DNA from: Cylindrospermum sp. NIES-4074
Lineage (GTDB): Bacteria; Cyanobacteriota; Cyanobacteriia; Cyanobacteriales; Nostocaceae
Assembly (NCBI GenBank): GCA_003994795.1
Contig: AP018269.1
Location: 6,227,687-6,291,686, forward strand
DNA length: 64,000 nt
Direction of reading: 5' to 3'
Made by a program: the position numbers and the translations under genes. Positions 1 to 64,000 of the stretch are shown here, piece by piece. Each line of letters begins with the position of its first letter. Position 1 is the first letter of the stretch. Below the pieces are notes generated by a model. It made no database searches, was not told the origin of the DNA, and saw only the letters and a program-made list of their open reading frames with translations.

Positions 1-205
1 TTCAGCATTTCCCTGATAAATAGCAAATACTATTGTTGGCTAGGGCGGGCTATCCGTCCCACAATAAATATATGACTCTTGTGGGGGAGCCACTGCGTTG
101 CCGGGGTTTCCCCGGTTGTAGCAAGTGGCCTTGGCCATCCTGCCCGCCTATTTTATATTTCATTGTGTCTACCTGCTTAACGTTTCTACATTCACAAGCC
201 AGAGG
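1..205. repeat. Non-coding edge with imperfect inverted repeat
   Basis: No credible gene is seen. Arms at about 41-50 and 141-150 (GGGCGGGC-type against GCCCGCC-type, one bulged base) bracket a GC-richer stretch with internal complementary G/C runs. This resembles the dispersed palindromic elements common between cyanobacterial genes. A 64-aa open frame across it has no recognisable domain and is best explained by the repeat. The left window edge may cut a larger intergenic region. Confidence 0.35.
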
Positions 206-1006
206 TTACGCTAAATCTGGAAGATGAAAATAAGGAACTCGTTCTACAGAAGTTTCCCATGTGCCATTAGGGTAAAGTTTCAATAGACGAAATCCTGGGG
301 GTTTTTGGTCGATCGCTAAATTTGCACTTGCTGACAGAAATTGAATGCAGGTTGAAGGACTACTCAGGTATTCAACATTGTGACGGGTGTACTGAAATTC
401 CTGGTGAATGTGACCAAATAAAACCAGCTTAACTTGAGGATGACGGTCGAGAACCGCAAAAAATTCCTCTGAATTTTGTAGGATGCTGACATCCAGCCAT
501 GCAGAATTGACGAAAATGGGGGGATGATGAAGTGAGACTACAGTAGGTTTATCACCTAACAACTTTAACTCGGAGTCTAGCCAATCTAGGGTCGTAGCTG
601 AAAGATGACCATGCATACTCCCCACAACTGAAGAATTAAGTAAGATAAAATTCCAACTACCACGAGTAAAAGATTTCCGCCGCGAAAGCATTCCCAGACT
701 TAAGTTATCATCCATTGCGATCGCGCAATCATGATCTCCAGGTAGCCAATAAGTCGGTATTTTTAGCGGATTTAGTAAAAATTGGAGATTTTCATAAGAT
801 TCACCTGTCCCATCACCAGACAAATCTCCCGTTAATATCAGTAAATCAAGTTCAGATTGCAATTCCTGTAACCGCTGGATAACTGCCCCAAAAGACTCAG
901 TGGTAGGTATTCCTAGCAGCTTATGGTTTTCGGCAGCAAACAGATGTATATCTGTTATTTGGGCAATGGATATAGGAGAAGCTTGATTTATATTTGCCGA
1001 AAGCAA
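206..1006 (-). CDS. cpdA: Metallophosphoesterase, cyclic-AMP phosphodiesterase (CpdA)-like
   Basis: A 266-aa calcineurin-like metallophosphoesterase that probably hydrolyses cyclic nucleotides in the cytoplasm. The metal-binding motifs occur in family order: D-x-H in QITDIHLF (residues 19-21), GD in LILTGDLSGDG, GDHD (usual form GNHD), HH in SLHHPP, and GHIHQ near the C-terminus. Length fits the CpdA branch of about 270 aa. No signal peptide or membrane segment is seen. It stands alone, with the next gene a tRNA over 400 bp upstream. The replacement of N by D in the GNHD motif is unusual but within the family's range. The fold is secure; the substrate is inferred from the CpdA-like motif spacing. 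Confidence 0.8.
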   Translation of the reverse strand: MLSANINQASPISIAQITDIHLFAAENHKLLGIPTTESFGAVIQRLQELQSELDLLILTGDLSGDGTGESYENLQFLLNPLKIPTYWLPGDHDCAIAMDDNLSLGMLSRRKSFTRGSWNFILLNSSVVGSMHGHLSATTLDWLDSELKLLGDKPTVVSLHHPPIFVNSAWLDVSILQNSEEFFAVLDRHPQVKLVLFGHIHQEFQYTRHNVEYLSSPSTCIQFLSASANLAIDQKPPGFRLLKLYPNGTWETSVERVPYFHLPDLA

Positions 1007-1451
1007 TGTTTGCGTCTTAATATCCGATTCTCCTTCCAGGAAAGTAACTTATTTTAACTCAAGTAACAAAATTAGCCTGATAGCAAATCCGCCCTGACAA
1101 AATTTATCAATTTCGCTCTCCACAAAATAGGCAATGTATAATTATGCCTAGCCTTGGCTTAAGTGATAACCGAACTAAAAATCAATATATTATACAAATC
1201 TTTTACCTCCAAGATTTCCATCTATCTTAAGATACAATCTGTCAAATTTGTCTTGTCTTTGAGGGTAATAACTGAAAAAATTGTAAAAATCCGGCTTTAC
1301 CACACAATTACAGTTCAGTGGCTATACAAAAAGTGCGATCGCTTAGTGTGAAAATATGCCATAACCCACCAATTTACTCAAATCTCCAAAAAATCCCTCA
1401 CAAGGGATGCAATTTTGCTAAAATGTTGGTACTATTAGTAATTGTAAGTCT
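1007..1451. other. Intergenic region between cpdA and tRNA-Cys
   Basis: About 445 bp of AT-rich sequence. A 62-aa open frame on the plus strand (about 1163-1351) has low-complexity hydrophobic and basic content and no recognisable domain, so it is not called. One HIP1-like GCGATCGC octamer lies near 1338. The promoters of the divergent cpdA and tRNA genes should lie here, but no confident site is visible. Confidence 0.5.
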
Positions 1452-1522
1452 GGCGGCATAGCCAAGTGGTAAGGCAAGGGTCTGCAAAACCTTCACCCCC
1501 AGTTCAAATCTGGGTGCCGCCT
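1452..1522 (+). tRNA. trnC: tRNA-Cys (anticodon GCA)
   Basis: A 71-nt cloverleaf. The acceptor stem GGCGGCA (1452-1458) pairs perfectly with TGCCGCC (1515-1521), followed by discriminator T1522. The anticodon arm reads GGGTCTGCAAAACC with GCA in the loop. The T arm CTGGG/CCCAG carries TTCAAAT. The 3' CCA is not encoded, which is usual in cyanobacteria. Confidence 0.95.
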
Positions 1523-1620
1523 TTAAGAAAAACAATAGCCTCATGGCAAAAAATAAAGGGACGGGTGTAATGCTCGTCCCAAATTTTTTGGGGTAAGTTT
1601 GGGTAGTTTAGGGAAAATAC

Positions 1621-1747
1621 AGGACTTACACAACTAGCATGGCTTTGTAGGGTGCGTCAGACTCGATAATTCGGTAACAATCAAGAGATTTTCAGCATCT
1701 GACGCACCCTACAATCTTACATTGAGTGTGATGATCGCGTAAGTCCT
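1621..1747. repeat. MITE-like palindromic element, copy A
   Basis: A 127-bp element with terminal inverted repeats AGGACTTAC / GTAAGTCCT and a long inner inverted repeat, TAGGGTGCGTCAG (1648-1660) against CTGACGCACCCTA (1699-1711). A loop of about 38 bp separates the inner arms. It contains no gene. A relative lies at 56154-56273, where the outer arms are in the opposite order while the central loop keeps the same orientation. It behaves like a non-autonomous mobile palindrome. Confidence 0.8.
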
Positions 1748-1813
1748 AAAATATTGGGATAAATTTGTAAAGTCAAGGTGTCTACCCCAATAAAAAACTA
1801 TATATTCTCAAAA

Positions 1814-2434
1814 CTATGCAGCTACTAGATTATTTAGCTGCAATTCACACTGTTGAAAGATATAATTAACAGCACCAAAGAGTTTATCTAGTTCCTGAAT
1901 CGTATAAAAAATAATATTTCTAGTAAATACTTCTCCTTCTAGCTTGCCAAATTGCCAGCAATCACCATTAGAAACAATCCCGAAAATAATTACTTTAAAT
2001 TCCGCGTTTAGTCTCTGTGCAGCAATCATTTCTGCTATACATTGTGCCCAACCAGCTTCAAAGTTATCCTGTTTAGCTGCTACTAATATGAAATATGGCT
2101 GGTCAAAAACCACTTTTCCTAGAGGTGAACGTTTCGCTAAAATATACTCAGGGAAGCCTGATAATTTTTCGTCATAGTTTAGAGGTTGATGACTCCATAA
2201 AATAAACTTGCTACTGTATTTTTTCCAAACCTCCTTTAACACTGGGTAGATTAAATTTTCGCCAATAGCAAATTCTGAGTTATCAACTATTCCTTCTCGC
2301 ATCACTATTGCTAAATCTTCCCGGAAGTAATCAGCTATATTAAATTCAGCTTCATTTATAAAATGGGCTTCAGTATAGGTAATTTGAAACTCTTTCAGAA
2401 CTTCACCTCTAGTTTTATAACTACTAAAAGCCAT
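1814..2434 (-). CDS. Cyanobacterial hypothetical protein, possible PD-(D/E)XK-like fold
   Basis: A 206-aa soluble protein of a type common in filamentous cyanobacteria; no named function is known to me. An early acidic helix (GENLIYPVLKEVW), a middle strand (GFPEYILAKR) and a strand-helix unit (PYFILVAAKQDNFEAGW) are arranged like a restriction-endonuclease-like fold. The canonical E-x-K is not clear, because the expected strand reads V-A-A-K-Q. It follows the type III-D cassette on the same strand after a gap of about 160 bp. It could be the last gene of that operon or a neighbour by chance. A CDS is supported by the clean start after an AGGAGG-like site and by protein-like composition. Confidence 0.65.
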   Translation of the reverse strand: MAFSSYKTRGEVLKEFQITYTEAHFINEAEFNIADYFREDLAIVMREGIVDNSEFAIGENLIYPVLKEVWKKYSSKFILWSHQPLNYDEKLSGFPEYILAKRSPLGKVVFDQPYFILVAAKQDNFEAGWAQCIAEMIAAQRLNAEFKVIIFGIVSNGDCWQFGKLEGEVFTRNIIFYTIQELDKLFGAVNYIFQQCELQLNNLVAA

Positions 2435-2593
2435 TTTGACCTCCTGAGAAATTTAGGCTGGGGAAGGTTTGGGAAAGTTTTATCTTCATCTACGCTGTCA
2501 ATATCTCCTCAACCGTGAGAACCTGTGCTGATGGCTGGGGCTATAGTTCTATCATACTCCTGGGGCTGTGGGGAGGTGGTGGGGGTGCGATCG

Positions 2594-4822
2594 CTATCTT
2601 TTCGGTTTTGGTGGTCTAGCCATAGCAGCAGAACTACCTCCTTGATTGTTAGCATTAGGCTTTTGCTGAGACTGGGGGCTTTTTTTGATTGGCTTATCCA
2701 CATCACGACCTTTAAGTTTAGGTTTTGGTTTTGGAGTGTCAGTAGAATTATTTAAATCTGAAGGTGAAGAAGGAAGATTATTAATTCTACGGTTGTCTTC
2801 CAATCCCATTACTTGGAGTGGAGTTGGTAGTACAGGACGTTCTTGGTATTCATTGATAGTTTTATCTCTAGGTTTAGGTCTGCCAATATGGAACTTATTA
2901 ACATCTCGCTCAATTTCCATATATCGAGTGTCTTGATCAATTTTAAGAGAGTTATCCCAAGTCAACATAGCTAATAGCATTTCGATTCTAGGTAAATGTG
3001 AAATGCTATCTATTTCATCTTTATTCTTTCCTTTTGGATAATCTTCTATACTAATATTATTGAGAATATGTGTTTCAAATGGTTTTACAAAAGTTGTATA
3101 GTCTTCACTCACAACCTTAGTTTCCTTGTTTGCCCAATTATTGCCATTAAATAGCTTACTGTAGCGAGATGTGCGATCGCTCAAATACAACTGCGATTCA
3201 ATTTTAACAGCACCCATACCCAAAGGCTTACCCATACCAAGTTTAAGACGGTATTTATCACTTTGGGCAATTTCAAGTACCCACAAAATTGTGCCAAGCT
3301 CAATATTGGTTAAATTTTCAAAATGAATGTTAAATTCAAATGTTACTTCTCTATCAATTGGTTTAATTTTAGTTATTTGAGTTCCTGAAACATTATTACC
3401 TTCAGGATGTTCAATATCGGGCTTTATTCCTTTATGCCAATAAAGTTTATGCCCGCGAATGACTGTTTCTAATTTTGGTTTACTGGCATAGTGTTTTAGT
3501 TTTGATTGATCAGCTTTTATGTCATCTGGCTGAACTAAATAATGCTGAAAGCAAGTTGGTTTTGGTTCACTAAGAATCTGAGGAATTAATGTATCATCAG
3601 GATTACCTTTATACCAGATGCCATTTTTATCAAACTTATATTTAGCATCAGTGATAGACACTCTGCTTCCACGTTGACGGACATTTTGAGGTAATTTTTT
3701 ATCTTCCTTAACCCAACCAAAGATTGCATCAGCTAAGTCAATGATGGAAGAATTATTTCCATGATCCAAATGTAATGGAATAAAATCTACAACAGTAGCT
3801 GCCTGTCCATTACCTTCGGGAGAATAGGGAATACGGAAATTAGGACTTTGACCGAAGAATCCTACTTTATTACCAGTTTGAGGGGGATAGTAAAATACAA
3901 CAGAGCAATTTTCATTTAACATTCCCCAATTTTCGTCAAAAGGCGATTTTTTTTGAAAATCAGTAAGCGCATTACGATAATGATCTATAGCTTTATCATC
4001 TATTCTCAATTTAGTAGAAGTAGAGTTTTGTTCAAAGACAATACAATGGTTTCGGCGTGGTGAAGACTCACTAGCTTGCTTCATATTTCCGCTTGTAACT
4101 AATACCCCTTTTGCTTTATAAATATCTGGTAAATCAACATTCAAAGCAAATAAACGTTTAGCTCTATCACTGATATCTCTGTTTACAGTTTCATAGCTTA
4201 TAGAAATATACTGAGGATGATATTCATCATCATTAAATTTTTTAATATTGCTTAAATTAATTTCCTGCTCTCTAACCCAAGCAAATGTTTCATTTTTAAT
4301 AATTTTTGCTGGCTGGATATACCATCCTTCCTTATCTTGGCTAAGGTATCCAGCCTCAATATTCTTAGGAGAGACATATTGTTTGTATTCTTTTCCCAAA
4401 GAATCCTTGTTAGAACTTGCTGCTACTGCACGGAAAAATAAACGTTGATTATCTGATATTCGATCAATTTTACTAAAGCTAACAATCTCAACTAAATTCC
4501 GCAGCATTCCTCTCAAACTACTACTAGGAATAACAGGCTTTATAGATTTTTCTAAAAGATTTGTGTAAAAGAAATCTGGTAAATATTTTGATTCTAGACC
4601 ACAGTTAAATTCTTCCTTTGTTAATCCACAGCGAATATAAAGCGGTGATTCAGTGATTAAAGTACATTCAATTCTTCCAGTATAGCGATTTTCACAATAG
4701 CGGTTTTCCTGCGGTAGAGATTCTGCTGCTACTGCAACAACTTTTTCGGGTAATTCTACAAAATTGTAGGGAGCGATCGCTTTACGATCATCTGGGACTT
4801 GAGAAATATGCTTAGGATTCAT
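2594..4822 (-). CDS. Type III-D CRISPR RAMP protein, TIGR03986-like (Cas7 with insertion)
   Basis: A 742-aa RAMP-superfamily subunit of a type III effector complex. The N-terminal half has the RAMP signature: a first strand followed by YIRCG, and then the glycine-rich IPSSSLRGMLRNLVE segment near residues 98-112. A long middle region separates this from a second RAMP-like part (residues about 480-570, with MGKPLGMGAVKIESQL). The last 90 residues are proline- and lysine-rich and probably disordered. The architecture matches the TIGR03986 family and the Cas7-insertion subunit described for the Synechocystis III-D2 complex. Its start codon overlaps the csx19 stop (TAATG), so the two are probably translationally coupled. 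Exact function in crRNA or target binding is inferred. Confidence 0.82.
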   Translation of the reverse strand: MNPKHISQVPDDRKAIAPYNFVELPEKVVAVAAESLPQENRYCENRYTGRIECTLITESPLYIRCGLTKEEFNCGLESKYLPDFFYTNLLEKSIKPVIPSSSLRGMLRNLVEIVSFSKIDRISDNQRLFFRAVAASSNKDSLGKEYKQYVSPKNIEAGYLSQDKEGWYIQPAKIIKNETFAWVREQEINLSNIKKFNDDEYHPQYISISYETVNRDISDRAKRLFALNVDLPDIYKAKGVLVTSGNMKQASESSPRRNHCIVFEQNSTSTKLRIDDKAIDHYRNALTDFQKKSPFDENWGMLNENCSVVFYYPPQTGNKVGFFGQSPNFRIPYSPEGNGQAATVVDFIPLHLDHGNNSSIIDLADAIFGWVKEDKKLPQNVRQRGSRVSITDAKYKFDKNGIWYKGNPDDTLIPQILSEPKPTCFQHYLVQPDDIKADQSKLKHYASKPKLETVIRGHKLYWHKGIKPDIEHPEGNNVSGTQITKIKPIDREVTFEFNIHFENLTNIELGTILWVLEIAQSDKYRLKLGMGKPLGMGAVKIESQLYLSDRTSRYSKLFNGNNWANKETKVVSEDYTTFVKPFETHILNNISIEDYPKGKNKDEIDSISHLPRIEMLLAMLTWDNSLKIDQDTRYMEIERDVNKFHIGRPKPRDKTINEYQERPVLPTPLQVMGLEDNRRINNLPSSPSDLNNSTDTPKPKPKLKGRDVDKPIKKSPQSQQKPNANNQGGSSAAMARPPKPKR

Positions 4823-5382
4823 TATTTAATCACCTTAAAAGTAGTTAAGTTAACTAGACGACTTAGATCAATGCGAGCTACACCAGAATCATTGTAATCA
4901 ACATAGTGATGAACATTTAAACGCAAGGGACGATATAATTTCTGATTCTTATCAAATTCAATATCAGTTAAAGGTACAGCATGACGTAAACCTTGCGAAC
5001 CATCTGACACTAAAGTAAAATCACCACAAATTTTATCTGCTTGTGTTCCCCAAAGAATCTGATTTTCGGTGATAAATTCTGTATTTTTTTCATCTTGAAT
5101 TAAACGAGCTTTAAAACCCTCATCAGTCTGCCAAAGCATTACTTCTGATGTTTCACCAAAAGCCCGACATTGTTGCAAAGTAAAAAGACGTAATTTAGGC
5201 AAAAAATCAAATGCACTATCTGCCGTTAATAATTTACCATCTTTAAATTCTCCCCAAATTACTCCATCTTCTGCATGAGCTAACAGAAACTTTAATTGAT
5301 ATTCTTTCGCTTTTTCTTCTAACCATTTATTTATATCTAAATTGGGTGAAATATCTAAAAGCTTGCGTATTGGTTTATTCAA
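4822..5382 (-). CDS. csx19: Type III-D CRISPR accessory protein Csx19 (TIGR03984-like)
   Basis: A 186-aa protein typical of the Csx19/TIGR03984 family found in cyanobacterial type III-D loci. Recognition rests on the LLAHAEDGVIWGEF and FLPKLRLFTLQQCRAFGE segments, overall length, and a conserved place between a double Cas7 and the TIGR03986 RAMP. It overlaps the upstream cas7-2x stop by 4 bp (ATGA) and ends in a TAATG overlap with the next gene. In the characterised III-D2 complex Csx19 is a structural subunit; its precise role is less well defined. No catalytic motif is apparent. Confidence 0.8.
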   Translation of the reverse strand: MNKPIRKLLDISPNLDINKWLEEKAKEYQLKFLLAHAEDGVIWGEFKDGKLLTADSAFDFLPKLRLFTLQQCRAFGETSEVMLWQTDEGFKARLIQDEKNTEFITENQILWGTQADKICGDFTLVSDGSQGLRHAVPLTDIEFDKNQKLYRPLRLNVHHYVDYNDSGVARIDLSRLVNLTTFKVIK

Positions 5383-6797
5383 GCAGCTACCTCCTCATTT
5401 AACGCATCAACAAATTTTTCTAAATCTTCAATATTATCTATAGTTAAAGGTTCATTTTTTGAAGCTTGGGTAATCTTCCAAATTTTATTTTCTGAAGCTA
5501 AAATAATTTTTGCCTCTTTACCCTGTAATCTTCCCCTTCCAATACTACTCGTACCACCAACAGGTAAATCTCCAGTCCACAAGTCTTTCATTAACAATAG
5601 TAACAAGCCAATTTCATGAGGTTTCGGTTGACGTAACTCCAATTCCAGCTTCAACTCTGTTTTGTCGCTCCCAAAAATTGGTTGCTCGTTGAATAATGCA
5701 CCATGTAAAGCACCACCTGTAAAACGGTCAATAGCTATGCGATTTTGTACCAAATCAGTTGTTTCTTTAATGACAATCTCATGAACAATCAAACGGCTTG
5801 CTTTTGCTTTCTTCGTTTTATCCTTGCTGAAATCAACACCAAATATTTCATCAATAATGCTTGTATTTTTCTGGAGAGTATTAACAATTCGTTCCGCACG
5901 ATGACGTAATACCCCCGCTAAACTTGTACCAGATAACACTGGTTGAAACTCTCCATCTCGTCGAGATTTGAGGTGTACGACATCAGGTGCTTTATCGCTA
6001 GATGCTTGGCCAGAACGAATTAATAGGGGACTAGCAAGGGTAAATGTGGCTTGGATGGTTAGGCGATCGCGTTTGTCTTTTCCATCCAAAGATACACTCA
6101 AAGCATCAGCAATTGATTTATATGTACGATATTCGGGTAAAAAACCTGTTGTCCAATGAGGGAAATTTAACCACGCTATCCTGTCATCATATTTTTGTAA
6201 ATCAAATTGCCATACTTGCCATTCTTTTACCTGACAGCGACCAAAACCACGTTGCCTTTTCATACCAATAGAAATTGCACCTTTTTCTAATCCTTGGAGA
6301 ACAATTACTAACTCTTTAATTAGTTGTGCTCGATTATTTTCTATTAGTAATTCAAAATAGAGGTCAAATTGTGTTCCAGTTTCTAGTAATTCCAAGTCAT
6401 ATTTTTGTCCATCTTCAGCAGTTCTGGTAACACTGTTAATTTTGACTCCATCTCGTACTTCTACATGAGGGATAGTGTCGCTAATAGCATCATTAATAAT
6501 TAAAGGACTTTGTTCACCGTCTTCTTCACTACGTTGTCCACCAAATAACACAGATATTTCTTCTGCGTTATAACCATATTCATGATCCCGTAAATAATTC
6601 CGTAACGCCCCAGCAATGGAAGAACCCATCAGTAAAGCTTTATCTTCTACGCTGTCTCGTAAAATAACTAAATCAGTATCACCCTCAGCATCACCACTTC
6701 CTAAACAAGTTGGAGTATCTAAAACTAATGTACCACGTATAATTATTCGCTCAGTAATGTGACGCTGATTGCGATTTCTTAGGGATTCATTAATCAT
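5379..6797 (-). CDS. Tandem Cas7 (Cas7-2x, Csm3-like double RAMP)
   Basis: A 472-aa protein with two Csm3/Cas7 modules in one chain. Module 1 (about residues 15-215) begins with a strand followed by the glycine-rich segment GSSIAGALRNYLRD and has the LFGG loop. Module 2 (about residues 245-435) repeats the plan with LLIRSGQASSDKAPDVV, GTSLAGVLRHRAER and IFGVDF. Such subunits form the crRNA-bound backbone, and an aspartate in the D-containing loop usually cuts target RNA. Candidate catalytic aspartates are in GDAEGDTDLV and in SDKAPDVV. The start overlaps the upstream gene by 8 bp and the end overlaps csx19 by 4 bp, so this is a tight operon. The double Cas7 is the kind reported for III-D2 systems. 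Confidence 0.85.
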   Translation of the reverse strand: MINESLRNRNQRHITERIIIRGTLVLDTPTCLGSGDAEGDTDLVILRDSVEDKALLMGSSIAGALRNYLRDHEYGYNAEEISVLFGGQRSEEDGEQSPLIINDAISDTIPHVEVRDGVKINSVTRTAEDGQKYDLELLETGTQFDLYFELLIENNRAQLIKELVIVLQGLEKGAISIGMKRQRGFGRCQVKEWQVWQFDLQKYDDRIAWLNFPHWTTGFLPEYRTYKSIADALSVSLDGKDKRDRLTIQATFTLASPLLIRSGQASSDKAPDVVHLKSRRDGEFQPVLSGTSLAGVLRHRAERIVNTLQKNTSIIDEIFGVDFSKDKTKKAKASRLIVHEIVIKETTDLVQNRIAIDRFTGGALHGALFNEQPIFGSDKTELKLELELRQPKPHEIGLLLLLMKDLWTGDLPVGGTSSIGRGRLQGKEAKIILASENKIWKITQASKNEPLTIDNIEDLEKFVDALNEEVAA

Positions 6798-8379
6798 TCT
6801 TTTTCTCCTTTGTTGCCTTTTTAGCTACTGCCATAATTAAACGCAATGTATATTTTTCAGCTAGTTTATTTTCTCTAGAGAACTCATCTGTGATAGTTCG
6901 TTCTTCATTTGCAACTCGTACTTTTAGTTTTTGGGAGTTACCAATCCAAGACATGGGATTATGCAGCCATTCATCAAGCTTTTGCTTAAGAGGTTTATCG
7001 TTAATTTCTGCTCTTTCAAACTGACCTCTAGCATTAGAAGGGAGATTATTCAGCAGAGATAAAACTAAATCACAGTCTCCTGCTGATAATGCTTGTCTTG
7101 CTACCATCTGTAAGCGAGATAATTGACTATTGCTGATTTTACCTTCTATTTTTAAATAGCCAATTTGCTTTTGTAATGCTTGTTCCATTTTTTGATGCAG
7201 TAATCTCTCTGCCATTTGTGCTGCTAAAATTTGTGATGTTTGTAGTTTTAATAAAGGCTGACTAGATGTTTTTGGAGGTTCAGGTTGTTTTGCATCAAAA
7301 GAAGATTTTTCTAGCCAGTTCACAGCAACTCTGCCAAAACCTTCAACTCTGCGCTCACCAATGCCTAAATTTTCTAATTGTTGAATTTGTTCTGAAGTTA
7401 GAAGAATATTATCAAAAACGAATACGCTTCCTGCTTTCAATACTGGAACTTGAGGCAAAGGTAGTCCCCATTTTCGATTAAATCCACCTACTAAATTATT
7501 ACCAGCAAAGCTACGTTGTGGTTTAAGTGTTCCTAAAACTTTTTCGAGTTCCTTTGTTAACGGTGCTGGTATTTTATCTTCTTTTGATGGCGGAATAACG
7601 GCGTACTGACCCCACTCATCACGTAAGATCAAATCACTCAAAAGTGTAATTGTTAAACATTCGTGGTTAATACGTTCAGTAGCCGGGATATTTATTTCAT
7701 TCCAAGCATCGTGACAATTAACATCACATATTTTGGTATATCCGTAACCTGCACTTTGAGAACCGCCTAGCCAAATATCTGCCGATGTTTGGAGCAGATT
7801 TTTGAGAAAGTCTGCATCAGCTTCATGACACAGAATGACAGCTTGAAAAACCTGTCCAGTATCTATGGCATCATAACAAAATATTTCCCCTTCTGCTTGA
7901 CTAGAGCGTCCTTTTTTGCGATCGCGTCGGTTATGAATATTGATACGCCGCTTTTCTTTGTAAAATGTAACTCCACCCTCTTCTGTCCAGAAAGATTCTC
8001 CAACAGACTTCGGTGTTTCTGGTTTTTCATCTTCATCAATACTGAAATCGTAAACTGATATAAGTGGTACTTTGTCACTCAGTTGTGAATCCTTGTCTTT
8101 GAACCAAGAAAGAGGTACAGGTAGCGTGCGCTTTTGCTTATGACTTAGCAAATAACCATTTAAATAGCAAGTATTTTTATCAAAAAAAAGGCGCTTTACT
8201 ACATCATTGTTCAAATCTAAATCTGATAAATGATACTCTTTCATATAACGTCCAATTATTGCACCCCGAATCATGCTACCTGGAATATAATTGTAGGAAA
8301 CATCACTATTTGGATCGCCTTGGAATGAGGTAGCAAGTAGTGGTTGTTGAGTATCCAATGAAAAGGTGATAGCTTTCAC
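6790..8379 (-). CDS. csx10: Csx10 (Cas5-like RAMP) with C-terminal helical Cas11-like region
   Basis: A 529-aa type III-D subunit. Residues 1-360 form a Csx10/Cas5-type RAMP: IPGSMIRGAIIGRYM near the N-terminus, a basic segment (NIHNRRDRKKGRS), LGGSQSAGYG, and a final GIGERRVEGFGRVAVNWL. Residues about 380-529 are charged and predicted helical, rich in leucine, glutamine and lysine. They resemble a fused small subunit (Cas11). In Synechocystis III-D2 a Cas7-Cas5-Cas11 fusion is known; here the Cas7 part is a separate gene just upstream, whose stop is immediately next to this start. The RAMP call is firm; the Cas11 assignment of the tail is inference from composition and from that published fusion. 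Confidence 0.8.
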   Translation of the reverse strand: MKAITFSLDTQQPLLATSFQGDPNSDVSYNYIPGSMIRGAIIGRYMKEYHLSDLDLNNDVVKRLFFDKNTCYLNGYLLSHKQKRTLPVPLSWFKDKDSQLSDKVPLISVYDFSIDEDEKPETPKSVGESFWTEEGGVTFYKEKRRINIHNRRDRKKGRSSQAEGEIFCYDAIDTGQVFQAVILCHEADADFLKNLLQTSADIWLGGSQSAGYGYTKICDVNCHDAWNEINIPATERINHECLTITLLSDLILRDEWGQYAVIPPSKEDKIPAPLTKELEKVLGTLKPQRSFAGNNLVGGFNRKWGLPLPQVPVLKAGSVFVFDNILLTSEQIQQLENLGIGERRVEGFGRVAVNWLEKSSFDAKQPEPPKTSSQPLLKLQTSQILAAQMAERLLHQKMEQALQKQIGYLKIEGKISNSQLSRLQMVARQALSAGDCDLVLSLLNNLPSNARGQFERAEINDKPLKQKLDEWLHNPMSWIGNSQKLKVRVANEERTITDEFSRENKLAEKYTLRLIMAVAKKATKEKKND

Positions 8380-9045
8380 TTAATTTTCCTCTGGAATTGT
8401 TCCAAATAAATTTACATGATCATGTGTTATTTCTTTTCTTGAACTATCGTGTAAAGTACATCTTACATATCCACGTCCTCGATTTCGTCCGCTTCCTATA
8501 CGTCGTAGTGCTAGTGTACCCACTGCTAAAATTGACAGTATTTTATCACTTGGTTCGGTTTCAAAGAGTAAATCGGCTTTAAATTCAAGTTCACGAATCA
8601 CCACACGAAAAGAGCGTAAACTTCCCTTATCAGCTACCCCAGTTTCGGAATTAATTGCAGTTTGACGACGAATTGTTGTGAGTGAATCTAGAACTTCTGT
8701 TTTAGTAAGTGTTTTCTTTTTAATTTGAAAAGCAACTGCTTCTCGTAAATCGTCAGCTAAACAAGCATCTCCTACGTGCATTGATGCTATTGTTCCCTGA
8801 ATACTACCTGGTGTACCAAAAAGAATGCAGGCAAGATTTTCCCAATCTTGACGAATTTCAGGTGGTAAAACTGCAATTAAGTTATCGCATTCTTCACTCA
8901 ACAAACCTTTGAGTGTGCGTCCACGTAAATAAGGAAATCCGCTAGAATCATGCTCTACTTCTTGATCAATTAAACCAGCTACACCATCGCCTCTGCCGAA
9001 AGTTGTATCACTTAAAAGTTTAATTTTTATTTGATAAATAGTCAC
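8380..9045 (-). CDS. Small Cas7-like RAMP subunit, type III-D
   Basis: A 221-aa single-domain RAMP. It starts with a strand followed by TFGRGDGVAG, has the glycine-rich PYLRGRTLKGLLSEECD (about residues 38-54), CILFGTPGS, and ends with RRIGSGRNRGRGYVRC. Length is normal for a single Csm3/Cmr4-like protein. It lies directly between cas10 and csx10 with no intergenic space. An aspartate-rich loop (IDQEVEHDSSG) may include the target-RNA cleavage residue. It corresponds by position to the Cas7 part of the Cas7-5-11 fusion of III-D2 systems, kept here as an independent gene. Confidence 0.82.
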   Translation of the reverse strand: MTIYQIKIKLLSDTTFGRGDGVAGLIDQEVEHDSSGFPYLRGRTLKGLLSEECDNLIAVLPPEIRQDWENLACILFGTPGSIQGTIASMHVGDACLADDLREAVAFQIKKKTLTKTEVLDSLTTIRRQTAINSETGVADKGSLRSFRVVIRELEFKADLLFETEPSDKILSILAVGTLALRRIGSGRNRGRGYVRCTLHDSSRKEITHDHVNLFGTIPEEN

Positions 9046-10656
9046 CTAATCCCCCAGTTTAAGATAAAATTCCATCGCTTCAATAGCATCAAAGTATCCA
9101 CAAATTCCGTCTTTCCATCCATCTTTTGCCAGTTGTTGACTTTGACCACTAGATTCTGGAAAAGAAGGTAGTTGTGCTAATTTGTAAGCTAATAAAAACT
9201 CTTTAGTCGCATCATTAGATGCTTTACGTAAAACTTCTCGTAAAGCCATTACTTTATTATGACGTTCTTTCCAATCCTCTCCCTCTTTAAATTCTTTGAC
9301 AACTTGGGTAAAACCTTCCCAAGTTCGCCACTCACTACTATGCTTTTCCAGTCGCACAGGACGCATTGCTAAATTCCAATTATCTTTGCTATCAACAGGT
9401 ATTTGATATTCAAGCTTGCGAATTTCAGAAATTGAACCTAATAAACCACTGGCTGCTAAATGCCAATCAATTGCTGAAAATCCATCTGGATCAGACTCCT
9501 TATTTTCTTTAACAAACTTCTTAGCTTCTTTGCATAACTCCTCAGTAATTTTATAAGCTCTTGCGAAAGGATAGTGAGTTTTAACAACACAAATACCTGC
9601 ACAAGCTGTCAATTTTTTACCATCTGTAACAGGCTGTTTCTCAAATTCTCGAAGAAATAAAGCAGCTAGTTCTAGTCCCAATCTCCCTTCACAAATAAAT
9701 GTGATATCATCACCTCCATAAACTAAAGGACGAAAAGGGAGATAATATTTAGCTTTGAGTTGAAATTCTCCTAGTTTACCAACAACTTTTCCTTCTTGTA
9801 TTGACTTTGTAATTACCTGCACAACAGCTTTTAGTGCATTTTTACCAGCCTTGTGAACACTTTTAGAAAAATCGCGCATCCTTTGGATGTAATCTCTATT
9901 ATTCTTTGCATCTTCACCATATTTTTGAAACCGCTTACCCATACTGTTACCATCAGCATGAATAATTGCTGCATAGCTAGATTCCCTTTGAGAACGTCCT
10001 AAATGATCTGTTCGGTAGGGGAACTGATAAATATCACCGTCAACTACGTCAGCGAAGATTTTTTGCAGTTCTTTATTTGCTCTATCGACCGCTTTTAATT
10101 TTTCCTTAGTTTCAGTGGAGATAAGATAGCTATTTGCTTCTTCATCATTATCTTGAATATATCTATCAACGGCAGGTAATTGAGTTGAATTACAAACTGC
10201 TGTCACACCTAAACCTAGTAATGGTGCTGAAGGAATTCGCTCATGTTTTCGGCGATCAATTTCTCCTTCCATCAAATCTTTAACTACTTGATAAAGATTA
10301 TCTTCATCCCAATCAAATTCAGCATGAGCAACTACTAGATTAATTCCCGGTGCTTTTTCTAAAACTCGCTTGCTCAATATTCTAGTGAAACTTATAGCAA
10401 TTTCTCGTGATTTGAATACTATTAATGTGTTTCCACCACCTGCATAAACTATTTCAGCATTAAATTCGCTTGTTTCAATTGGTTTATCTTGTTGATTTTT
10501 GGGAACACCTAATTTATCTAAAGTTTCTTCTACCCAATCACCTGTTGCTTCAGAAACTAAATGAGATGCTCCAATATTTTCGCGCAGACGGTTACTGCTA
10601 AAAATATAACCCTGAATCCCTGATGTATCTATTACAGTTATAGTAAATTTACTCAT
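9046..10656 (-). CDS. cas10: Cas10 large subunit without HD domain, type III-D
   Basis: A 536-aa signature subunit of a type III effector. It opens directly with a palm-like segment (DTSGIQGYIFSSNRLRENIG) and shows GGGNTLIVF. The second palm carries the cyclase motif YGGDDITF (GGDD at residues 314-317) after IIHADGNSMGKRF. An N-terminal HD nuclease domain is absent, and the length is well below the roughly 750-900 aa of HD-bearing Cas10 proteins. The expected output is therefore cyclic oligoadenylate rather than DNA cleavage. The start overlaps the upstream CARF gene by 4 bp (ATGA). No clear four-cysteine zinc ribbon is visible. Confidence 0.9.
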   Translation of the reverse strand: MSKFTITVIDTSGIQGYIFSSNRLRENIGASHLVSEATGDWVEETLDKLGVPKNQQDKPIETSEFNAEIVYAGGGNTLIVFKSREIAISFTRILSKRVLEKAPGINLVVAHAEFDWDEDNLYQVVKDLMEGEIDRRKHERIPSAPLLGLGVTAVCNSTQLPAVDRYIQDNDEEANSYLISTETKEKLKAVDRANKELQKIFADVVDGDIYQFPYRTDHLGRSQRESSYAAIIHADGNSMGKRFQKYGEDAKNNRDYIQRMRDFSKSVHKAGKNALKAVVQVITKSIQEGKVVGKLGEFQLKAKYYLPFRPLVYGGDDITFICEGRLGLELAALFLREFEKQPVTDGKKLTACAGICVVKTHYPFARAYKITEELCKEAKKFVKENKESDPDGFSAIDWHLAASGLLGSISEIRKLEYQIPVDSKDNWNLAMRPVRLEKHSSEWRTWEGFTQVVKEFKEGEDWKERHNKVMALREVLRKASNDATKEFLLAYKLAQLPSFPESSGQSQQLAKDGWKDGICGYFDAIEAMEFYLKLGD

Positions 10657-11927
10657 TTTGCATCCTCATCATTTTGGTCAATCCAATTAGAAATTTCTTC
10701 AGATAAATTTGTTAGATGTTCTCGTCCAAATACAGCAATTTTTTTATCATTTGTAGAAGACAAAATTTCAGCTTTGAGAGTATCTGGTTCGTTAAAACAA
10801 CAAATTAAAGCCACTCTAGCTTCGTCTCCTCCCATTTGCCTGGCTCTAAGATATGCTTCAAAAAGCTTATTTTTACATAAGTCTCTTTTGCTTGTTGTCG
10901 AACAAGAAATAGCAAAAAGTTGATATCCCCGTGTAAAGGCAACATCGAACTCAAACCCATCTCTAGTACCTTTAATAGGAATTTCAAAATTTAGTCCGTA
11001 GTCTTTTATCTGCTTATCAGCAATATTTTTGACTTGTTCTAACGCATAATGTTCTAGCCATAACCCATCAAGCCACTTGCAAAAATGTTTAATTTCTTTG
11101 AAAATTCCTGTTTTCTCAACTTCTCGCAACGAAAGCTTATTATCAGGTGTAACAAATTTTTCTTGTTTAAAGGCTGAAATTATTTCTTGTGGTAGGTTCT
11201 CCAGAGATATTGATACTTCTAACAAAGAAGTCTTACTTTTCCACTCTCCCCCACTATTTAATTTATTCTTATACGCTTGCTCACGAAAAACGTTGTAAAA
11301 CCAGTCAAGCCACTGCTTTGCTTTATTTTCTTCCTTAAAAATATTTGCAAGTTCTGTTGCTAATTTTGGTAATTGCGCCTGTTGTGTCGGTTTTTGTTTT
11401 AACTCCAACCCATGTAATTGGAAAAGTTTTACTAGCTCTAGTTGTATTTCTAGTAATTCAGGTGTGATTTTAATACGACTGCGCTCTCCATCTTCCCTAT
11501 CTATGCACATCTCTAACCTACGTGGATCAAGATAGCTAAATACCGTATCAAATCGAGATTGACTGAATACTGCTCTATAAGCGTGTACCGCCATTGCTTT
11601 TGTCCCGCCTGTATAATTCAAACCGATTTTTCCGTTTTTTAAACCTTGAATTTTACGGCGAATTTCATCTTGAATGTGATAAGCATCAGACTCATATTTA
11701 CCTAGTGAAATTAGCTGCGCTGGTTGGAAACCTTTTCCTTCTTCGTCCCTGTCTAGAATATTTTTTAGCCGTTTAGCTTGAGTTTCTGTAACAGTTGTAT
11801 GTACTAAATATGGAGTACCATCTTTTTTCAGTAATAAATTTGCTGTGACATAATTAGGTAAAGGATTTTCACCAATAAGGAGAAATAGATGGTCAACTTT
11901 GTATTTATCAAACTCTGATGCGCTCAT
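10653..11927 (-). CDS. Can2/Card1-like CARF effector (DUF1887 family), PD-(D/E)XK-like domain
   Basis: An effector of the cyclic-oligoadenylate response. The N-terminal CARF domain has LFLLIGENPLPNY and the hallmark LNYTGGTKAMAV. The C-terminal third has a restriction-like segment: FEFDVAF followed by YQLFAISCSTTSK. In characterised family members the second position is E-x-K; here it reads S-C-S, so the catalytic site is atypical and activity is uncertain. The start at 11927 (MSASEFDKYK) is preferred because a GAGG site lies about 10 bp upstream; an in-frame ATG at 11972 would add 15 residues. The stop overlaps the cas10 start. It would bind the cOA made by Cas10, with ring size unknown. Confidence 0.82.
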   Translation of the reverse strand: MSASEFDKYKVDHLFLLIGENPLPNYVTANLLLKKDGTPYLVHTTVTETQAKRLKNILDRDEEGKGFQPAQLISLGKYESDAYHIQDEIRRKIQGLKNGKIGLNYTGGTKAMAVHAYRAVFSQSRFDTVFSYLDPRRLEMCIDREDGERSRIKITPELLEIQLELVKLFQLHGLELKQKPTQQAQLPKLATELANIFKEENKAKQWLDWFYNVFREQAYKNKLNSGGEWKSKTSLLEVSISLENLPQEIISAFKQEKFVTPDNKLSLREVEKTGIFKEIKHFCKWLDGLWLEHYALEQVKNIADKQIKDYGLNFEIPIKGTRDGFEFDVAFTRGYQLFAISCSTTSKRDLCKNKLFEAYLRARQMGGDEARVALICCFNEPDTLKAEILSSTNDKKIAVFGREHLTNLSEEISNWIDQNDEDAK

Positions 11928-11995
11928 GTAAATTACCTCACGTTTTAAATTTATGTGTTCATCAATAACCAAGCAGTTAATTAGCGATCGCCCTT

Positions 11996-12913
11996 TTACC
12001 CCCCACTCAACCCCACCAACAACCGCGCTAAAGCCTTTATCACCAAGCGTTCTGCAACATCCTCTCCTCGCTGCAAACGGTGAACGCTTCCCTGAAGAGG
12101 TGATATTTCTGAATGTATCACGTCATTTGTTCCGTGATAATCACTAAAAATAATGGCTACTATTTGTAAATTCAACGACTCGCACAACTCTTGCCAAGGT
12201 GCAATTTCACTTTCATCTTTCACCAAAATTACGGCGTGAGTGGCTTCAGCCATAATCAAACGGTTTTCTGGGGAAATTTTGCCACCTACATCAAAGACAA
12301 ATATCGGTGTATTAATTCCCTTGACTTGCTGCGCTTTCAGTCGCGCGAACTCTGGCGTAAATCCGGCTTTGTACTCCGCTTTTAATGTCTGCGCTAAATC
12401 TAAATCGCGGCGTGCAGTTTCCCCATACCATGAACCATCTCCATCTGGACAACCTGAGATGAAATAAGACTCTGGTGCATGGGGAATCTGCAACAACGCC
12501 TGTTTTAAACCATCCCGAAAACAAGTTTTTCCTGTATTCGCAAACCCACACAGCGCAACTTTGAGACTTGGCTGTTGCTTTGTTCGCACTACATCCAAAA
12601 TATCCCCAACTTTGTACTCAGGGTTATTACTGACAGTGACTACGTACCTATCTAGTCCTTTATCGCCAATTTTGGGATCAAAAAATGCCACTACATCATA
12701 CAACTTCAACAATTTAGCCGCTAAAATTTGACTAACCAGCACAGATGTGCGTCCGTTGATTTTAATCAGAGAACCACCAGGCAATTCCCCAGCAGCAATC
12801 ATCTCATTTAGCCTAGCTTCGGCATCACGGACAACTTGATCACCTGTGGCCAGGATAGCGCCAAATCCTACTTTTAAGATGTCACCCTCTAAATTTATCT
12901 GGTAAATACTCAT
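11996..12913 (-). CDS. csx3: Csx3 domain fused to a P-loop NTPase
   Basis: A 305-aa fusion. Residues 1-112 align end to end with the separate Csx3 protein just upstream (shared ELxGGxLxKINGxxS, FFDPK, YVVxxxxNPxYKxGD). Residues about 117-290 form a P-loop NTPase: Walker A GFANTGKT, a DVGG segment in IFVFDVGGKIS as the likely Walker B/switch, and AVILVKDE. Csx3-AAA-type fusions are known in type III loci and Csx3 (Crn3) cleaves cyclic tetra-adenylate. Here the two histidines of the stand-alone Csx3 (H65, H69) are A66 and K70, while the FFDP aspartate (D79) is kept. Ring-nuclease activity of this copy is therefore doubtful. It precedes the CARF gene in the same direction. Confidence 0.82.
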   Translation of the reverse strand: MSIYQINLEGDILKVGFGAILATGDQVVRDAEARLNEMIAAGELPGGSLIKINGRTSVLVSQILAAKLLKLYDVVAFFDPKIGDKGLDRYVVTVSNNPEYKVGDILDVVRTKQQPSLKVALCGFANTGKTCFRDGLKQALLQIPHAPESYFISGCPDGDGSWYGETARRDLDLAQTLKAEYKAGFTPEFARLKAQQVKGINTPIFVFDVGGKISPENRLIMAEATHAVILVKDESEIAPWQELCESLNLQIVAIIFSDYHGTNDVIHSEISPLQGSVHRLQRGEDVAERLVIKALARLLVGLSGG

Positions 12914-13024
12914 GAATTATAGTGCGGAATAAAAACTAATGAGGGCAATAGTCTCACTGCTTTGTAGCTGAACCGTCTTTCGTTTTTTCGACAGCCAAAA
13001 ATCTCAAAGTCTTAATTTAAAAGA

Positions 13025-13112
13025 CTTTTATTTTTCTTGGAGAAAATAAAATATTAATTTTTCAGAGACTCTCAAAAGTTGGGTTTATTTTCTTCCTCCA
13101 AAGAAATAAAAG
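13025..13112 (-). promoter_or_regulatory. Long imperfect hairpin between csx3 and csx3-NTPase genes
   Basis: Arms at about 13025-13051 and 13084-13112 are complementary over most of 27-29 positions (CTTTTATTT...GGAG against CTCC...AAATAAAAG). The loop is about 32 bp. It lies in the 210-bp gap between csx3 and the fusion gene, so it would be in the transcript. It lacks a GC-rich stem with a T run, so a processing or attenuation role is as likely as termination. The function is inferred from position only. Confidence 0.4.
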
Positions 13113-13123
13113 AGTTCAAGAAT

Positions 13124-13429
13124 TTAATCAATCAAATCTCCTAATTTATACGCTGGATTATGAGTAATAGAAACCACATATTTACCTAATTTTGGGTCAA
13201 AAAACCCAATCGCACCATAAATATGAGCAAGTTTATGGGCCAAGACAAATGCCACAGGTATAGAGACTGGCCCATTAATCTTCAGCAGTTGACCCCCAGC
13301 CAGTTCTCCAGACTGTGCCATTTCTTCTAACCGTGCCGCCGCATCCTTCACAATCTGGTCATTTTGGGCAGGTTCACCAAAATTAACCCGCAAGATTCCG
13401 TCTTTTAACTCGATTTTGTAAGTAGCCAT
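13124..13429 (-). CDS. csx3: Stand-alone Csx3 (Crn3-type ring nuclease)
   Basis: A 101-aa protein that is a full-length Csx3. It has GGQLLKINGPVSIPVA, LAHKLAHIYGAIGFFDPK and YVVSITHNPAYKLGD. Csx3 from Archaeoglobus is a cyclic tetra-adenylate phosphodiesterase that acts as a tetramer; conserved His and Asp residues in this region are important. This copy keeps H65, H69 and D78. It is the first gene of the minus-strand cassette and is divergent from the WYL regulator, with only 34 bp between start codons. Its likely task is to switch off the CARF effector by removing the messenger. Confidence 0.88.
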   Translation of the reverse strand: MATYKIELKDGILRVNFGEPAQNDQIVKDAAARLEEMAQSGELAGGQLLKINGPVSIPVAFVLAHKLAHIYGAIGFFDPKLGKYVVSITHNPAYKLGDLID

Positions 13430-13463
13430 TGCTTGTATCTAGTGAGCAACAGTTACATCATAC

Positions 13464-14879
13464 ATGGTACTGGAAGCAGCCTATTCCAGGTTGGTCTATG
13501 CTGGAATTACACCCAAAGTTATAGGTAAGTGTCCTTTGCAAATTTTTGCTGATGTTCCCCAAATAGAACTGCTGCAATGGTTAGCACGCGGTTCTCTGAA
13601 ACAAAACCTGCTGCGTGCAATTCGCTTGTGGGTGTGGTTGCGTTCTTTATATGGAGAAGGTCAAGACCAGGTGTTGCTGAATGATGGTTTCACTTTAGCA
13701 GACTGGCGGAATGCTTTTTTCAGTTCCACACACCCCAAAGGGGAAGCAATTCCCAAACTGCATGACTCTAACTGCCATTGTGCTAAAACTATTGCTGCTT
13801 GGTTGTTTGAGGCTAAAACTGGATTGAATGAAGACGATTGGATGCGATCGCTCTTGGCTCATGCTAAAATTTCCAATTTAGATGAACTACTACAGCAGCG
13901 ATTATTTGCCGTAACTCGTCGCTCTCTCCAAGCAGATTTGCAGATTTTAGCAGCATTAGGTTGGCTAGAATATCGAGAGCAAAAATATCATCGAGTCAAA
14001 CAGTTACCCTCTCGTCCCACCACCACAACTAAACTCAATCACAACGAATTACATTTTCTCAATCAAGAAGACTTAGCAGAAATTGCCCAAAATCATGCCC
14101 AGCAAATCTGCGGTGTTCAGCGATTCTTCTTCAAACTTGACTATGTTAGTCCTCGTAGCACTATAGATCAAGTGGATGAGTGGCAACACGAATTGAGAGA
14201 AATCTGGAGACAAACGCCAGTACCACCCGTCAGGCTAACTTACAACAGCGCCAGGTTAGGAAATGTTGTGGAATGTTTAGTTTACCCAGTCTGCATCTAC
14301 TATGTGCAGCGTGCAGTTTACCTTTGTGCTTTTGGGCAAAGTCCTGATAGAAAAACTGATTGGTATAATTATCGTCTTGACAGGATTCTAGAAATAACCC
14401 CCATCAAGTGGACAAATTCGGCTATCCCCCAGATTCTGCAACAACGCTACAATAAGGCAACTTTGCCGAATCCAGAAGAGATTGAAGGGCAAATGTCCAA
14501 AGCTTGGGGCTTTGATTTTTACTTACAGCCGCAACTGATGCTGTTGAGATTTGACCGTGAATATAGCGATCGCTATATTCAATATACCGTTCGTCATGAA
14601 ACCTTTGAAGCAATTTCCTACCAGCAAGCACAACGTCTGATTCGACAGCACACTCCACAAGGGTTACAACAACAGGCATTATTGAAAGTTCTTGCGGCGC
14701 GTTCCCCAGAAGATGCCTACTACCGAGTGTGCTATCGACATGGAGATAACAATGTTGTCATGCGTTTACGGGCATGGCGACCAAAGGCTGAAGTGCTTAT
14801 GCCTTGGGATTTGCGCCGAAGCATTGCAGCTGATATTGCCGCCGAATTTTTGCTTTATCAGGTAGGAAATTTTCTCTAA
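13464..14879 (+). CDS. TIGR03985-like CRISPR-associated WYL-domain regulator
   Basis: A 471-aa protein of the cyanobacterial CRISPR-associated TIGR03985 type. The middle section contains a winged-helix-like region (TRRSLQADLQILAALGWLEYRE, written as a motif over residues about 151-172). A WYL-like core follows (AVYLCAFGQSPDRK, then WYNYRLDRILEI), and a C-terminal WCX-like domain (YYRVCYRHG..., VMRLRAWRPKAEVLMPW). WYL proteins in CRISPR loci are ligand-sensing transcription factors. The gene is divergent from csx3, so the 34-bp gap and the 5' ends must hold overlapping promoters. This makes it a strong candidate regulator of the cassette. The target and ligand are unknown. Confidence 0.78.
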   Translation: MVLEAAYSRLVYAGITPKVIGKCPLQIFADVPQIELLQWLARGSLKQNLLRAIRLWVWLRSLYGEGQDQVLLNDGFTLADWRNAFFSSTHPKGEAIPKLHDSNCHCAKTIAAWLFEAKTGLNEDDWMRSLLAHAKISNLDELLQQRLFAVTRRSLQADLQILAALGWLEYREQKYHRVKQLPSRPTTTTKLNHNELHFLNQEDLAEIAQNHAQQICGVQRFFFKLDYVSPRSTIDQVDEWQHELREIWRQTPVPPVRLTYNSARLGNVVECLVYPVCIYYVQRAVYLCAFGQSPDRKTDWYNYRLDRILEITPIKWTNSAIPQILQQRYNKATLPNPEEIEGQMSKAWGFDFYLQPQLMLLRFDREYSDRYIQYTVRHETFEAISYQQAQRLIRQHTPQGLQQQALLKVLAARSPEDAYYRVCYRHGDNNVVMRLRAWRPKAEVLMPWDLRRSIAADIAAEFLLYQVGNFL

Positions 14880-14939
14880 CTTTTTATGGGTTTGAGAAAT
14901 GAGATTGATTTTGATGAAAAAAGTACATAATTTTCTCGT

Positions 14940-15206
14940 TCATACAGTATTTCTCAACGATGAGCTAATTTCCATTTGCTTTTTAGCGCTTTTTAATTGC
15001 TTCCAGAGCATTTTAATTTGGGTGTAAGCATCTTCCGGAGAAAGCTTGCCCCCGGTTTGTAGATTGCAGATATAGCTCACTCGTTGAGAAAACTCCTGTA
15101 AATTAGAATTAAAAGCCAGATACTCAGGCTTGAACTGACCATAATAACTACTGTCAGGATAAAGAAAATCAGATAGATTAGCTAAAAAATCAGAGTCTTG
15201 TAGCAT
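14940..15206 (-). CDS. DUF7219-like cyanobacterial small protein
   Basis: An 88-aa soluble protein with the conserved cyanobacterial pattern NLSDFLYPxSSYYGQF, LAFNSNLQEFSQRVSYIC and LSPEDAYxQIKxLWKQLKxSKKQ. I recognise the family (annotated DUF7219 in Nostocales) but no function is known to me. It is mostly helical. It converges with the WYL regulator gene, 60 bp away. A CDS is well supported by this pattern. Confidence 0.75.
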   Translation of the reverse strand: MLQDSDFLANLSDFLYPDSSYYGQFKPEYLAFNSNLQEFSQRVSYICNLQTGGKLSPEDAYTQIKMLWKQLKSAKKQMEISSSLRNTV

Positions 15207-15284
15207 TGCTATTTACACCCATTAGCTATTACTAGAAATTAGTAAGCAAATATCCAGTCTTTGCTTCACAATTCTATTATGTTA

Positions 15285-15325
15285 ACCAACTTTATTGGTA
15301 ACTAATCTATACCAACTTTATTGGT
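15285..15325. promoter_or_regulatory. Tandem palindromic operator-like sites 1 and 2
   Basis: Two exact copies of ACCAA-CTTTA-TTGGT, centres 26 bp apart. That spacing is about 2.5 helical turns. Matching five-base arms around a five-base spacer suggest a dimeric DNA-binding protein. The same arm pattern appears again at 15566 and at 22283. Which protein binds is not shown by the sequence; the XRE/PBP regulator at 22616 is the nearest candidate. Confidence 0.55.
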
Positions 15326-15565
15326 TAAATTGTATTAATAGTTACATTTTGGAAATTGTCCAAAATCTGAACCTGCTAAATTATATATAAAAATATACCT
15401 AATATACTTTTTCATAACTAGTTTAATTAACCTAACAATCCTATTCCTACAACAAATTAGCAGTTTTATTACTGGGAATTTGCTGAAATTTTTACACTAG
15501 CTAGTATGATTCCACGGTGCGATCGCCTCACTAGGAGACAAAATACCTTTTGTCAGCATTCTATT

Positions 15566-15580
15566 ACCAAATTAGTTGGT
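15566..15580. promoter_or_regulatory. Palindromic operator-like site 3, upstream of modA
   Basis: ACCAA-ATTAG-TTGGT lies 62-76 bp upstream of the modA start, in the usual promoter position. The same 15 bp occurs at 22283-22297 in front of the XRE regulator gene and the HsdR-N fragment. A TTGGTA half-site follows at about 15595-15600. A repressor bound here would probably block modA transcription. Confidence 0.6.
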
Positions 15581-15641
15581 AAATTACGCTAAGGTTGGTA
15601 ACATTACACAATGTAGCCAATTTAGCTAATAAAACTCAAAT

Positions 15642-16526
15642 ATGTTTTCCACACAAAGAAGACGACTAATTACTTGGATTGCTGCGGCAGTTACCAGTTT
15701 GATGCTAGTCATCGGCTTGCCGTTTGTAACTTCATTACATGGTCAAGTAGCACAAGCAACAACCACGCTGCGGGTGTACGCTGCCATTAGCTTAATCGAT
15801 GTGCTGCCAGAAATTGAGACTGCATACAATGCCGCTAACTCTGGCGCACAGATCAGCTTCATCAATACCTTCGCTTCTTCTGGTGCCTTGCTGACCCAGA
15901 TACAAGATTCAACAAACGAGTCAGCAGGTATACCAGACATATTTATTTCTGCTGCTACAACTCAAATGAATACCTTGCAGAGTGCAGGGAAATTGGCTTC
16001 AGGTTGGCCTGTGACAGTTGCCACAAACCGTTTAGTCTTGATTAAACCAAATACATTTGCTGCTGGTTCTCCAACTCCGAGTTTTAGTGGTTTTAGCACT
16101 TTGACAAACTCCAGCGTTAGAGGCATTGCTATCGGTACACCCACAACTGTGCCTGCGGGGAATTACAGCAAACAAGTTCTTGAAAGCACCACCAGCGGTT
16201 GCGGAGGAAATATTTACAATACACTCCTGAACAACAACAAATTAGTATTTGCTAACAATGTTCGGGATGTCTTGTCGGCAGTTGAAAATAAAACCCTCAA
16301 CAGTCAAACCATCGATGCAGGTATCGTTTACACGACTGATAAAGACGTTTCCAACCTGGTAGGACTTGTAGCAACTGCCGCGCAAAACTGCCATAGCGCT
16401 ATTGTATATCCAGCGGCCGTACTCAGCAGAACTACTAATGGCACAGCAGCAGCTAGTTTTGCTAACTACCTTAGCAGTGTTACTGCTCAAGGTAAATTCA
16501 CTGACCGGGGATTTGGTGTTCCCTAA
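15642..16526 (+). CDS. modA: Molybdate-binding periplasmic protein ModA
   Basis: A 294-aa substrate-binding protein of a molybdate ABC importer. A basic, hydrophobic N-terminal export signal (starting at QRRRLITW, ending near QVAQA at about residue 38) directs it to the periplasm. The mature part starts with TLRVYAAISLIDVLPEI and continues with NTFASSGALLTQI, PDIFISAA and NRLVLIKP, all typical of ModA. The predicted permease and ATPase genes (modB, modC) do not follow; PEP-CTERM genes do. Upstream palindromes suggest repression by a metal-responsive regulator. A related tungstate or vanadate specificity cannot be excluded by reading. Confidence 0.88.
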   Translation: MFSTQRRRLITWIAAAVTSLMLVIGLPFVTSLHGQVAQATTTLRVYAAISLIDVLPEIETAYNAANSGAQISFINTFASSGALLTQIQDSTNESAGIPDIFISAATTQMNTLQSAGKLASGWPVTVATNRLVLIKPNTFAAGSPTPSFSGFSTLTNSSVRGIAIGTPTTVPAGNYSKQVLESTTSGCGGNIYNTLLNNNKLVFANNVRDVLSAVENKTLNSQTIDAGIVYTTDKDVSNLVGLVATAAQNCHSAIVYPAAVLSRTTNGTAAASFANYLSSVTAQGKFTDRGFGVP

Positions 16527-16780
16527 TTAGGCTTCAAGCGTGAAAGTGTTGCATTCTCTGGGGTATAGCACCATCAGGATATTAAGATAGCCTGGCTTTT
16601 TTTGGTGGATTTAAGGTTAAGCTTTTCCACATTTAACTGACACTTTTCCTCTACTGAAAGCATGACATTGATACAAGTCAAGTGGAAAATTAAATGCTCG
16701 ATTGCTGATATCCAAGCGCTTGTTTTTTAACTTTCAGCTAAACACTATTGTGAACTTTGAACTATTTGGAGTGTAGGGTC

Positions 16781-17617
16781 ATGAAATCAGCTAAAAAACT
16801 CGGAGTTTTTGTTTTTGGTATCACCAGTGCTGTTGTGAGTAGTGCTTATATTCCAGCAGCGCAAGCAGAACCTATCATCACTTATGTAAATCCTGTAGAT
16901 CCTTCTGCGCCACAAGCGCCAGCGGCACCAATAACCCCCAATGAAGCATTAGATCCCACAGTAGATGCCAAATATTTTGTCGATCCTAGAAATCTTGTTG
17001 TCAATGGAGATTTTGAGGACGACCCCCTCATAGACGCAACTTCTGGCAAGCGCAATCCTTTTATTACAGGATGGACTAATGATAGTTCGTTTTCTGCTGG
17101 TTCTTATAGCGATCGCCTGGACAATTATGCCAACACTGGTCTTTTGAGTCTACGTCTGGCTGGTACTCCTCAGAGTGGTGGCACTGCTTTTCTGTCACAG
17201 ATTCTCGATACAGTCGTTGGTGAGGAATACAAACTGAGTTACTTCTTAGCATCTGTAGAGGAAGCACCTCGTCTCCAAAACCTATTTCAGACATTTGTCG
17301 GTGGCAATTTGATTGATACAAAAACAAATGTTTCCTACCAACCTTTCACAAAATATGAATACAATTTCGTGGCGGACTCAACATCTACAGAGTTAAAGTT
17401 TGGTAGTCAGGTTAGATATGACTATTTAAACTTGGATGATGTGAAAGTCAAGGCTGTGAATGCACCATTCAGCGCTAGCAGAATAGCAAACTTTAGCACA
17501 ATAGATGATGCGAGTGTCAAGGATGTGCCTGAACCATCAATCTTTGGCGGAATAGCAATTGCCGGGTTGATGGGAATGTGGATGAAGAAAAAGCAACTAG
17601 TCCGAAAAAATGGTTAA
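16781..17617 (+). CDS. PEP-CTERM surface protein (carbohydrate-binding-like)
   Basis: A secreted protein of 278 aa from the preferred ATG at 16781 (an in-frame ATG at 16757 adds 8). A signal peptide ends near AAQA. A proline/alanine-rich linker follows, then a beta-rich domain starting LVVNGDFEDDP with W-T-N-D and SLRLAG segments, as in DUF642/CBM-like modules. The C-terminus is a full PEP-CTERM sorting signal: VPEPS, a hydrophobic helix (FGGIAIAGLMGMW) and KKK. It would be processed by an exosortase, which is not in the window. Expression with modA is possible, since the gap is about 250 bp, but not shown. Confidence 0.82.
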   Translation: MKSAKKLGVFVFGITSAVVSSAYIPAAQAEPIITYVNPVDPSAPQAPAAPITPNEALDPTVDAKYFVDPRNLVVNGDFEDDPLIDATSGKRNPFITGWTNDSSFSAGSYSDRLDNYANTGLLSLRLAGTPQSGGTAFLSQILDTVVGEEYKLSYFLASVEEAPRLQNLFQTFVGGNLIDTKTNVSYQPFTKYEYNFVADSTSTELKFGSQVRYDYLNLDDVKVKAVNAPFSASRIANFSTIDDASVKDVPEPSIFGGIAIAGLMGMWMKKKQLVRKNG

Positions 17618-17719
17618 TAACTAATATCAGCCCTGTCAATGTAAGTTCAATTGTGAATTACCAGACGGGGCACAGATTTTTTAAAGCTGTAATTGCTTCT
17701 ATTTTGGATGTTGAAACTA

Positions 17720-18340
17720 ATGTTTGTCACAAAGCAACTAATTATCGCTTTTGGGTTAGGATTGGCTGCTTTATATACGGCCACTCCCTGTAGAGCTTCT
17801 GCCTTGACCTATCAAGGTGATACAACAAATAAGCCAACTTGGCTGCGTACTTCACCAGGTAATCCTCCCAATAGAGTCAGTGGTCAGAACGCTGGGGAAA
17901 CGGGTATGATTGTGCCCTACAGCATTTTTCAGTTTGCGGTTGAAGAATCAGGCTTGTATGCCTTTGCGAGTGCTGTACCTGGAGCTACTTCATCTACTGA
18001 TGGAGCCTGGGATAATTTTCTGGTTTTATATGAAGACAGTTTTGACCCCACTAGCCAATTGACCAATGTCCTCATAGCAAATAACGCTCCTAATAACGGT
18101 AGCCTTGCCTTTAACCGACAACTAACTGCTGAACGAAACTACTTTTTAGTCACCACTGGTCGTCGGTCAACTGAGTTTGGCGTTTTCATCAACACCATCA
18201 GTGGTTCAGGTAAAGTTGTCGCAGTTCCCGAATCGAGTTCAATACCTGGGACACTAGTTGCTGTTGGTGTTGGTTTACTTTTTTCTCAGGGAAGACGGGG
18301 TAGTGTCACAGTAGCAGACACTTTGAACGCAAACATATAG
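17720..18340 (+). CDS. PEP-CTERM-like secreted protein, one repeat unit
   Basis: About 206 aa from the ATG at 17720, chosen because its MFVTKQLII start matches the paralogue downstream. A signal peptide ends near CRASA. One beta-rich module of about 135 residues begins LTYQGDTTNKPTWLR and has FQFAVEESGLYAFASAVPGA, WDNFLVLYEDSFDP and FLVTTGRRSTEFG, like pre-peptidase C-terminal/DVUA0089-type domains. The tail VPESS + GTLVAVGVGLLF + RR is a degenerate PEP-CTERM, with S in place of the second P. Lies 100 bp after the previous PEP-CTERM gene. Confidence 0.75.
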   Translation: MFVTKQLIIAFGLGLAALYTATPCRASALTYQGDTTNKPTWLRTSPGNPPNRVSGQNAGETGMIVPYSIFQFAVEESGLYAFASAVPGATSSTDGAWDNFLVLYEDSFDPTSQLTNVLIANNAPNNGSLAFNRQLTAERNYFLVTTGRRSTEFGVFINTISGSGKVVAVPESSSIPGTLVAVGVGLLFSQGRRGSVTVADTLNANI

Positions 18341-18362
18341 TTCAACTAGCATATCTAAAATT

Positions 18363-19400
18363 ATGTCAATAGCAATGTTTGTTACAAAGCGGCTGATTAT
18401 AGCCATTGGTATGGGGCTGGCTGCTTTGTGTACTGCTACCCCTGCTAGAGCGATCGCCATAACTTATCAGGGTGACACAACAAATCAGCCAACTTGGCTG
18501 CGTACCATCATAGGTAATCCTCCTGATCAGGTTACTGGTCTACTCCCTGGAGAAGTTCCCATAATTGTACCTTACAGCGTTTACCAGTTTGTGGTAGCTG
18601 AATCGGGCTTGTATACTTTTGGTAGTGCTGTACCTGGAGCTACATCATCTATTAATGGAGACTGGGATAATTTTCTGGTTCTATATCAAGACAGTTTCGA
18701 CCCCACTGATCAATTGACCAATATCCTCGTAGCTGGCAATGCTCCAAATAATGGTGATTCTACCTTCACTAGAGAACTGACAGCTGGAGAAAACTACTTT
18801 TTGGTGACAACTGGCCGTCGGGGAAGAGACTTTGGTGCTTTTAGTAATGCGATCGCATTTGCAGGTGACAATATTAGCCCTCCTGCTATTTCCTCTTTTG
18901 CTTATCAAGGTGACACAACTGGTGCACCGACCTCGTTTCACCTTGTACCAGGCGATCCTCCGAGGCGGGTGAGTGGTGCTTTGGCTGCCTACAGCGTCTT
19001 TCAGTTTGCCGTCGATTACTCTGGTTTGTATGACTTTACCAGTGCTGTTCCTAATGCCACCTCTGCCATTGATGGCGGTTGGGATAATTTTTTGACCCTT
19101 TATCAAGATAGTTTTAACCCGACTGCTCAACTAAGCAATGCACTTGTAGCAGCTAATGCTCCGAACAATGGCAGTCTTGCCTTCAGCAAAGAACTTACCA
19201 CCGGCAAAAATTACTTTTTAGTGACTTCTGGTCGTCAATTGAGTGAATTTGGTGCATTTACCAATACTATTAATGGTTTAGGGAAAGTTACAGCAGTTCC
19301 CGAACGGGGTCTGACTCCAGGTACACTGGCTGCTGTTGGTATTGGCTTGCTGCTGTACAAGCAGAGACAGGGTAGTATTAGTGGGCGTTCCAGCTTCTAG
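18363..19400 (+). CDS. PEP-CTERM-like secreted protein, duplicated repeat unit
   Basis: A 345-aa paralogue of the preceding gene. After a signal peptide (ending near PARA), the same module occurs twice: residues about 32-170 (ITYQGDTTNQPTW...FLVTTGRRGRDFGAF) and about 182-310 (FAYQGDTTGAPTSF...FLVTSGRQLSEFGAF). The tail is VPERG followed by a hydrophobic stretch and KQRQ, another degenerate PEP-CTERM. An alternative start at 18375 would match the neighbour's N-terminus. Together the two genes hold three copies of one module, a recent tandem duplication by appearance. Confidence 0.75.
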   Translation: MSIAMFVTKRLIIAIGMGLAALCTATPARAIAITYQGDTTNQPTWLRTIIGNPPDQVTGLLPGEVPIIVPYSVYQFVVAESGLYTFGSAVPGATSSINGDWDNFLVLYQDSFDPTDQLTNILVAGNAPNNGDSTFTRELTAGENYFLVTTGRRGRDFGAFSNAIAFAGDNISPPAISSFAYQGDTTGAPTSFHLVPGDPPRRVSGALAAYSVFQFAVDYSGLYDFTSAVPNATSAIDGGWDNFLTLYQDSFNPTAQLSNALVAANAPNNGSLAFSKELTTGKNYFLVTSGRQLSEFGAFTNTINGLGKVTAVPERGLTPGTLAAVGIGLLLYKQRQGSISGRSSF

Positions 19401-20129
19401 TTTAGTTGCGATCGCTTCCAGCGGGCGCTCCGCGCCATCGCCATTGCTAAGTGAAGAAAATCTCAGGCATTGGCGATCGCATCTGCTACTAAACCTTTGC
19501 CAGAAAAGCATTATTTATATTGCTCACATCTCAATATCGGTTAGCGCTCAGGGTCACTTTTTTCCAAAATTAATTACTTTTTAAACCTGTACTAATAGAA
19601 CGATAGATATTCTAACTTTTATACAAGTAGGGTATTATTAATTTTCGATAAAATTTTAAAATTTAACTTTTTATCTGACTTAGGCAGAAAAATGATTCTT
19701 TCACTTTAAATTTATACCATAAAACTTTTACAATATCGTTTATTTATATTGAAAATAAGTTTTAGTCTTACATAAGAATAAAGTGCTATTTATTCTATTA
19801 AATAATCATAAAATTATTTGTCGCTGTCCAAATTTATAAAATCTAATTTAACCTAACTAAAAAGTTTTTCCTTCTCAAAGATATGTCCTGATGCTTCGCT
19901 ATCTATATTGTTATAGTTTATAGAACCTTGGAAAAGTCAGCATCAAAGTTAAATCAAATTTAAAATAGTCAATAAAGTTGCACCTAGTCAGCATCTTTAT
20001 TTGCCTAAATTTATTTGAGAAATTCCCATCCTTTGTAAAGTGTTTTTTGCCTAGCAAAAATTATTGACACTTATGATAAATTTCCGAGGTTTCATTAGTA
20101 AATTGCATTCATCAGGAAGAACAATAAAT
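19401..20129. other. AT-rich intergenic region with a HIP1-type repeat
   Basis: About 730 bp. The first 90 bp hold a 34-bp palindromic repeat that starts with the HIP1 octamer (19408-19441) and a second HIP1 site near 19472. The remainder (19570-20060) is strongly AT-rich with no supported ORF. It may carry the promoter of the molbindin gene; no clear -10/-35 pair or palindrome of the ACCAA type is seen here. Confidence 0.55.
19408..19441. repeat. 34-bp HIP1-type palindromic repeat
   Basis: A repeat that begins with GCGATCGC, has a central GCGGGCGC core and ends GCCATCGC. Close copies lie at 24171-24204 and 41424-41456, and a shorter one in inverse orientation at about 22473-22503. One copy disrupts a small gene at 41.4 kb, so the family is or was mobile. 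Confidence 0.75.
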
Positions 20130-20384
20130 ATGCAACTTAGCACTCTTAATGCTCTCGAAGTTACTGCCAAAAAAATCCAAGTTAGCGCACGCAATGCTCT
20201 TGAAGGTACTATCAAAAATATCCAAGTGGGAACTGTCAATACTGAAGTAACAATAGAAATCACACCTGGAGTAGAAGTAACTGCGGTCATTACCAAATCA
20301 TCAGCAGAAAATCTACAACTTTCTGAAGGTAAGCAAGTTTACGCAATCATTAAATCCTCTGATGTAATGATTGCCGTAGGCTAA
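20130..20384 (+). CDS. Molbindin-like Mop/TOBE-domain protein
   Basis: An 84-aa protein; the ATG at 20130 is chosen over an in-frame ATG at 20064 because AGGAAGA lies about 10 bp upstream and the Mop domain begins there. The domain shows SARNALEGTIKNI, VNTEVTIEI, VTAVITKSSAENLQLSEGK and VYAIIKSSDVMIA, the classic molbindin/TOBE signature. Such proteins bind molybdate or tungstate as oligomers and buffer it in the cytoplasm. Followed by a strong terminator, so it is monocistronic at its 3' end. Its presence between modA and the vnfH-like gene strengthens the molybdenum theme of the region. Confidence 0.87.
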   Translation: MQLSTLNALEVTAKKIQVSARNALEGTIKNIQVGTVNTEVTIEITPGVEVTAVITKSSAENLQLSEGKQVYAIIKSSDVMIAVG

Positions 20385-20403
20385 TTTAGTTGTTATAAAT
20401 CTA

Positions 20404-20437
20404 TAAAAAAGGGGTAGTCAAACTGCCCCTTTTTTAA
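20404..20437 (+). terminator. Rho-independent terminator after molbindin gene
   Basis: An inverted repeat AAAAAAGGGG / CCCCTTTTTT with the loop TAGTCAAACTG, ending in a T run, 20 bp after the stop codon. Nearly symmetrical, so it could also work for the opposite strand. Confidence 0.85.
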
Positions 20438-20611
20438 TATCTAATTGATTTGTTTTGTAAGAGATAACCCAATGGGATTGAGTTAATCAACAATTGAGGA
20501 TTGGGCAGAGAATTTATATACAGTATAGAAGAAGTTTATTTAACGATTGATGGGGCTGATGTAACGATTATCCTGGAATAGGTCATGAAATAATTTCCAG
20601 TTTATCTGTTA

Positions 20612-20986
20612 TCAGGCGCTAGGCAAATCACCTTCAGGCAAGATTTCTTCTATGTTGATTATCCAGGGAATACCTTTATCAAATGGAGAACTGACACTAA
20701 TTCTAGCTTGGTTAGCAAAGCGTTGTAACTTTTTGGCTAAATGTGGAATAGTGATCATGATGTTCTGATAAGTTTCTATATCATGACAAATCATGATTAA
20801 GGTGAGAATACCACCATTGATTTTGAAATACCAGTGACAGCTTGATAACAAAATGCGTACCATCCGCTCACAGGCTAAGAAAAAGCTTTTTTTAGTTGCT
20901 TCTTCTAGCTGTCTGAGTAGTAATTCACTCAGTTGTGTCATCCGATATGAAGGCAAGTCATCTGAAGATAAGTTAGGATAATTCAT
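20612..20986 (-). CDS. Hypothetical protein
   Basis: A 124-aa open frame with protein-like composition: an amphipathic start (LPSYRMTQLSELLLRQLEE), a central stretch FKINGGILTLIMICHD, and an acidic C-terminus (INIEEILPEGD). No family is recognised. It lies in the same orientation as the HsdR-N fragment, 154 bp further downstream. It could be a small stand-alone cyanobacterial protein. The call rests on length and composition, and the gene may not be expressed. Confidence 0.5.
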   Translation of the reverse strand: MNYPNLSSDDLPSYRMTQLSELLLRQLEEATKKSFFLACERMVRILLSSCHWYFKINGGILTLIMICHDIETYQNIMITIPHLAKKLQRFANQARISVSSPFDKGIPWIINIEEILPEGDLPSA

Positions 20987-21140
20987 GGGATTTTAGGATT
21001 CTTCACTAAAGGAAGAAGTGACGGTTTTATTTATATGCCTGAAATGATAATTACCTAAGATTCGTGACGAGTTTATGGGTAATATCAGGTTTTCAGAAAG
21101 TCTCGTTTGACATCTGCTTGTTGATACTCATCCTTTTTGG

Positions 21141-22043
21141 TCAATTTAAATTGGTGGGTGTTGTGCAAAAAGGATAACGTAGAAACTTTTTGCGGATCAA
21201 GTCTGTATTTTCCTCAAAAATTATCAAGGACTTTATTAGTTCCAGTAACCTCCGCTTATCAAATATGCCTTGAATCAACACCTCAAGTTGAGTTTCTCCT
21301 GCACATGGAAAGTCTTCGCCATCAATGGTGCGCCAAGGTAAAAATTCTTGCCAGCCAGAAGTTAACGTCCCGACCCGCGCTCGGTTTCCGCAGGCAATAA
21401 TGAGGAAGGCATTGTAGATAAATAACTGTGGTATCTTTTGCAAGTATGTCTGAAGCCGTTGATAGGCAGCTTTGAGAGTAGCGTTTTCATCTTGGGGGTC
21501 AATCCAGACCATCACTGCTAATGGTAAGCCGTTAATGAAGACAACTACATCCAAACTATGAATGCAACTGCTTTTCAAAATAGTAAATGGATGAATTACC
21601 AACCAATCGTTATTCAGCAAATTAGACTGATCTACTAGCCATACTTTCTCTTGAACTGTCTCACCATTAAACTGGTAGGTTACATCAACCCCTGTAGTCA
21701 AGAGTTTATGAAAGTGACGATTATTTGAAAGCAGGTTGAGACTCTCAAGACTCGTCACTTGGTGAATTGCTTGAGCGATCGCCACAAATGATAGTCTGGA
21801 ATTAATTCGCTGTAAGGATCTGCACAAGCGTACTGGCAAAACTACCTCAGTATTGTTGTCGCACTCTGTCTGGTACTGTCTGCTGACAGTCTGTGAATTT
21901 AACAAAACTGTGTAACCGATGACCTCAAACCAAGTGAGCAAAGGCGGCACAGTAACAGATGTTGTCAAGTCAATGTGGTAGTCGAAGGTTTGAGAAATGC
22001 CACTCGCTTTCACCATTACTCTTTTTGGCAGTCCAGTATTCAT
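21141..22043 (-). CDS. HsdR N-terminal domain only, catalytic motif lost
   Basis: A 300-aa protein matching only the N-terminal nuclease region of type I restriction HsdR: LTWFEVIGYTVL, LDVVVFINGLPLAVMV, DENATLKAAYQRLQTYLQKIP, RVGTLTSGWQEFLPWRTIDGE and LEVLIQGIFDKRRLLELIK. A whole HsdR is about 1000 aa; the helicase motor is missing. The strand that normally reads E-L-K in active HsdR reads V-W-I here, so nuclease activity is unlikely. No hsdM or hsdS gene is near. The palindrome at 22283-22297 lies upstream of its start, so it may belong to the ModA-type regulon. It could be a decayed remnant, but the frame is open throughout. Confidence 0.7.
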   Translation of the reverse strand: MNTGLPKRVMVKASGISQTFDYHIDLTTSVTVPPLLTWFEVIGYTVLLNSQTVSRQYQTECDNNTEVVLPVRLCRSLQRINSRLSFVAIAQAIHQVTSLESLNLLSNNRHFHKLLTTGVDVTYQFNGETVQEKVWLVDQSNLLNNDWLVIHPFTILKSSCIHSLDVVVFINGLPLAVMVWIDPQDENATLKAAYQRLQTYLQKIPQLFIYNAFLIIACGNRARVGTLTSGWQEFLPWRTIDGEDFPCAGETQLEVLIQGIFDKRRLLELIKSLIIFEENTDLIRKKFLRYPFCTTPTNLN

Positions 22044-22615
22044 TGCAAAAGAAGCGTTAATTTTTAGTCAAGGCGAAATTTGCCCAAATGGCTAAATTGG
22101 TTGGTACATAGCACTTCTTCGTTAAGTGAGATATGAGAAAAATTAATTAACCACAGATGAACACAGATAAATTTGTACCTCAGCAAATTAGGAAGCGCTA
22201 TATTTTCCACAGTTGATACTGCTTGTATGGGAACTATCAAAACTGAAATTAGTTGGGAAAACAGTATCATTTGCTGCATTTTACCAAATTAGTTGGTAGC
22301 AGCTATGAATTGGTTGGTAAATTTCTAAACGAATAAAATTCCTAAATCCCTTATGGGTAGAGGATTTTGAGTAACCAGCAGCAGGGAATATGTATTTTGC
22401 AGCAAAATATTTTGCGCTTCGCAAGCAAACTGGCAAGTTTTATGATATTCTTTGTGTATGGGGAATGAAGACGGCGATCGCACAAAGCGCCCGCTGGAAG
22501 CGAAAGCACAGAAAGTCTGCAAACAGAAATGATATGCATTATCAAGACCGTGCGATCGCCTTGGTAGATTTTAGTTAAATCCGCTACGGCTTTTGGAAAC
22601 TGATAGATAAAGCCA
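22044..22615. other. Regulator/HsdR-N intergenic region with operator and repeats
   Basis: A 572-bp divergent region. It contains a palindrome ACCAA-ATTAG-TTGGT at 22283-22297, half-sites TTGGTTGGTA near 22098 and 22311, an ACAGATGAACACAGATAAAT-type decamer repeat near 22145, and an inverse HIP1-type repeat at about 22473-22503. Several overlapping open frames are produced by these repeats and none looks like a gene. Confidence 0.6.
22283..22297. promoter_or_regulatory. Palindromic operator-like site 4
   Basis: ACCAA-ATTAG-TTGGT, the same 15 bp as the modA-proximal site at 15566. It lies 240 bp upstream of the HsdR-N start and 319 bp upstream of the XRE regulator start. TTGGTTGGTA half-sites on both sides give a cluster. 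Autoregulation by the neighbouring regulator is the simplest reading. Confidence 0.55.
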
Positions 22616-23749
22616 ATGAAGCAGGATAGTGACCTCCGTAATAATTTAAAGTCAATCAGAACCCGTCTAGGCATGAGCCAACAAGATTTGGCTAACCTAG
22701 CTGGTGTTACTCGTCAGACTATTAGTGGTGTTGAGTCAGGACAATATGCTCCTTCTGTCACTATTACACTTCGGCTAGCTAAGGCGCTCGGCTGTCAAGT
22801 TGAGCATCTATTCTGGCTAGAGCAGGATTTACCTGAAATTGAAGCAGTTTTGGCTAAATCGGTTCCTAGTGGTCAGCAACTCCGAGTCAGTTTGGCTCGT
22901 GTGGGAGGGGAATGGATAGCTTACCCCCTGATTGGTAAGGATGCCTTTCGCCAAGATATGATTCCGGCTGATGGTGAGGGTGAGAAGCAGACTAACACAG
23001 ATAAACTTCGTGTCCGGCTCCTCGACGAGAATATAGACACACTTTATAACACCGTCGTCATCGCTGGTTGTTCCCCTGTGATTTCTCTCTGGGCCAGAGC
23101 CACCGAACGCTGGCATCCCCAGTTGCGAGTTCAATATAACTTTGCCAACAGCATGGCTGCATTACACAGTCTATGCAGAGGTGAGGCGCACATTGCGGGA
23201 ATGCACCTATATGATCCGATTTCGGGAGAGTACAATATTCCCTTTGTCCGCGAAGTCCTAGCTGGGAGAGAAGCCGTTTTGATTACTCTTGGAGTCTGGG
23301 AAGAGGGACTGATGGTACAGCCTGGGAACCCGAAAGGAATCAGAACTTTAACCGACTTAGTGCAAATGAAAGCAACCATTGTTAACCGAGAAGTAGGTTC
23401 TGGCAGTCGTTTACTTTTAGAACAAACCTTAGAAAAGGAACAACTGCCATCCCATGCTCTCCAAGGCTTTGAGCAGATTATCACCAGTCATCAAGATGTT
23501 GCTGGTGCGATCGCCTCTGGAATTGCGGATGCAGGTATCAGTACGGCATCTGTAGCGGCAGCCTTTGGGTTGGGATTTATCCCGCTGCGTCAATCACGAT
23601 ATGACTTAGTAATTCTCAAAGAATATCTGGAAGAAGCGCCAGTACAGCAATTGCTCAGTACCTTGGGACATCGGCTGGTTCACTCGCAATTAGAAATTCT
23701 CGGCGGCTACGACATCAGTAAAATTGGGGAAGTTGTAGCAACCGTTTAA
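22616..23749 (+). CDS. XRE-type regulator with periplasmic-binding-protein-like domain
   Basis: A 377-aa cytoplasmic transcription factor. Residues about 8-62 form a Cro/CI helix-turn-helix (IRTRLGMSQQDLANLAGVTR). Residues about 95-370 resemble a type 2 periplasmic-binding-protein domain (PBP_like) as found in molybdate-linked regulators: VVIAGCSPVISLWA, HIAGMHLYDP, EEGLMVQPGNPKGI, IVNREVGSGSRLLLEQ and GIADAGISTASVAAAFGL. This layout suggests sensing of molybdate or a related oxyanion or cofactor. The location 500 bp before the vnfH-like gene and the nearby palindromes fit a metal-responsive repressor. The VnfR1/VnfR2 repressors of Anabaena variabilis are a possible parallel; identity cannot be shown here. 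Confidence 0.78.
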   Translation: MKQDSDLRNNLKSIRTRLGMSQQDLANLAGVTRQTISGVESGQYAPSVTITLRLAKALGCQVEHLFWLEQDLPEIEAVLAKSVPSGQQLRVSLARVGGEWIAYPLIGKDAFRQDMIPADGEGEKQTNTDKLRVRLLDENIDTLYNTVVIAGCSPVISLWARATERWHPQLRVQYNFANSMAALHSLCRGEAHIAGMHLYDPISGEYNIPFVREVLAGREAVLITLGVWEEGLMVQPGNPKGIRTLTDLVQMKATIVNREVGSGSRLLLEQTLEKEQLPSHALQGFEQIITSHQDVAGAIASGIADAGISTASVAAAFGLGFIPLRQSRYDLVILKEYLEEAPVQQLLSTLGHRLVHSQLEILGGYDISKIGEVVATV

Positions 23750-25204
<1,455 letters not shown>

Positions 25205-25726
25205 AAAAAGAAGTAGAACTTGTGCGATCGCTTAAAAAAAGCAGCCGCAGAAGTTTCTACTAGGGGGTCTGGGCTATTCAGTCCACCTTCCCCTCCCATG
25301 CTCATGTACCTGATGCACACATATATCGATGTCGCCTAGTTTGGGTGACGAAATTAATAATTAAGTTGTCTGTTTTCTGTTTTCTCTTTGTGTTGGTTGG
25401 TTTTTTAGGGGATGGGAAATCTCTCTCTTTTTCCCATTCCCTTTTATCTCACATTTATAGTGAATTCTTAGACAAATTCCTCCAAGCGTTAGCAGATATA
25501 GCAATCCTATTTGATTTGTGAACAGTATTTTTTTAACGTTCGCGCCGGTGCGGTCGGCATACCGCCAAGACGCCTTCTCTACGAGAGGCTTCCGCCAACG
25601 CGAAGCGTCTCGTTGGCGTTCGCGCAGCGTGTCGCAGACAAGCCTCTCGTAGAGAAGAGAAGAACGCCAAGGGAAAGAGAATAATGAGAGAGGTTGCAAG
25701 TTTCACAAATGATTTAGGATGACTAT
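25205..25726. other. Intergenic region with right inverted repeat and nested palindromes
   Basis: A 522-bp region. At 25534-25565 is the exact reverse complement of the 23979 repeat. It runs into an array of palindromes (25566-25660) with CTCTACGAGAGG and CGAAGCGTCTCG units, known as dispersed repeats in Nostoc-type genomes. A HIP1 site lies near 25223. No gene is supported. Confidence 0.6.
25534..25565. repeat. Right copy of perfect 32-bp inverted repeat flanking vnfH
   Basis: Exact reverse complement of 23979-24010, so the pair encloses about 1.52 kb containing only the vnfH-like gene. Recombination between them could invert the segment. Confidence 0.8.
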
Positions 25727-26197
25727 ATGAGTGGCACTAAGGCTCCAGAGAAATACCGCCGCCAACGCCGCCAGCTGCAACGTGTGTTGTTAGATACTCA
25801 CTTTTATTTTGGTTGCAAGCGGGTCTCTTTAGCGCTAGAACCGGATTTACTGTGGTCAACAGTTTATTTCTTGCGATCGCTGGGAGTGCAAATTCACACG
25901 GCGGTTACGTCTACACGCTCTTTGCTGCTAGAAAAACTGCCCCTCACTAGTGTGACTCTTGGTGATTTGGAAGATTTTGAGCAACTGGCTGTAGGGTCTG
26001 ATCTGCTGATTGGCAATTCTCATGTGAGTGCGATCGCCAAACGCCTCAATATTCCTCTGTGTCGTCAAGGGATTCCTATTTTTGACCGATTGGGTAATAA
26101 TCAGTCCACCAAAGTTGGCTACCAAGGCACAATGCAGCTTTTATTTGAAATTGGTAACTTGCTTTTAGCAGCAGAAGAGGCAAACGGTAATAACTAG
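25727..26197 (+). CDS. NifN/VnfN C-terminal-domain protein (nitrogenase cofactor scaffold-like)
   Basis: A 156-aa protein that matches only the last third of NifN-type proteins (usual length about 440-460 aa). Conserved features are PEKYRRQRRQL, HFYFGCKRVSLALEPDLL, LLEKLPLTSVTLGDLEDFEQLA, LLIGNSH, IPLCRQGIPIFDRLG, VGYQGTMQLLFEIGNLLL. NifEN is the assembly site for the nitrogenase cofactor. The N-terminal cluster-binding domain is absent, and nothing like it precedes this ORF. The ATG at 25727 has an AGGATG-type site before it, which suggests an independent gene rather than a fragment. It lies downstream of vnfH and before a molybdopterin enzyme. Function could be cofactor carrying or NifX-like; this is inference. 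Confidence 0.75.
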   Translation: MSGTKAPEKYRRQRRQLQRVLLDTHFYFGCKRVSLALEPDLLWSTVYFLRSLGVQIHTAVTSTRSLLLEKLPLTSVTLGDLEDFEQLAVGSDLLIGNSHVSAIAKRLNIPLCRQGIPIFDRLGNNQSTKVGYQGTMQLLFEIGNLLLAAEEANGNN

Positions 26198-26255
26198 GGA
26201 AACTTTTCATCGTAGGATTAAAAAAGTAGAATCTGCAATTATTTAATCAATATCT

Positions 26256-26858
26256 ATGACTTCTACCGTTCCCGCGAAACCTCAGAAGTTACCAACCCAA
26301 GCAATAGGGGCCAAGATATTCCACACTTGTAATATCCTTAGCCTATCACTCATGCTCACCAGTGGACTACAAATTTATAACGCTAACCCTGTTTTTGGTG
26401 GACGTGCAGGTTTACATATTCCTCCCATCTTCACTTTAGGCGGTTGGTTGGCTGGAGGTAGACACTGGCATTTTGCTGCTATGTGGCTATTTTCACTCAA
26501 TCTTTTATGGTATGGACTTTACATTTTAATTACGCGACGCTGGCGACATCGGTTTGTAGGAGCCAATGACCTCAAAGCATTACAAAAAAGTCACAATTCT
26601 CAACGCCTAATTTATGCTTGGCATCGCCTTGCTTATACAGCAATAATTCCTATATTGCTGTTAGCATTATTAACAGGAATAGGGATGTACAAACCTGCTC
26701 AATTTCCCTGGATTTTAGATATGTTTGGCAGTTGGCAAGCGCTGAGAATTGTTCACTTCGCCTCAGTGCCAATGGTGATTTTATTCGCAGTTATTCACTC
26801 TCTATTAGGTCGTCAAGCTGGCGGTACGAAACTTACAAACTCAATGTTTTGGAACTAA
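26256..26858 (+). CDS. Cytochrome b561-type membrane subunit
   Basis: A 200-aa membrane protein with about four hydrophobic helices (near residues 22-42, 74-92, 121-144 and 163-183). Histidines fit haem ligation: FHTCNILSLSLM, HWHFAAMWLFSLN, WHRLAYTAIIP and HFASVPMVILFAVIHSLLG. This is the pattern of thiosulfate-reductase/Ni-hydrogenase-type cytochrome b. The molybdopterin oxidoreductase gene starts 25 bp downstream on the same strand, so the pair probably forms a membrane-anchored redox enzyme like MsrQ-MsrP or YedZ-YedY. The partner identity is inferred from context. Confidence 0.8.
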   Translation: MTSTVPAKPQKLPTQAIGAKIFHTCNILSLSLMLTSGLQIYNANPVFGGRAGLHIPPIFTLGGWLAGGRHWHFAAMWLFSLNLLWYGLYILITRRWRHRFVGANDLKALQKSHNSQRLIYAWHRLAYTAIIPILLLALLTGIGMYKPAQFPWILDMFGSWQALRIVHFASVPMVILFAVIHSLLGRQAGGTKLTNSMFWN

Positions 26859-26883
26859 TGACTAAATCAATAATGATTAAAAT

Positions 26884-27606
26884 ATGAACTTAATTCGCGT
26901 CAGTCGTCCTCAAATAAATCGCCGGAAATTTTTACAAATTTCGGGAATTTCTAGCATGGGCTTTTTACTTGGTGGCTGTGGTACACCCATATTTGAAGAT
27001 GTAGTGGGTAAACTATCTGAACCACTCAATCAAAAAGTTGAAAAGTTAATATTTCAACCGCAACAGCTTGTAACAGAATTTTCTGCCAGCGACATTGAAC
27101 CAGAAGCATTAATCATCAATACTTTCCGGTCTACACCGATTATTGACCCAGCAGAATACAGATTGATTGTTGATGGTGAGGTAAACAACCCCCTCAGCCT
27201 GAGCATAGCAGAAATTCAGGCATTACCCCTAACCTCTATGATAATTCGTCATGTTTGTGTAGAAGGTTGGGCGGCGATCGTACAATGGGGTGGTATCAGT
27301 CTGCGCGAAGTTGTGGCCCTTGCCCAACCTAAGGCTAATGTTCAGTATGCTTACTTTAAATCAGCAGATGGCTACTACGAAAGTTGGGATATAGCCTCAG
27401 CCCTACATCCCCAAACTTTGTTAGCTTATCAAAAAAATGGTGAACCCTTGCCCGTAGAAAATGGTGCGCCTTTACGTTTAGCTTCGCCAATTAAACTTGG
27501 TTATAAGCAGAGTAAATGGGTAACTCGAATTACACTGGCTAGCTATTTGTCACCTTTTAAAGGTTATTGGGAAGATCAGGGTTACGAATGGTTTGCAGGA
27601 TTGTAA
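26884..27606 (+). CDS. Molybdopterin-dependent oxidoreductase (sulfite-oxidase/MsrP-like) lipoprotein
   Basis: A 240-aa enzyme of the sulfite oxidase superfamily. The N-terminus has a twin-arginine-type signal (NRRKFLQISG) followed by a lipobox-like LLGGC, suggesting a folded, cofactor-loaded protein that is exported and lipid-anchored. The core has YRLIVDGEVNNPLSLSI, the Moco-cysteine segment MIIRHVCVEGW and QWGGISLREVVAL, and SADGYYESWD. The typical MsrP length is about 330 aa, so this is a short form. It forms an operon with the cytochrome b561 gene. It needs molybdenum cofactor, consistent with the neighbourhood. Confidence 0.85.
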   Translation: MNLIRVSRPQINRRKFLQISGISSMGFLLGGCGTPIFEDVVGKLSEPLNQKVEKLIFQPQQLVTEFSASDIEPEALIINTFRSTPIIDPAEYRLIVDGEVNNPLSLSIAEIQALPLTSMIIRHVCVEGWAAIVQWGGISLREVVALAQPKANVQYAYFKSADGYYESWDIASALHPQTLLAYQKNGEPLPVENGAPLRLASPIKLGYKQSKWVTRITLASYLSPFKGYWEDQGYEWFAGL

Positions 27607-27671
27607 ACATTTTCTCACTCATAGCCGATCTATGGCTTATTATTCCAATTCAAAATTAATTAAATTGAATA

Positions 27672-29105
27672 ATGAACTTTTTTGATAAGTTAAATAGTCG
27701 GATTTCACAAAATCAAAGCTTACTATTTGTAGGACTTGACCCAAATCCAGAGATGATGCCCGCTAGTTATGCATCTCAAGATATGATTGCTGGTTTGGAG
27801 AATTGGTTACGATTCATTATTAATGAAACTACTGATTTTGTTTGTGCTTATAAGCCAACACTTGGATTTTATGAAGCTTTAGGTGTTCCCGGTTTAGAAC
27901 TGCTGCTGAAAATATTGGCTGCTATCCCCAACCATATCCCGATTATTTTAGATGCAAAACACAGTGACTTAAATACTAGCAGCCTTTTTGCTCATACTGT
28001 ATTTACAGAATGGCAAGTAGACGCAATTACTCTTAGTCCCTATCCCGGACAAGATCATGTAGGTCCATTTTTGGTTTATCCTGATAAAGCTGTGTTTATT
28101 TTATGTTGTACTTCTAACGCAAGTGCAGCAATTTTACAGCAATATCCTACTAAAGAAGCGCCCCTTTATTTACAAGTAGTCAAGGAATCAAAAAACTGGG
28201 GCACTCCTGAACAATTGGGTTTGGAAGTAGGCACAACAAATGCCGATGTTTTGACACTGATTCGGGGAATTGCTCCTGAACGTATCATCATGGCCCGTAG
28301 TATTTGGGCTGAGGGAAATAATCTTAAAGAAATTTTAGCAGCAGGCTTGAATGCTAATGGTGATGGGTTACTAATTCCTGTACCTCAAGATATGTTAGGA
28401 AGTTCCAAATTATCTGAGGAAATCCAGTCTTTATGCACAGAAATTAATCAAGCTAAAACTGAAATTATCTGGGATGGTTCCACCTGTTCTGTGTGGTTAC
28501 CTGATGTTTGTTTTTTGGATCAGCATCCCCAACAGGATTTGATACTGCAACTTTATGATATTGGTTGTATTATGTTTGGTAACTATGTCCAAGCATCTGG
28601 AGAGACTTTTCCTTATTATATTGATTTACGGAAAATTATTTCTAATCCCCAAATTTTTAATCAAGTTCTTACTGCATATGAGGAGATTTTAAAGAATCTT
28701 GATTTTGATAGATTAGCAGGTATTCCTTACGGTTCTTTACCCACTGCAACTGGTTTATCTTTGCGTCTTCATTGTCCCATGATTTACCCCCGTAAAGAGG
28801 TGAAAGCACACGGAACTCGGAGGGTAATTGAGGGTGACTTCCATCCTGGTGAAACAGTTGTGGTAGTTGATGATATTCTCATCAGTGGTAAAAGCGTTAT
28901 GGAAGGCGCAGAAAAGTTAAAATCAGCGGGATTAAATGTTAATGATATTGTGGTTTTTATTGACCATGAAAAAGGTGTGAGAGATAGGTTACAGCAAAAT
29001 GGTTATTGGGGTCACTCGGTGTTAACAATTACGGAAATTGTTACCACTTTATATCAAGCGGGACGGATAAATGAGGAGCAATTTTCAGCTTTGACAGCAA
29101 GTTAA
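27672..29105 (+). CDS. Fused orotidine-5'-phosphate decarboxylase / orotate phosphoribosyltransferase
   Basis: A 477-aa bifunctional enzyme for the last two steps of UMP synthesis. Residues 1-275 form the decarboxylase (PyrF, type 2): LLFVGLDPNPEMMP, YKPTLGFYEALG, ILDAKHSDLNTSS with the K-x-x-D catalytic pair, and ITLSPYPGQD. Residues about 285-477 form the phosphoribosyltransferase (PyrE) with the PRPP loop VVVVDDILISGKS and IPYGSLPTATGLS. The N-to-C order PyrF-PyrE occurs in many cyanobacteria and is opposite to animal UMP synthase. The H in place of R in the DAK motif is a variant. Confidence 0.9.
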   Translation: MNFFDKLNSRISQNQSLLFVGLDPNPEMMPASYASQDMIAGLENWLRFIINETTDFVCAYKPTLGFYEALGVPGLELLLKILAAIPNHIPIILDAKHSDLNTSSLFAHTVFTEWQVDAITLSPYPGQDHVGPFLVYPDKAVFILCCTSNASAAILQQYPTKEAPLYLQVVKESKNWGTPEQLGLEVGTTNADVLTLIRGIAPERIIMARSIWAEGNNLKEILAAGLNANGDGLLIPVPQDMLGSSKLSEEIQSLCTEINQAKTEIIWDGSTCSVWLPDVCFLDQHPQQDLILQLYDIGCIMFGNYVQASGETFPYYIDLRKIISNPQIFNQVLTAYEEILKNLDFDRLAGIPYGSLPTATGLSLRLHCPMIYPRKEVKAHGTRRVIEGDFHPGETVVVVDDILISGKSVMEGAEKLKSAGLNVNDIVVFIDHEKGVRDRLQQNGYWGHSVLTITEIVTTLYQAGRINEEQFSALTAS

Positions 29106-29186
29106 ATAACAGATTTATATCCAGGTTGACGACATCTAGTTTATAAGTTTGCTAACTAGTTAGTAATTTAATTTTTTGAATTTACT

Positions 29187-30266
29187 ATGAATATTTCTCT
29201 CAATCAACTAATTAAATGGTTAATTTTAACGTTGCTATTTCCGCTTATTTTTCTCAATGGTTGGCTAGTATTTCAATTTTTCCAATATTTTAAACCATTG
29301 GTAACAATTCTTGTTTTAGCAAGTTTGTTTGCTTTCATTTTAAATTATCCAGTTTCGGTTCTCCAGAAACGGGGAGTTAACCGCAACTATGCAGTAGCAT
29401 TAGTTTTTATATTAGCAGCGGTGATTTTAGTGGGTTTGGGTATCACTTTATTACCCGTTGTGTTAGAGCAATTTAATGAAATGGCTAAACTACTTCCCCA
29501 ATGGGTTGATTCTAGTGAGGAAAAACTACAAACTTTAAATGAGTGGATTTTTAACCAGAGATTTAGAGTTAATTTAAGTCAATTTTTAACTAATATTATT
29601 AACCATTTGCCTGGTGAGTTAGAGAATTTAGCAGATAAAGTTTTTAGCATTATTGTAGACACCATTGATAGCATCTCAGAAGCGTTAATTATAGTAGTGC
29701 TAACTTTTTATCTCTTATTAGATGGGCAAAGACTTGCAGAAGGGTTATTTAAAAAGTTACCTATAAGTTTTAGTCAAGCAGCTAGAAATTCTTTACAGCA
29801 AAACTTTGAAAATTACTTGATTGGTCAGATAAGCTTGGCTTTGTTGATGGGAATTTCCGAAACATTAATGTTCTTAATTTTTCGAGTGCAGTTTGGTTTA
29901 CTTTTTGGTTTAGGAATTGGGATATTGAGCTTAATTCCTTTTGGAGATGTCGTTAGTTTAATTATCGTAACTTTAATCATAGCTGCACATGACTTTTGGT
30001 TAGCAGTGAAGATTTTTGCAGTAGCTATTGTGATTGACCAGTTAATTGATCAGGCGATCGCACCCCGTCTATTAGGTAAATTTACTGGACTTAGACCCAT
30101 CTGGGTAATAATTTCCTTGCTAGTCGGCACTTATATTGGCGGCGTTTTGGGTCTGTTAATTGCTGTACCTGTGGCAGGTTTAATCAAAGATGCGGTAGAT
30201 GGTTTATCTGGATATGGGGATAATGTTATTGATGGTGAAGACGTGTCAGAAGTTTTAACGGAGTAA
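29187..30266 (+). CDS. AI-2E family (PerM/UPF0118) membrane protein
   Basis: A 359-aa integral membrane protein with about seven to eight helices. N-terminal helices (LILTLLFPLIFLNGWLV, VTILVLASLFAFILNYP) are followed by a soluble region (residues about 100-165), a conserved helix (ALIIVVLTFYLLLDGQR), and the C-terminal signature FGLLFGLGIGILSLIPFGDVV with LLVGTYIGGVLGLLIAVPVAG. Members are exporters of varied small solutes; the substrate here is unknown. Not clearly co-transcribed with its neighbours. Confidence 0.85.
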   Translation: MNISLNQLIKWLILTLLFPLIFLNGWLVFQFFQYFKPLVTILVLASLFAFILNYPVSVLQKRGVNRNYAVALVFILAAVILVGLGITLLPVVLEQFNEMAKLLPQWVDSSEEKLQTLNEWIFNQRFRVNLSQFLTNIINHLPGELENLADKVFSIIVDTIDSISEALIIVVLTFYLLLDGQRLAEGLFKKLPISFSQAARNSLQQNFENYLIGQISLALLMGISETLMFLIFRVQFGLLFGLGIGILSLIPFGDVVSLIIVTLIIAAHDFWLAVKIFAVAIVIDQLIDQAIAPRLLGKFTGLRPIWVIISLLVGTYIGGVLGLLIAVPVAGLIKDAVDGLSGYGDNVIDGEDVSEVLTE

Positions 30267-30348
30267 TGGACGCTGCAATAAATATACTTTGAGCGATTAG
30301 TTCAGGGAAAATACAAAAGAACAGTGCAACATTACACAAGAGACCAAT

Positions 30349-31005
30349 ATGCCGAAAGCAGGTAGCAGCATCAGAAAAATGGCTTTTGAGCGCACAACCA
30401 AGGCTGTAGTGCAATTTTGTGTAGCTGGAGGTTTAGCCGTTGCTCCCTTGTTGATTCCGCTTTTACTACCTATCCCCCCAGGTGTAGGGGTTTTGATTTG
30501 GGTTGGGTGCTTGGTGGGTGCAGCTGCATTTTACCAGCAAGGTAGTCAATTATGGAGTCGAGCAAATCAAGCCACACAAGGGGCTATTGGGGAAGAAAAA
30601 GTTGCCCAAATTTTAAAAGTTCTGGAACCTCAAGGTTGGAAGATTGAATATAACATCCCACTTAAACGTTGGGGTGATGCTGATGTGTTTATCCGTTCTC
30701 CTAAAGGTAATTATTTTGTCATAGATACTAAAAGTAACAAAGGGGGAGTATTTTTCGATGGTTCTGTACTCAAGCGGCGGTTCGGGAAGAACATTTACGA
30801 ATTCAGTGGTGGGAAGAACTTATTAAAAGCAGTTGCAGGTCAAGCTATCACCCTAAGAGATATGAAGCAGGTTAAGTTCGTGCAGCCCATTCTGTGTTTT
30901 ACACAAGCAAACCTAGAAGAAATTAAACAAAATCAAGATATTAACGGCGTGTATATAGTTGCTTCTGCAAAACTTGTAAATCTGTTGAAAAAGCTAGATT
31001 CATAA
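30349..31005 (+). CDS. NERD-domain protein with N-terminal membrane segments
   Basis: A 218-aa protein. Two hydrophobic stretches (about residues 22-65) precede a nuclease-related NERD domain: AIGEEKVAQILKVL, IEYNIPLKRWGDADVFI, YFVIDTKSNKGGVFFDG, and AGQAITLRDM. The D...D-x-K pattern (GDADVFI ... VIDTK) keeps a PD-(D/E)XK-like core, so nucleic-acid cleavage is possible. Its location next to the restriction-modification locus may be meaningful or accidental. The membrane anchor is unusual for a nuclease but seen in NERD proteins. Confidence 0.78.
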   Translation: MPKAGSSIRKMAFERTTKAVVQFCVAGGLAVAPLLIPLLLPIPPGVGVLIWVGCLVGAAAFYQQGSQLWSRANQATQGAIGEEKVAQILKVLEPQGWKIEYNIPLKRWGDADVFIRSPKGNYFVIDTKSNKGGVFFDGSVLKRRFGKNIYEFSGGKNLLKAVAGQAITLRDMKQVKFVQPILCFTQANLEEIKQNQDINGVYIVASAKLVNLLKKLDS

Positions 31006-31561
31006 AGCTTGCACCATAATGGTAAGAATTTAAACCGCAGTATTAGTAACTGGACTGTTTATTTTTAATAGCATATGGTGACAGCGAAATTCAGCAGGAT
31101 ATGATTTTTCTGATGGAACTCGCTGATGATCTGAGGTTTTGTGGTCACGCTTGGGAAAATCTGGATGATCACTTAATGTACATGGGACTTTAGCTGCAAT
31201 ATTGATAAAAACTTTGTCAGGATCACCAGAAAAAAGATAACCAAGCATTCCTCCTTCACTGGAAAAAGGTGCATATCTACAAGTTATAAAGTTGTCATTT
31301 ATCTCTTCTACATATTTACCTACCGCGCCATCTGATTTTAAAACTTTAGCTTCTAAAGGCCAGATAATTCTCTCATTAGATATTAGATAAAATGCAATAT
31401 CATAGTGCGGTGGTTGTGCTTGTGCTGATTGACGACTTTCCCATTCATAGACTTCATGTTGAACATCAAATGGCTCATCTCCTGTCATCTTTCTACGAAT
31501 TTTTCGCTCAAGAGATTGAGTAATAGTCGTTTCTAGCTGCTCCTCTGCTTCATCACAATTA

Positions 31562-32015
31562 CAGCAGTTTGCGATCAAACCCACTACAGGAATAGCTTTC
31601 TAATAGGGTCAAAAAATAGACCACAATGATGAAACCAATTTAGCGCATTTTCATCAGTACATGCGCGCTCTTTGATTGCTGCTTGAATTTCTCGCAAATA
31701 TAGATCATTTTGCTCTGTCACCATTATCTTTAATAATTCTTGCTCTTTATCTTTAAGCTTTGAGCGCCGATCTCCTCCTTGGGATCTGGCAGTTATCTCC
31801 CCCGTCTCTCGATACCGACGCAAAAAGTCACGGATAAATGATAAACTAACTTTAAATCTTTCCGCTAACTCTCTCTGCGTACCTTCTTGGTTTTGCCACG
31901 CACTTAATATCTTCTTTCGCAAGTCAATGGAATATGCTGCCATTTCTCAATAATCTTCTTTTTTTACATTTTTAAAGTTTACGATCTTTGTGGCGTGTTT
32001 GATCTCAAATTGCTG
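31562..32015 (-). mobile_element. 454-bp IS630-type remnant with intact ends
   Basis: Both ends start CAGCA-[A/G]-TTTG and continue to GATCAAAC; about 24 of the first 32 positions match as inverted repeats. A TA dinucleotide flanks each end (31560-31561 and 32016-32017), the usual IS630 target duplication. The length is less than half of a full element. The only ORF joins a transposase head to a transposase tail, so it is an internally deleted, non-autonomous copy. Confidence 0.85.
31584..31943 (-). CDS. Deleted IS630-family transposase
   Basis: A 119-aa frame. Residues 1-95 are the helix-turn-helix head of IS630 transposases (MAAYSIDLRKKIL, QRELAERFKVSLSFIRDFLRRY, TARSQGGDRRSKL, LREIQAAIKE). 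The last 25 residues (ENALNWFHHCG) look like the C-terminal end. The DDE catalytic region between is missing, so it cannot transpose by itself. It might still bind element ends. Confidence 0.82.
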   Translation of the reverse strand: MAAYSIDLRKKILSAWQNQEGTQRELAERFKVSLSFIRDFLRRYRETGEITARSQGGDRRSKLKDKEQELLKIMVTEQNDLYLREIQAAIKERACTDENALNWFHHCGLFFDPIRKLFL

Positions 32016-32167
32016 TAATTTGTGATAAAATCTCAGAAACCAGCAAATCATATCCTTCCCAGACAAGTTTTACGAGAACTGTTATTGCATCATTTTTCCA
32101 ACTTTTTGCTACTTGAACAAAGTCAGGTGTATCTTTCCATCGCAATTCTGGGATTGTTTTACCTCTT

Positions 32168-35100
32168 CTAAGCACTGTATGACTCCTCTATAACCTGCGA
32201 TTCTTTATCAAACGCTGTCCCCCACATCATAATATCTGCGGCTACTCCATCAGCATCTCTTAAAGCCATAGAGCGAGTCCAGTAACGAATTTTGTCAGGT
32301 TTTATCAAATAAATAGTAGGAATGTTCAACCCATTCAATTGAACGGAATCATAAACCCTCGCAACACGCTGATAAAAGATTCCACCATCTTCTGTATTTC
32401 CTCTATCCAAATACAACTGATTTAATCTCTCTAATTTTTCTAGTAAATCAGGAGAGTCGATAGGCTCAATATCCACTCCTTGGCAGTTAGGTCTATTAAG
32501 ATAAATTGCAACTAATCGGATAGGAAGTTCAGTGTTAGTTTGTTCCTGAAATATAGTGGCACAAACTTGTTTATCTTGTCCAAATCCTGCTTTGAGAACT
32601 CGTAAGAAATACTCGCAGTATACCGTGAGTTCTGGTTCAGCATCATTTTCCGAATGACCATTATTTCTACGGTGAGTTTTTTTTCGTCCAGGGGAAGCAC
32701 TATCTCCTTTAAAATCTGGCAGAGTGTAATTAAAGAGATCATTAATTAGTACCCATTCACTATCCTTGAATTCAAAAGCCTGACGTATGCGCTCATCTAC
32801 ATCATCAATTGTTTTTATATTCTGCAATACCCCTACCTGAGATTTAGGTATTGGAACACGGAGTAAATCGTCTACATTGACTTCAGGAATATAAGAGGCA
32901 AAACGACCGCTAGAAAGCAGTAGATAGTAGACTGCTAATTTACTGTTGTATGCTAAACAAGCAGAATTTAATTGTGCAATAGACTCTTCAGGAATATGTA
33001 TGCTCACATAGCTTTCAGAGCAGATAATTCCTTCACTTTTATCATTAGCTTCAATTATTACTGAACGAAATCTGCCGCAAATTTTCTGCCAACTTAACTT
33101 TAAAATCATTTGTGGCAGTTGAAATGCAGCAAAATTAGTCGAGTCTCTGGAGTGAATGTGTGCATCATCATTTATAGGAAGTTCTTCAGCTTTTAGGTAG
33201 AGAAAACTTCTGTTGAGGAATTTAGAAGATTTTAGAATTCGCTTGTTTTTGATATTGTTTTGTAATTTTCTTCTATCGCCTCTTACCACCCCTTGACGTG
33301 TTTTAGCAATGCCACTAGGTTTAAGTTTTTCAATACTTAATTCCTGATTCAATCTCCTCATCAGGGATAGATCACGTCTACCTCCCCACATTAATGCTGT
33401 CCAAACTAAAGGATCTGCTATTGCTTCTTGTGGGTAGATTGTATTAATATCATGTGGTTCAATTACTATGTGATAGTCATCCTCATTAGTCATGAGTGGC
33501 TTGGGACAAATGTATATCAAAGGTTCGCCATTTGGATCAATGACTGACATTGTGATGATACAAGCGGGAGAAATAGCATCTTTGAAAAGTCCAAAACGCA
33601 ATGCAGATAAGTTAACTATCTCATCAATTTTGAACTCTGAAAAAAGCTTGCTTCGGAATTCTTGAGCAGTACTAACCTGATTAAAAATTAAGGCAAGTGC
33701 AGGCTGCATCATTACTACTTGTCCACCTAGTTTGGTCAAAGCAGCAGCTTTTGGCAGAAAAAGCGGCCCGATATTACCGTAGGTTATCTTCCAATCATCT
33801 CCAGCCCAAGATTTAGCTGCTGAAGTAACAGTGTTTATTCCCCACGGTGCATTACCAACAACTAAATCATATTTAGCAGCATCTTGAACAGAACTAAAAC
33901 CTTCTTTATCTTCTTGAAAAAAATCGGCAGCGACTAATTGACGTTCACGTAATCTTGGAAAGCGAAACTCATTTTCCCAATAGTCTTGAGGTTCAACTTT
34001 ATCAAGCATGGTTAAATAAAGGCTGAAAGAAGCTACTCTTACTGCTTGAGTATCTACATCAACACCAAATAAATTATTTTCTAGTAGATATTTTAAATCA
34101 CTTGGCTGAATTGTTTTTGCATGAGCTTGTTCCCATCTATGAATTAAACGCTGGAATGCTTTAACTAGAAAAATTCCTGATCCACAAGCAGGATCAAGAA
34201 TCTTGATATCCCATTCTTGACTATTCCAAGGTAAAACACCATCTAGGACAAAATCTACTATATGTTCTGGTGTGTAATGAATTCCTGTCCCAGATTTTTT
34301 ACTAACAAATTCTTCATAGATACTGCTAACAAACTCTAAAGGTATAACGTCAAAGTGGTAGTATGACCAAAGGCTTAGTTGTCCACTTTCCATGTCTACA
34401 TGACCACTGACGAAATCAGCCAGTATATTTAGGTGAGTCTCTTTAACTTTTGTTTCTTCTGTTTGCCATTCGGCTTCACTTTCTTCTGCTGTAGATCCTT
34501 TACCTGGAAATAAATCACCATTGAACTTACCGTTGAGCCAACGGAAAAATTTATAACTATCTCTATGATTTCTTAATATGTCACGCAAATGAGAGTATCT
34601 AGCTGATAATTCTCCAATTCTAAATAAATAATCTAGTAAGTTTGTATTTAGAGCAGGGTTTCCTTCAGAATCTTGTCGGTCAAAAAGAAATTGAATAAAA
34701 ATAATTCTTGCTAATAAATCATGAATAGTGTCATCATCAAGTTTATTTTGTTGAAGTTTTTGTCGAACACTTTTCAGGTTTCTCAATAGCATCTGATCAG
34801 CAGCCTGGCTACGTTGAAATCGCTGGCTATGTTCTTGGAAAAATTGACCTGATACCAAATCAGCCCAGTGTAGACGCAAAGTTTCAGCGGCTTGTTCTGA
34901 AAGAGAAGGCTGATTCAATAATTCAAGTTCCTGTCTAGTAACTTCCATTACTGGCTTGATAATATCTTCTGCCGCTGGTGGTTCTTCGTAGCACGTCCAA
35001 ATTCTTAACCGGTTAGGTTCTGTTGTAATTAATGATGGTGTACGAGAAAAACTCCAGGCAAGTCTATAAGTTTTTCTTAATGTGTCTTCTGATACTTCTT

Positions 35101-35338
35101 TTTGAAAGTCGCACACTAGGGCAATGGGTGCTTCTGTTGAGTCACCTTCAGGATTTGCAGCCAGCACTCCTATTTGCACCCCTTCACCATCTGGAAGGTT
35201 GCTGATAGTCCTTCCTAATTTTTCTTGAGCTATCCGTGCATAAATACTAGGCCCAGCACCAGATGGCCTCCAGATTTGTTCTGGAGTCGGCCAGTGAAGC
35301 TTCTCGTGTGCTAGTTCAAGTAGTCCAGACTGTGACAT
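32168..35338 (-). CDS. Eco57I-type N6-adenine DNA methyltransferase, restriction-modification protein
   Basis: A 1056-aa protein. Residues about 1-330 are an N-terminal region with HWPTPEQIWRPSGAG and helical segments. The methyltransferase core follows: HYTPEHIVDFVLDG near residue 353, SAM motif DPACGSGIFLVKAF near 380, GVDVDTQAVRVASFSLYL, and catalytic motif NAPWG near 493 (usual form NPPW/Y). The C-terminal half probably recognises target DNA. The nuclease gene downstream overlaps its stop and is broken by an IS remnant, so this enzyme may now act as a lone methylase. An A in place of the first P in the catalytic motif is uncommon. Not a complete type I system: no hsdR or hsdS is near. Confidence 0.82.
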   Translation of the reverse strand: MSQSGLLELAHEKLHWPTPEQIWRPSGAGPSIYARIAQEKLGRTISNLPDGEGVQIGVLAANPEGDSTEAPIALVCDFQKEVSEDTLRKTYRLAWSFSRTPSLITTEPNRLRIWTCYEEPPAAEDIIKPVMEVTRQELELLNQPSLSEQAAETLRLHWADLVSGQFFQEHSQRFQRSQAADQMLLRNLKSVRQKLQQNKLDDDTIHDLLARIIFIQFLFDRQDSEGNPALNTNLLDYLFRIGELSARYSHLRDILRNHRDSYKFFRWLNGKFNGDLFPGKGSTAEESEAEWQTEETKVKETHLNILADFVSGHVDMESGQLSLWSYYHFDVIPLEFVSSIYEEFVSKKSGTGIHYTPEHIVDFVLDGVLPWNSQEWDIKILDPACGSGIFLVKAFQRLIHRWEQAHAKTIQPSDLKYLLENNLFGVDVDTQAVRVASFSLYLTMLDKVEPQDYWENEFRFPRLRERQLVAADFFQEDKEGFSSVQDAAKYDLVVGNAPWGINTVTSAAKSWAGDDWKITYGNIGPLFLPKAAALTKLGGQVVMMQPALALIFNQVSTAQEFRSKLFSEFKIDEIVNLSALRFGLFKDAISPACIITMSVIDPNGEPLIYICPKPLMTNEDDYHIVIEPHDINTIYPQEAIADPLVWTALMWGGRRDLSLMRRLNQELSIEKLKPSGIAKTRQGVVRGDRRKLQNNIKNKRILKSSKFLNRSFLYLKAEELPINDDAHIHSRDSTNFAAFQLPQMILKLSWQKICGRFRSVIIEANDKSEGIICSESYVSIHIPEESIAQLNSACLAYNSKLAVYYLLLSSGRFASYIPEVNVDDLLRVPIPKSQVGVLQNIKTIDDVDERIRQAFEFKDSEWVLINDLFNYTLPDFKGDSASPGRKKTHRRNNGHSENDAEPELTVYCEYFLRVLKAGFGQDKQVCATIFQEQTNTELPIRLVAIYLNRPNCQGVDIEPIDSPDLLEKLERLNQLYLDRGNTEDGGIFYQRVARVYDSVQLNGLNIPTIYLIKPDKIRYWTRSMALRDADGVAADIMMWGTAFDKESQVIEESYSA

Positions 35339-35536
35339 TCCGTTCTTTAAGCTGCCTTAGAGTATGATTTCATATTTCAACCATCACATTGTCATGAGTT
35401 GATTGATTTCCTTCAACAGTACATAAGTATTGGTGACTGCGGCAATAATACTTAAGGGTAGTTTACAAAATCTTGATAATGTATCCTGTCATCAAGTTCT
35501 TTGATGCTGCATTGCAATGATAGCAGGAGAAACTGA

Positions 35537-35568
35537 CAAAAAAATCCCCTGGCATTTCTACCAGGGGG
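35537..35568 (-). terminator. Rho-independent terminator of clpC
   Basis: On the minus strand, CCCCTGG / CCAGGGG form a stem around the loop TAGAAATG-type sequence, followed by a run of seven T. It lies about 38-70 bp after the clpC stop. Confidence 0.85.
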
Positions 35569-35605
35569 AAACATTGACTTTAATAACAGTGTTGAGGTCT
35601 AAATA

Positions 35606-38056
35606 TTAGCCAACACTCGCTAATAAGAACTCTCGTGTTTCTGGCTTGGTTACTCTCACCTGTCCGTCATCATCAATATCGACAATGGCGGTGTCGCCAT
35701 CTTGGATTTGACCGGACAGCATTGCTTCAGCCAGAGAATCTTCTAGAAGGCGCATAATTGCTCGGCGTAAGGGTCTAGCGCCATAGCTGGGGTTATAGCC
35801 TTCTTGGACTACACGGTCTTTGAAGCTTTCTGTGACTTCTAAGGTAATGCCCTTTTCAGTTAAGCGGTTAGCAACATCGCGGAGCATAATGTCAGCAATT
35901 TGCTTGACTTCATCCTTAGCCAACTGAGTAAAGACGATAATCTCATCTAAACGGTTGAGGAATTCAGGACGGAAGTAGGCTTTTAGTTCCTCATTTACCA
36001 AGGTGCGGATGCGGTTGTAACTAGCGTCGGCTTGAGTGTCGAAATCAAAGCCTAAACTACTACCACCTTTTTCAATCACCTTAGAACCGATGTTAGAAGT
36101 CAATATGATCAGCGTGTTCTTGAAGTCTACTTTCCGACCTTTGGCGTCGGTGAGTTGACCATCATCCAAGATTTGCAGCAGCATATTGAAGACATCGGGG
36201 TGCGCTTTTTCGATTTCGTCGAATAGCAGCACTGAGTATGGTTTGCGCCGCACAGCTTCCGTTAGTTGTCCGCCATCGTCGTAGCCGACATAACCAGGTG
36301 GTGAACCAATTAGCTTAGAGACGGTGTGGCTTTCCATGAATTCGGACATATCTAGGCGAATCATGGCTTCTTCAGAACCGAAGAAGTAAGCAGCCAATGC
36401 TTTTGCTAATTCAGTTTTACCAACACCAGTAGGGCCAGAGAAGATAAAGCTAGCGATGGGGCGGTTGGGGTTCTTTAACCCGACACGGGCGCGGCGGATG
36501 GCGCGAGAAACAGATGTAACTGCTTGTTCTTGACCGATGAGCCGTTTGTGAAGGGTGTCTTCTAGGTGTAACAGTAACTCTGACTCAGATTCAGTTAGTT
36601 TGTTGACTGGTACGCCTGTCCAAGAAGCGACGATTTGGGCGATGTCTTCTTCGTCAACAACGGGGATATTGACAGGTTGGCTGATTTCTGAGTCAGCGTG
36701 TAGTTTGGTTTCCAGTTCTAATTCTTGGTCGCGTAGCCTTCCCGCTTTGCCAAAATCTTGAGTTCTCACGGCGTCTTCTTTGGCTTTGGTGACGCTGGTG
36801 AGTTCGCGCTTGAGTTCTTTATTGGTGGAAGAACGGGAGTTACGCAAACGCACACGAGAACCGGCTTCATCAATTAAATCGATCGCTTTATCTGGCAAAA
36901 AGCGATCGCTAATATAGCGCTCTGACAACTCTGCTGCTGCCAAAATGGCTCCATCAGAAATATGTACTTTGTGGTGCTGTTCATAAGCACCACGCAAGCC
37001 GTAGAGAATTTGCACGGTTTCCTCAATGGTGGGTTCTCCTACCAAAATTGGTTGGAAACGCCGCTCTAAAGCCGCATCGCGCTCAATGTGCTGGCGGTAT
37101 TCTTTGAGGGTGGTTGCACCAATACATTGGAGTTCACCACGGGCTAAGGCAGGCTTGAGGATGTTAGCGGCATCCAAACCACCTTCTGTGCCACCAGCAC
37201 CAACTAAAGTGTGTACTTCGTCAATTACCAGGATGATATTGCCCACAGAGCGAATTTCATCCATGATTTTCTTTAGGCGTTCTTCAAAGTCGCCGCGAAA
37301 GCGAGTTCCAGATACCAGAGATCCCATATCCAGACTGATCACTTGCTTGTCGAGCAAAATCTCTGGAGCATCTTGATTAACAATACGTTGAGCTATTCCT
37401 TCAGCGATCGCCGTTTTCCCAACTCCTGGTTCCCCAATCAACACTGGGTTATTCTTTGTCCGCCGACCGAGAATTTGAATAGTCCGCTCAATTTCCTTTT
37501 CACGACCAACTACAGGGTCGAGCTTGCCGGATTGCGCCAGTTTGGTAAGATTTCTGCCAAATTCCTCTATAGTCAGGGCTTGGCCACGCTTTTGAGCGCT
37601 ACCACCAGCCAAAACAGTTGTATTGTCACCCAAACGACGAATTACAGCGGAGCGGATCGCCTTGAGGTCAACCCCCAGATTTTGCAGGACTTTGGCGGCG
37701 ACTCCTTCCCCCGCATCAGTTAATCCCAACAGTAGGTGTTCGGTGTTGATGTAGTTGTGTCCCAGACTGTGAGCTTCTCTAAAGGATTGCTCGAAGAGAC
37801 TTTTAACCTTAGGGGTAAACGGAATTTCTGGCGGTACAAAGCCAGAACCCCGACCAATAATTCTTTCTACTTCGCGACGTGCATCTTTGAGGGTAACGCC
37901 CAATTCGGCCAGCACCTTAGCAGCAACCCCAGTTCCTTCTCCCATTAAACCCAGGAGAATTTGTTCAGTTCCTACGAAGTTGTGTCCCAGGCGACGAGCT
38001 TCCTCCTGGGCTAGCATAATTACTCTAATGGCTTCGGAAGTGAAGTGTTCAAACAT
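35606..38056 (-). CDS. clpC: ClpC-type ATP-dependent Clp protease ATPase subunit
   Basis: About 816 aa from ATG 38056 ([14 protein letters not shown]), the family's usual start; an in-frame ATG at 38113 would add 19 residues. Two Clp_N repeats ([19 protein letters not shown] and [18 protein letters not shown]) precede D1 with Walker [10 protein letters not shown] and Walker [15 protein letters not shown]-like coiled segment (residues about 410-450) and D2 ([29 protein letters not shown]) follow. It unfolds substrates for ClpP in the cytoplasm. Differences such as [19 protein letters not shown] suggest it is a second ClpC paralogue, not the main housekeeping one. A terminator follows. Confidence 0.9.
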
Positions 38057-38163
38057 AGCGGGTTCTTGCTCCCTTGCTGCTTGGACTTTGGGTGAGATAA
38101 AGTTCACCCTCATCTAAAATTTTCTTGTACTTTCTTAAAGACAATGTATCTTTATTTAAAATA

Positions 38164-38213
38164 GGATGGCAGTGGTGAGAGCCGTATTGGCTCAGGTGTG
38201 GTTGCCGTCATCC
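38164..38213. other. Hairpin-rich sequence between clpC and DUF3288 gene
   Basis: GGATGGCA at the left can pair with TGCC-GT-CATCC at the right, and an inner GAGCC/GGCTC stem closes a five-base loop. It lies in the 200-bp divergent gap and could be part of either 5' leader. There is no T run to suggest a terminator. Its function is unknown. Confidence 0.35.
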
Positions 38214-38290
38214 GCCAAATAATGGCGAAATTGGGAGATTTTTAACCCTTTACTCCTGCTCAATGTAAAAAACTGTAAGCTGTAAGAATT

Positions 38291-38587
38291 ATGACAGAAT
38301 CTTCCGGAAGTAAAGATCAACAGCATCCTCTTTACAACCGCGATCGCCCCTTTATTGATATTCTACTCACTCAAGAGGCGACGGAGTACAATTTGGCAGA
38401 ATTGGCTAGGCTGCGAATTCGTTATCAAGGGTTCCCAGGCGCTAGAGACATTCAACAAGACTTGGATAAAGCCTTGCAGCGCTGGGGTTTGAGCGAAGCT
38501 GAACTTTTTGCAAAAACTCAAGCACTCCACAAGCTGGGGGGAATTTATAAAAGTCGCGGTAAAAAGGAAGAGCAAGATTGGAATTAG
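38291..38587 (+). CDS. DUF3288 family protein
   Basis: A 98-aa soluble protein widespread in cyanobacteria. Characteristic segments are QQHPLYNRDRPFIDILL, YNLAELARLRIRYQGFPGARDIQQDL and LQRWGLSEAELFAKTQALH. The role is unknown. It is divergent from clpC. The call is firm on the family, with no functional inference possible. Confidence 0.85.
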   Translation: MTESSGSKDQQHPLYNRDRPFIDILLTQEATEYNLAELARLRIRYQGFPGARDIQQDLDKALQRWGLSEAELFAKTQALHKLGGIYKSRGKKEEQDWN

Positions 38588-38709
38588 GGATTGGGAATTA
38601 GGTATTTTTGTCTTTTGATTAAAGTTCGTTACATAGAGCGATGTCTACAATGGGCTATGCCTACGCCAAGGCTTTTGAATAATTGAGGATTGACAAAGGT
38701 AGGTAAATT

Positions 38710-39324
38710 ATGGTTCAAGCCTTACCAAAACAAATCACATTTGCAGAGTTTATAGAATGGCTACCAGATGGAGAACGTTATGAATTACATGATGGGGTTA
38801 TTGCCGAAATCAATCCACCCGTAGGAGAACATGAAGATATCAAAATGTTTTTGACAACTGAATTAGGTTTTGAGTTTAAACGACTAAATCTTCCTTACGG
38901 TATACCTGGTCAAGCTTTAGTTAAGCCTACCGAGAGTCAATCAGCCTATTTACCAGATGTGCTAGTACTAAACCGTTCTAACTTGGTAAATGAACTTCTT
39001 TGGAAAAAAGAATCAACCGTTACCCAAGGTGCATCTATTCCATTAGTTATCGAAATTGTTAGTACTAACTGGAAAATTGATTATTTAACTAAAACTAATG
39101 ATTATGAAGAAATTGGGATTCCTGAGTACTGGATTGTTGACTATCTAGCTTTGGGCAGTAAACGGTTTATTGGTAATCCCAAGCAACCAACTATATTAGT
39201 TCACTTATTGGTTGAGGGTGTGTATCAGGTTAGCAAATTTAGAGGCAATGACCTGATAGTGTCACCAACTTTCCCAGCGTTGAATTTGACCGCTGAACAA
39301 ATTTTTCAAGCTGGTAATTATTAG
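38710..39324 (+). CDS. Uma2 family (DUF820) putative endonuclease
   Basis: A 204-aa protein of the Uma2/DUF820 family, greatly expanded in cyanobacteria. Segments are YELHDGVIAEINPPVGEHE, SAYLPDVLVLN (with the acidic D), IPLVIEIVSTNW (E) and DYEEIGIPEYWIVDY. The fold is restriction-endonuclease-like; biological function is not established. A paralogue with the same plan lies at 45077-45697. It overlaps the 3' end of the nuclease-TPR gene by 4 bp in convergent orientation. Confidence 0.88.
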   Translation: MVQALPKQITFAEFIEWLPDGERYELHDGVIAEINPPVGEHEDIKMFLTTELGFEFKRLNLPYGIPGQALVKPTESQSAYLPDVLVLNRSNLVNELLWKKESTVTQGASIPLVIEIVSTNWKIDYLTKTNDYEEIGIPEYWIVDYLALGSKRFIGNPKQPTILVHLLVEGVYQVSKFRGNDLIVSPTFPALNLTAEQIFQAGNY

Positions 39325-40817
39325 AAGTTTAAAATATCTAATGATTCTTCTATTTCTAACTCAACAATTATTTGGCGTATATCTTTGTGTTCTTCTAACT
39401 TTCCCTCTTTCCAATATATATCTGCTGCTTTTTGGAAATCTTCAATTGCTCCTTGCTTATCGCCAAATTCAAACCGAGCATGACCACGGTTTTTATAGGC
39501 ATCAACATAGTTAGGATTAATCTGGATTGCCTGAGTATAGTCAGCAATGGCTCTCTCATAATTTTCTAATTCAGAAAGAGAATCACCACGGTTTTTATAA
39601 CCAACAGCATCATCAGGTTCAATCTTAATATCTTCTGTAAATTGCTGCCGTACTCCTAATAAATTGCGAGGGATTTCCCGGCTTTTGTCTGTGCTAGCAT
39701 AATGGGGATTCATTTTAACCGCTTGAGTATAATCTTCAATAGCTCCCTGATTATCTCCTAAATGATAACGAGCATCAGCACGGTTTTTATAAGTAATAGC
39801 CACATGGGGATTAATTCTAATAGCCTGAGTGTAATCCTCAATTGCTGCTGCATAATCTCGGATTTGATAACGAGCTAAACCCCTTTGGTTATATGCTTTG
39901 GCATAATTAAGATTAATTTTCACTGCTTGGGTATAATCGTTAATTGCTGCTGGATAATCTCCTAATTGGTAATGAGCTAAACCTCGTTTATAATAAATAT
40001 CCGCATCCTGAAGATTAGCCTGCAAAACTTGGTTATAGTTGGTAATTGCTTCTACATACTCACCCTTTCTGAAGCATTCATCACCTAGTTTTCCATAAAG
40101 CTGGTTTAAATCTGGCTCACGGTAAATAATATAGTCATTTTCATCAGGATACAATTGAGGCTTGAGTAAATAATTTTTGGGTGGCTGAGGTGATATTTGT
40201 TGTTTAGGCTTTTGGGAAGTTGGTAATTGTTCTAAATAAGATAATAATCCGCCACCATATAATAATTGGTTTATCCCAAAGGAAATTTTACCAGTTCTTA
40301 ATTTAATCATCTGGGTGGGGAGGAACCCAGCTAAAAAAAGATGATATTTAGATTGTGCTTCATTGACTGATTCTTGAATTAAAATACAGACGACAACTGC
40401 ATTTTTTTCTACTTCTTCAGAACTAACTGACCATCTAACTTTATCAAAACTCCCGTGACGAGATTTTACCTCAACGCCAATTGCCGGATCAGCAGTTAGG
40501 GTAAAATCAATTTTACCATCACCACCAAATCGTTTTTCATAATCGACTTCAGTAATAAAATTAGCTAAACGTTCTTTGACAACTTCTTCACCCAATTTGC
40601 CTTTAAGATTATTGAGAAAAACGTCCCGAACTGGCGATGTGCGCTTATATTTTTCCGCCATCAGCCAGCAAAATTCCCGGAGTGCTTTTAACCTTTCTCC
40701 AGAAATTATCGTTAATTCACTATATTGACCTTCTGTTTCGCAATGAAGCAGACAACCAGTGTTTAACCTTTTAATAAAATCAGACTGTAGCGATCGCAGT
40801 AAGGTAATCCAGTCCAT
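39321..40817 (-). CDS. PD-(D/E)XK-like nuclease domain fused to TPR repeats
   Basis: A 498-aa fusion. Residues about 55-180 form a restriction-endonuclease-like domain: LKGKLGEEVVKERL (E), GDGKIDFTLTADP (D) and IGVEVKSRHG (E-x-K). Residues about 230-480 hold at least six TPR units of the form AINDYTQAVKINLNYAKAY, AIEDYTQAIRINP and AIADYTQAIQINPNY. One unit (RNLLGVRQQFTEDIKIE) is degenerate. The TPR part presumably binds a partner protein. No signal peptide or membrane helix is seen. The role is unknown; the intact D...E-x-K suggests a working nuclease. Confidence 0.8.
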   Translation of the reverse strand: MDWITLLRSLQSDFIKRLNTGCLLHCETEGQYSELTIISGERLKALREFCWLMAEKYKRTSPVRDVFLNNLKGKLGEEVVKERLANFITEVDYEKRFGGDGKIDFTLTADPAIGVEVKSRHGSFDKVRWSVSSEEVEKNAVVVCILIQESVNEAQSKYHLFLAGFLPTQMIKLRTGKISFGINQLLYGGGLLSYLEQLPTSQKPKQQISPQPPKNYLLKPQLYPDENDYIIYREPDLNQLYGKLGDECFRKGEYVEAITNYNQVLQANLQDADIYYKRGLAHYQLGDYPAAINDYTQAVKINLNYAKAYNQRGLARYQIRDYAAAIEDYTQAIRINPHVAITYKNRADARYHLGDNQGAIEDYTQAVKMNPHYASTDKSREIPRNLLGVRQQFTEDIKIEPDDAVGYKNRGDSLSELENYERAIADYTQAIQINPNYVDAYKNRGHARFEFGDKQGAIEDFQKAADIYWKEGKLEEHKDIRQIIVELEIEESLDILNF

Positions 40818-40950
40818 GTATATTTCTGCGAATCTTTTGATGAAGTTATTTTATTAAAATATTCATTCGCCGTAAACCTTTCTCTCGATTTCGCCGTCTG
40901 TTAGGTCTTACGTAAATGGTCAAACCCTCGCCAGAAGTAGCAAAAATAAC

Positions 40951-41181
40951 TCAATCAGGGTTTGGTGCATCTTTGACTGACATCGACCTTTTAACCGCTT
41001 GCACTAACTCGTCTTCTGTGCATTGATACAAATCTCGCAGGCGGAATACTTGCCACACCTCTAGCTTTGGTGTGGTTCTACCCTTTTCCCAGTTGCGAAT
41101 TGAAGATTCCGCGCAGTCTAGCTCTTTCGCTACGTCTAAGACTATCAGCCCTGCACGTTCTCTCAAGGCTCTCAAATCCAT
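40951..41181 (-). CDS. Small XRE-family helix-turn-helix protein
   Basis: A 76-aa DNA-binding protein. MDLRALRERAGLIVLDVAKEL and CAESSIRNWEKGRTTPKLE form a Cro/CI-type helix-turn-helix, followed by an acidic helix (YQCTEDELVQAVKRS). Similar small HTH proteins are common in cyanobacterial chromosomes and prophage-like segments; no other phage genes are near. A stand-alone regulator of unknown target. Confidence 0.8.
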   Translation of the reverse strand: MDLRALRERAGLIVLDVAKELDCAESSIRNWEKGRTTPKLEVWQVFRLRDLYQCTEDELVQAVKRSMSVKDAPNPD

Positions 41182-41330
41182 AGCTGACTAGACCTTCTAT
41201 CTACTTGTTTATCGTTAAAATTTAGCGTTAAGTATTGACAATTAGTTATATTTTGCACTTTAATCATGATTGAAGAGGCGTTAGTACATCCCCGCCAAGA
41301 GACTCGCTAACGCCCTTCACTAAACACCTT

Positions 41331-41607
41331 ATGGATAACCTAATCATGCCACAGAATCAGTATGACAGCGATTCTTCGTTAGAAACTCAGGCGATCGCTT
41401 ACAGAGAACGTCTTAACCCTTGGGCGATCGCCTCCGGCGGGCGGGTACGCCATCGCACGTTTGCTCCCCAATATGCAGCGGGTGATCGTCGCTAGATTTC
41501 GCAGTCGTTCGGATGCTGACGTACATTTACAGCGTTTACGGCAACTGATACCGAATGCTTCTTTTGTGGTGGTGTTCGACTCTCAGAGAGCAGAAGCGGT
41601 GGTTTAA
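41331..41607 (+). pseudogene. Small cyanobacterial gene frameshifted by HIP1-type repeat insertion
   Basis: The frame from ATG 41331 reads MDNLIMPQNQYDSDSSLE and then ETQAIAYRERLNPW up to 41423. The frame shifted by one continues RLLPNMQRVIVARFRSRSD, then VHLQRLRQLIPNASFVVVF, and ends at 41607. The join is a HIP1-type palindromic repeat (41424-41456). Its net length of 1 modulo 3 breaks the frame. Without about 34 bp the parts make one protein of about 80 aa. The N-terminal part now reads through to a stop at about 41496. I recognise the parts as typical of a cyanobacterial small-protein family without known function. Confidence 0.72.
41424..41456. repeat. HIP1-type palindromic repeat inside a coding sequence
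   Basis: Same family as 19408-19441 and 24171-24204, with a variant centre (GCGGGTACGCC). It sits between the two halves of the small gene and supplies the frameshift. Confidence 0.75.
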
Positions 41608-41690
41608 AGGTTGAGGAAGGGCGATCACCTATTATAGCGGTTCTCATTTTGATTAAATGCAACGCCACCAATAATGTAGAGACCGAAAAT

Positions 41691-41722
41691 GTAGAGACGT
41701 TACATGTAACGTCTCTACATTT
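41691..41722. repeat. 32-bp perfect palindrome (GTAGAGACGTTAC family)
   Basis: A complete palindrome around ACGTTACATGTAACGT with arms ATGTAGAG / CTCTACAT. A related one is at 59444-59477 with TGCATGCA as its centre. A partial extra arm (AATGTAGAGAC) precedes it at 41676. Intergenic, about 45 bp after the stop of the Rieske oxygenase gene, where it could also act as a transcript end. Confidence 0.8.
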
Positions 41723-41762
41723 TCTTGAAACCAAAGGTAAAGATAGTAATTACTTTCAGGAA

Positions 41763-42839
41763 TTACTTCAATCGCTCAACCTGACTCCTCATCAACCTTT
41801 GCACACTCACTAACGCCCGATTTAATTCATAACTCCGCCTAGCTGGATTTTGCAAATACGCCTGCTGTTCTTCTTCAATCATTTTTACATCTTGAATTAC
41901 CAAACCATCAAGTAACTTTTGCGCTGCACCAAATAAGCTATCTTTCACAAATCGCCGAAACCATATAGGCAATTTATGCAATCGCCAGAAAGAATTTAAT
42001 GATGTGAAATGAATTAAATAAGCTTTTGTCTGTGTTTCACTGACTGGACATAATAAACAATAAATTTTAAAATCTTTTCCTAAGGTTGAAACCCAATGAG
42101 GATAAACATAACTGACATCCAAGGGTTCAGGATGCAGTCGCCGCAAGGCTGGGAAAAATAACTGGGATATAGACCAAATTTTATCTATTTTATAAAAACT
42201 TTGGGCTGTATAATGAGCATCTATACGATGAATATCTTCGTCAATATCTTGCAGTGAGGCTTCTGCCCAAGCTTGCAAATCCTGATGTAAATGCCCATGA
42301 TACATATCCATCAAGTTTTCGATTAAATAAGAATAATGAGCTTGACAATTAATTATGGAAACTGTAGCAATATAATTTAAATGTTCCCATTCTGGTAAAC
42401 CCAGCGGTTCTACAGATGGTTCTCTTTCTCCGGGAAATAACCAAATAAAACCGTCTTGTTCTTTCACCGGATAACGGCGAATTTTGCAACTTGGTAATTT
42501 TTGATTTGCTGCTAAGTAAGGAACTGCTGCACATTCACCGGCTGAATTGAAGCGCCAACCGTGATAAGCACATTCTAATTCATCGACCATAACTTGCCCG
42601 TGACTAAGTTTAACTTGGCGATGGGGACAGCGGTCTTCTAAGGCGTGGACTTTTCCTGTACGATCGCGATAGAGTGCGATCGCCTGTTGCCAAAGCGTCA
42701 CTCCCACAGGCTGATGAGTAATTTCGCTACTGCGTGCTACCACATACCAGTGATTTGGGTTAATTCCCAACTGTCGAACATCACGATTTTGCACGGTTGA
42801 GGACAGAGAAGACATCGGTTCGGGCATTCTTTGAGGCAT
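41763..42839 (-). CDS. Rieske [2Fe-2S] non-haem iron oxygenase (chlorophyllide/pheophorbide oxygenase-like)
   Basis: A 358-aa enzyme. The Rieske domain has CPHRQVKLSHG and CAYHGWRF (C-x-H...C-x2-H, residues about 69-92). The mononuclear iron motif is ENLMDMYHGHLH near residue 185. Such enzymes hydroxylate or cleave rings with electrons from a ferredoxin. The closest type by layout is the PaO/Tic55-like cyanobacterial group, but the C-terminal membrane anchor of those is not obvious (one basic-hydrophobic stretch only). Substrate unknown. A single gene; no reductase next to it. Confidence 0.85.
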   Translation of the reverse strand: MPQRMPEPMSSLSSTVQNRDVRQLGINPNHWYVVARSSEITHQPVGVTLWQQAIALYRDRTGKVHALEDRCPHRQVKLSHGQVMVDELECAYHGWRFNSAGECAAVPYLAANQKLPSCKIRRYPVKEQDGFIWLFPGEREPSVEPLGLPEWEHLNYIATVSIINCQAHYSYLIENLMDMYHGHLHQDLQAWAEASLQDIDEDIHRIDAHYTAQSFYKIDKIWSISQLFFPALRRLHPEPLDVSYVYPHWVSTLGKDFKIYCLLCPVSETQTKAYLIHFTSLNSFWRLHKLPIWFRRFVKDSLFGAAQKLLDGLVIQDVKMIEEEQQAYLQNPARRSYELNRALVSVQRLMRSQVERLK

Positions 42840-43094
42840 GAGATTTGTAAGTATCAGGTGCAGTCAAAGATATATTATAAGTAAGTTATTTTACTGTGGT
42901 TTACCCTAAACTCAATTTGGCATCACTGAATCTGGATTAGATATAATACATCTCTTCCCCTAAACCCTACACCCTATCAGTCTACATTTCACCCAACCGA
43001 AAATAACTTTATCCCCTCTGCAACTAGAACTAAACTTTGCCCAGAAGCTATAAAGTGTAGATAAAGAAGTGACTAAATAACGGTAAAAATCTGT

Positions 43095-43574
43095 ATGGCA
43101 GCCTATCAAGAAAGTTTAACTAACAACGAGCTTGTAAATGAGCTAATCGCTGAAACTACAAGCATTAACCACGTAGAAGTAATTGAAAACGTCATCGACT
43201 CCCTAGAACAAGATGACAGTGCGATGGTTAGCCACAGTCCAGATGGTGCTTATCTGTGGAAGTTTAAGTATGGCAGTGTGGAAGTTTTTGTTCAACTCAC
43301 TGGCCCCAGCGATGAAGACACGATCACAGTTTGGTCTGTGGTACTCCAGTTGCCTGCCAAAGATGAACCCCGGTTGCTGCGACATTTGTTGGAGTTAAAT
43401 AGCTCTAGTACCTTTGAAGCGCGGTTTGGCATTATTGAAAATCAGGTGGTGGTGATTTCCATACGGACTTTAGCAGAGTTGTCTCCTGGTGAAGTCTCTC
43501 GGCTGATTACCATTGTGGCCACGATCGCCGATGATAATGATGAAGCGTTACAATCTGAGTTTGGTGCAGCTTGA
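43095..43574 (+). CDS. YbjN domain protein
   Basis: A 159-aa acidic soluble protein with a YbjN/type III secretion chaperone-like fold, common in cyanobacteria. Segments are IENVIDSLEQDD, YLWKFKYGSVEVFVQL, LRHLLELNSSSTFEARFGI and VVISIRTLAELSPGEVSRLI. No enzyme motif is present. The lipoate ligase-like gene overlaps its 3' end, so they are probably cotranscribed. Role unknown. Confidence 0.82.
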   Translation: MAAYQESLTNNELVNELIAETTSINHVEVIENVIDSLEQDDSAMVSHSPDGAYLWKFKYGSVEVFVQLTGPSDEDTITVWSVVLQLPAKDEPRLLRHLLELNSSSTFEARFGIIENQVVVISIRTLAELSPGEVSRLITIVATIADDNDEALQSEFGAA

Positions 43575-44292
43575 TATTTGGCGACTGATTCCTTTTTTAG
43601 AAGCCCCTGGTAATGTGCAGATGGCGATTGACGGTTGGTTGTTAGAACAACACCTGTCAGGAAAGTATCCCTCAATTCTACGGTTTTATACTTGGTCGCC
43701 ACCTGCGATTTCTCTCGGTTATCATCAACGTAAATATCCAGAATTTTGGCAAAATTTAACTTGGCAAGGTCAAAAATTGGATGTGGTGCGGCGTCCCACC
43801 GGTGGACGGGCAGTTTTACACCAAGGTGATTTAACTTACGCTGTGGTGACATCTGGGCTAACAGGCGATCGCATCCAAGCATATCAAAAAATTTGTGAGT
43901 TTTTAATTCAAGGGTGGCGATCGCTTAGTGTAGAGTTGGATTATGGTACAGCTGGGCGGGGTTACATCCACAACCCTAACTGTTTTGGTACTGCCACCGG
44001 TGCAGATTTGGTGTTATCAGATCATACCAAACTCATTGGTAGCGCCCAACTACGTCGAGGTGGAACTATTTTGCAACATGGTTCCATGCAGTTAAACCCA
44101 GATGCAGATTTGTTTAAGCAGGTATTTGGTACAGAATCTTTTAGTAAGCCCCAATTACCCCCAAATCTAGATAGAGACAGGGTTATAGAAGCTTTAATTA
44201 TTGCAGCTGGCGATCGTTTTGCCATGCAGATAGAAGTGCAACCTCTGTCTGAAGATGAGTGGAAAGCAATTTTGGCACAACCGAGGATTTAG
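43564..44292 (+). CDS. Lipoate/biotin-protein ligase family protein
   Basis: About 242 aa from GTG 43564, chosen because the conserved part begins at LDIWRLIPF and this leaves only an 11-bp overlap with the YbjN gene; an ATG at 43513 is in frame. The BPL/LplA fold has LRFYTWSPPAISLGYHQ, the VVRRPTGGRAVLHQGDLTY motif (RRxxGGxxVxHxxGxxxY), and TKLIGSAQLRRGGTILQHGS. It attaches lipoate or octanoate to a carrier-protein lysine, or transfers octanoate. The small accessory domain of LplA is reduced. Confidence 0.85.
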   Translation: MQLDIWRLIPFLEAPGNVQMAIDGWLLEQHLSGKYPSILRFYTWSPPAISLGYHQRKYPEFWQNLTWQGQKLDVVRRPTGGRAVLHQGDLTYAVVTSGLTGDRIQAYQKICEFLIQGWRSLSVELDYGTAGRGYIHNPNCFGTATGADLVLSDHTKLIGSAQLRRGGTILQHGSMQLNPDADLFKQVFGTESFSKPQLPPNLDRDRVIEALIIAAGDRFAMQIEVQPLSEDEWKAILAQPRI

Positions 44293-44295
44293 AAA

Positions 44296-45012
44296 ATGAA
44301 TAAAAATTACGTTCCCAAACAAATATTTGCAATGGGTGGGGGAGGATTTTCAATGGAATCTGCAAACCCTGCACTAGATAAATATATTTTGGGACTGTCT
44401 CAGAAGGAAAAACCGAAAGTTTGCTTTATTCCTACAGCAAGTGGTGATTCTGACAGATATATTGTGCGCTTTTATTCAGCTTATTTAAAGCTATCTTGCA
44501 CACCCACTCACTTATCACTCTTTAATCCACCTACATCTGATCTGCGGTCTTTCATTTTAGAACAGGACATCATCTATGTAGGAGGGGGAAATAGCAAAAA
44601 CCTGATTGCTTTATGGAAAGAATGGCAACTTGACCATATTTTAAAAGCAGCTTGGGAAAATGGCATCATTCTTTCAGGTCTGAGCGCGGGTTCTATTTGT
44701 TGGTTTGAACAAGGAGTCACAGATTCTATTCCCGGTTCCTTAACTGTATTACAATGCCTTGGCTTCATTAAAAGTAGTAATTGTCCTCACTACGACGGCG
44801 AACCAGAAAGAAGACCCGCATACCATCGATTATTATCTCAAGGACTAATTGGCGAAGGGTATGCCGCAGATGATGGAGTAGGTTTACATTTCATCGATAA
44901 CCAACTAGAAAAAATAGTTAGTTCTCGTTCTCAAGCAAAAGCCTATCGACTGGAAAAAGTAGGTGATACAGTCACAGAGACAATCTTAGAGCCTATATTT
45001 TTGGGTAGTTAA
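44296..45012 (+). CDS. Peptidase E-like (S51 family) protein
   Basis: A 238-aa protein of the dipeptidase E/cyanophycinase-like superfamily. AMGGGGFSME, CFIPTASGDSDRY, IIYVGGGNSKNLIALWKEW and the nucleophile elbow ILSGLSAGSICWF (catalytic Ser in LSAGS) are typical, followed by HYDGEPERRPAYHRL. It starts 3 bp after the ligase stop, so it shares that transcript. It cleaves aspartyl dipeptides in known cases; whether it handles cyanophycin breakdown products is open. Confidence 0.85.
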   Translation: MNKNYVPKQIFAMGGGGFSMESANPALDKYILGLSQKEKPKVCFIPTASGDSDRYIVRFYSAYLKLSCTPTHLSLFNPPTSDLRSFILEQDIIYVGGGNSKNLIALWKEWQLDHILKAAWENGIILSGLSAGSICWFEQGVTDSIPGSLTVLQCLGFIKSSNCPHYDGEPERRPAYHRLLSQGLIGEGYAADDGVGLHFIDNQLEKIVSSRSQAKAYRLEKVGDTVTETILEPIFLGS

Positions 45013-45076
45013 TCGGGGTGAAATATCAAGCAATACGCAAAAATACCATCTTGCCTTTTTGCATCCTAGCTCACCA

Positions 45077-45697
45077 CTAAATCTTCCTGCCAGCCCGGAA
45101 AATTTCTTCAGCAGTCAAACTCAACTCTGGGAAAGTTGGCGATATTATCCAGCCATTACCCCTAAACTGACTCACCTGGTATTCACCATCAACCAATGAG
45201 TAAACCGAGATGGTTGGTTGCTTGGGATTGCCAATAAACGCCCGACCACCCAAAGCTGCATAATCTATAACCCAGTATTCAGGGATACCCATCTCTTCAT
45301 AGTCAGCCAGTTTTTTGTGATAATCATCACGCCAATTAGTGCTGACAACCTCCACTACTAGGGGAACTGATGTGGCTTGACTAATTGTTGCTACCTTCTG
45401 CCACAGAGATTCGTTGTTTAAATTATCAGGATTCAATATTAAAATATCAGGTAAGTAGGCAGAATCAACTTCCAGTGGCTTAACAAATGCCGTTTTAGGC
45501 ATAATGTAGGGTAGGTTGAGCCGGTCTACCTCTACTGATAATTTACGCACTAAAAAACCGACAATTAGCTCATGGTCTCCTACTGGTGGGTTCATTTGAA
45601 TAATTGTTCCATTGTGAAGTTCGTAGCGCATCCCCGTGTTGGGATACCAGTTGATAAAATCTTCAAAGGTAACTGGTTTTGTTAATGCTTGAACCAT
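45077..45697 (-). CDS. Uma2 family (DUF820) putative endonuclease, second copy
   Basis: A 206-aa paralogue of the gene at 38710. Shared segments include YELHNGTIIQMNPPVGDHE, LPYIMPKTAFVKP, SAYLPDILILN, VPLVVEVVSTNWRDDY and GIPEYWVIDYAALGG. The acidic D and E of a restriction-endonuclease-like fold are kept. Function unknown. Confidence 0.88.
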   Translation of the reverse strand: MVQALTKPVTFEDFINWYPNTGMRYELHNGTIIQMNPPVGDHELIVGFLVRKLSVEVDRLNLPYIMPKTAFVKPLEVDSAYLPDILILNPDNLNNESLWQKVATISQATSVPLVVEVVSTNWRDDYHKKLADYEEMGIPEYWVIDYAALGGRAFIGNPKQPTISVYSLVDGEYQVSQFRGNGWIISPTFPELSLTAEEIFRAGRKI

Positions 45698-45826
45698 AAT
45701 TCACTTTCCTGATAGTGCGATTATTTTAAAAGATTTGCTGGGGAATGAAGAACCAGATTAGTAAGTTTACGATTCAGCCGTTCGGGGAAAAATGCGATCG
45801 CCCAAAGTGATCGCACTTTCCCATAT

Positions 45827-47221
45827 TTAACTTTCCCCTCCAACCACTACATCTCGAATTCGCAGACTTGGGCCACCACAACCTACAGGTAAACCATTTT
45901 GTCCACCCTTACCACAACCGCCAGATTCATCCCAATAAAAATCATTACCAATAGCTTCAATATCTGCCAGAGTTTGGAAAACATTACCTGACAGCGTTAC
46001 ATCCCTCACAGGTTCAGCAATGCAGCCATTTTTAATCATCCATGCTTCCCCAGCGCTAAAGGTGAACATTTCCCCGTTCGTCATTCCACCTAGCCAATTC
46101 CGGGCATAAACCCCTTCTTTAATACCAGTCAATAAATCCTCAACAGGGGTATTTCCCCGTTCAATCCAGGTATTTGTCATCCGCACAATCGGCGAGAAAT
46201 GATAATTAAGACAGCGAGCATTACCTGTCGGTGATTCTGCCAATTTACCAGCGGTTTCACGGGAATGTAAACGCCCCACCAAAACCCCATCTTTAATTAA
46301 TTGGGTAGTAGTCGCAGGTGTGCCTTCATCATCATAAAAATAGCTCCCACGATGTCCTTCTGGGGCAGCACCATCAAAAATTTGTAATTCTTCTGGGCCA
46401 AAGCGTCTACCAATGGTCATAATTTCCAGCAAATCGGGATTTTCATAAGCCATATCAGCTTCCGAAAGATGCCCAAAAGCTTCATGAACAAATAAACCAG
46501 TGAGAATTGGGTCAATAACTACGGTGTAGGTATTGCCCTTGACTGATGGCAGAGATAGGGCGGCAACGGCTCTCTCGGCAGCACTTTTGACTTGGGTATC
46601 CAAAACGGTCAAATCTTCGTAAGCTTTGCGAGAACCTGTGGTTTCCCTGCCAGTTTGGACAGTTTCGCCATTTCTCGCTGTGGCAGCAAAGCGCATTTCC
46701 ATATCTACCCAAGATTGCTCAATGAGAGTGCCTTCAGAGGTAGCGAGGATGACCCTTTGGAAGCTGTCACCGTAGCGCACCGAGGTAGTTGTGATGCGGG
46801 AATCAACACTTTTGAGTAATTCAGAATAGCGATCGCACAATTCCTTCTTTTTCTGGAGGTGAATGTGGCGCGGATCGCTACCTGTAAGCGGTAGTTGGCA
46901 GATAGCTTGCACCGGGAGAATGGGGGCCAGTATAGTTTCTTCATCTCCCACCATCCGCGCAGCTGCGATCGCTTCTTCAATGCGTTCTTTAATCGTCGCC
47001 AGCTGGTTAAAACTGCTCAACCCCCACCCACCCTTATAACAAGCGCGAATATGTCCACCAATAGAAATCCCCTCGCTGAGAGTTTCCACCTTGTCACCAC
47101 GCAACAAGATATCCGTCCCTTCAGCTTCTTCCAGGCGAATCATCAGATAATCTACACGGGATGAGTAGCGGCTAATGAGGTCAGAGAGTAAATTTTGTGC
47201 ATCAGCAAGTGTAGTCGGCAT
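45827..47221 (-). CDS. tldD: TldD/PmbA family metallopeptidase (TldD-like)
   Basis: About 464 aa from ATG 47221 (MPTTLADAQNLL), the normal start; an in-frame ATG at 47266 adds 15. The zinc site is VHEAFGHLSEAD (H-E-x3-H). Typical segments are TEGTLIEQSWVD-like SEGTLIEQ, FSAGEAWMIKNG, and GGCGKGGQNGLPVGCGGPS near the C-terminus. TldD pairs with TldE/PmbA to process small peptides; the partner is not in the window. A cytosolic protein. Confidence 0.9.
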   Translation of the reverse strand: MPTTLADAQNLLSDLISRYSSRVDYLMIRLEEAEGTDILLRGDKVETLSEGISIGGHIRACYKGGWGLSSFNQLATIKERIEEAIAAARMVGDEETILAPILPVQAICQLPLTGSDPRHIHLQKKKELCDRYSELLKSVDSRITTTSVRYGDSFQRVILATSEGTLIEQSWVDMEMRFAATARNGETVQTGRETTGSRKAYEDLTVLDTQVKSAAERAVAALSLPSVKGNTYTVVIDPILTGLFVHEAFGHLSEADMAYENPDLLEIMTIGRRFGPEELQIFDGAAPEGHRGSYFYDDEGTPATTTQLIKDGVLVGRLHSRETAGKLAESPTGNARCLNYHFSPIVRMTNTWIERGNTPVEDLLTGIKEGVYARNWLGGMTNGEMFTFSAGEAWMIKNGCIAEPVRDVTLSGNVFQTLADIEAIGNDFYWDESGGCGKGGQNGLPVGCGGPSLRIRDVVVGGES

Positions 47222-47299
47222 TTCCAGCTTATAACCATGACGAACTGCATTGCATTTATTTTCCAATTATTTGGGCAATATTTACCACTCAATAATAAT

Positions 47300-47332
47300 T
47301 TATCTGTATTTATCTGTGTTTATCTGTGGTTT
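47300..47332. repeat. Tandem decamer repeat (TATCTGTGTT type)
   Basis: Three units of TATCTGTRTT between the membrane-protein gene and tldD. The reverse-complement form (ACAGATAAAC units) recurs at 49795-49834 and near 22145. Simple short tandem repeats of this type are frequent in Nostocales intergenic DNA. Confidence 0.7.
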
Positions 47333-47362
47333 AATATTCCTAAAATTAACTTATTCAAAAAT

Positions 47363-49060
47363 CTATTCTAGCGTTGAATTAACAATACATTCTGCCTTTA
47401 ACAAACTAAATTTATCAGTTTGCAAAACAGAACATTGTTTCCTTAACCTGGCTAACCCTGAAATATTCCCCTGTTTCAAACTACTTAAAGCCTCAGTAAA
47501 AGCAGGTTGAAAACTCTTCAGCCAAGTTTTCTTGATTAAATACTCAGGTTGAAAAGCAGTTCCTTCCAACAGCCAGAAACTTACTCCATACTTCTGAATT
47601 AATTTTTGTGCCGCTACCAAATCCTGACTATATTGAGCAAAAATCAACTCCGTGGTACGTTGGCGAATTTGAGAATAATAGCCAAGATGAAAAGGAAGCG
47701 CATATTCTCGACCCACTAAAATAGAACGTTGGGCAAAAGTGGGAATATTATCCGCCTCATCAGCAAGACTAGCAATTAAACTATTTTTTGGTTGCGTTTG
47801 CAGAAATTTATATATAGCTGATTCACCAGATATTCTATAATCTGTCGTTGGGAAGCGTCCTGAAAAATTAGGGTAGAGCAACAGTCCACCTATTAAAACT
47901 ACTATTAATGATATTTTCCCAAATCTGCGTTTTTGTTGATTAGCATGAAAAAGCTTATCCAACATCACAGTTAAAGTAATTCCCGCAGCGAAAGCCATAA
48001 CAATTCTGAAAGTATGGACTGTATACCGAGTAGGGAAAAACAGCTTAAGTAGTAAAACATGAGCAGCAAAATACAAAGTCGATGATACTATGATAATTTG
48101 CCGCAAGAGTGTGATTTTACTCTTGACAAAACTAACTAAAGGAAAGCGAGATTGATAACGTAATATCAGGGGAAAAAACAACCCCAGCCAAATGAAAGGA
48201 GGCATTAACGGTGGTAGAATGCCACTATGTTGTCCAATTAACCAAAACCTCCAAGGATTTGTGTCAAAAAAAGGATGTCTTCCTTCTGTCCAAAGTTCTG
48301 GCATTTTCCAGGCTTGAGTTGCTGTAATCACTGGGCCGAATTTAGAAGAAGCTAAGGCATAAGGCAACATCACTAAGAATCCTAAACCCAAAAAACCCGC
48401 AAGCAAAAAATAATTATTTCGCAACCGTAGGCACAAAATCCCTAGAGAAATTAATAATAGTGGCGGATAAATAAATCCTTGCAACACAATTGTTAGGCAA
48501 GTAATTAGCCAAGATTCCTTGACGAGATGGTAAAAAAATGCTAATAATAAAGGATATATAAAAGCTCTGGGAGTGGCAGAAATCAAGTCATCTTTAAACC
48601 AGAGACTTTGATTGAGTAATAAAGTAGTGATAAATCCAGCGAATGGTACTGGAAAGAATTCGAGGCACAGCCAAAAACAGTAAATAGTAACAATTACGCC
48701 CAAAAAGATAGGCAATATTTTACTTAGCAGAAGTGGATGAATGTTAAAACTAGCCATTAGTTTATAAATGGCAGCATATCCAAGCGGGGTAATAGATTTA
48801 AAGTAATCAGCAATTAAATCATGGGGTAGTAATTCTGCATCAATAAATTGCTGCATCCAAAATACATATTCTCGTGCATCATCCTGAGCAGCATATTCAC
48901 CGCTAAAGGCTCTTTGTAGTCCTAGAATTCCATAAAATATGGCAAACACCAGGCTGAGACTTAACCAAAATATAACCGATGCACAGGTGCGTTTATCATC
49001 AATAGGAGATATTTGATTAATTGGCTCGGTTAAAAGTTTATCTAGATGAGAAAATAACAT
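47363..49060 (-). CDS. Multi-spanning membrane protein, GT-C-like topology, function unknown
   Basis: About 565 aa from ATG 49060 (an ATG at 49081 adds 7). Around 10-12 hydrophobic helices fill residues 30-400, e.g. FWLSLSLVFAIFYGILGL and ILPIFLGVIVTIYCFWLCL. An early loop has QDDAREYVFWMQQF, whose acidic pair resembles GT-C glycosyltransferase first-loop residues. The last 150 residues are soluble and include LLEGTAFQPEYLIKK. This layout suggests a lipid-linked sugar transferase or similar, but no family is recognised firmly. Confidence 0.65.
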   Translation of the reverse strand: MLFSHLDKLLTEPINQISPIDDKRTCASVIFWLSLSLVFAIFYGILGLQRAFSGEYAAQDDAREYVFWMQQFIDAELLPHDLIADYFKSITPLGYAAIYKLMASFNIHPLLLSKILPIFLGVIVTIYCFWLCLEFFPVPFAGFITTLLLNQSLWFKDDLISATPRAFIYPLLLAFFYHLVKESWLITCLTIVLQGFIYPPLLLISLGILCLRLRNNYFLLAGFLGLGFLVMLPYALASSKFGPVITATQAWKMPELWTEGRHPFFDTNPWRFWLIGQHSGILPPLMPPFIWLGLFFPLILRYQSRFPLVSFVKSKITLLRQIIIVSSTLYFAAHVLLLKLFFPTRYTVHTFRIVMAFAAGITLTVMLDKLFHANQQKRRFGKISLIVVLIGGLLLYPNFSGRFPTTDYRISGESAIYKFLQTQPKNSLIASLADEADNIPTFAQRSILVGREYALPFHLGYYSQIRQRTTELIFAQYSQDLVAAQKLIQKYGVSFWLLEGTAFQPEYLIKKTWLKSFQPAFTEALSSLKQGNISGLARLRKQCSVLQTDKFSLLKAECIVNSTLE

Positions 49061-49344
49061 TATTATCCAGATGGTGTGCAATCACTTTCTAGATTATTCT
49101 ATAAAAGCATCTGTTTTAAATTAGATTTAGATGTAGCATTTATATTTTTTTGTTTATTTTGTAAATATGGCGTTAGTTTTGGTTAAATGTGGTTAGATAT
49201 TTATTGATAGAGTATTTTGACCTGTTATTTAACAGCCTTTCTTGAATTTGTGACAAATTAATATTAAGTTTTAGTCAAGGACAGGCGAGACGCCTATCCT
49301 ACGGGATAATTTCTTTTTTATGTATAAACGGGGAGAATAAACAG

Positions 49345-49761
49345 CTATTCAAAAACGTATTTTTCAGCTACTTTCCAATAGCGCGAAAAGCGCTTTAAGT
49401 CAATATAGCCGTCATACTCAAAAAATGGCTCTACTTCTAGCACTTCCACGGCTAAGGATTTCTCTATTTTTTGGCAAATATCTTCAAAGCGGGGGCTGGG
49501 GCTGTCTGCTGTGACAACTAAGTTGGCTTGATGTTCTTGAGCAAATGCGAGTATTTCTTGCGCTACATCGCCACGGTGGATAACAACGGGTAATTCTAGT
49601 AAGCATTCATAAATAAAGGTGATGCGTTTGAGGCTTAGTTGCCATTCTTCTATTAAGGCATCATCCCAAACCCAAATGGCTGGGGCATCAGGATATTCTA
49701 GGAATGCTGGGTTTTGGGGACTTAGGCAGTCTCCATGTACCCAAATGATTGGTTTATTCAT
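49345..49761 (-). CDS. Stand-alone photolyase alpha/beta (antenna) domain
   Basis: A 138-aa protein equal to the N-terminal domain of DNA photolyase/cryptochrome, without the FAD part. Key parts are WVHGDCLSPQNPAFLEYPDAPAIWVWDD-type sequence at residues 7-34, LSLKRITFIYECLLEL, VVIHRGDVAQEILAFA and LVVTADSPSPRFEDIC. The missing FAD-binding half is the separate gene 169 bp upstream on the same strand. The pair could assemble into one photolyase. The domain might bind an antenna cofactor. Confidence 0.85.
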   Translation of the reverse strand: MNKPIIWVHGDCLSPQNPAFLEYPDAPAIWVWDDALIEEWQLSLKRITFIYECLLELPVVIHRGDVAQEILAFAQEHQANLVVTADSPSPRFEDICQKIEKSLAVEVLEVEPFFEYDGYIDLKRFSRYWKVAEKYVFE

Positions 49762-49794
49762 GAGATTTTGGATTTGAGATTTTTAAGAAAATTA

Positions 49795-49834
49795 AACCAC
49801 AGGTGAACACAGATAAACACAGATAAATACAGAT
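49795..49834. repeat. Tandem ACAGATAAAC-type repeat
   Basis: Four decamer units starting AACCACAGGTG and continuing as ACACAGATAA copies, in the gap between the two photolyase-half genes. Reverse complement of the 47300 repeat. Confidence 0.7.
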
Positions 49835-49930
49835 GATTTGTTGGTGTACGTCTTGATTTTCCTACTTTGCAATTTCATCAGGTTATCAATTTTAAATCCA
49901 ACATCTAAAGTTGAATGTTTTTAGCTTTCT

Positions 49931-50767
49931 TTATCGGCGCTTTTTGCCGTGTTGCCAATTTTGACTATTTGGTGGTTTGGTAAATTCTCCTTGGGGGAAA
50001 AGGCGCTGTTCTATTTGTTCATAGCTGCCTTCAAAGTCGCAATGACCATAGAGGGGACATTGGCGACAATAAACGCCTTTGGTGTAGCGTTCTAGGTTTT
50101 CGCGGTTGAAAAAATAAGGTTTGTGGCTAAAGGTGCTGGCAACCCACTGCCATGACATATTATTACTGGCTGGGTCGCCGTCGAGTAGATGTTGCAGAAA
50201 CCATTTGGCGCCGGCTTGCCAACGTATGCGCCGCCAATGGACTATGTAAGCTGCTAGCCACATCCGGCTGTGGTTGTGGAGGTAGCCAGTTTTTTGGAGG
50301 TCATGGCTGAAGTTGTCGATGCAAACTCGTCCTGTGGTGCCTTGTGTGATGTCTTGGGGTAAGTCTGCGGCGTAGGAGTTGGCTGTATAACCAGTTTTGT
50401 ATTCTTCTTGGTCTTGCCAAATGCGATCGCCTAATTTGAAATATAATCTTTGCCAGTAGTCTCGCCATCCCAATTCATTAATTAATTTGGTGGCGTCGTC
50501 TGGGTGCTTTACATGGTCAAGCACATAGTCCCGAATTTCTCGCAAGCTTAAAACACCATAGCGGATATAAGGCGAAAGTCGCGTTACTGCACCTGTTAAA
50601 AAGTTGCGTGTTTTTGCATAGGCGGCTGGATCGATTTTTTGCAGTGCTGTTTTTGCGGCTTGGCGTCCTCCAATGGTGTCGCTGATGTCGTCGCTTTCTG
50701 CCGCATTGGGAAATTGTTCCCGGAGGTAGGCTACTAATTCTTCGCGGCTAGCAAAATCACGTAACAT
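49931..50767 (-). CDS. Photolyase/cryptochrome FAD-binding domain protein with four cysteines
   Basis: A 278-aa protein containing only the FAD-binding helical domain of the photolyase superfamily: RLSPYIRYGVLSLREI, LGWRDYWQRLYF, GYLHNHSRMWLAAYIVHW, LDGDPASNNMSWQWVAST and FNRENLERY. The antenna domain is encoded by the following gene. It has exactly four cysteines: C149, then C234, C237 and C243 in YCRQCPLYGHC. The spacing (one distant Cys plus a C-x2-C-x5-C cluster) resembles the [4Fe-4S] ligands of iron-sulfur bacterial photolyases (FeS-BCP). The iron-sulfur site is inference; the domain call is firm. Confidence 0.87.
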   Translation of the reverse strand: MLRDFASREELVAYLREQFPNAAESDDISDTIGGRQAAKTALQKIDPAAYAKTRNFLTGAVTRLSPYIRYGVLSLREIRDYVLDHVKHPDDATKLINELGWRDYWQRLYFKLGDRIWQDQEEYKTGYTANSYAADLPQDITQGTTGRVCIDNFSHDLQKTGYLHNHSRMWLAAYIVHWRRIRWQAGAKWFLQHLLDGDPASNNMSWQWVASTFSHKPYFFNRENLERYTKGVYCRQCPLYGHCDFEGSYEQIEQRLFPQGEFTKPPNSQNWQHGKKRR

Positions 50768-51022
50768 AATTTTATTAACTGATTTTTGAGAATAGTTTTA
50801 CAGATTCTTATGGCAATATAGCAATTTTATCTTATTTGTGAAAATTATTTTTTTAAACTTATTGCAGAAATCAGAAAAGGAAAAAGGAAAGAATGATTTT
50901 CCTTTTCCCCTTTAAGTCTTGCTAAAAAAAAGTGCAAAATTCACTTTTGCCAGAAACAATGCAAAATACAAGTCTCTTTACTTCCACTCCTTACTCCTCA
51001 CTCCTCACTCAGCACTCAGCAC

Positions 51023-52273
51023 TCAGCACTTTCTCGATGCTTCAACTAACTGATACAGCCTGTGTTCAAATTTTTGCATACAAGCTGACCAATCAAATTC
51101 TAGAATGGAAGGACGAGCGCGGTGACTTAATTCTGCCTTGAGGTGGGGATTTTCGAGAATGGCAATTACCTTTTGGGCAAAATCTTTTGGGTTGTTGGGT
51201 TCAGCTAAAAAGCCATTGAGACCAGGAGATACTTGCTCGGCTGTGGAGGGTGCAACTACTGCAACTACAGGAGTTCCAGAAGCTAATGCTTCATTATTTG
51301 TAGTACAGAAATTTTCGGTGACAGAGGGATTTACAAATACGTCTGCCCTAGCGAACCAACCTAAAAGTTCTGTACCGTGCGACTCACCCCAAATGGTAAT
51401 TCCAGATTTAAATTTTTGGGCACGCCGACGGATTTCTTTATCTAAAGGCCCACTACCAACAATAACTAAATGCACATCAGGAATTTTAGCAGCAATTAGT
51501 GGATAAGCGTCTAAAAGTTGGTTGACATTCTTTTCCGCAGTCACACGTCCGACAAAAAGAATAGTCGGTCGGTGGTCGTCGGGAATGGGGTCATAGCAAA
51601 TATTTCGGGGGTGAAATCTTTCGCAATCAATTCCTTGATAAGGTAGGTATTCACTGCGTTGACATTTCAACTTCTTGTATTTAGCTTGCTGTTCTAGAGA
51701 AGAAAAGAAAGTGACATCATAAGCTTCACTGAATTGCTTGATGAAGATAGGCAAAATCAGCAACAGCAAATTGAACAAGTAATTGCCTAAATAATAGCGA
51801 ATATAGGCAACGATATCGGTATGGAAAACCGAGACTACCGGGATGCCTGTACGCTTGCGAAAATCACTTCCTACAGGGCGACCATAGCCTTGTAAGAAAA
51901 GTGAATAAAAGCCTCTCATTGCTCCTGCTTCTTCCACTAGCACTATGTCAGGCTGAAACTTCGATAACAACTCGGTATCGTTCCAGTAACGATAGTGTAA
52001 AGGTTCAGGTAGGGACTTATAAAGTAGTAGAGGTTGTGAAGGATAAGCGTAGGAAGAGAAGTTAGGGAAAGCTTGAGCTTCTGCTAATCCTAACACGGGG
52101 CGCTCACATATATCTTTGGGGTATTTGTCGTTAATTTCTGGATGGATGAGAAAAACTTCATGACCCTGTTGTAGTAACCAGCGAACCCGTTGGTGTACTG
52201 CGACTCCTACTCCTGATAAAAAGGGAGCATACACACCTGTAATAATTGCAATGCGAAGAGTTTGCTTTGTCAT
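51023..52273 (-). CDS. hglT: GT4 glycosyltransferase, HglT-like
   Basis: A 416-aa family 4 (SqdX-like) glycosyltransferase. The N-terminal half has RIAIITGVYAPFLSGVGVAV and LSKFQPDIVLVEEAGAM; the C-terminal half has ILFVGRVTAEKNVNQLLDAY, LVIVGSGPLDKEI and the E-x7-E nucleotide-sugar motif in PSVTENFCTTNNEALASG. In Anabaena 7120, HglT (all5341) glucosylates the heterocyst glycolipid aglycone and lies in the same gene neighbourhood. The symbol rests on family plus position, not on an alignment. A heptamer-rich tract (ACTCAGC units) runs into its 3' end. Confidence 0.75.
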   Translation of the reverse strand: MTKQTLRIAIITGVYAPFLSGVGVAVHQRVRWLLQQGHEVFLIHPEINDKYPKDICERPVLGLAEAQAFPNFSSYAYPSQPLLLYKSLPEPLHYRYWNDTELLSKFQPDIVLVEEAGAMRGFYSLFLQGYGRPVGSDFRKRTGIPVVSVFHTDIVAYIRYYLGNYLFNLLLLILPIFIKQFSEAYDVTFFSSLEQQAKYKKLKCQRSEYLPYQGIDCERFHPRNICYDPIPDDHRPTILFVGRVTAEKNVNQLLDAYPLIAAKIPDVHLVIVGSGPLDKEIRRRAQKFKSGITIWGESHGTELLGWFARADVFVNPSVTENFCTTNNEALASGTPVVAVVAPSTAEQVSPGLNGFLAEPNNPKDFAQKVIAILENPHLKAELSHRARPSILEFDWSACMQKFEHRLYQLVEASRKC

Positions 52274-52523
52274 AATTAAAGCGGAGATTTCATGAAAATG
52301 CTGGTTGTGGATTTAGGACTTACGCAGCGATATTTCATGAAAATGCTGATTGCGAACATAATAATCTAGTAACTTTGATTATTTTTCGCCATCATTATAC
52401 AATTACTCAGCAGGACTTACGCATTGACAAATTGGCTTAATTTTTGCAGAGGAGAGCAGTATTGAGGATGGGAAACGCTTGTGATGAAAGTATCCCATCA
52501 CTTACCATTAGGTATCTTCTAAT

Positions 52524-53783
52524 TTATAGAGAAACTCTTGGATCAATAGGTTGATCTAACCATTGGTAAGGACGGTATTCAACGAGGCGGACATTCCACG
52601 GGCCTTTGACTCGATAGGTAAGTCCACGCCATTTAACTGTTGATGTCCAGATAGTAGATAGCATGATTACCCCATAAACCCATTGCGTTAGGGGGATGGC
52701 CAGCAACATTTTCAGGATGACAATGGGTGATAATTTAGCAGTTGCCTGATCTTGAAACAAAATTACTCGCTTTACCGCTAATTCCATCAGCAGCATCAGC
52801 AAAAGTAATCCTATGGTGTAGACGCTATAACAACCAAATAATAAACCCGCAGTATACCATTGTCCCTCTAACAATGACTCTAAAATTAAGACTACAACTA
52901 GGGTGGGAAACAGAATACTAGAAACAGCTTCGCTAACTAAAGCTAACCAACGCGGGTGATAAAGTCGAGAACAGAGAATTAAGCGCTTAAGATTGTCTAG
53001 TAAGCTGAGTAAATCACTTTCTTCCCGATTTACCATCATCAACGAAGGTACTAATTTCACCTGCAAACCTTGTTTTTTGAGGACATTGTGAATCATCATG
53101 TCTTCACTGAAAGACTGTCCCCATTTTTCTAGAAGTCCTGTTTGGTGAATTACTTCTGTTTTCATCGCTAAAGTTCCACCCCAAGGAACTTGAAAGATGA
53201 GCATTTGCACCACGGTAGATACATTACCTGCGTAACGCACTAGAGAACCCCAATAGTTGCCGGTGGGTAAATACCAACGGTTGCCGGTTGTCGCCCCCAC
53301 TTTAGCATCGTTGAGGGGGGTAACTAATTCTCGCAACCAATTGGGATGAACTTTGATATCAGAATCGACTAAAGCCACCACCTTGTAAGAATCGTCCAAG
53401 TCTGAGATAGCTTGTATCAGGGAACTGCATTTGAGGCTACAATTGTGGCGGACGGTTCTCAAAGGGCTAATTTGGACGTTAGTGGCTCTTAGTTCTGCGA
53501 TCGCTTCCGTAGCAATTTTCAGAGCCGGATCTTCTTGACTGTCAAGGATCACCTTTAAATCATAGTGCGGATAATTTTGCTGCAATAGCGATCGTAAGCA
53601 ATTGGGCAAAAATGGATCAGCCCCCCGCAGACAGAGAATCACCGCAGTTTTAGGCAATTCCTCATCTGGTATTAAACTTTTTTTGCGTGGGCGCAGATAC
53701 CATAAAAAAACCAGCGTAAAACACACCTGAATCACCAGCCAACTGAGCAAAGACTTAGACAGAAATATCATTAAATCTTGCAT
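52524..53783 (-). CDS. GT2 membrane glycosyltransferase
   Basis: A 419-aa family 2 glycosyltransferase with an N-terminal anchor (LLSWLVIQVCFTLVFLWYL) and three C-terminal helices (residues about 285-390). The catalytic part has VILCLRGADPFLPNCLRSLL, VVALVDSDIKVHPNWL (D-x-D-like) and QSFSEDMMIHNVLKKQGL. It resembles ceramide glucosyltransferase or HpnI-like enzymes that act on membrane lipids. It lies upstream of the HglT-like gene in the same direction with a 250-bp gap, so it may act in glycolipid or envelope synthesis. The substrate is not known. Confidence 0.82.
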   Translation of the reverse strand: MQDLMIFLSKSLLSWLVIQVCFTLVFLWYLRPRKKSLIPDEELPKTAVILCLRGADPFLPNCLRSLLQQNYPHYDLKVILDSQEDPALKIATEAIAELRATNVQISPLRTVRHNCSLKCSSLIQAISDLDDSYKVVALVDSDIKVHPNWLRELVTPLNDAKVGATTGNRWYLPTGNYWGSLVRYAGNVSTVVQMLIFQVPWGGTLAMKTEVIHQTGLLEKWGQSFSEDMMIHNVLKKQGLQVKLVPSLMMVNREESDLLSLLDNLKRLILCSRLYHPRWLALVSEAVSSILFPTLVVVLILESLLEGQWYTAGLLFGCYSVYTIGLLLLMLLMELAVKRVILFQDQATAKLSPIVILKMLLAIPLTQWVYGVIMLSTIWTSTVKWRGLTYRVKGPWNVRLVEYRPYQWLDQPIDPRVSL

Positions 53784-53813
53784 TAAATCTATACTCTCCG
53801 GCAGAATATCAGC

Positions 53814-53867
53814 ATTGGGAATTGGGAATTGAGGATTAAGGATTAGGGATTAGGGATTAGGGATTAG
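53814..53867. repeat. Tandem heptamer repeat (GGGATTA type)
   Basis: Units of GGGAATT and GGGATTA repeated about seven times. The reverse-complement form (AATCCTCT units) occurs at 53955-53985. A short tandem repeat typical of filamentous cyanobacteria, located between the GT2 and DUF2141 genes. Confidence 0.75.
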
Positions 53868-54004
53868 AGAAGATAATTACCATTACCAATTACCAATCAG
53901 GATTTAAGGATGAAAGGATGATGAGGATTAATATTCATCATTCTCAAATAAATCCTGTTAATCCTCTAATCCTCTAATCCTGATCCCCAATCCCCATATC
54001 TCTC

Positions 54005-54472
54005 TTAGGGATCAAGAGAATATTTCATGTCTATATTAATGCTAGTGTTTTTCTTCATTGCAAAACTAGCATTACGGAACTTGGGCGTACCAGTTGTAAT
54101 AGATACAGTAGGATTTTTGGAAATCCCAAACCCTTCTGTAGGAACGCCAAAAAAGTCCTTGTTGAGTTTGCGATCGCCGTTCTGGTCATCAACGACTGCA
54201 ACAGCATAAGTACCAGGTTTCAAGCCAGAAAACGCTTTCTTGAGAGTAGTTCCTGTAATCTTAGTGCAGCCACTTTTGATTTCACTATTATTACTCATAG
54301 GAAACCCTTTTTCTGAAGCGTAAACTCGCAAACAGATTTCACCTTTTTGGTGACGGATGCCATTGACTACAACAGTCAAGGTTGATGTAGGTTCTGCTTG
54401 CACTGCACTGGAACAACCAACGCTAAATAAGGTAGCAAGTAGTAAATAGCTGAGGTGAGATATCTTCACCAT
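54005..54472 (-). CDS. Secreted DUF2141 protein
   Basis: A 155-aa exported protein. The signal peptide ends near SAVQAEP and has a cysteine (FSVGCSS) that may serve as a lipobox, so it could be a lipoprotein. The DUF2141 domain follows: LTVVVNGIRHQKGEICLRVY, GTYAVAVVDDQNGDRKLNKDFFGVPTEGFG is its central block (residues about 90-119), and FRNASFAMK. Found near glycolipid and envelope genes in several bacteria; the role is unknown. Confidence 0.82.
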   Translation of the reverse strand: MVKISHLSYLLLATLFSVGCSSAVQAEPTSTLTVVVNGIRHQKGEICLRVYASEKGFPMSNNSEIKSGCTKITGTTLKKAFSGLKPGTYAVAVVDDQNGDRKLNKDFFGVPTEGFGISKNPTVSITTGTPKFRNASFAMKKNTSINIDMKYSLDP

Positions 54473-55048
54473 AACTTGATATTACTCCAGAAAGAATTTG
54501 CTATTATTTGGAAAGTTAGCCAAAGCGAGAAAATCAACATTTACTTTGAAAAACGATCCATTAAGGGGGGAATTTGCTGTTTAGGCGTTACTGAATGTTG
54601 TCAATACAATCAGCAAAGTTGTTAACAACAAATTTTCTGTTTCAGCCAACTGCGAAGGTAAACTGAAATGGTAAATGCTCGTATCACTTCAGTTAGCTGC
54701 ATATATAAAAAAACTCTGCGGTTAAGAATTGATCCCCCCAACCCCCCTTAAAAAGGGGGGCAAAGATTGACTCATTTTTACTGTTATTCAAAATGAGAGA
54801 ATTGATTCATATCCCACCCTTTTTAAAGGGGACTTTGATTTCAGTTCCCCCCTTTTTAAGGGAGACCTTGATTTCAGTTCCCCCCTTTTTAAAGGGGACT
54901 TTGATTTCAGTTCCCCCCTTTTTAAAGGGGACTTTGATTTCAGTCCCCCCCTTTTTAAGGGGGGCTAGGGGGGATCTTCCAGGGATGTTAATACTCAACC
55001 ACGCTTAATTGTTGCTCATAACAAATAAGCTTAATCACAAACCTGAGA
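54473..55048. other. Intergenic region dominated by a repeat element
   Basis: About 575 bp without genes. The central 246 bp (54731-54976) form a repeat element described separately. The left part (54500-54700) is plain AT-rich sequence and may contain the DUF2141 promoter. Confidence 0.55.
54731..54976. repeat. Inverted-repeat-bounded element with 33-bp tandem array
   Basis: Both ends read GATCCCCCC...CCCCCC inward (54731 and 54976). Inside are about three and a half tandem copies of a 33-bp unit (54825-54955) made of CCCCCCTTTTTAAAGGGG plus ACTTTGATTTCAGTT. There are no unique spacers, so it is not a CRISPR array. The unit length is a multiple of three and gives a false repetitive ORF on each strand. 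Confidence 0.82.
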
Positions 55049-56050
55049 CTATTTAACCAATTTTTGAATGTCGGTTTTTTGCACCCATTCATGTGTGCGC
55101 CGCATTCCTTCTTCTAAGTCAACAGTTGGTTTATAATTTAATAAACTTTGTGCCTTAGCAATAGAATAAGCATAGGGACGAGTCATAAAATCTACAGACT
55201 CTGGGAGAATATCTGCTTTTTTACGAAAAAGTTTTTGTCCCTGATGGCGCAGTTTCAAAAACAACTTCATTTCATCTTTGGGTAGAGACATAGGTGCAGC
55301 TAAACCTTCCATTGCGGCTAAGTGCATAAAATACTCTTTCCAGGAAGTTTGTTGACCATCGGTGATATTAAAAATCTCACCATGTGGTTCTTTTTCCATA
55401 GCTAGGAAAATGGCATCAATCAAATTATCTAGAAATACGTGATTCATTATTCCTTTGCCATCATTAGCATAGGCAAATAGTTTCTGCCGCATCATCAAAA
55501 GTGGTCGGACTATCCAAGGGATGCTTCCGGGGCCATAAACATCTCCGGCTCGCATGATAATGATGCCAAAATCTGATGAATTCAGTTTTAAAAGTTCGGT
55601 TTCAGCTTCAATTTTTGTTTGACAATAGGGATTATTTTCTCCAGCAAGTGGCCCGGCTTCAGTAATTGCATCGGCATAGTTAAAGCCGTAAACCATCACA
55701 CTAGAGAGATGCACAAAAGTCTTAACACCTGCCTGTTTAGCAGCCTTAGCAATATTGAGAGTTCCGCCAACATTAATTTCACGAAAATGCTTGATTTCGC
55801 CGGCTTCTTGAGTGATTTGAGCCGTATGTAAAACGATGTCTACTCCCTGACAGGCTTTTTGGGCGATATTAGAATCTGTAATATTGCCAACAATGATTTC
55901 CACACCTAAATCTTGAGCTTTTTTGTCCTGTTCTGGAGAAGTTTGTAGTCCCCGAACTTTCAGTCCCTTGGCTATAGCTAACTCGGCTGCACGCAAGCCA
56001 ATAAATTCATCAGTTCCGGTAATTAGCAGAGTTTTGTTGTTGAAGTTCAT
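55049..56050 (-). CDS. NAD(P)-dependent epimerase/dehydratase, extended SDR
   Basis: A 333-aa extended short-chain dehydrogenase. The nucleotide motif is LITGTDEFIGLRAAELA (T-G-x-x-x-x-I-G, with D in place of the usual G). VLHTAQITQEAG, HLSSVMVYGFNY and the catalytic Y-x3-K in PYCQTKIEAE follow. It resembles 3-beta-hydroxysteroid dehydrogenase/NAD-dependent epimerase enzymes. Its place between the HgdC-like and glycosyltransferase genes suggests ketone reduction or sugar modification during heterocyst glycolipid synthesis. That role is inferred from context. Confidence 0.82.
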   Translation of the reverse strand: MNFNNKTLLITGTDEFIGLRAAELAIAKGLKVRGLQTSPEQDKKAQDLGVEIIVGNITDSNIAQKACQGVDIVLHTAQITQEAGEIKHFREINVGGTLNIAKAAKQAGVKTFVHLSSVMVYGFNYADAITEAGPLAGENNPYCQTKIEAETELLKLNSSDFGIIIMRAGDVYGPGSIPWIVRPLLMMRQKLFAYANDGKGIMNHVFLDNLIDAIFLAMEKEPHGEIFNITDGQQTSWKEYFMHLAAMEGLAAPMSLPKDEMKLFLKLRHQGQKLFRKKADILPESVDFMTRPYAYSIAKAQSLLNYKPTVDLEEGMRRTHEWVQKTDIQKLVK

Positions 56051-56153
56051 AAAGCAGGAGTAATTGGTAAATCTGTTAACTTGAGTAATCTATTTGAGAA
56101 GCAATTGCTGACTTGTAGCTAATAGATGATTGTGACTAAAATCAATCAGCTAT

Positions 56154-56273
56154 AGGACTAAATCTGCGTGTCACATTCAATGTCTCTTGGTGCGTCAGAC
56201 TCGTTAATTCGGTAACAATCAACAGATTTTCATCTGACGCACCCTACAAAGCCATGCGATTTGCGTAAGTCCT
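56154..56273. repeat. MITE-like palindromic element, copy B
   Basis: A 120-bp relative of 1621-1747. Ends are AGGACT / GTAAGTCCT, and the inner repeats GGTGCGTCAG / CTGACGCACC are kept. Compared with copy A, the left outer arm here matches A's right outer arm (reverse complement), and vice versa. The loop (ATTCGGTAACAATCAA) keeps the same strand. It ends 4 bp before the hgdC-like stop. Confidence 0.8.
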
Positions 56274-56276
56274 CAG

Positions 56277-57458
56277 CTAGAAAATATCAGCCGGATCTGC
56301 GGAACGGAGTTTGTTGATAGCAAGTGCGCCAGAGGTTATACACATTAAAACCGTAGATATCAAGACTATTACTGCATTGTTAGCAGTCATCATGATGGGT
56401 AACTTAGTAGATTTCATGGCAAAGTCATATAAAGCGATAGAAGCAAAAAAACCGGGGATATAACTGGAAAATGCCAAGATTAAAGCTTGCTGAAAAACTA
56501 CTTTTAATAAATAATTATTTGCGTAACCAATGGCTTTTAAAGTGGCATAAGCAATGAATTGCATAGCAATATTACTGTAGAGAATTTGATAAACAATTAC
56601 CACGCCTACCACAGAAGCCATTGTGAGCATCAGATTGAGAATAAAGCCAATGGGTGTTCTAATAGACCAATATTTTTTCTCAAAGTCAATAAAGCCTTGA
56701 CGAGTAAAAACTTGGACATCATTAGGTAGAATATTTTCTAAGTTTTTCAGCACAGTCTCCGGATCAGCGTCAGGTTTTAGAGTGATTAAACCCACATCTA
56801 TCATGTCCGCTGGACGGGTATTATTAGGGTTGATTCTTAAGAACGTTGAGTCACTGACAAGTAAATTACCATCTACACCAAAGGAAGGGCCCAAACTAAA
56901 TAAACCGCCAACTCTGACTCGATAACCAATTAAGGAGTTAAAGGGAAATATTTCAACGGTTTGTTCAGAATCACCGGCAATAAATTTATCAGCAATGGGG
57001 CCAAACTCTGGGCGGGAATTTTGGTCAAAAAGTATGACATCGGGAATTTTGAGCTTATCTAAATTTTGCTCAACTTCGGGAATATTAATTACAGGTTTTC
57101 CTGGGTCAAAGCCTATCACATATATGGAATACTTTTCACCAGTAGCGGGATTTTTTAACTTAGCAAATTGCAAATACAAGGGGCTAACTGACTCTACACC
57201 ATCAAACCCCAAGGACTGATACAAACGAGTCCGAGAAAAGCTTTGATTGGATGTCAAAGATTTATATTGGGAACTGACTAAAAATAAATCGCCGCGTAGG
57301 TTTTGATGCACTGCGGTTGCACTAGAATAAAGCGCATCTTGAAAACCCAGTTGTACAAACATTAGCAGCACAATAAAGGCAATCCCGGCTACAGCTATGA
57401 CAAACCGAACTTTTTGTTGGACTAGCTGTAGCCATGCTAAAGGAATCTTGAAATTCAT
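56277..57458 (-). CDS. hgdC: DevC/HgdC-like ABC exporter permease
   Basis: A 393-aa FtsX/MacB-type permease with one N-terminal helix (VIAVAGIAFIVLLMFVQLGF), a large periplasmic domain (residues about 45-265), and three C-terminal helices. Segments YQILYSNIAMQFIAYATLKAIGY are typical of DevC. DevBCA exports heterocyst glycolipids; HgdB and HgdC of Anabaena (all5347, all5346) are homologues located next to hgl genes. The ATPase (DevA) is missing here, because the next gene is an epimerase. The symbol rests on similarity and synteny. Confidence 0.8.
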   Translation of the reverse strand: MNFKIPLAWLQLVQQKVRFVIAVAGIAFIVLLMFVQLGFQDALYSSATAVHQNLRGDLFLVSSQYKSLTSNQSFSRTRLYQSLGFDGVESVSPLYLQFAKLKNPATGEKYSIYVIGFDPGKPVINIPEVEQNLDKLKIPDVILFDQNSRPEFGPIADKFIAGDSEQTVEIFPFNSLIGYRVRVGGLFSLGPSFGVDGNLLVSDSTFLRINPNNTRPADMIDVGLITLKPDADPETVLKNLENILPNDVQVFTRQGFIDFEKKYWSIRTPIGFILNLMLTMASVVGVVIVYQILYSNIAMQFIAYATLKAIGYANNYLLKVVFQQALILAFSSYIPGFFASIALYDFAMKSTKLPIMMTANNAVIVLISTVLMCITSGALAINKLRSADPADIF

Positions 57459-57511
57459 AGTTCAATACAATTTTGGATTTTGCCACCCAAACCTAATATC
57501 AGTTTGAGAAA

Positions 57512-58723
57512 TTACGGTTCGATGTGAATAGCGACATCCACTTGTAAGTTAGTTAAACGAGCTACCTTTTGACTATCTGCGGGATTATTAAGGCTGATTT
57601 TTACCTCAACTATTTTGCGGTCTGTGTCTGACCCAGGATTAGTGCTGAAGATGCTTTGTTTGTCAACTTGCCAACCAATTTCCTTGACAGTTCCTTGTAA
57701 TTTGCCCAGAAATGCAGTGCTGCTAATGGTAGCTTTTTGACCGACACGCACTTTTACAATATCGGTTTGATACACTTCTGCAATTACATACATTTGAGAT
57801 ATATTACCGACTTCAGCAAAGCCGGAAGTGGCAATTACTTCTCCTGTTTTGGTGTGAATTTTTAAAATTTTGCCATCCATCGGAGATTGGATGTAAGTTA
57901 AATCCATGTCCGCTTTTGCTTGTTTGATTGCAGTCGTAGCACTATTGACTTCAGCTTGTGCTACCTCCACATCTACAGTACGTACTTCCTTAATACTGTT
58001 GAGTTTGCTTTGAGCTTGCTTTAATTGTTGCTGGAGGGTGTCTTGAGTGCGTCTGAGACTGGCTTTGGCTTCTGTTAGCTGCTGTTGTGTAGTTTTGAGT
58101 TGCAAAGCCTTAGCATCTGTGATGGAGGCGGAAATTGCACCTTCTTTGTATAGTTGCTGATAGCGATCGCTCTCAGTTTGAGCATTGTCTACTTCAGCTT
58201 GAATGCGCTTGATTGTAGCCTGTTGAGTGGCGACATCTCCTTTTAATTGAGAATCCAAACCTGCGATCGCCGCTTTTTGAGCATTCACGTCTCCGGGTTT
58301 GGCTCCAGACTTGACTTGCGCTAGTTTAGCTTTGGCTACTTGCAGTTTGTCTAAAGCTTGTTGGAAGGCTGCTTTAGCTCGCTCATAATCTTCCAGATGA
58401 GCTAATACCTGTCCCGTTTTCACCTCGTCCCCTTCCTGTACCAACAGTTTTTCTACGCGCACACCGTTGATGGAATTGGGAGCAGATAAATAAGTAACTT
58501 TACCTTCCGGCTGCAAACGTCCCAAAGCAGTCACAGCAATTTTAGCCGGAGTAGCCTTTGGGGAATTTGTTGGACGAGGCTGAATAGCAGATTGCGAACC
58601 CCCAATTTGGGGAAAGCTGTAGCAAGATACTAACCCAGTACTTAAAGTAATAGAAGCTGCCAAAATTATTCTCCACCGACTTGCGGCTTTTTTGAATAAC
58701 TGGCTTTCCTTTTTTACTGCCAT
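57512..58723 (-). CDS. hgdB: DevB/HgdB-like membrane fusion protein
   Basis: A 403-aa HlyD-family periplasmic adaptor. An N-terminal membrane anchor (IILAASITLSTGLVSCYSF) is followed by a lipoyl-like half (VTALGRLQPEGKVTYL, VEKLLVQEGDEVKTGQVLAHL), a long coiled coil (residues about 115-270, rich in A, Q, K) and a return half (DLTYIQSPMDGKILKIHTKTGEV is the block near 280). It connects the HgdC-like permease to a TolC-type outer membrane channel. It is the first gene of the minus-strand set; hgdC follows after 53 bp. Confidence 0.85.
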   Translation of the reverse strand: MAVKKESQLFKKAASRWRIILAASITLSTGLVSCYSFPQIGGSQSAIQPRPTNSPKATPAKIAVTALGRLQPEGKVTYLSAPNSINGVRVEKLLVQEGDEVKTGQVLAHLEDYERAKAAFQQALDKLQVAKAKLAQVKSGAKPGDVNAQKAAIAGLDSQLKGDVATQQATIKRIQAEVDNAQTESDRYQQLYKEGAISASITDAKALQLKTTQQQLTEAKASLRRTQDTLQQQLKQAQSKLNSIKEVRTVDVEVAQAEVNSATTAIKQAKADMDLTYIQSPMDGKILKIHTKTGEVIATSGFAEVGNISQMYVIAEVYQTDIVKVRVGQKATISSTAFLGKLQGTVKEIGWQVDKQSIFSTNPGSDTDRKIVEVKISLNNPADSQKVARLTNLQVDVAIHIEP

Positions 58724-60812
58724 ATTTTCATTCCAATTATGCTCTGACAGGGGATAGTCGAAATGACTAGATCAGTCGATTGCTATAGACTTATCCGCAG
58801 ATTCACCAAGAGCGGTTCTGTCTTCTATAACTTCACTTTCAGCTAACGGATAGCTTTAATTAGATTTGGATAAATTGTTCAACGCCTTTACAGCCACCAA
58901 AGTTCACAAGATAAGTGGCAAAATTCACAGCGGCGTAACTCCCAAGCCTTCTAAGTTTTATCCTCAATTGGTCTTGAATAAAGTAGCGGAAAATACGATA
59001 GCGCTAGCTAGAAAATTTCCATGTCTAGATGTAACGAAGCGCTACTAAAAATAACCTAAAAAACAAGGATAAACTTGTTTTTAATTATTGCAAAAACCTT
59101 TTAACTTGTCAACCAATTAAATCAACATTTGTTTGTGAAACTGAATATAATAACTGTCGCGGAGAGATTGAGAACTGAGAAGGTTTTCCAATTTTTAATT
59201 TCCATAGACTATTAACTATCAACTGACTTTAGTATTATTAACTGACCGTTGTTAGTTCAGTTGTGTACCATAAGACATTATTCTCAGATTTGTAATCGAA
59301 ATATCGATTTTCCCATACGGATTTATAGATATCAAATATCGTTGGTATTTTAACTAACTGCGCTTAATAACAGTATTTCTGCTTAGATTTATATGGGGAA
59401 CAGGGAACCGTAGATTTCATATGATGATCAGCAAATCACCCATAATGTAGAGACGTTGCATGCAACGTCTCTACATTAGTGAGCGGTTTTTTATTATGTG
59501 TACTGATATAAGCTTAGATGTATTATCTGTTATAAATGTGCTTGTTTCATCACAATTTACTCATATTGTTTATCTAGTCATATCCTCAAGATTAATATTT
59601 GCTTTATAAATAACTGCTTGCCTATAGAAGTAGATTTATATTAGAGAATTATCAAAAACCAAGCCTCAATTATGATGTTTCTCTGAAAAAAAATATTTTG
59701 GTTCAGCAAGCCAATGTATATATTGAATGATTTGTGACCTACTTAACAACATCCTGGTAATGCTCGTTCAATCAAGGCAAAGTTATTGTTTAACCTGTAA
59801 TCCCCAAAATCAAATTCTAGTAGCTAATAGTCTTGAATTATACTAATCAATCTATGTTGTATTGCAGATTTACAGCAGTAACAATCTATGTTTTTTCTAA
59901 AATATCTTTAAATTAACTTTTCTGTTTCTTTAAGATGTGCTAGTCTTTGTATTAATTCAATGTTTCAAATCGCCAGGTAAATTTGTTGATTGATTGAAAG
60001 ACTAAAAGGAAAAAATACTAAAGTTTAGCTGCATTCTCATCATGTAAAGACCATTTAAGTATTTTTTCACATTGCTGAATTTGGATTAAATTTGTGGTTC
60101 TTTCTGTAACGAATTTGGCAACTTTTATGGGTCAATTACCCTAAAATATATTATCCTGAACGTTGAAATTAGACATGGCATTGATGAAGACACCGAACGT
60201 TGTCATTAGCACCAGCTACGTTGTGGCAATTAAGCTAGATAATCAAACTGGTTGGGGAAAAAAATGTATTTCTGTCTTCATAGCTACGCCTAAGTTTTCA
60301 TTGTTCCAGTGGGATATATTTGTCCAAAATCTGTACCATTTTGCACAGTTTCAATTAATTAGTCAATTGGCAGGGGCTTGATACCAAGTTGATGCTAATT
60401 GCAATTACTGCTTTTTTTACTCAGCACTGTTTCGATAATCGACCTACTACCACAATATCGAGAGTCGTTCCTTGTATAGCATTCTTCCACGATGGCATTG
60501 TTTCAAAATTGCCTCAACGCGCCAACAGCGGCAATTACTTAGGGCTAAATGAGGGCTGTATGTGTCGTGTGGTTTTGATTTAGAGAAAAGTATTTAGTCA
60601 TGCAATCGCAGATAGAAAGGCTAGCTGCTGGCAAGAATAAATCACTTCATTATTCGTAAGCAACAGAAATTACTGTAGCTACACAATCCACAGTACTCAA
60701 AATTAGTCTATGTCCTATGTCTGCTTATTCAATTGATACTGCATTGGCGGAATTAGCGAGCCTTGTCAACAGTTGTGAAAAGGCTTTGATTAGGTCTATA
60801 GAGGAAAAAAAA
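58724..60812. other. Long non-coding region upstream of hglE-like gene
   Basis: About 2.1 kb of AT-rich DNA between divergent hgdB-like and hglE-like genes. Several short open frames (near 58866, 60163, 60389) show no recognisable domain or good ribosome site. A palindrome lies at 59444-59477. I searched for a GTA-N8-TAC (NtcA-type) palindrome by eye and found none. Regulated heterocyst promoters would be expected here. Confidence 0.55.
59444..59477. repeat. 34-bp perfect palindrome (GTAGAGACGTTGC family)
   Basis: A perfect palindrome centred on TGCATGCA with arms AATGTAGAGACGT / ACGTCTCTACATT. Same family as 41691-41722; the centre differs in matched positions (compensatory), so the pairing is maintained. 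Confidence 0.8.
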
Positions 60813-63800
60813 ATGAAATCAGAAACATCAGTGTCAACCAGCAAAATTAACAGACAACTGCAACAAAACCCTATAGCCATTGTGGGTATGGCGTCTCTGT
60901 TACCGAAATCCAGAAATTTACGGGAATATTGGCGCAATATCGTTAACAAAATTGATTGTATCACCGATGTTCCTGAGTCACATTGGAGCGTCAAAGATTA
61001 CTATGACCCCAACCCCAGAACATCTGAAGATAAAACCTACTGTAAAAGAGGTGGTTTTATTCCTGAGGTTGATTTTAACCCAATGGAATTTGGCATCCCT
61101 CCCAGCATTTTAGAAGTCACAGATGTATCACAACTGTTGAGTTTAGTCGTTGCCAAAGAGGCAATGGAAGATGCTGGATATAGCGAAGCACGGGAGTTTA
61201 GCCGTGAGAATGTTGGGGTAATTTTAGGTGTAGCCCAAGCTAAACAATTGGGAATGCCACTGTCAGCAAGATTAGAATATCCGATTTGGGAAAAGGTGCT
61301 TAAAAGCAGTGGTTTATCTGACGAAGATACACAAAAAATCGTTGAGAAAATCAAAAGCGCTTATATCAAATGGGATGAAAATGCTTTCCCTGGGATGTTG
61401 GCTAACGTGGTAGCGGGAAGAATTGCCAACCGCTTAAACTTTGGCGGCACAAACTGCGTTGTTGATGCGGCTTGCGCGAGTTCCTTCGGTGCTTTAAAAA
61501 TGGCAATTAGTGAGCTAATTGAGCATCGCAGCGACATGATGTTAACGGGTGGTGTGGATACTGACAACACCATCATGGCTTACATTTCTTTCAGCAAAAC
61601 CCCGGCTGTTACTCCCAGCGAAAATGTCAAACCCTTTGATGCTAAATCTGATGGGATGATGTTGGGTGAAGGTATCTGTATGCTGGTCTTGAGACGCTTA
61701 GAAGACGCGGAAAGAGACGGTGACAAAATCTATGCCGTAATTAAAGGTATTGGTACTTCTAGCGATGGTCGCTACAAGAGCATTTATGCTCCCCGCAAAG
61801 AAGGTCAAGTTAAAGCCTTAGAACGTGCTTATGATGATGCAGGTTTTTCTCCCGCTACTGTTGGGTTAATGGAAGCGCACGGTACCGGCACAATGGCTGG
61901 AGACCCAACAGAATTTGGTTCTTTGAGAGATTATTTTAGTGTACATGATTCCCGAAAGCAGCATATTGCTTTGGGTAGTGTCAAATCTCAAATTGGACAT
62001 ACGAAAGCGGCAGCAGGTGCAGCTAGTTTAATTAAAACTGCGCTGGCATTACATCACAAAATCTTGCCACCAACAATTAACATTACTGAGCCAAATCCTA
62101 AGCTGAACATTAAAAATTCGGCGTTTTATTTGAATACCGAAACTAGACCTTGGATTCGGGCAGCAGGGGAAGCGCCAAGACGTGCGGGTGTGAGTTCCTT
62201 TGGTTTTGGTGGCACAAATTACCACGTTGTTTTAGAAGAGTATGAAGCTGATCAACACAGGGCTTATCGCTTACATAATGCGCCTAGTGAAGTGTTGATA
62301 TTTGCTTCTACTCCGGCGCAATTGTTGGCTAAGTCTGAAGAGATTTTGGGTAAGTTTAAATCTGAGGATGGAGACAGACACTTTGCCCAATTAGTTCAGG
62401 AGTGTCAAACACAAACAATTCCTCTGGCTGCGGCGAGATTTGGGTTTGTGGCAGAGAATTTGGCGGAAGCTTGCAAGTTATTGCAAATGAGTATTGATTT
62501 GCTGAAACATAAAGGTTCAGCACCATCTTGGGAACATCCCCAAGGTATTTTTTACCGGGCTTCGGGGATGGATTTGGGCGGTAAAGTTGTGGCTTTGTTC
62601 TCTGGACAAGGTTCGCAATATTTGGAGATGGGTAAAGATGCGGCGATGAACTTTCCAGAAATGCGCCGTCTTTATGGACAAATGGATAGTTTGTTGCTTA
62701 AAGATAATTTGCAGCCGGTTTCAGAGATTGTGTTTCCCCATGCGGTTTTTGAGGAAGCAGAAAAGAATGCTCAAATTGCGGCTTTGCAAAGAACTGAATA
62801 TGCTCAACCTGCGATTGGGGTATTTAGTGCGGGGCTGTATTCTATTCTCCAACAAGCTGGGTTTAAGTCAGATTTTACCGCCGGACACAGTTTTGGTGAA
62901 TTGACGGCTTTGTGGGCTGCTGGAGTGCTGAGTGAAGAGGATTATTTGTTCTTGGTGAAATCCAGAGGACAAGCGATGGCTGCACCGGAAGACCCAGACC
63001 ATGATGCGGGCAGTATGCTGGCGGTGAAGGAAGATATAGTGAAGGTGGAAGCGGTGTTGAGGCACTTTCCCCAAGTATCGATCGCCAATCTCAATTCTCC
63101 CACACAAGTTGTCTTGGCTGGCCCAACGGCAGAAATCGGGAAAATCCGCCTCGCGTTGCATGACCAAGGTTATGCGGCTGTATTATTACCCGTCTCCGCA
63201 GCTTTCCACACACCGCTGATTGCTTTTGCTCAAAAATCATTTGCGATCGCCACTAAGTCTGTCGCTTTCCAAAATCCCAAAGTTCCCGTTTTCAGCAACC
63301 TCACCGGTAAGCCATATCCCAAGGAACCCCAAGCAATTCAAAAAACCTTGGAAAGCCATCTGTCTAACTCCGTGCTGTTTAAACAAGAAATTGAAAACAT
63401 CTATGCAGCCGGTGGTCATTGCTTCGTGGAATTCGGGCCGAAGCGGATTCTCACCAACTTGGTTAAAGACATTTTAGGCGATCGCCCCCATCTTACCGTA
63501 TCTCTCAACCCTAGCACCCAAAAGAATAGCGATCGCTCTTTGCGAGAAGCGGCTGTACAGTTGCGCGTTATTGGTATGGCTTTAACCAATCTTGACCCTT
63601 ACCAACTACCTCCAGTTCTACCCTCAACTCCCAACAAGAAAGCGTTAAATGTGAAGTTAAACGGCATTAACTACGTTTCTGAAAAAACCAGAAATGCCTT
63701 TACTCAAGCTTTGCAAGATGGGCACCAGGTCAAGACAATTCAAAATTCAAAATTCAAAATTCAAAATGAGGAAACTCCAACTCCATCGGGGTTGGTAGAA

Positions 63801-64000
63801 ACCCCACCTGTACCAAGCAATGGTAACGGGAAGCATGGCAGCAAAGAGAGCATTTCCCCTTCTCCCCTTTCACATCAACCAGCCCCAGAATTGAAGATGC
63901 AAACAACACCAGAAAAACTTGTAGACTTCCAACGGGTTCTTGAAAGTTTAGAACATCTGATGTCCCAGTTTCAGCAAAACCAAACTGAAAATTTACAAGT
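60813..64000 (+). CDS. hglE: HglE-like heterocyst glycolipid polyketide synthase (partial at window edge)
   Basis: The visible 1062 codons are the N-terminal part of a multidomain synthase; the 3' end is cut by the window. A ketosynthase comes first: PIAIVGMASLLP, active site DAACASSFGALK, then EAHGTGT and GHTKAAAG. An acyltransferase follows: ALFSGQGSQYLEMGK, GHSFGELTALWAAG, and the His segment PVSAAFHTP. After it lies a proline/asparagine-rich linker toward the expected carrier domains. This layout is that of HglE/PfaA-type synthases making the heterocyst glycolipid chain. ATG 60813 has a GAGG site; an in-frame ATG at 60717 could add 32 residues. Confidence 0.87.
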   Translation, partial: MKSETSVSTSKINRQLQQNPIAIVGMASLLPKSRNLREYWRNIVNKIDCITDVPESHWSVKDYYDPNPRTSEDKTYCKRGGFIPEVDFNPMEFGIPPSILEVTDVSQLLSLVVAKEAMEDAGYSEAREFSRENVGVILGVAQAKQLGMPLSARLEYPIWEKVLKSSGLSDEDTQKIVEKIKSAYIKWDENAFPGMLANVVAGRIANRLNFGGTNCVVDAACASSFGALKMAISELIEHRSDMMLTGGVDTDNTIMAYISFSKTPAVTPSENVKPFDAKSDGMMLGEGICMLVLRRLEDAERDGDKIYAVIKGIGTSSDGRYKSIYAPRKEGQVKALERAYDDAGFSPATVGLMEAHGTGTMAGDPTEFGSLRDYFSVHDSRKQHIALGSVKSQIGHTKAAAGAASLIKTALALHHKILPPTINITEPNPKLNIKNSAFYLNTETRPWIRAAGEAPRRAGVSSFGFGGTNYHVVLEEYEADQHRAYRLHNAPSEVLIFASTPAQLLAKSEEILGKFKSEDGDRHFAQLVQECQTQTIPLAAARFGFVAENLAEACKLLQMSIDLLKHKGSAPSWEHPQGIFYRASGMDLGGKVVALFSGQGSQYLEMGKDAAMNFPEMRRLYGQMDSLLLKDNLQPVSEIVFPHAVFEEAEKNAQIAALQRTEYAQPAIGVFSAGLYSILQQAGFKSDFTAGHSFGELTALWAAGVLSEEDYLFLVKSRGQAMAAPEDPDHDAGSMLAVKEDIVKVEAVLRHFPQVSIANLNSPTQVVLAGPTAEIGKIRLALHDQGYAAVLLPVSAAFHTPLIAFAQKSFAIATKSVAFQNPKVPVFSNLTGKPYPKEPQAIQKTLESHLSNSVLFKQEIENIYAAGGHCFVEFGPKRILTNLVKDILGDRPHLTVSLNPSTQKNSDRSLREAAVQLRVIGMALTNLDPYQLPPVLPSTPNKKALNVKLNGINYVSEKTRNAFTQALQDGHQVKTIQNSKFKIQNEETPTPSGLVETPPVPSNGNGKHGSKESISPSPLSHQPAPELKMQTTPEKLVDFQRVLESLEHLMSQFQQNQTENLQ
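63739..63769 (+). repeat. AATTCAAA-type short tandem repeat inside hglE linker
   Basis: Tandem AATTCAAA-type units, a repeat usually found between genes in these genomes, lie inside the reading frame. They encode a short I-Q-N-S-K-F-K-I-Q-N stretch between the acyltransferase and the carrier region. The frame is kept. Confidence 0.7.

Follow-up and report, generated by a model that had tools for sequence, protein, structure and literature searches.

Locus and gene layout

The window analyzed here is a stretch of 64,000 nucleotides from Cylindrospermum sp. NIES-4074 (contig AP018269.1, positions 6,227,687 to 6,291,686). It contains two neighboring genes with Csx3 domains, a standalone csx3 gene and a gene encoding a Csx3 domain joined to a P-loop NTPase, both located upstream of a type III-D module (Table 1). 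The two minus-strand open reading frames had been proposed in a first-pass annotation and are confirmed with the positions and lengths listed. The nuclease that cA4 activates at this locus is probably the CARF-PDDEXK effector, and the TIGR03985 WYL-domain protein is likely a dedicated regulator. A repeat search of window positions 1 to 30000 lists no CRISPR-like array. Elsewhere in the window, a pair of 300-nt stretches with 74% identity lies within neighboring open reading frames at positions 17708 to 18662. The C-termini of these frames resemble sorting signals by eye, and the repeat is perhaps a gene duplication.

Table 1. Features of the Csx3 locus and its surroundings (window positions)
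Feature	Position	Strand	Length	Basis and remarks
Type III-D effector genes (Cas7-like, Csx19, Csx7/Cas7, Csx10/Cas5, Cas7)	2594..9045	-		Profile matches
Cas10d	9046..10656	-		GGDD cyclase motif read from translation; source of cyclic oligoadenylate
CARF-PDDEXK effector (Can2/Card1-like)	10653..11972	-		Profile matches
Csx3/P-loop fusion	11996..12913	-	305 aa	Csx3 domain at about residues 1-110; PADLOC Csx3-AAA
P-loop NTPase half of the fusion	11999..12562	-		About residues 118-305; Walker A GFANTGKT, D208-V-G-G, conserved CPDGDGSW
Intergenic spacer, Csx3 to fusion	12914..13123	-	210 bp
Standalone Csx3/Crn3	13124..13429	-	101 aa	Pfam Cas_csx3, profile alignment; predicted complete ring nuclease
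TIGR03985 WYL-domain regulator	13464..14879	+		Divergent from the Csx3 genes

Active-site residues of the two Csx3 proteins

In the Csx3 enzyme from Archaeoglobus fulgidus, two dimers sandwich cA4, and cleavage takes place where the D69 face of the first meets the H60 face of the second (PMC7371418). According to the same paper, the H60 face is formed by H57, H60, and H80 and the D69 face by S44, G45, R46, I49, D69, and R71; the H60A and D69A variants are each dead, and a mixture of the two regains activity. Alignment of a profile of 37 sequences with 3WZI (E value of 1.1e-15, with a one-residue gap in the A. fulgidus sequence) places H65, H69, D78, and H90 of the standalone window protein at H57, H60, D69, and H80. 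The H60 face of the standalone protein consists of H65, H69, and H90, and its D69 face consists of N52, G53, P54, I57, D78, and K80. The corresponding residues of the fusion are A66, K70, and N96 for the H60 face and N53, G54, R55, V58, D79, and K81 for the D69 face. The first-pass annotation had set H65, H69, and D78 of the standalone protein against A66, K70, and D79 of the fusion, and these residues are borne out by the translations, as is the Walker A motif of the fusion at residues 123 to 130. The profile alignment to the solved structure also places the changed fusion residues at catalytic positions, as claimed. Two of the three lost histidines had thereby been named correctly, and the third was missed (H90 in the standalone protein, N96 in the fusion). 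A single-sequence phmmer search of the PDB was discarded for this mapping: its sole match, 6YUD, set H69 one place off, which the profile alignment corrects. The misplacement arises because 6YUD reads as an H60A variant, with AHKYAH compared to AHKY-HH in 3WZI, fitting the variant crystallized in PMC7371418.

The two Csx3 domains of the window share 51% identity over ∼109 residues. The standalone protein lies above the curated cutoff of Cas_csx3 (PF09620), with 24 bits against 21, and below the stricter NCBIfam TIGR02579 cutoff (23.3 against 55.4). The equivalent of R71 is a lysine in both window proteins, in all 90 paired and unpaired fusions of the survey described below, and in 56 of the 58 partners, the exceptions being the degenerate G385 and the L265 fragment. 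This exchange in the standalone protein is conservative and lies outside the Pfam definition, though R71 is called "absolutely conserved" in PMC7371418. By its residues, the standalone protein is predicted to be a complete ring nuclease. The fusion lacks the H60-face histidines that characterize the Crn3 ring nuclease and is therefore not filed as one.

Distribution of pairs, unpaired fusions, and related proteins

The phylum survey comprises 386 genomes, 43 with a P0001 match and 32 with a P0002 match, and the family survey comprises 217 genomes, 104 of them with a match. Further relatives come from plasmid records and from the best 80 of 129 loci found in a scan of genome contigs. The window fusion served as bait, so the sample is cyanobacterial and weighted toward the window's own family. 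The distinct loci comprise 58 pairs of Csx3 and fusion, 32 unpaired fusions, and 11 single-chain Csx3-Csx3-P-loop proteins, with nine further "split" loci, where Csx3 and a separate P-loop-only gene are neighbors (G420, among them, is a broken fusion). Three loci with two Csx3 open reading frames but without an intact P-loop domain (G300, G522, and G531) are excluded from these counts. Co-occurrence of the two proteins, on which the suggested cooperation depended, thus extends well beyond the window genome. The spacer between the paired genes has a median of 44 bp (n = 58), with overlaps of 1 to 13 bp in five pairs, and that of the window is the second longest of all.

The 53 intact pairs of the window's family are obtained from the 58 by removing G385 and G556 for their degenerate standalone genes, together with L260, L264, and L265, which by name belong to Acaryochloris, Chamaesiphon, and Cyanosarcina. 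The L265 pair is doubtful, since its partner, a fragment of 64 aa, is separated from the fusion by 628 bp and by a further Csx3/P-loop open reading frame. The unpaired fragment G450 is counted among the 32 unpaired fusions and left off the tree used for the H60-trait contrast test; five long or odd rows, including G131, L261, L260, and L265, are left out of the irreversible-loss tree and the any-histidine contrast tree.

Several side observations concern the wider family. At eight of the split loci (L081, L186, L187, L188, L189, L191, L192, and L193), the P-loop-only gene beside Csx3 encodes 191 to 208 aa, and no Csx3 domain was found on it. The open frames matching the fusion at G278, G478, G479, G494, and G502 span 1,072 to 1,118 aa, compared to mostly ∼305 to 330 aa. 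A second, distant Csx3/P-loop subfamily of 14 loci (L097 to L110; for example, L097 at 7587 to 8507) shows 24 to 26% identity with the window's subfamily in the members compared. Its site is archaeal-like, with H-x2-H in 12 of the 14 members by eye (not L103 and L108), and two genomes of this subfamily (G199 and G284) contain a standalone Csx3 11 to 18 kb away. A relative of the TIGR03985 WYL regulator is located near 53 of the 58 pairs and 18 of the 32 unpaired fusions; for an HD-domain gene, the counts are 31 and 14, respectively.

Face-specific loss of histidines in paired fusions

Of the 58 paired fusions, 53 have lost one or more of the three histidines, and 49 have lost the H60 equivalent. 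Among the 32 unpaired fusions, 27 keep all three; loss of any histidine and loss of H60 each affect five. The equivalents of G45, D69, and K71 are retained in every one of the 90 fusions, paired (58) and unpaired (32) alike. Within the 53 intact pairs, the standalone protein always keeps H57, H60, H80, and D69, and the fusion lacks one or more histidines in 49 pairs and H60 in 46, remains fully intact in 4, and shows no change at G45, D69, or K71. The pattern therefore recurs and is not an oddity of the window genome. The five paired fusions that retain all histidines count against the reading favored below. Fisher tests yield P values of 1.3e-10 and 3.9e-13 (53 intact pairs), which ignore ancestry and so constitute no proof.

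By parsimony on the P-loop domain tree, the 58 paired fusions have 10, 13, and 13 changes at H57, H60, and H80, compared to none at G45, D69, or K71. The standalone partners show no histidine changes, two changes at D69, and one at K71, and the last three vanish once degenerate and outlying loci are dropped. With irreversible loss, H60 is lost in eight paired-only clades (one being the decaying G556) against one unpaired clade, the respective branch lengths being 6.4 and 5.4; H57 is lost in four paired against two unpaired clades and H80 in seven against one. Of the rows left off this tree, L260 and L265 are additional paired H60 losses, and L261, an unpaired fusion that has lost H60 and H80, is one more unpaired loss. 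The three histidines are jointly overvariable in the fusions: a fraction of 0.011 of all choices of 3 from the 32 columns that are invariant in the standalone partners reaches their sum.

The association has its limits in ancestry and in the unpaired fusions. Pairing is clustered on the tree, with three to four changes and hence two to four independent contrasts, so that neither phylogenetic test can reach significance. In random pairings, the H60 trait on average agrees with pairing in 0.5, runs against it in 0.1, and shows no difference in 1.4 of two contrasts; the values for the any-histidine trait are 1.1, 0.0, and 1.9 of three contrasts. Pairing also tracks CRISPR subtype: unpaired fusions are mostly found with III-B (21 of 32, with 2 III-A and 9 with none seen), and pairs, where a subtype is seen, with III-A (15 of 58) or III-D (10), the remaining 33 having none seen, perhaps partly due to short flanks. 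Seven of the 28 searched genomes with unpaired fusions contain a Csx3 match elsewhere, and their fusions are intact (the match in G438 has an internal stop). This favors a role of adjacency in histidine loss, and a Csx3 elsewhere in the cell is insufficient by itself to bring the loss about. Four Synechocystis fusions without an adjacent Csx3, including Slr7080, lack H60 and H80, and H57 is missing as well in three; all four keep D69 and K71. Whole-genome searches for two of these fusions reveal no other Csx3 match. Slr7080 itself, encoded on plasmid pSYSA (L115, 8001 to 8933), is without all three H60-face histidines.

P-loop domain of the fusion

The window fusion matches the PADLOC Csx3-AAA profile PDLC01045 over its full length (residues 1 to 300 on profile positions 1 to 285 of 286; 1.4e-112), so the fusion architecture is already known. 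The protein matches no Pfam family; with 69 relatives, the Pfam and PDB profiles yield weak, mixed matches, none of them firm, whose models are of the AAA, GTPase, kinase, and helicase types. "AAA" is a label for the P-loop domain. The D-V-G-G motif resembles the DxxG of GTPases. The Walker A motif ends in GK[ST] in all 32 unpaired fusions and in 56 of the 58 paired ones; the two exceptions, G385 and G556, are decaying loci whose standalone genes are degenerate as well. In two sister loci (L073, 9186 to 9452, and L190, 991 to 1299), the standalone Csx3 is degenerate, truncated in one and carrying a scrambled stretch in the other, and the adjacent fusions also lack histidines and the final residue of Walker A, forming a decaying pair.

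Single-chain proteins and domain tree

Ten of the 11 single-chain Csx3-Csx3-P-loop proteins show unequal histidine sets in their two domains. In seven, domain 1 keeps H57 and H60 and loses H80, and domain 2 loses H57 and keeps H60 and H80. The H57 of the first domain is the sole loss in two proteins from Pseudanabaena, and in G131 the first domain is without D69, R71, and H80 and the second is complete. G123, with no histidine remaining in either domain, counts against the reading favored below. In a domain tree built from 117 columns, with several long branches, the standalone proteins of the window's family form one clade, with the first domains of the single-chain proteins outside it. The simple "Rosetta stone" form, in which the single chain is the standalone protein fused to the fusion, is rejected, as a clade of standalone proteins and first domains receives an AU P value of 1.2e-10. 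Clades joining standalone proteins with second domains, or fusions with either the first or the second domains, are rejected as well; a clade of first and second domains is not. Two unlike Csx3 domains have been joined more than once. The Chamaesiphon pair (L264) consists of intact sister copies, the picture that a recent duplication would produce. The Acaryochloris pair (L260) is separate on the domain tree, and its fusion reads A, Q, and H at the three histidine sites.

Proposed mechanism and alternative readings

The favored explanation, held tentatively and at slightly less than even confidence, is that the two unlike Csx3 proteins share the cA4 task by face, with the fusion as a receptor that Csx3 resets. 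Here, the standalone Csx3 would act as a complete ring nuclease, and the fusion would be a cA4 receptor whose D69 half-site holds the messenger and whose P-loop NTPase forms the output domain. Without the H60 cutting half-site, stacks consisting of the fusion only would be unable to destroy their own ligand. The adjacent Csx3, whose H60 face is intact, would then present this face to the fusion where cA4 is held by the D69 half-site, leading to cleavage and a reset of the fusion. Of this explanation, the residues, the pairing, and the confinement of the losses to one face are observed. Conservation of the D69 face and the P-loop motif, together with repeated loss of the opposite face, fits a noncutting cA4 receptor. 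On this evidence, the fusion alone very probably does not cut cA4, and it probably binds cA4 via its D69 face, although such binding is putative. In the solved enzyme, the site is made whole by the opposite face of another dimer, so the neighboring Csx3 would be the natural source of the missing face. That opposite faces of different dimers would form one active site is carried over from the biochemistry of the A. fulgidus enzyme; contact between Csx3 and the fusion is putative, and clearance of fusion-bound cA4 by Csx3 in trans may occur, with a probability not quite even. Control of the NTPase domain by cA4 is likewise putative, and such gating is somewhat less likely than not. Retention of D69 and K71 would indicate binding at most, and not catalysis in trans, because both residues are also kept in the Synechocystis fusions without a partner.

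The suggestion in the first-pass annotation that the fusion binds the messenger without cutting it gains from the finding that only the H60 face is lost and D69 and K71 never are, as expected; its further suggestions, mixed oligomers and a coupling of cA4 decay to NTP hydrolysis, are putative, and the reading as a whole is partly supported. A strict "two-part off-switch" in which each protein needs the other is not required and was set aside as unsupported: the standalone protein keeps its own D69 face in all 53 intact pairs, and the Synechocystis losses occur without a partner. The unrelaxed state of that face suggests that the standalone protein would not need the fusion for its own activity. 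A bolder version of the favored explanation, which is rather unlikely, holds that the active site has been divided by evolution between the fusion, with the D69 half-site and the NTPase output, and Csx3, with the H60 half-site, so that the messenger would be erased on docking. Similar divisions would have been reached repeatedly, in the pairs of the window's family, the Acaryochloris pair, and the single-chain proteins with reciprocal histidine losses.

Next in rank after the favored explanation, and unlikely in itself, the fusion would be a cA4 sponge or sensor without contact with Csx3, its D69 face binding cA4 and either gating the P-loop domain or sequestering the messenger, with any ring nuclease clearing it. 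The four partnerless Synechocystis fusions without H60 and H80 that keep D69 and K71 are consistent with such a role, as is the Csx15 ring nuclease family, which has noncutting, filament-forming sponge members (PMC13148439). This leaves unexplained, however, why losses are concentrated in fusions beside a Csx3 and yet are absent in the seven genomes with a Csx3 elsewhere. Plain redundancy, in which a complete Csx3 became adjacent and the cutting half of the fusion decayed under relaxed selection without a new function, is improbable. It would account for the faster overall change in the fusion Csx3 domains (554 changes compared to 402 in the standalone partners) and for the loss of different histidines in different fusion lineages, but not readily for the unchanged D69, K71, and G45 in paired fusions, the Walker A motif maintained in all but two of these, and the rarity of degenerate partners (G385, G556, and the L265 fragment). 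About as improbable is a brake or cap in mixed stacks, where a fusion dimer at the stack end would cover cA4 uncut with its altered H60 face and limit decay, perhaps in an NTP-dependent manner. Stacking sets the activity of Csx3, which is cooperative (PMC7371418), and the replacements at the three histidines in the 53 intact pairs are nonrandom, with D at H57 in 25, K at H60 in 26, and K or R at H80 in 25; most of these sets, however, stem from one clade, so that shared ancestry may explain them.

Significance and comparison with known systems

The Csx3 domain, its fold, its split active site, and the fusion are already published. The part of the literature covered by the search contains no description of such pairs with losses confined to one face of the fusion; an earlier remark on the histidine loss may exist. 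Csx3 is unusual in that its active site is formed from opposite faces of two stacking dimers, as known through mixed engineered mutants (PMC7371418), and nature appears to have repeatedly made an H60A-like half and kept it beside an intact partner. If the favored explanation is true, the Csx3-AAA fusion gains a job as a cA4 receptor reset by its neighbor, the putative ring nuclease Slr7080 is predicted not to cut, and a two-protein system becomes available for studying the timing of type III CRISPR signaling. Two small proteins and cA4 would suffice for a direct test.

The closest known system is Crn3/Csx3 from A. fulgidus (PDB entries 3WZG to 3WZI, 6VJG, and 6YUD), which has the same domain and whose H57, H60, D69, and H80 are matched in the window standalone protein. 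The two differ at R71 and R46, which correspond to K80 and P54 in the window protein, and in one more residue between the first two histidines of the latter. Unlike the A. fulgidus enzyme, the window standalone protein is adjoined by a second paralogue without the H60 face. This paralogue is a member of the Csx3' or Csx3-AAA fusions (PDLC01045; Slr7080), published as Csx3 with a kinase/transferase or AAA domain (PMC7371418, PMC9676260, and PMC12409355). Slr7080 is termed a putative ring nuclease in PMC9676260, in contrast to its sequence, which is without the H57, H60, and H80 histidines. Its deletion reportedly has no effect on plasmid defense (PMC9676260, citing Shah 2019), which counts against the favored explanation. 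More than one ring nuclease is present in only 10 of 242 ring-nuclease loci (PMC12409355), and no discussion of Csx3 pairs was found in the available parts of that paper.

Other systems share single features with the proposed pair. Some members of Csx15, found in type III loci, bind cA4 without cutting it and stack; Csx15 has a CARF fold, and the available parts of PMC13148439 mention neither a P-loop fusion nor an active adjacent paralogue. CalpL (Lon-SAVED) and other filament effectors form ligand-driven stacks, and CalpL combines effector activity with ligand degradation; it differs in its SAVED domain and protease and in that sensing and cutting reside in one protein (PMC13148439). The Crn2-Csx1 fusion, too, joins a ring nuclease to another activity, but its ring nuclease is active and attached to the ribonuclease effector, whereas the window fusion links a probably noncutting domain to an NTPase (PMC12409355).
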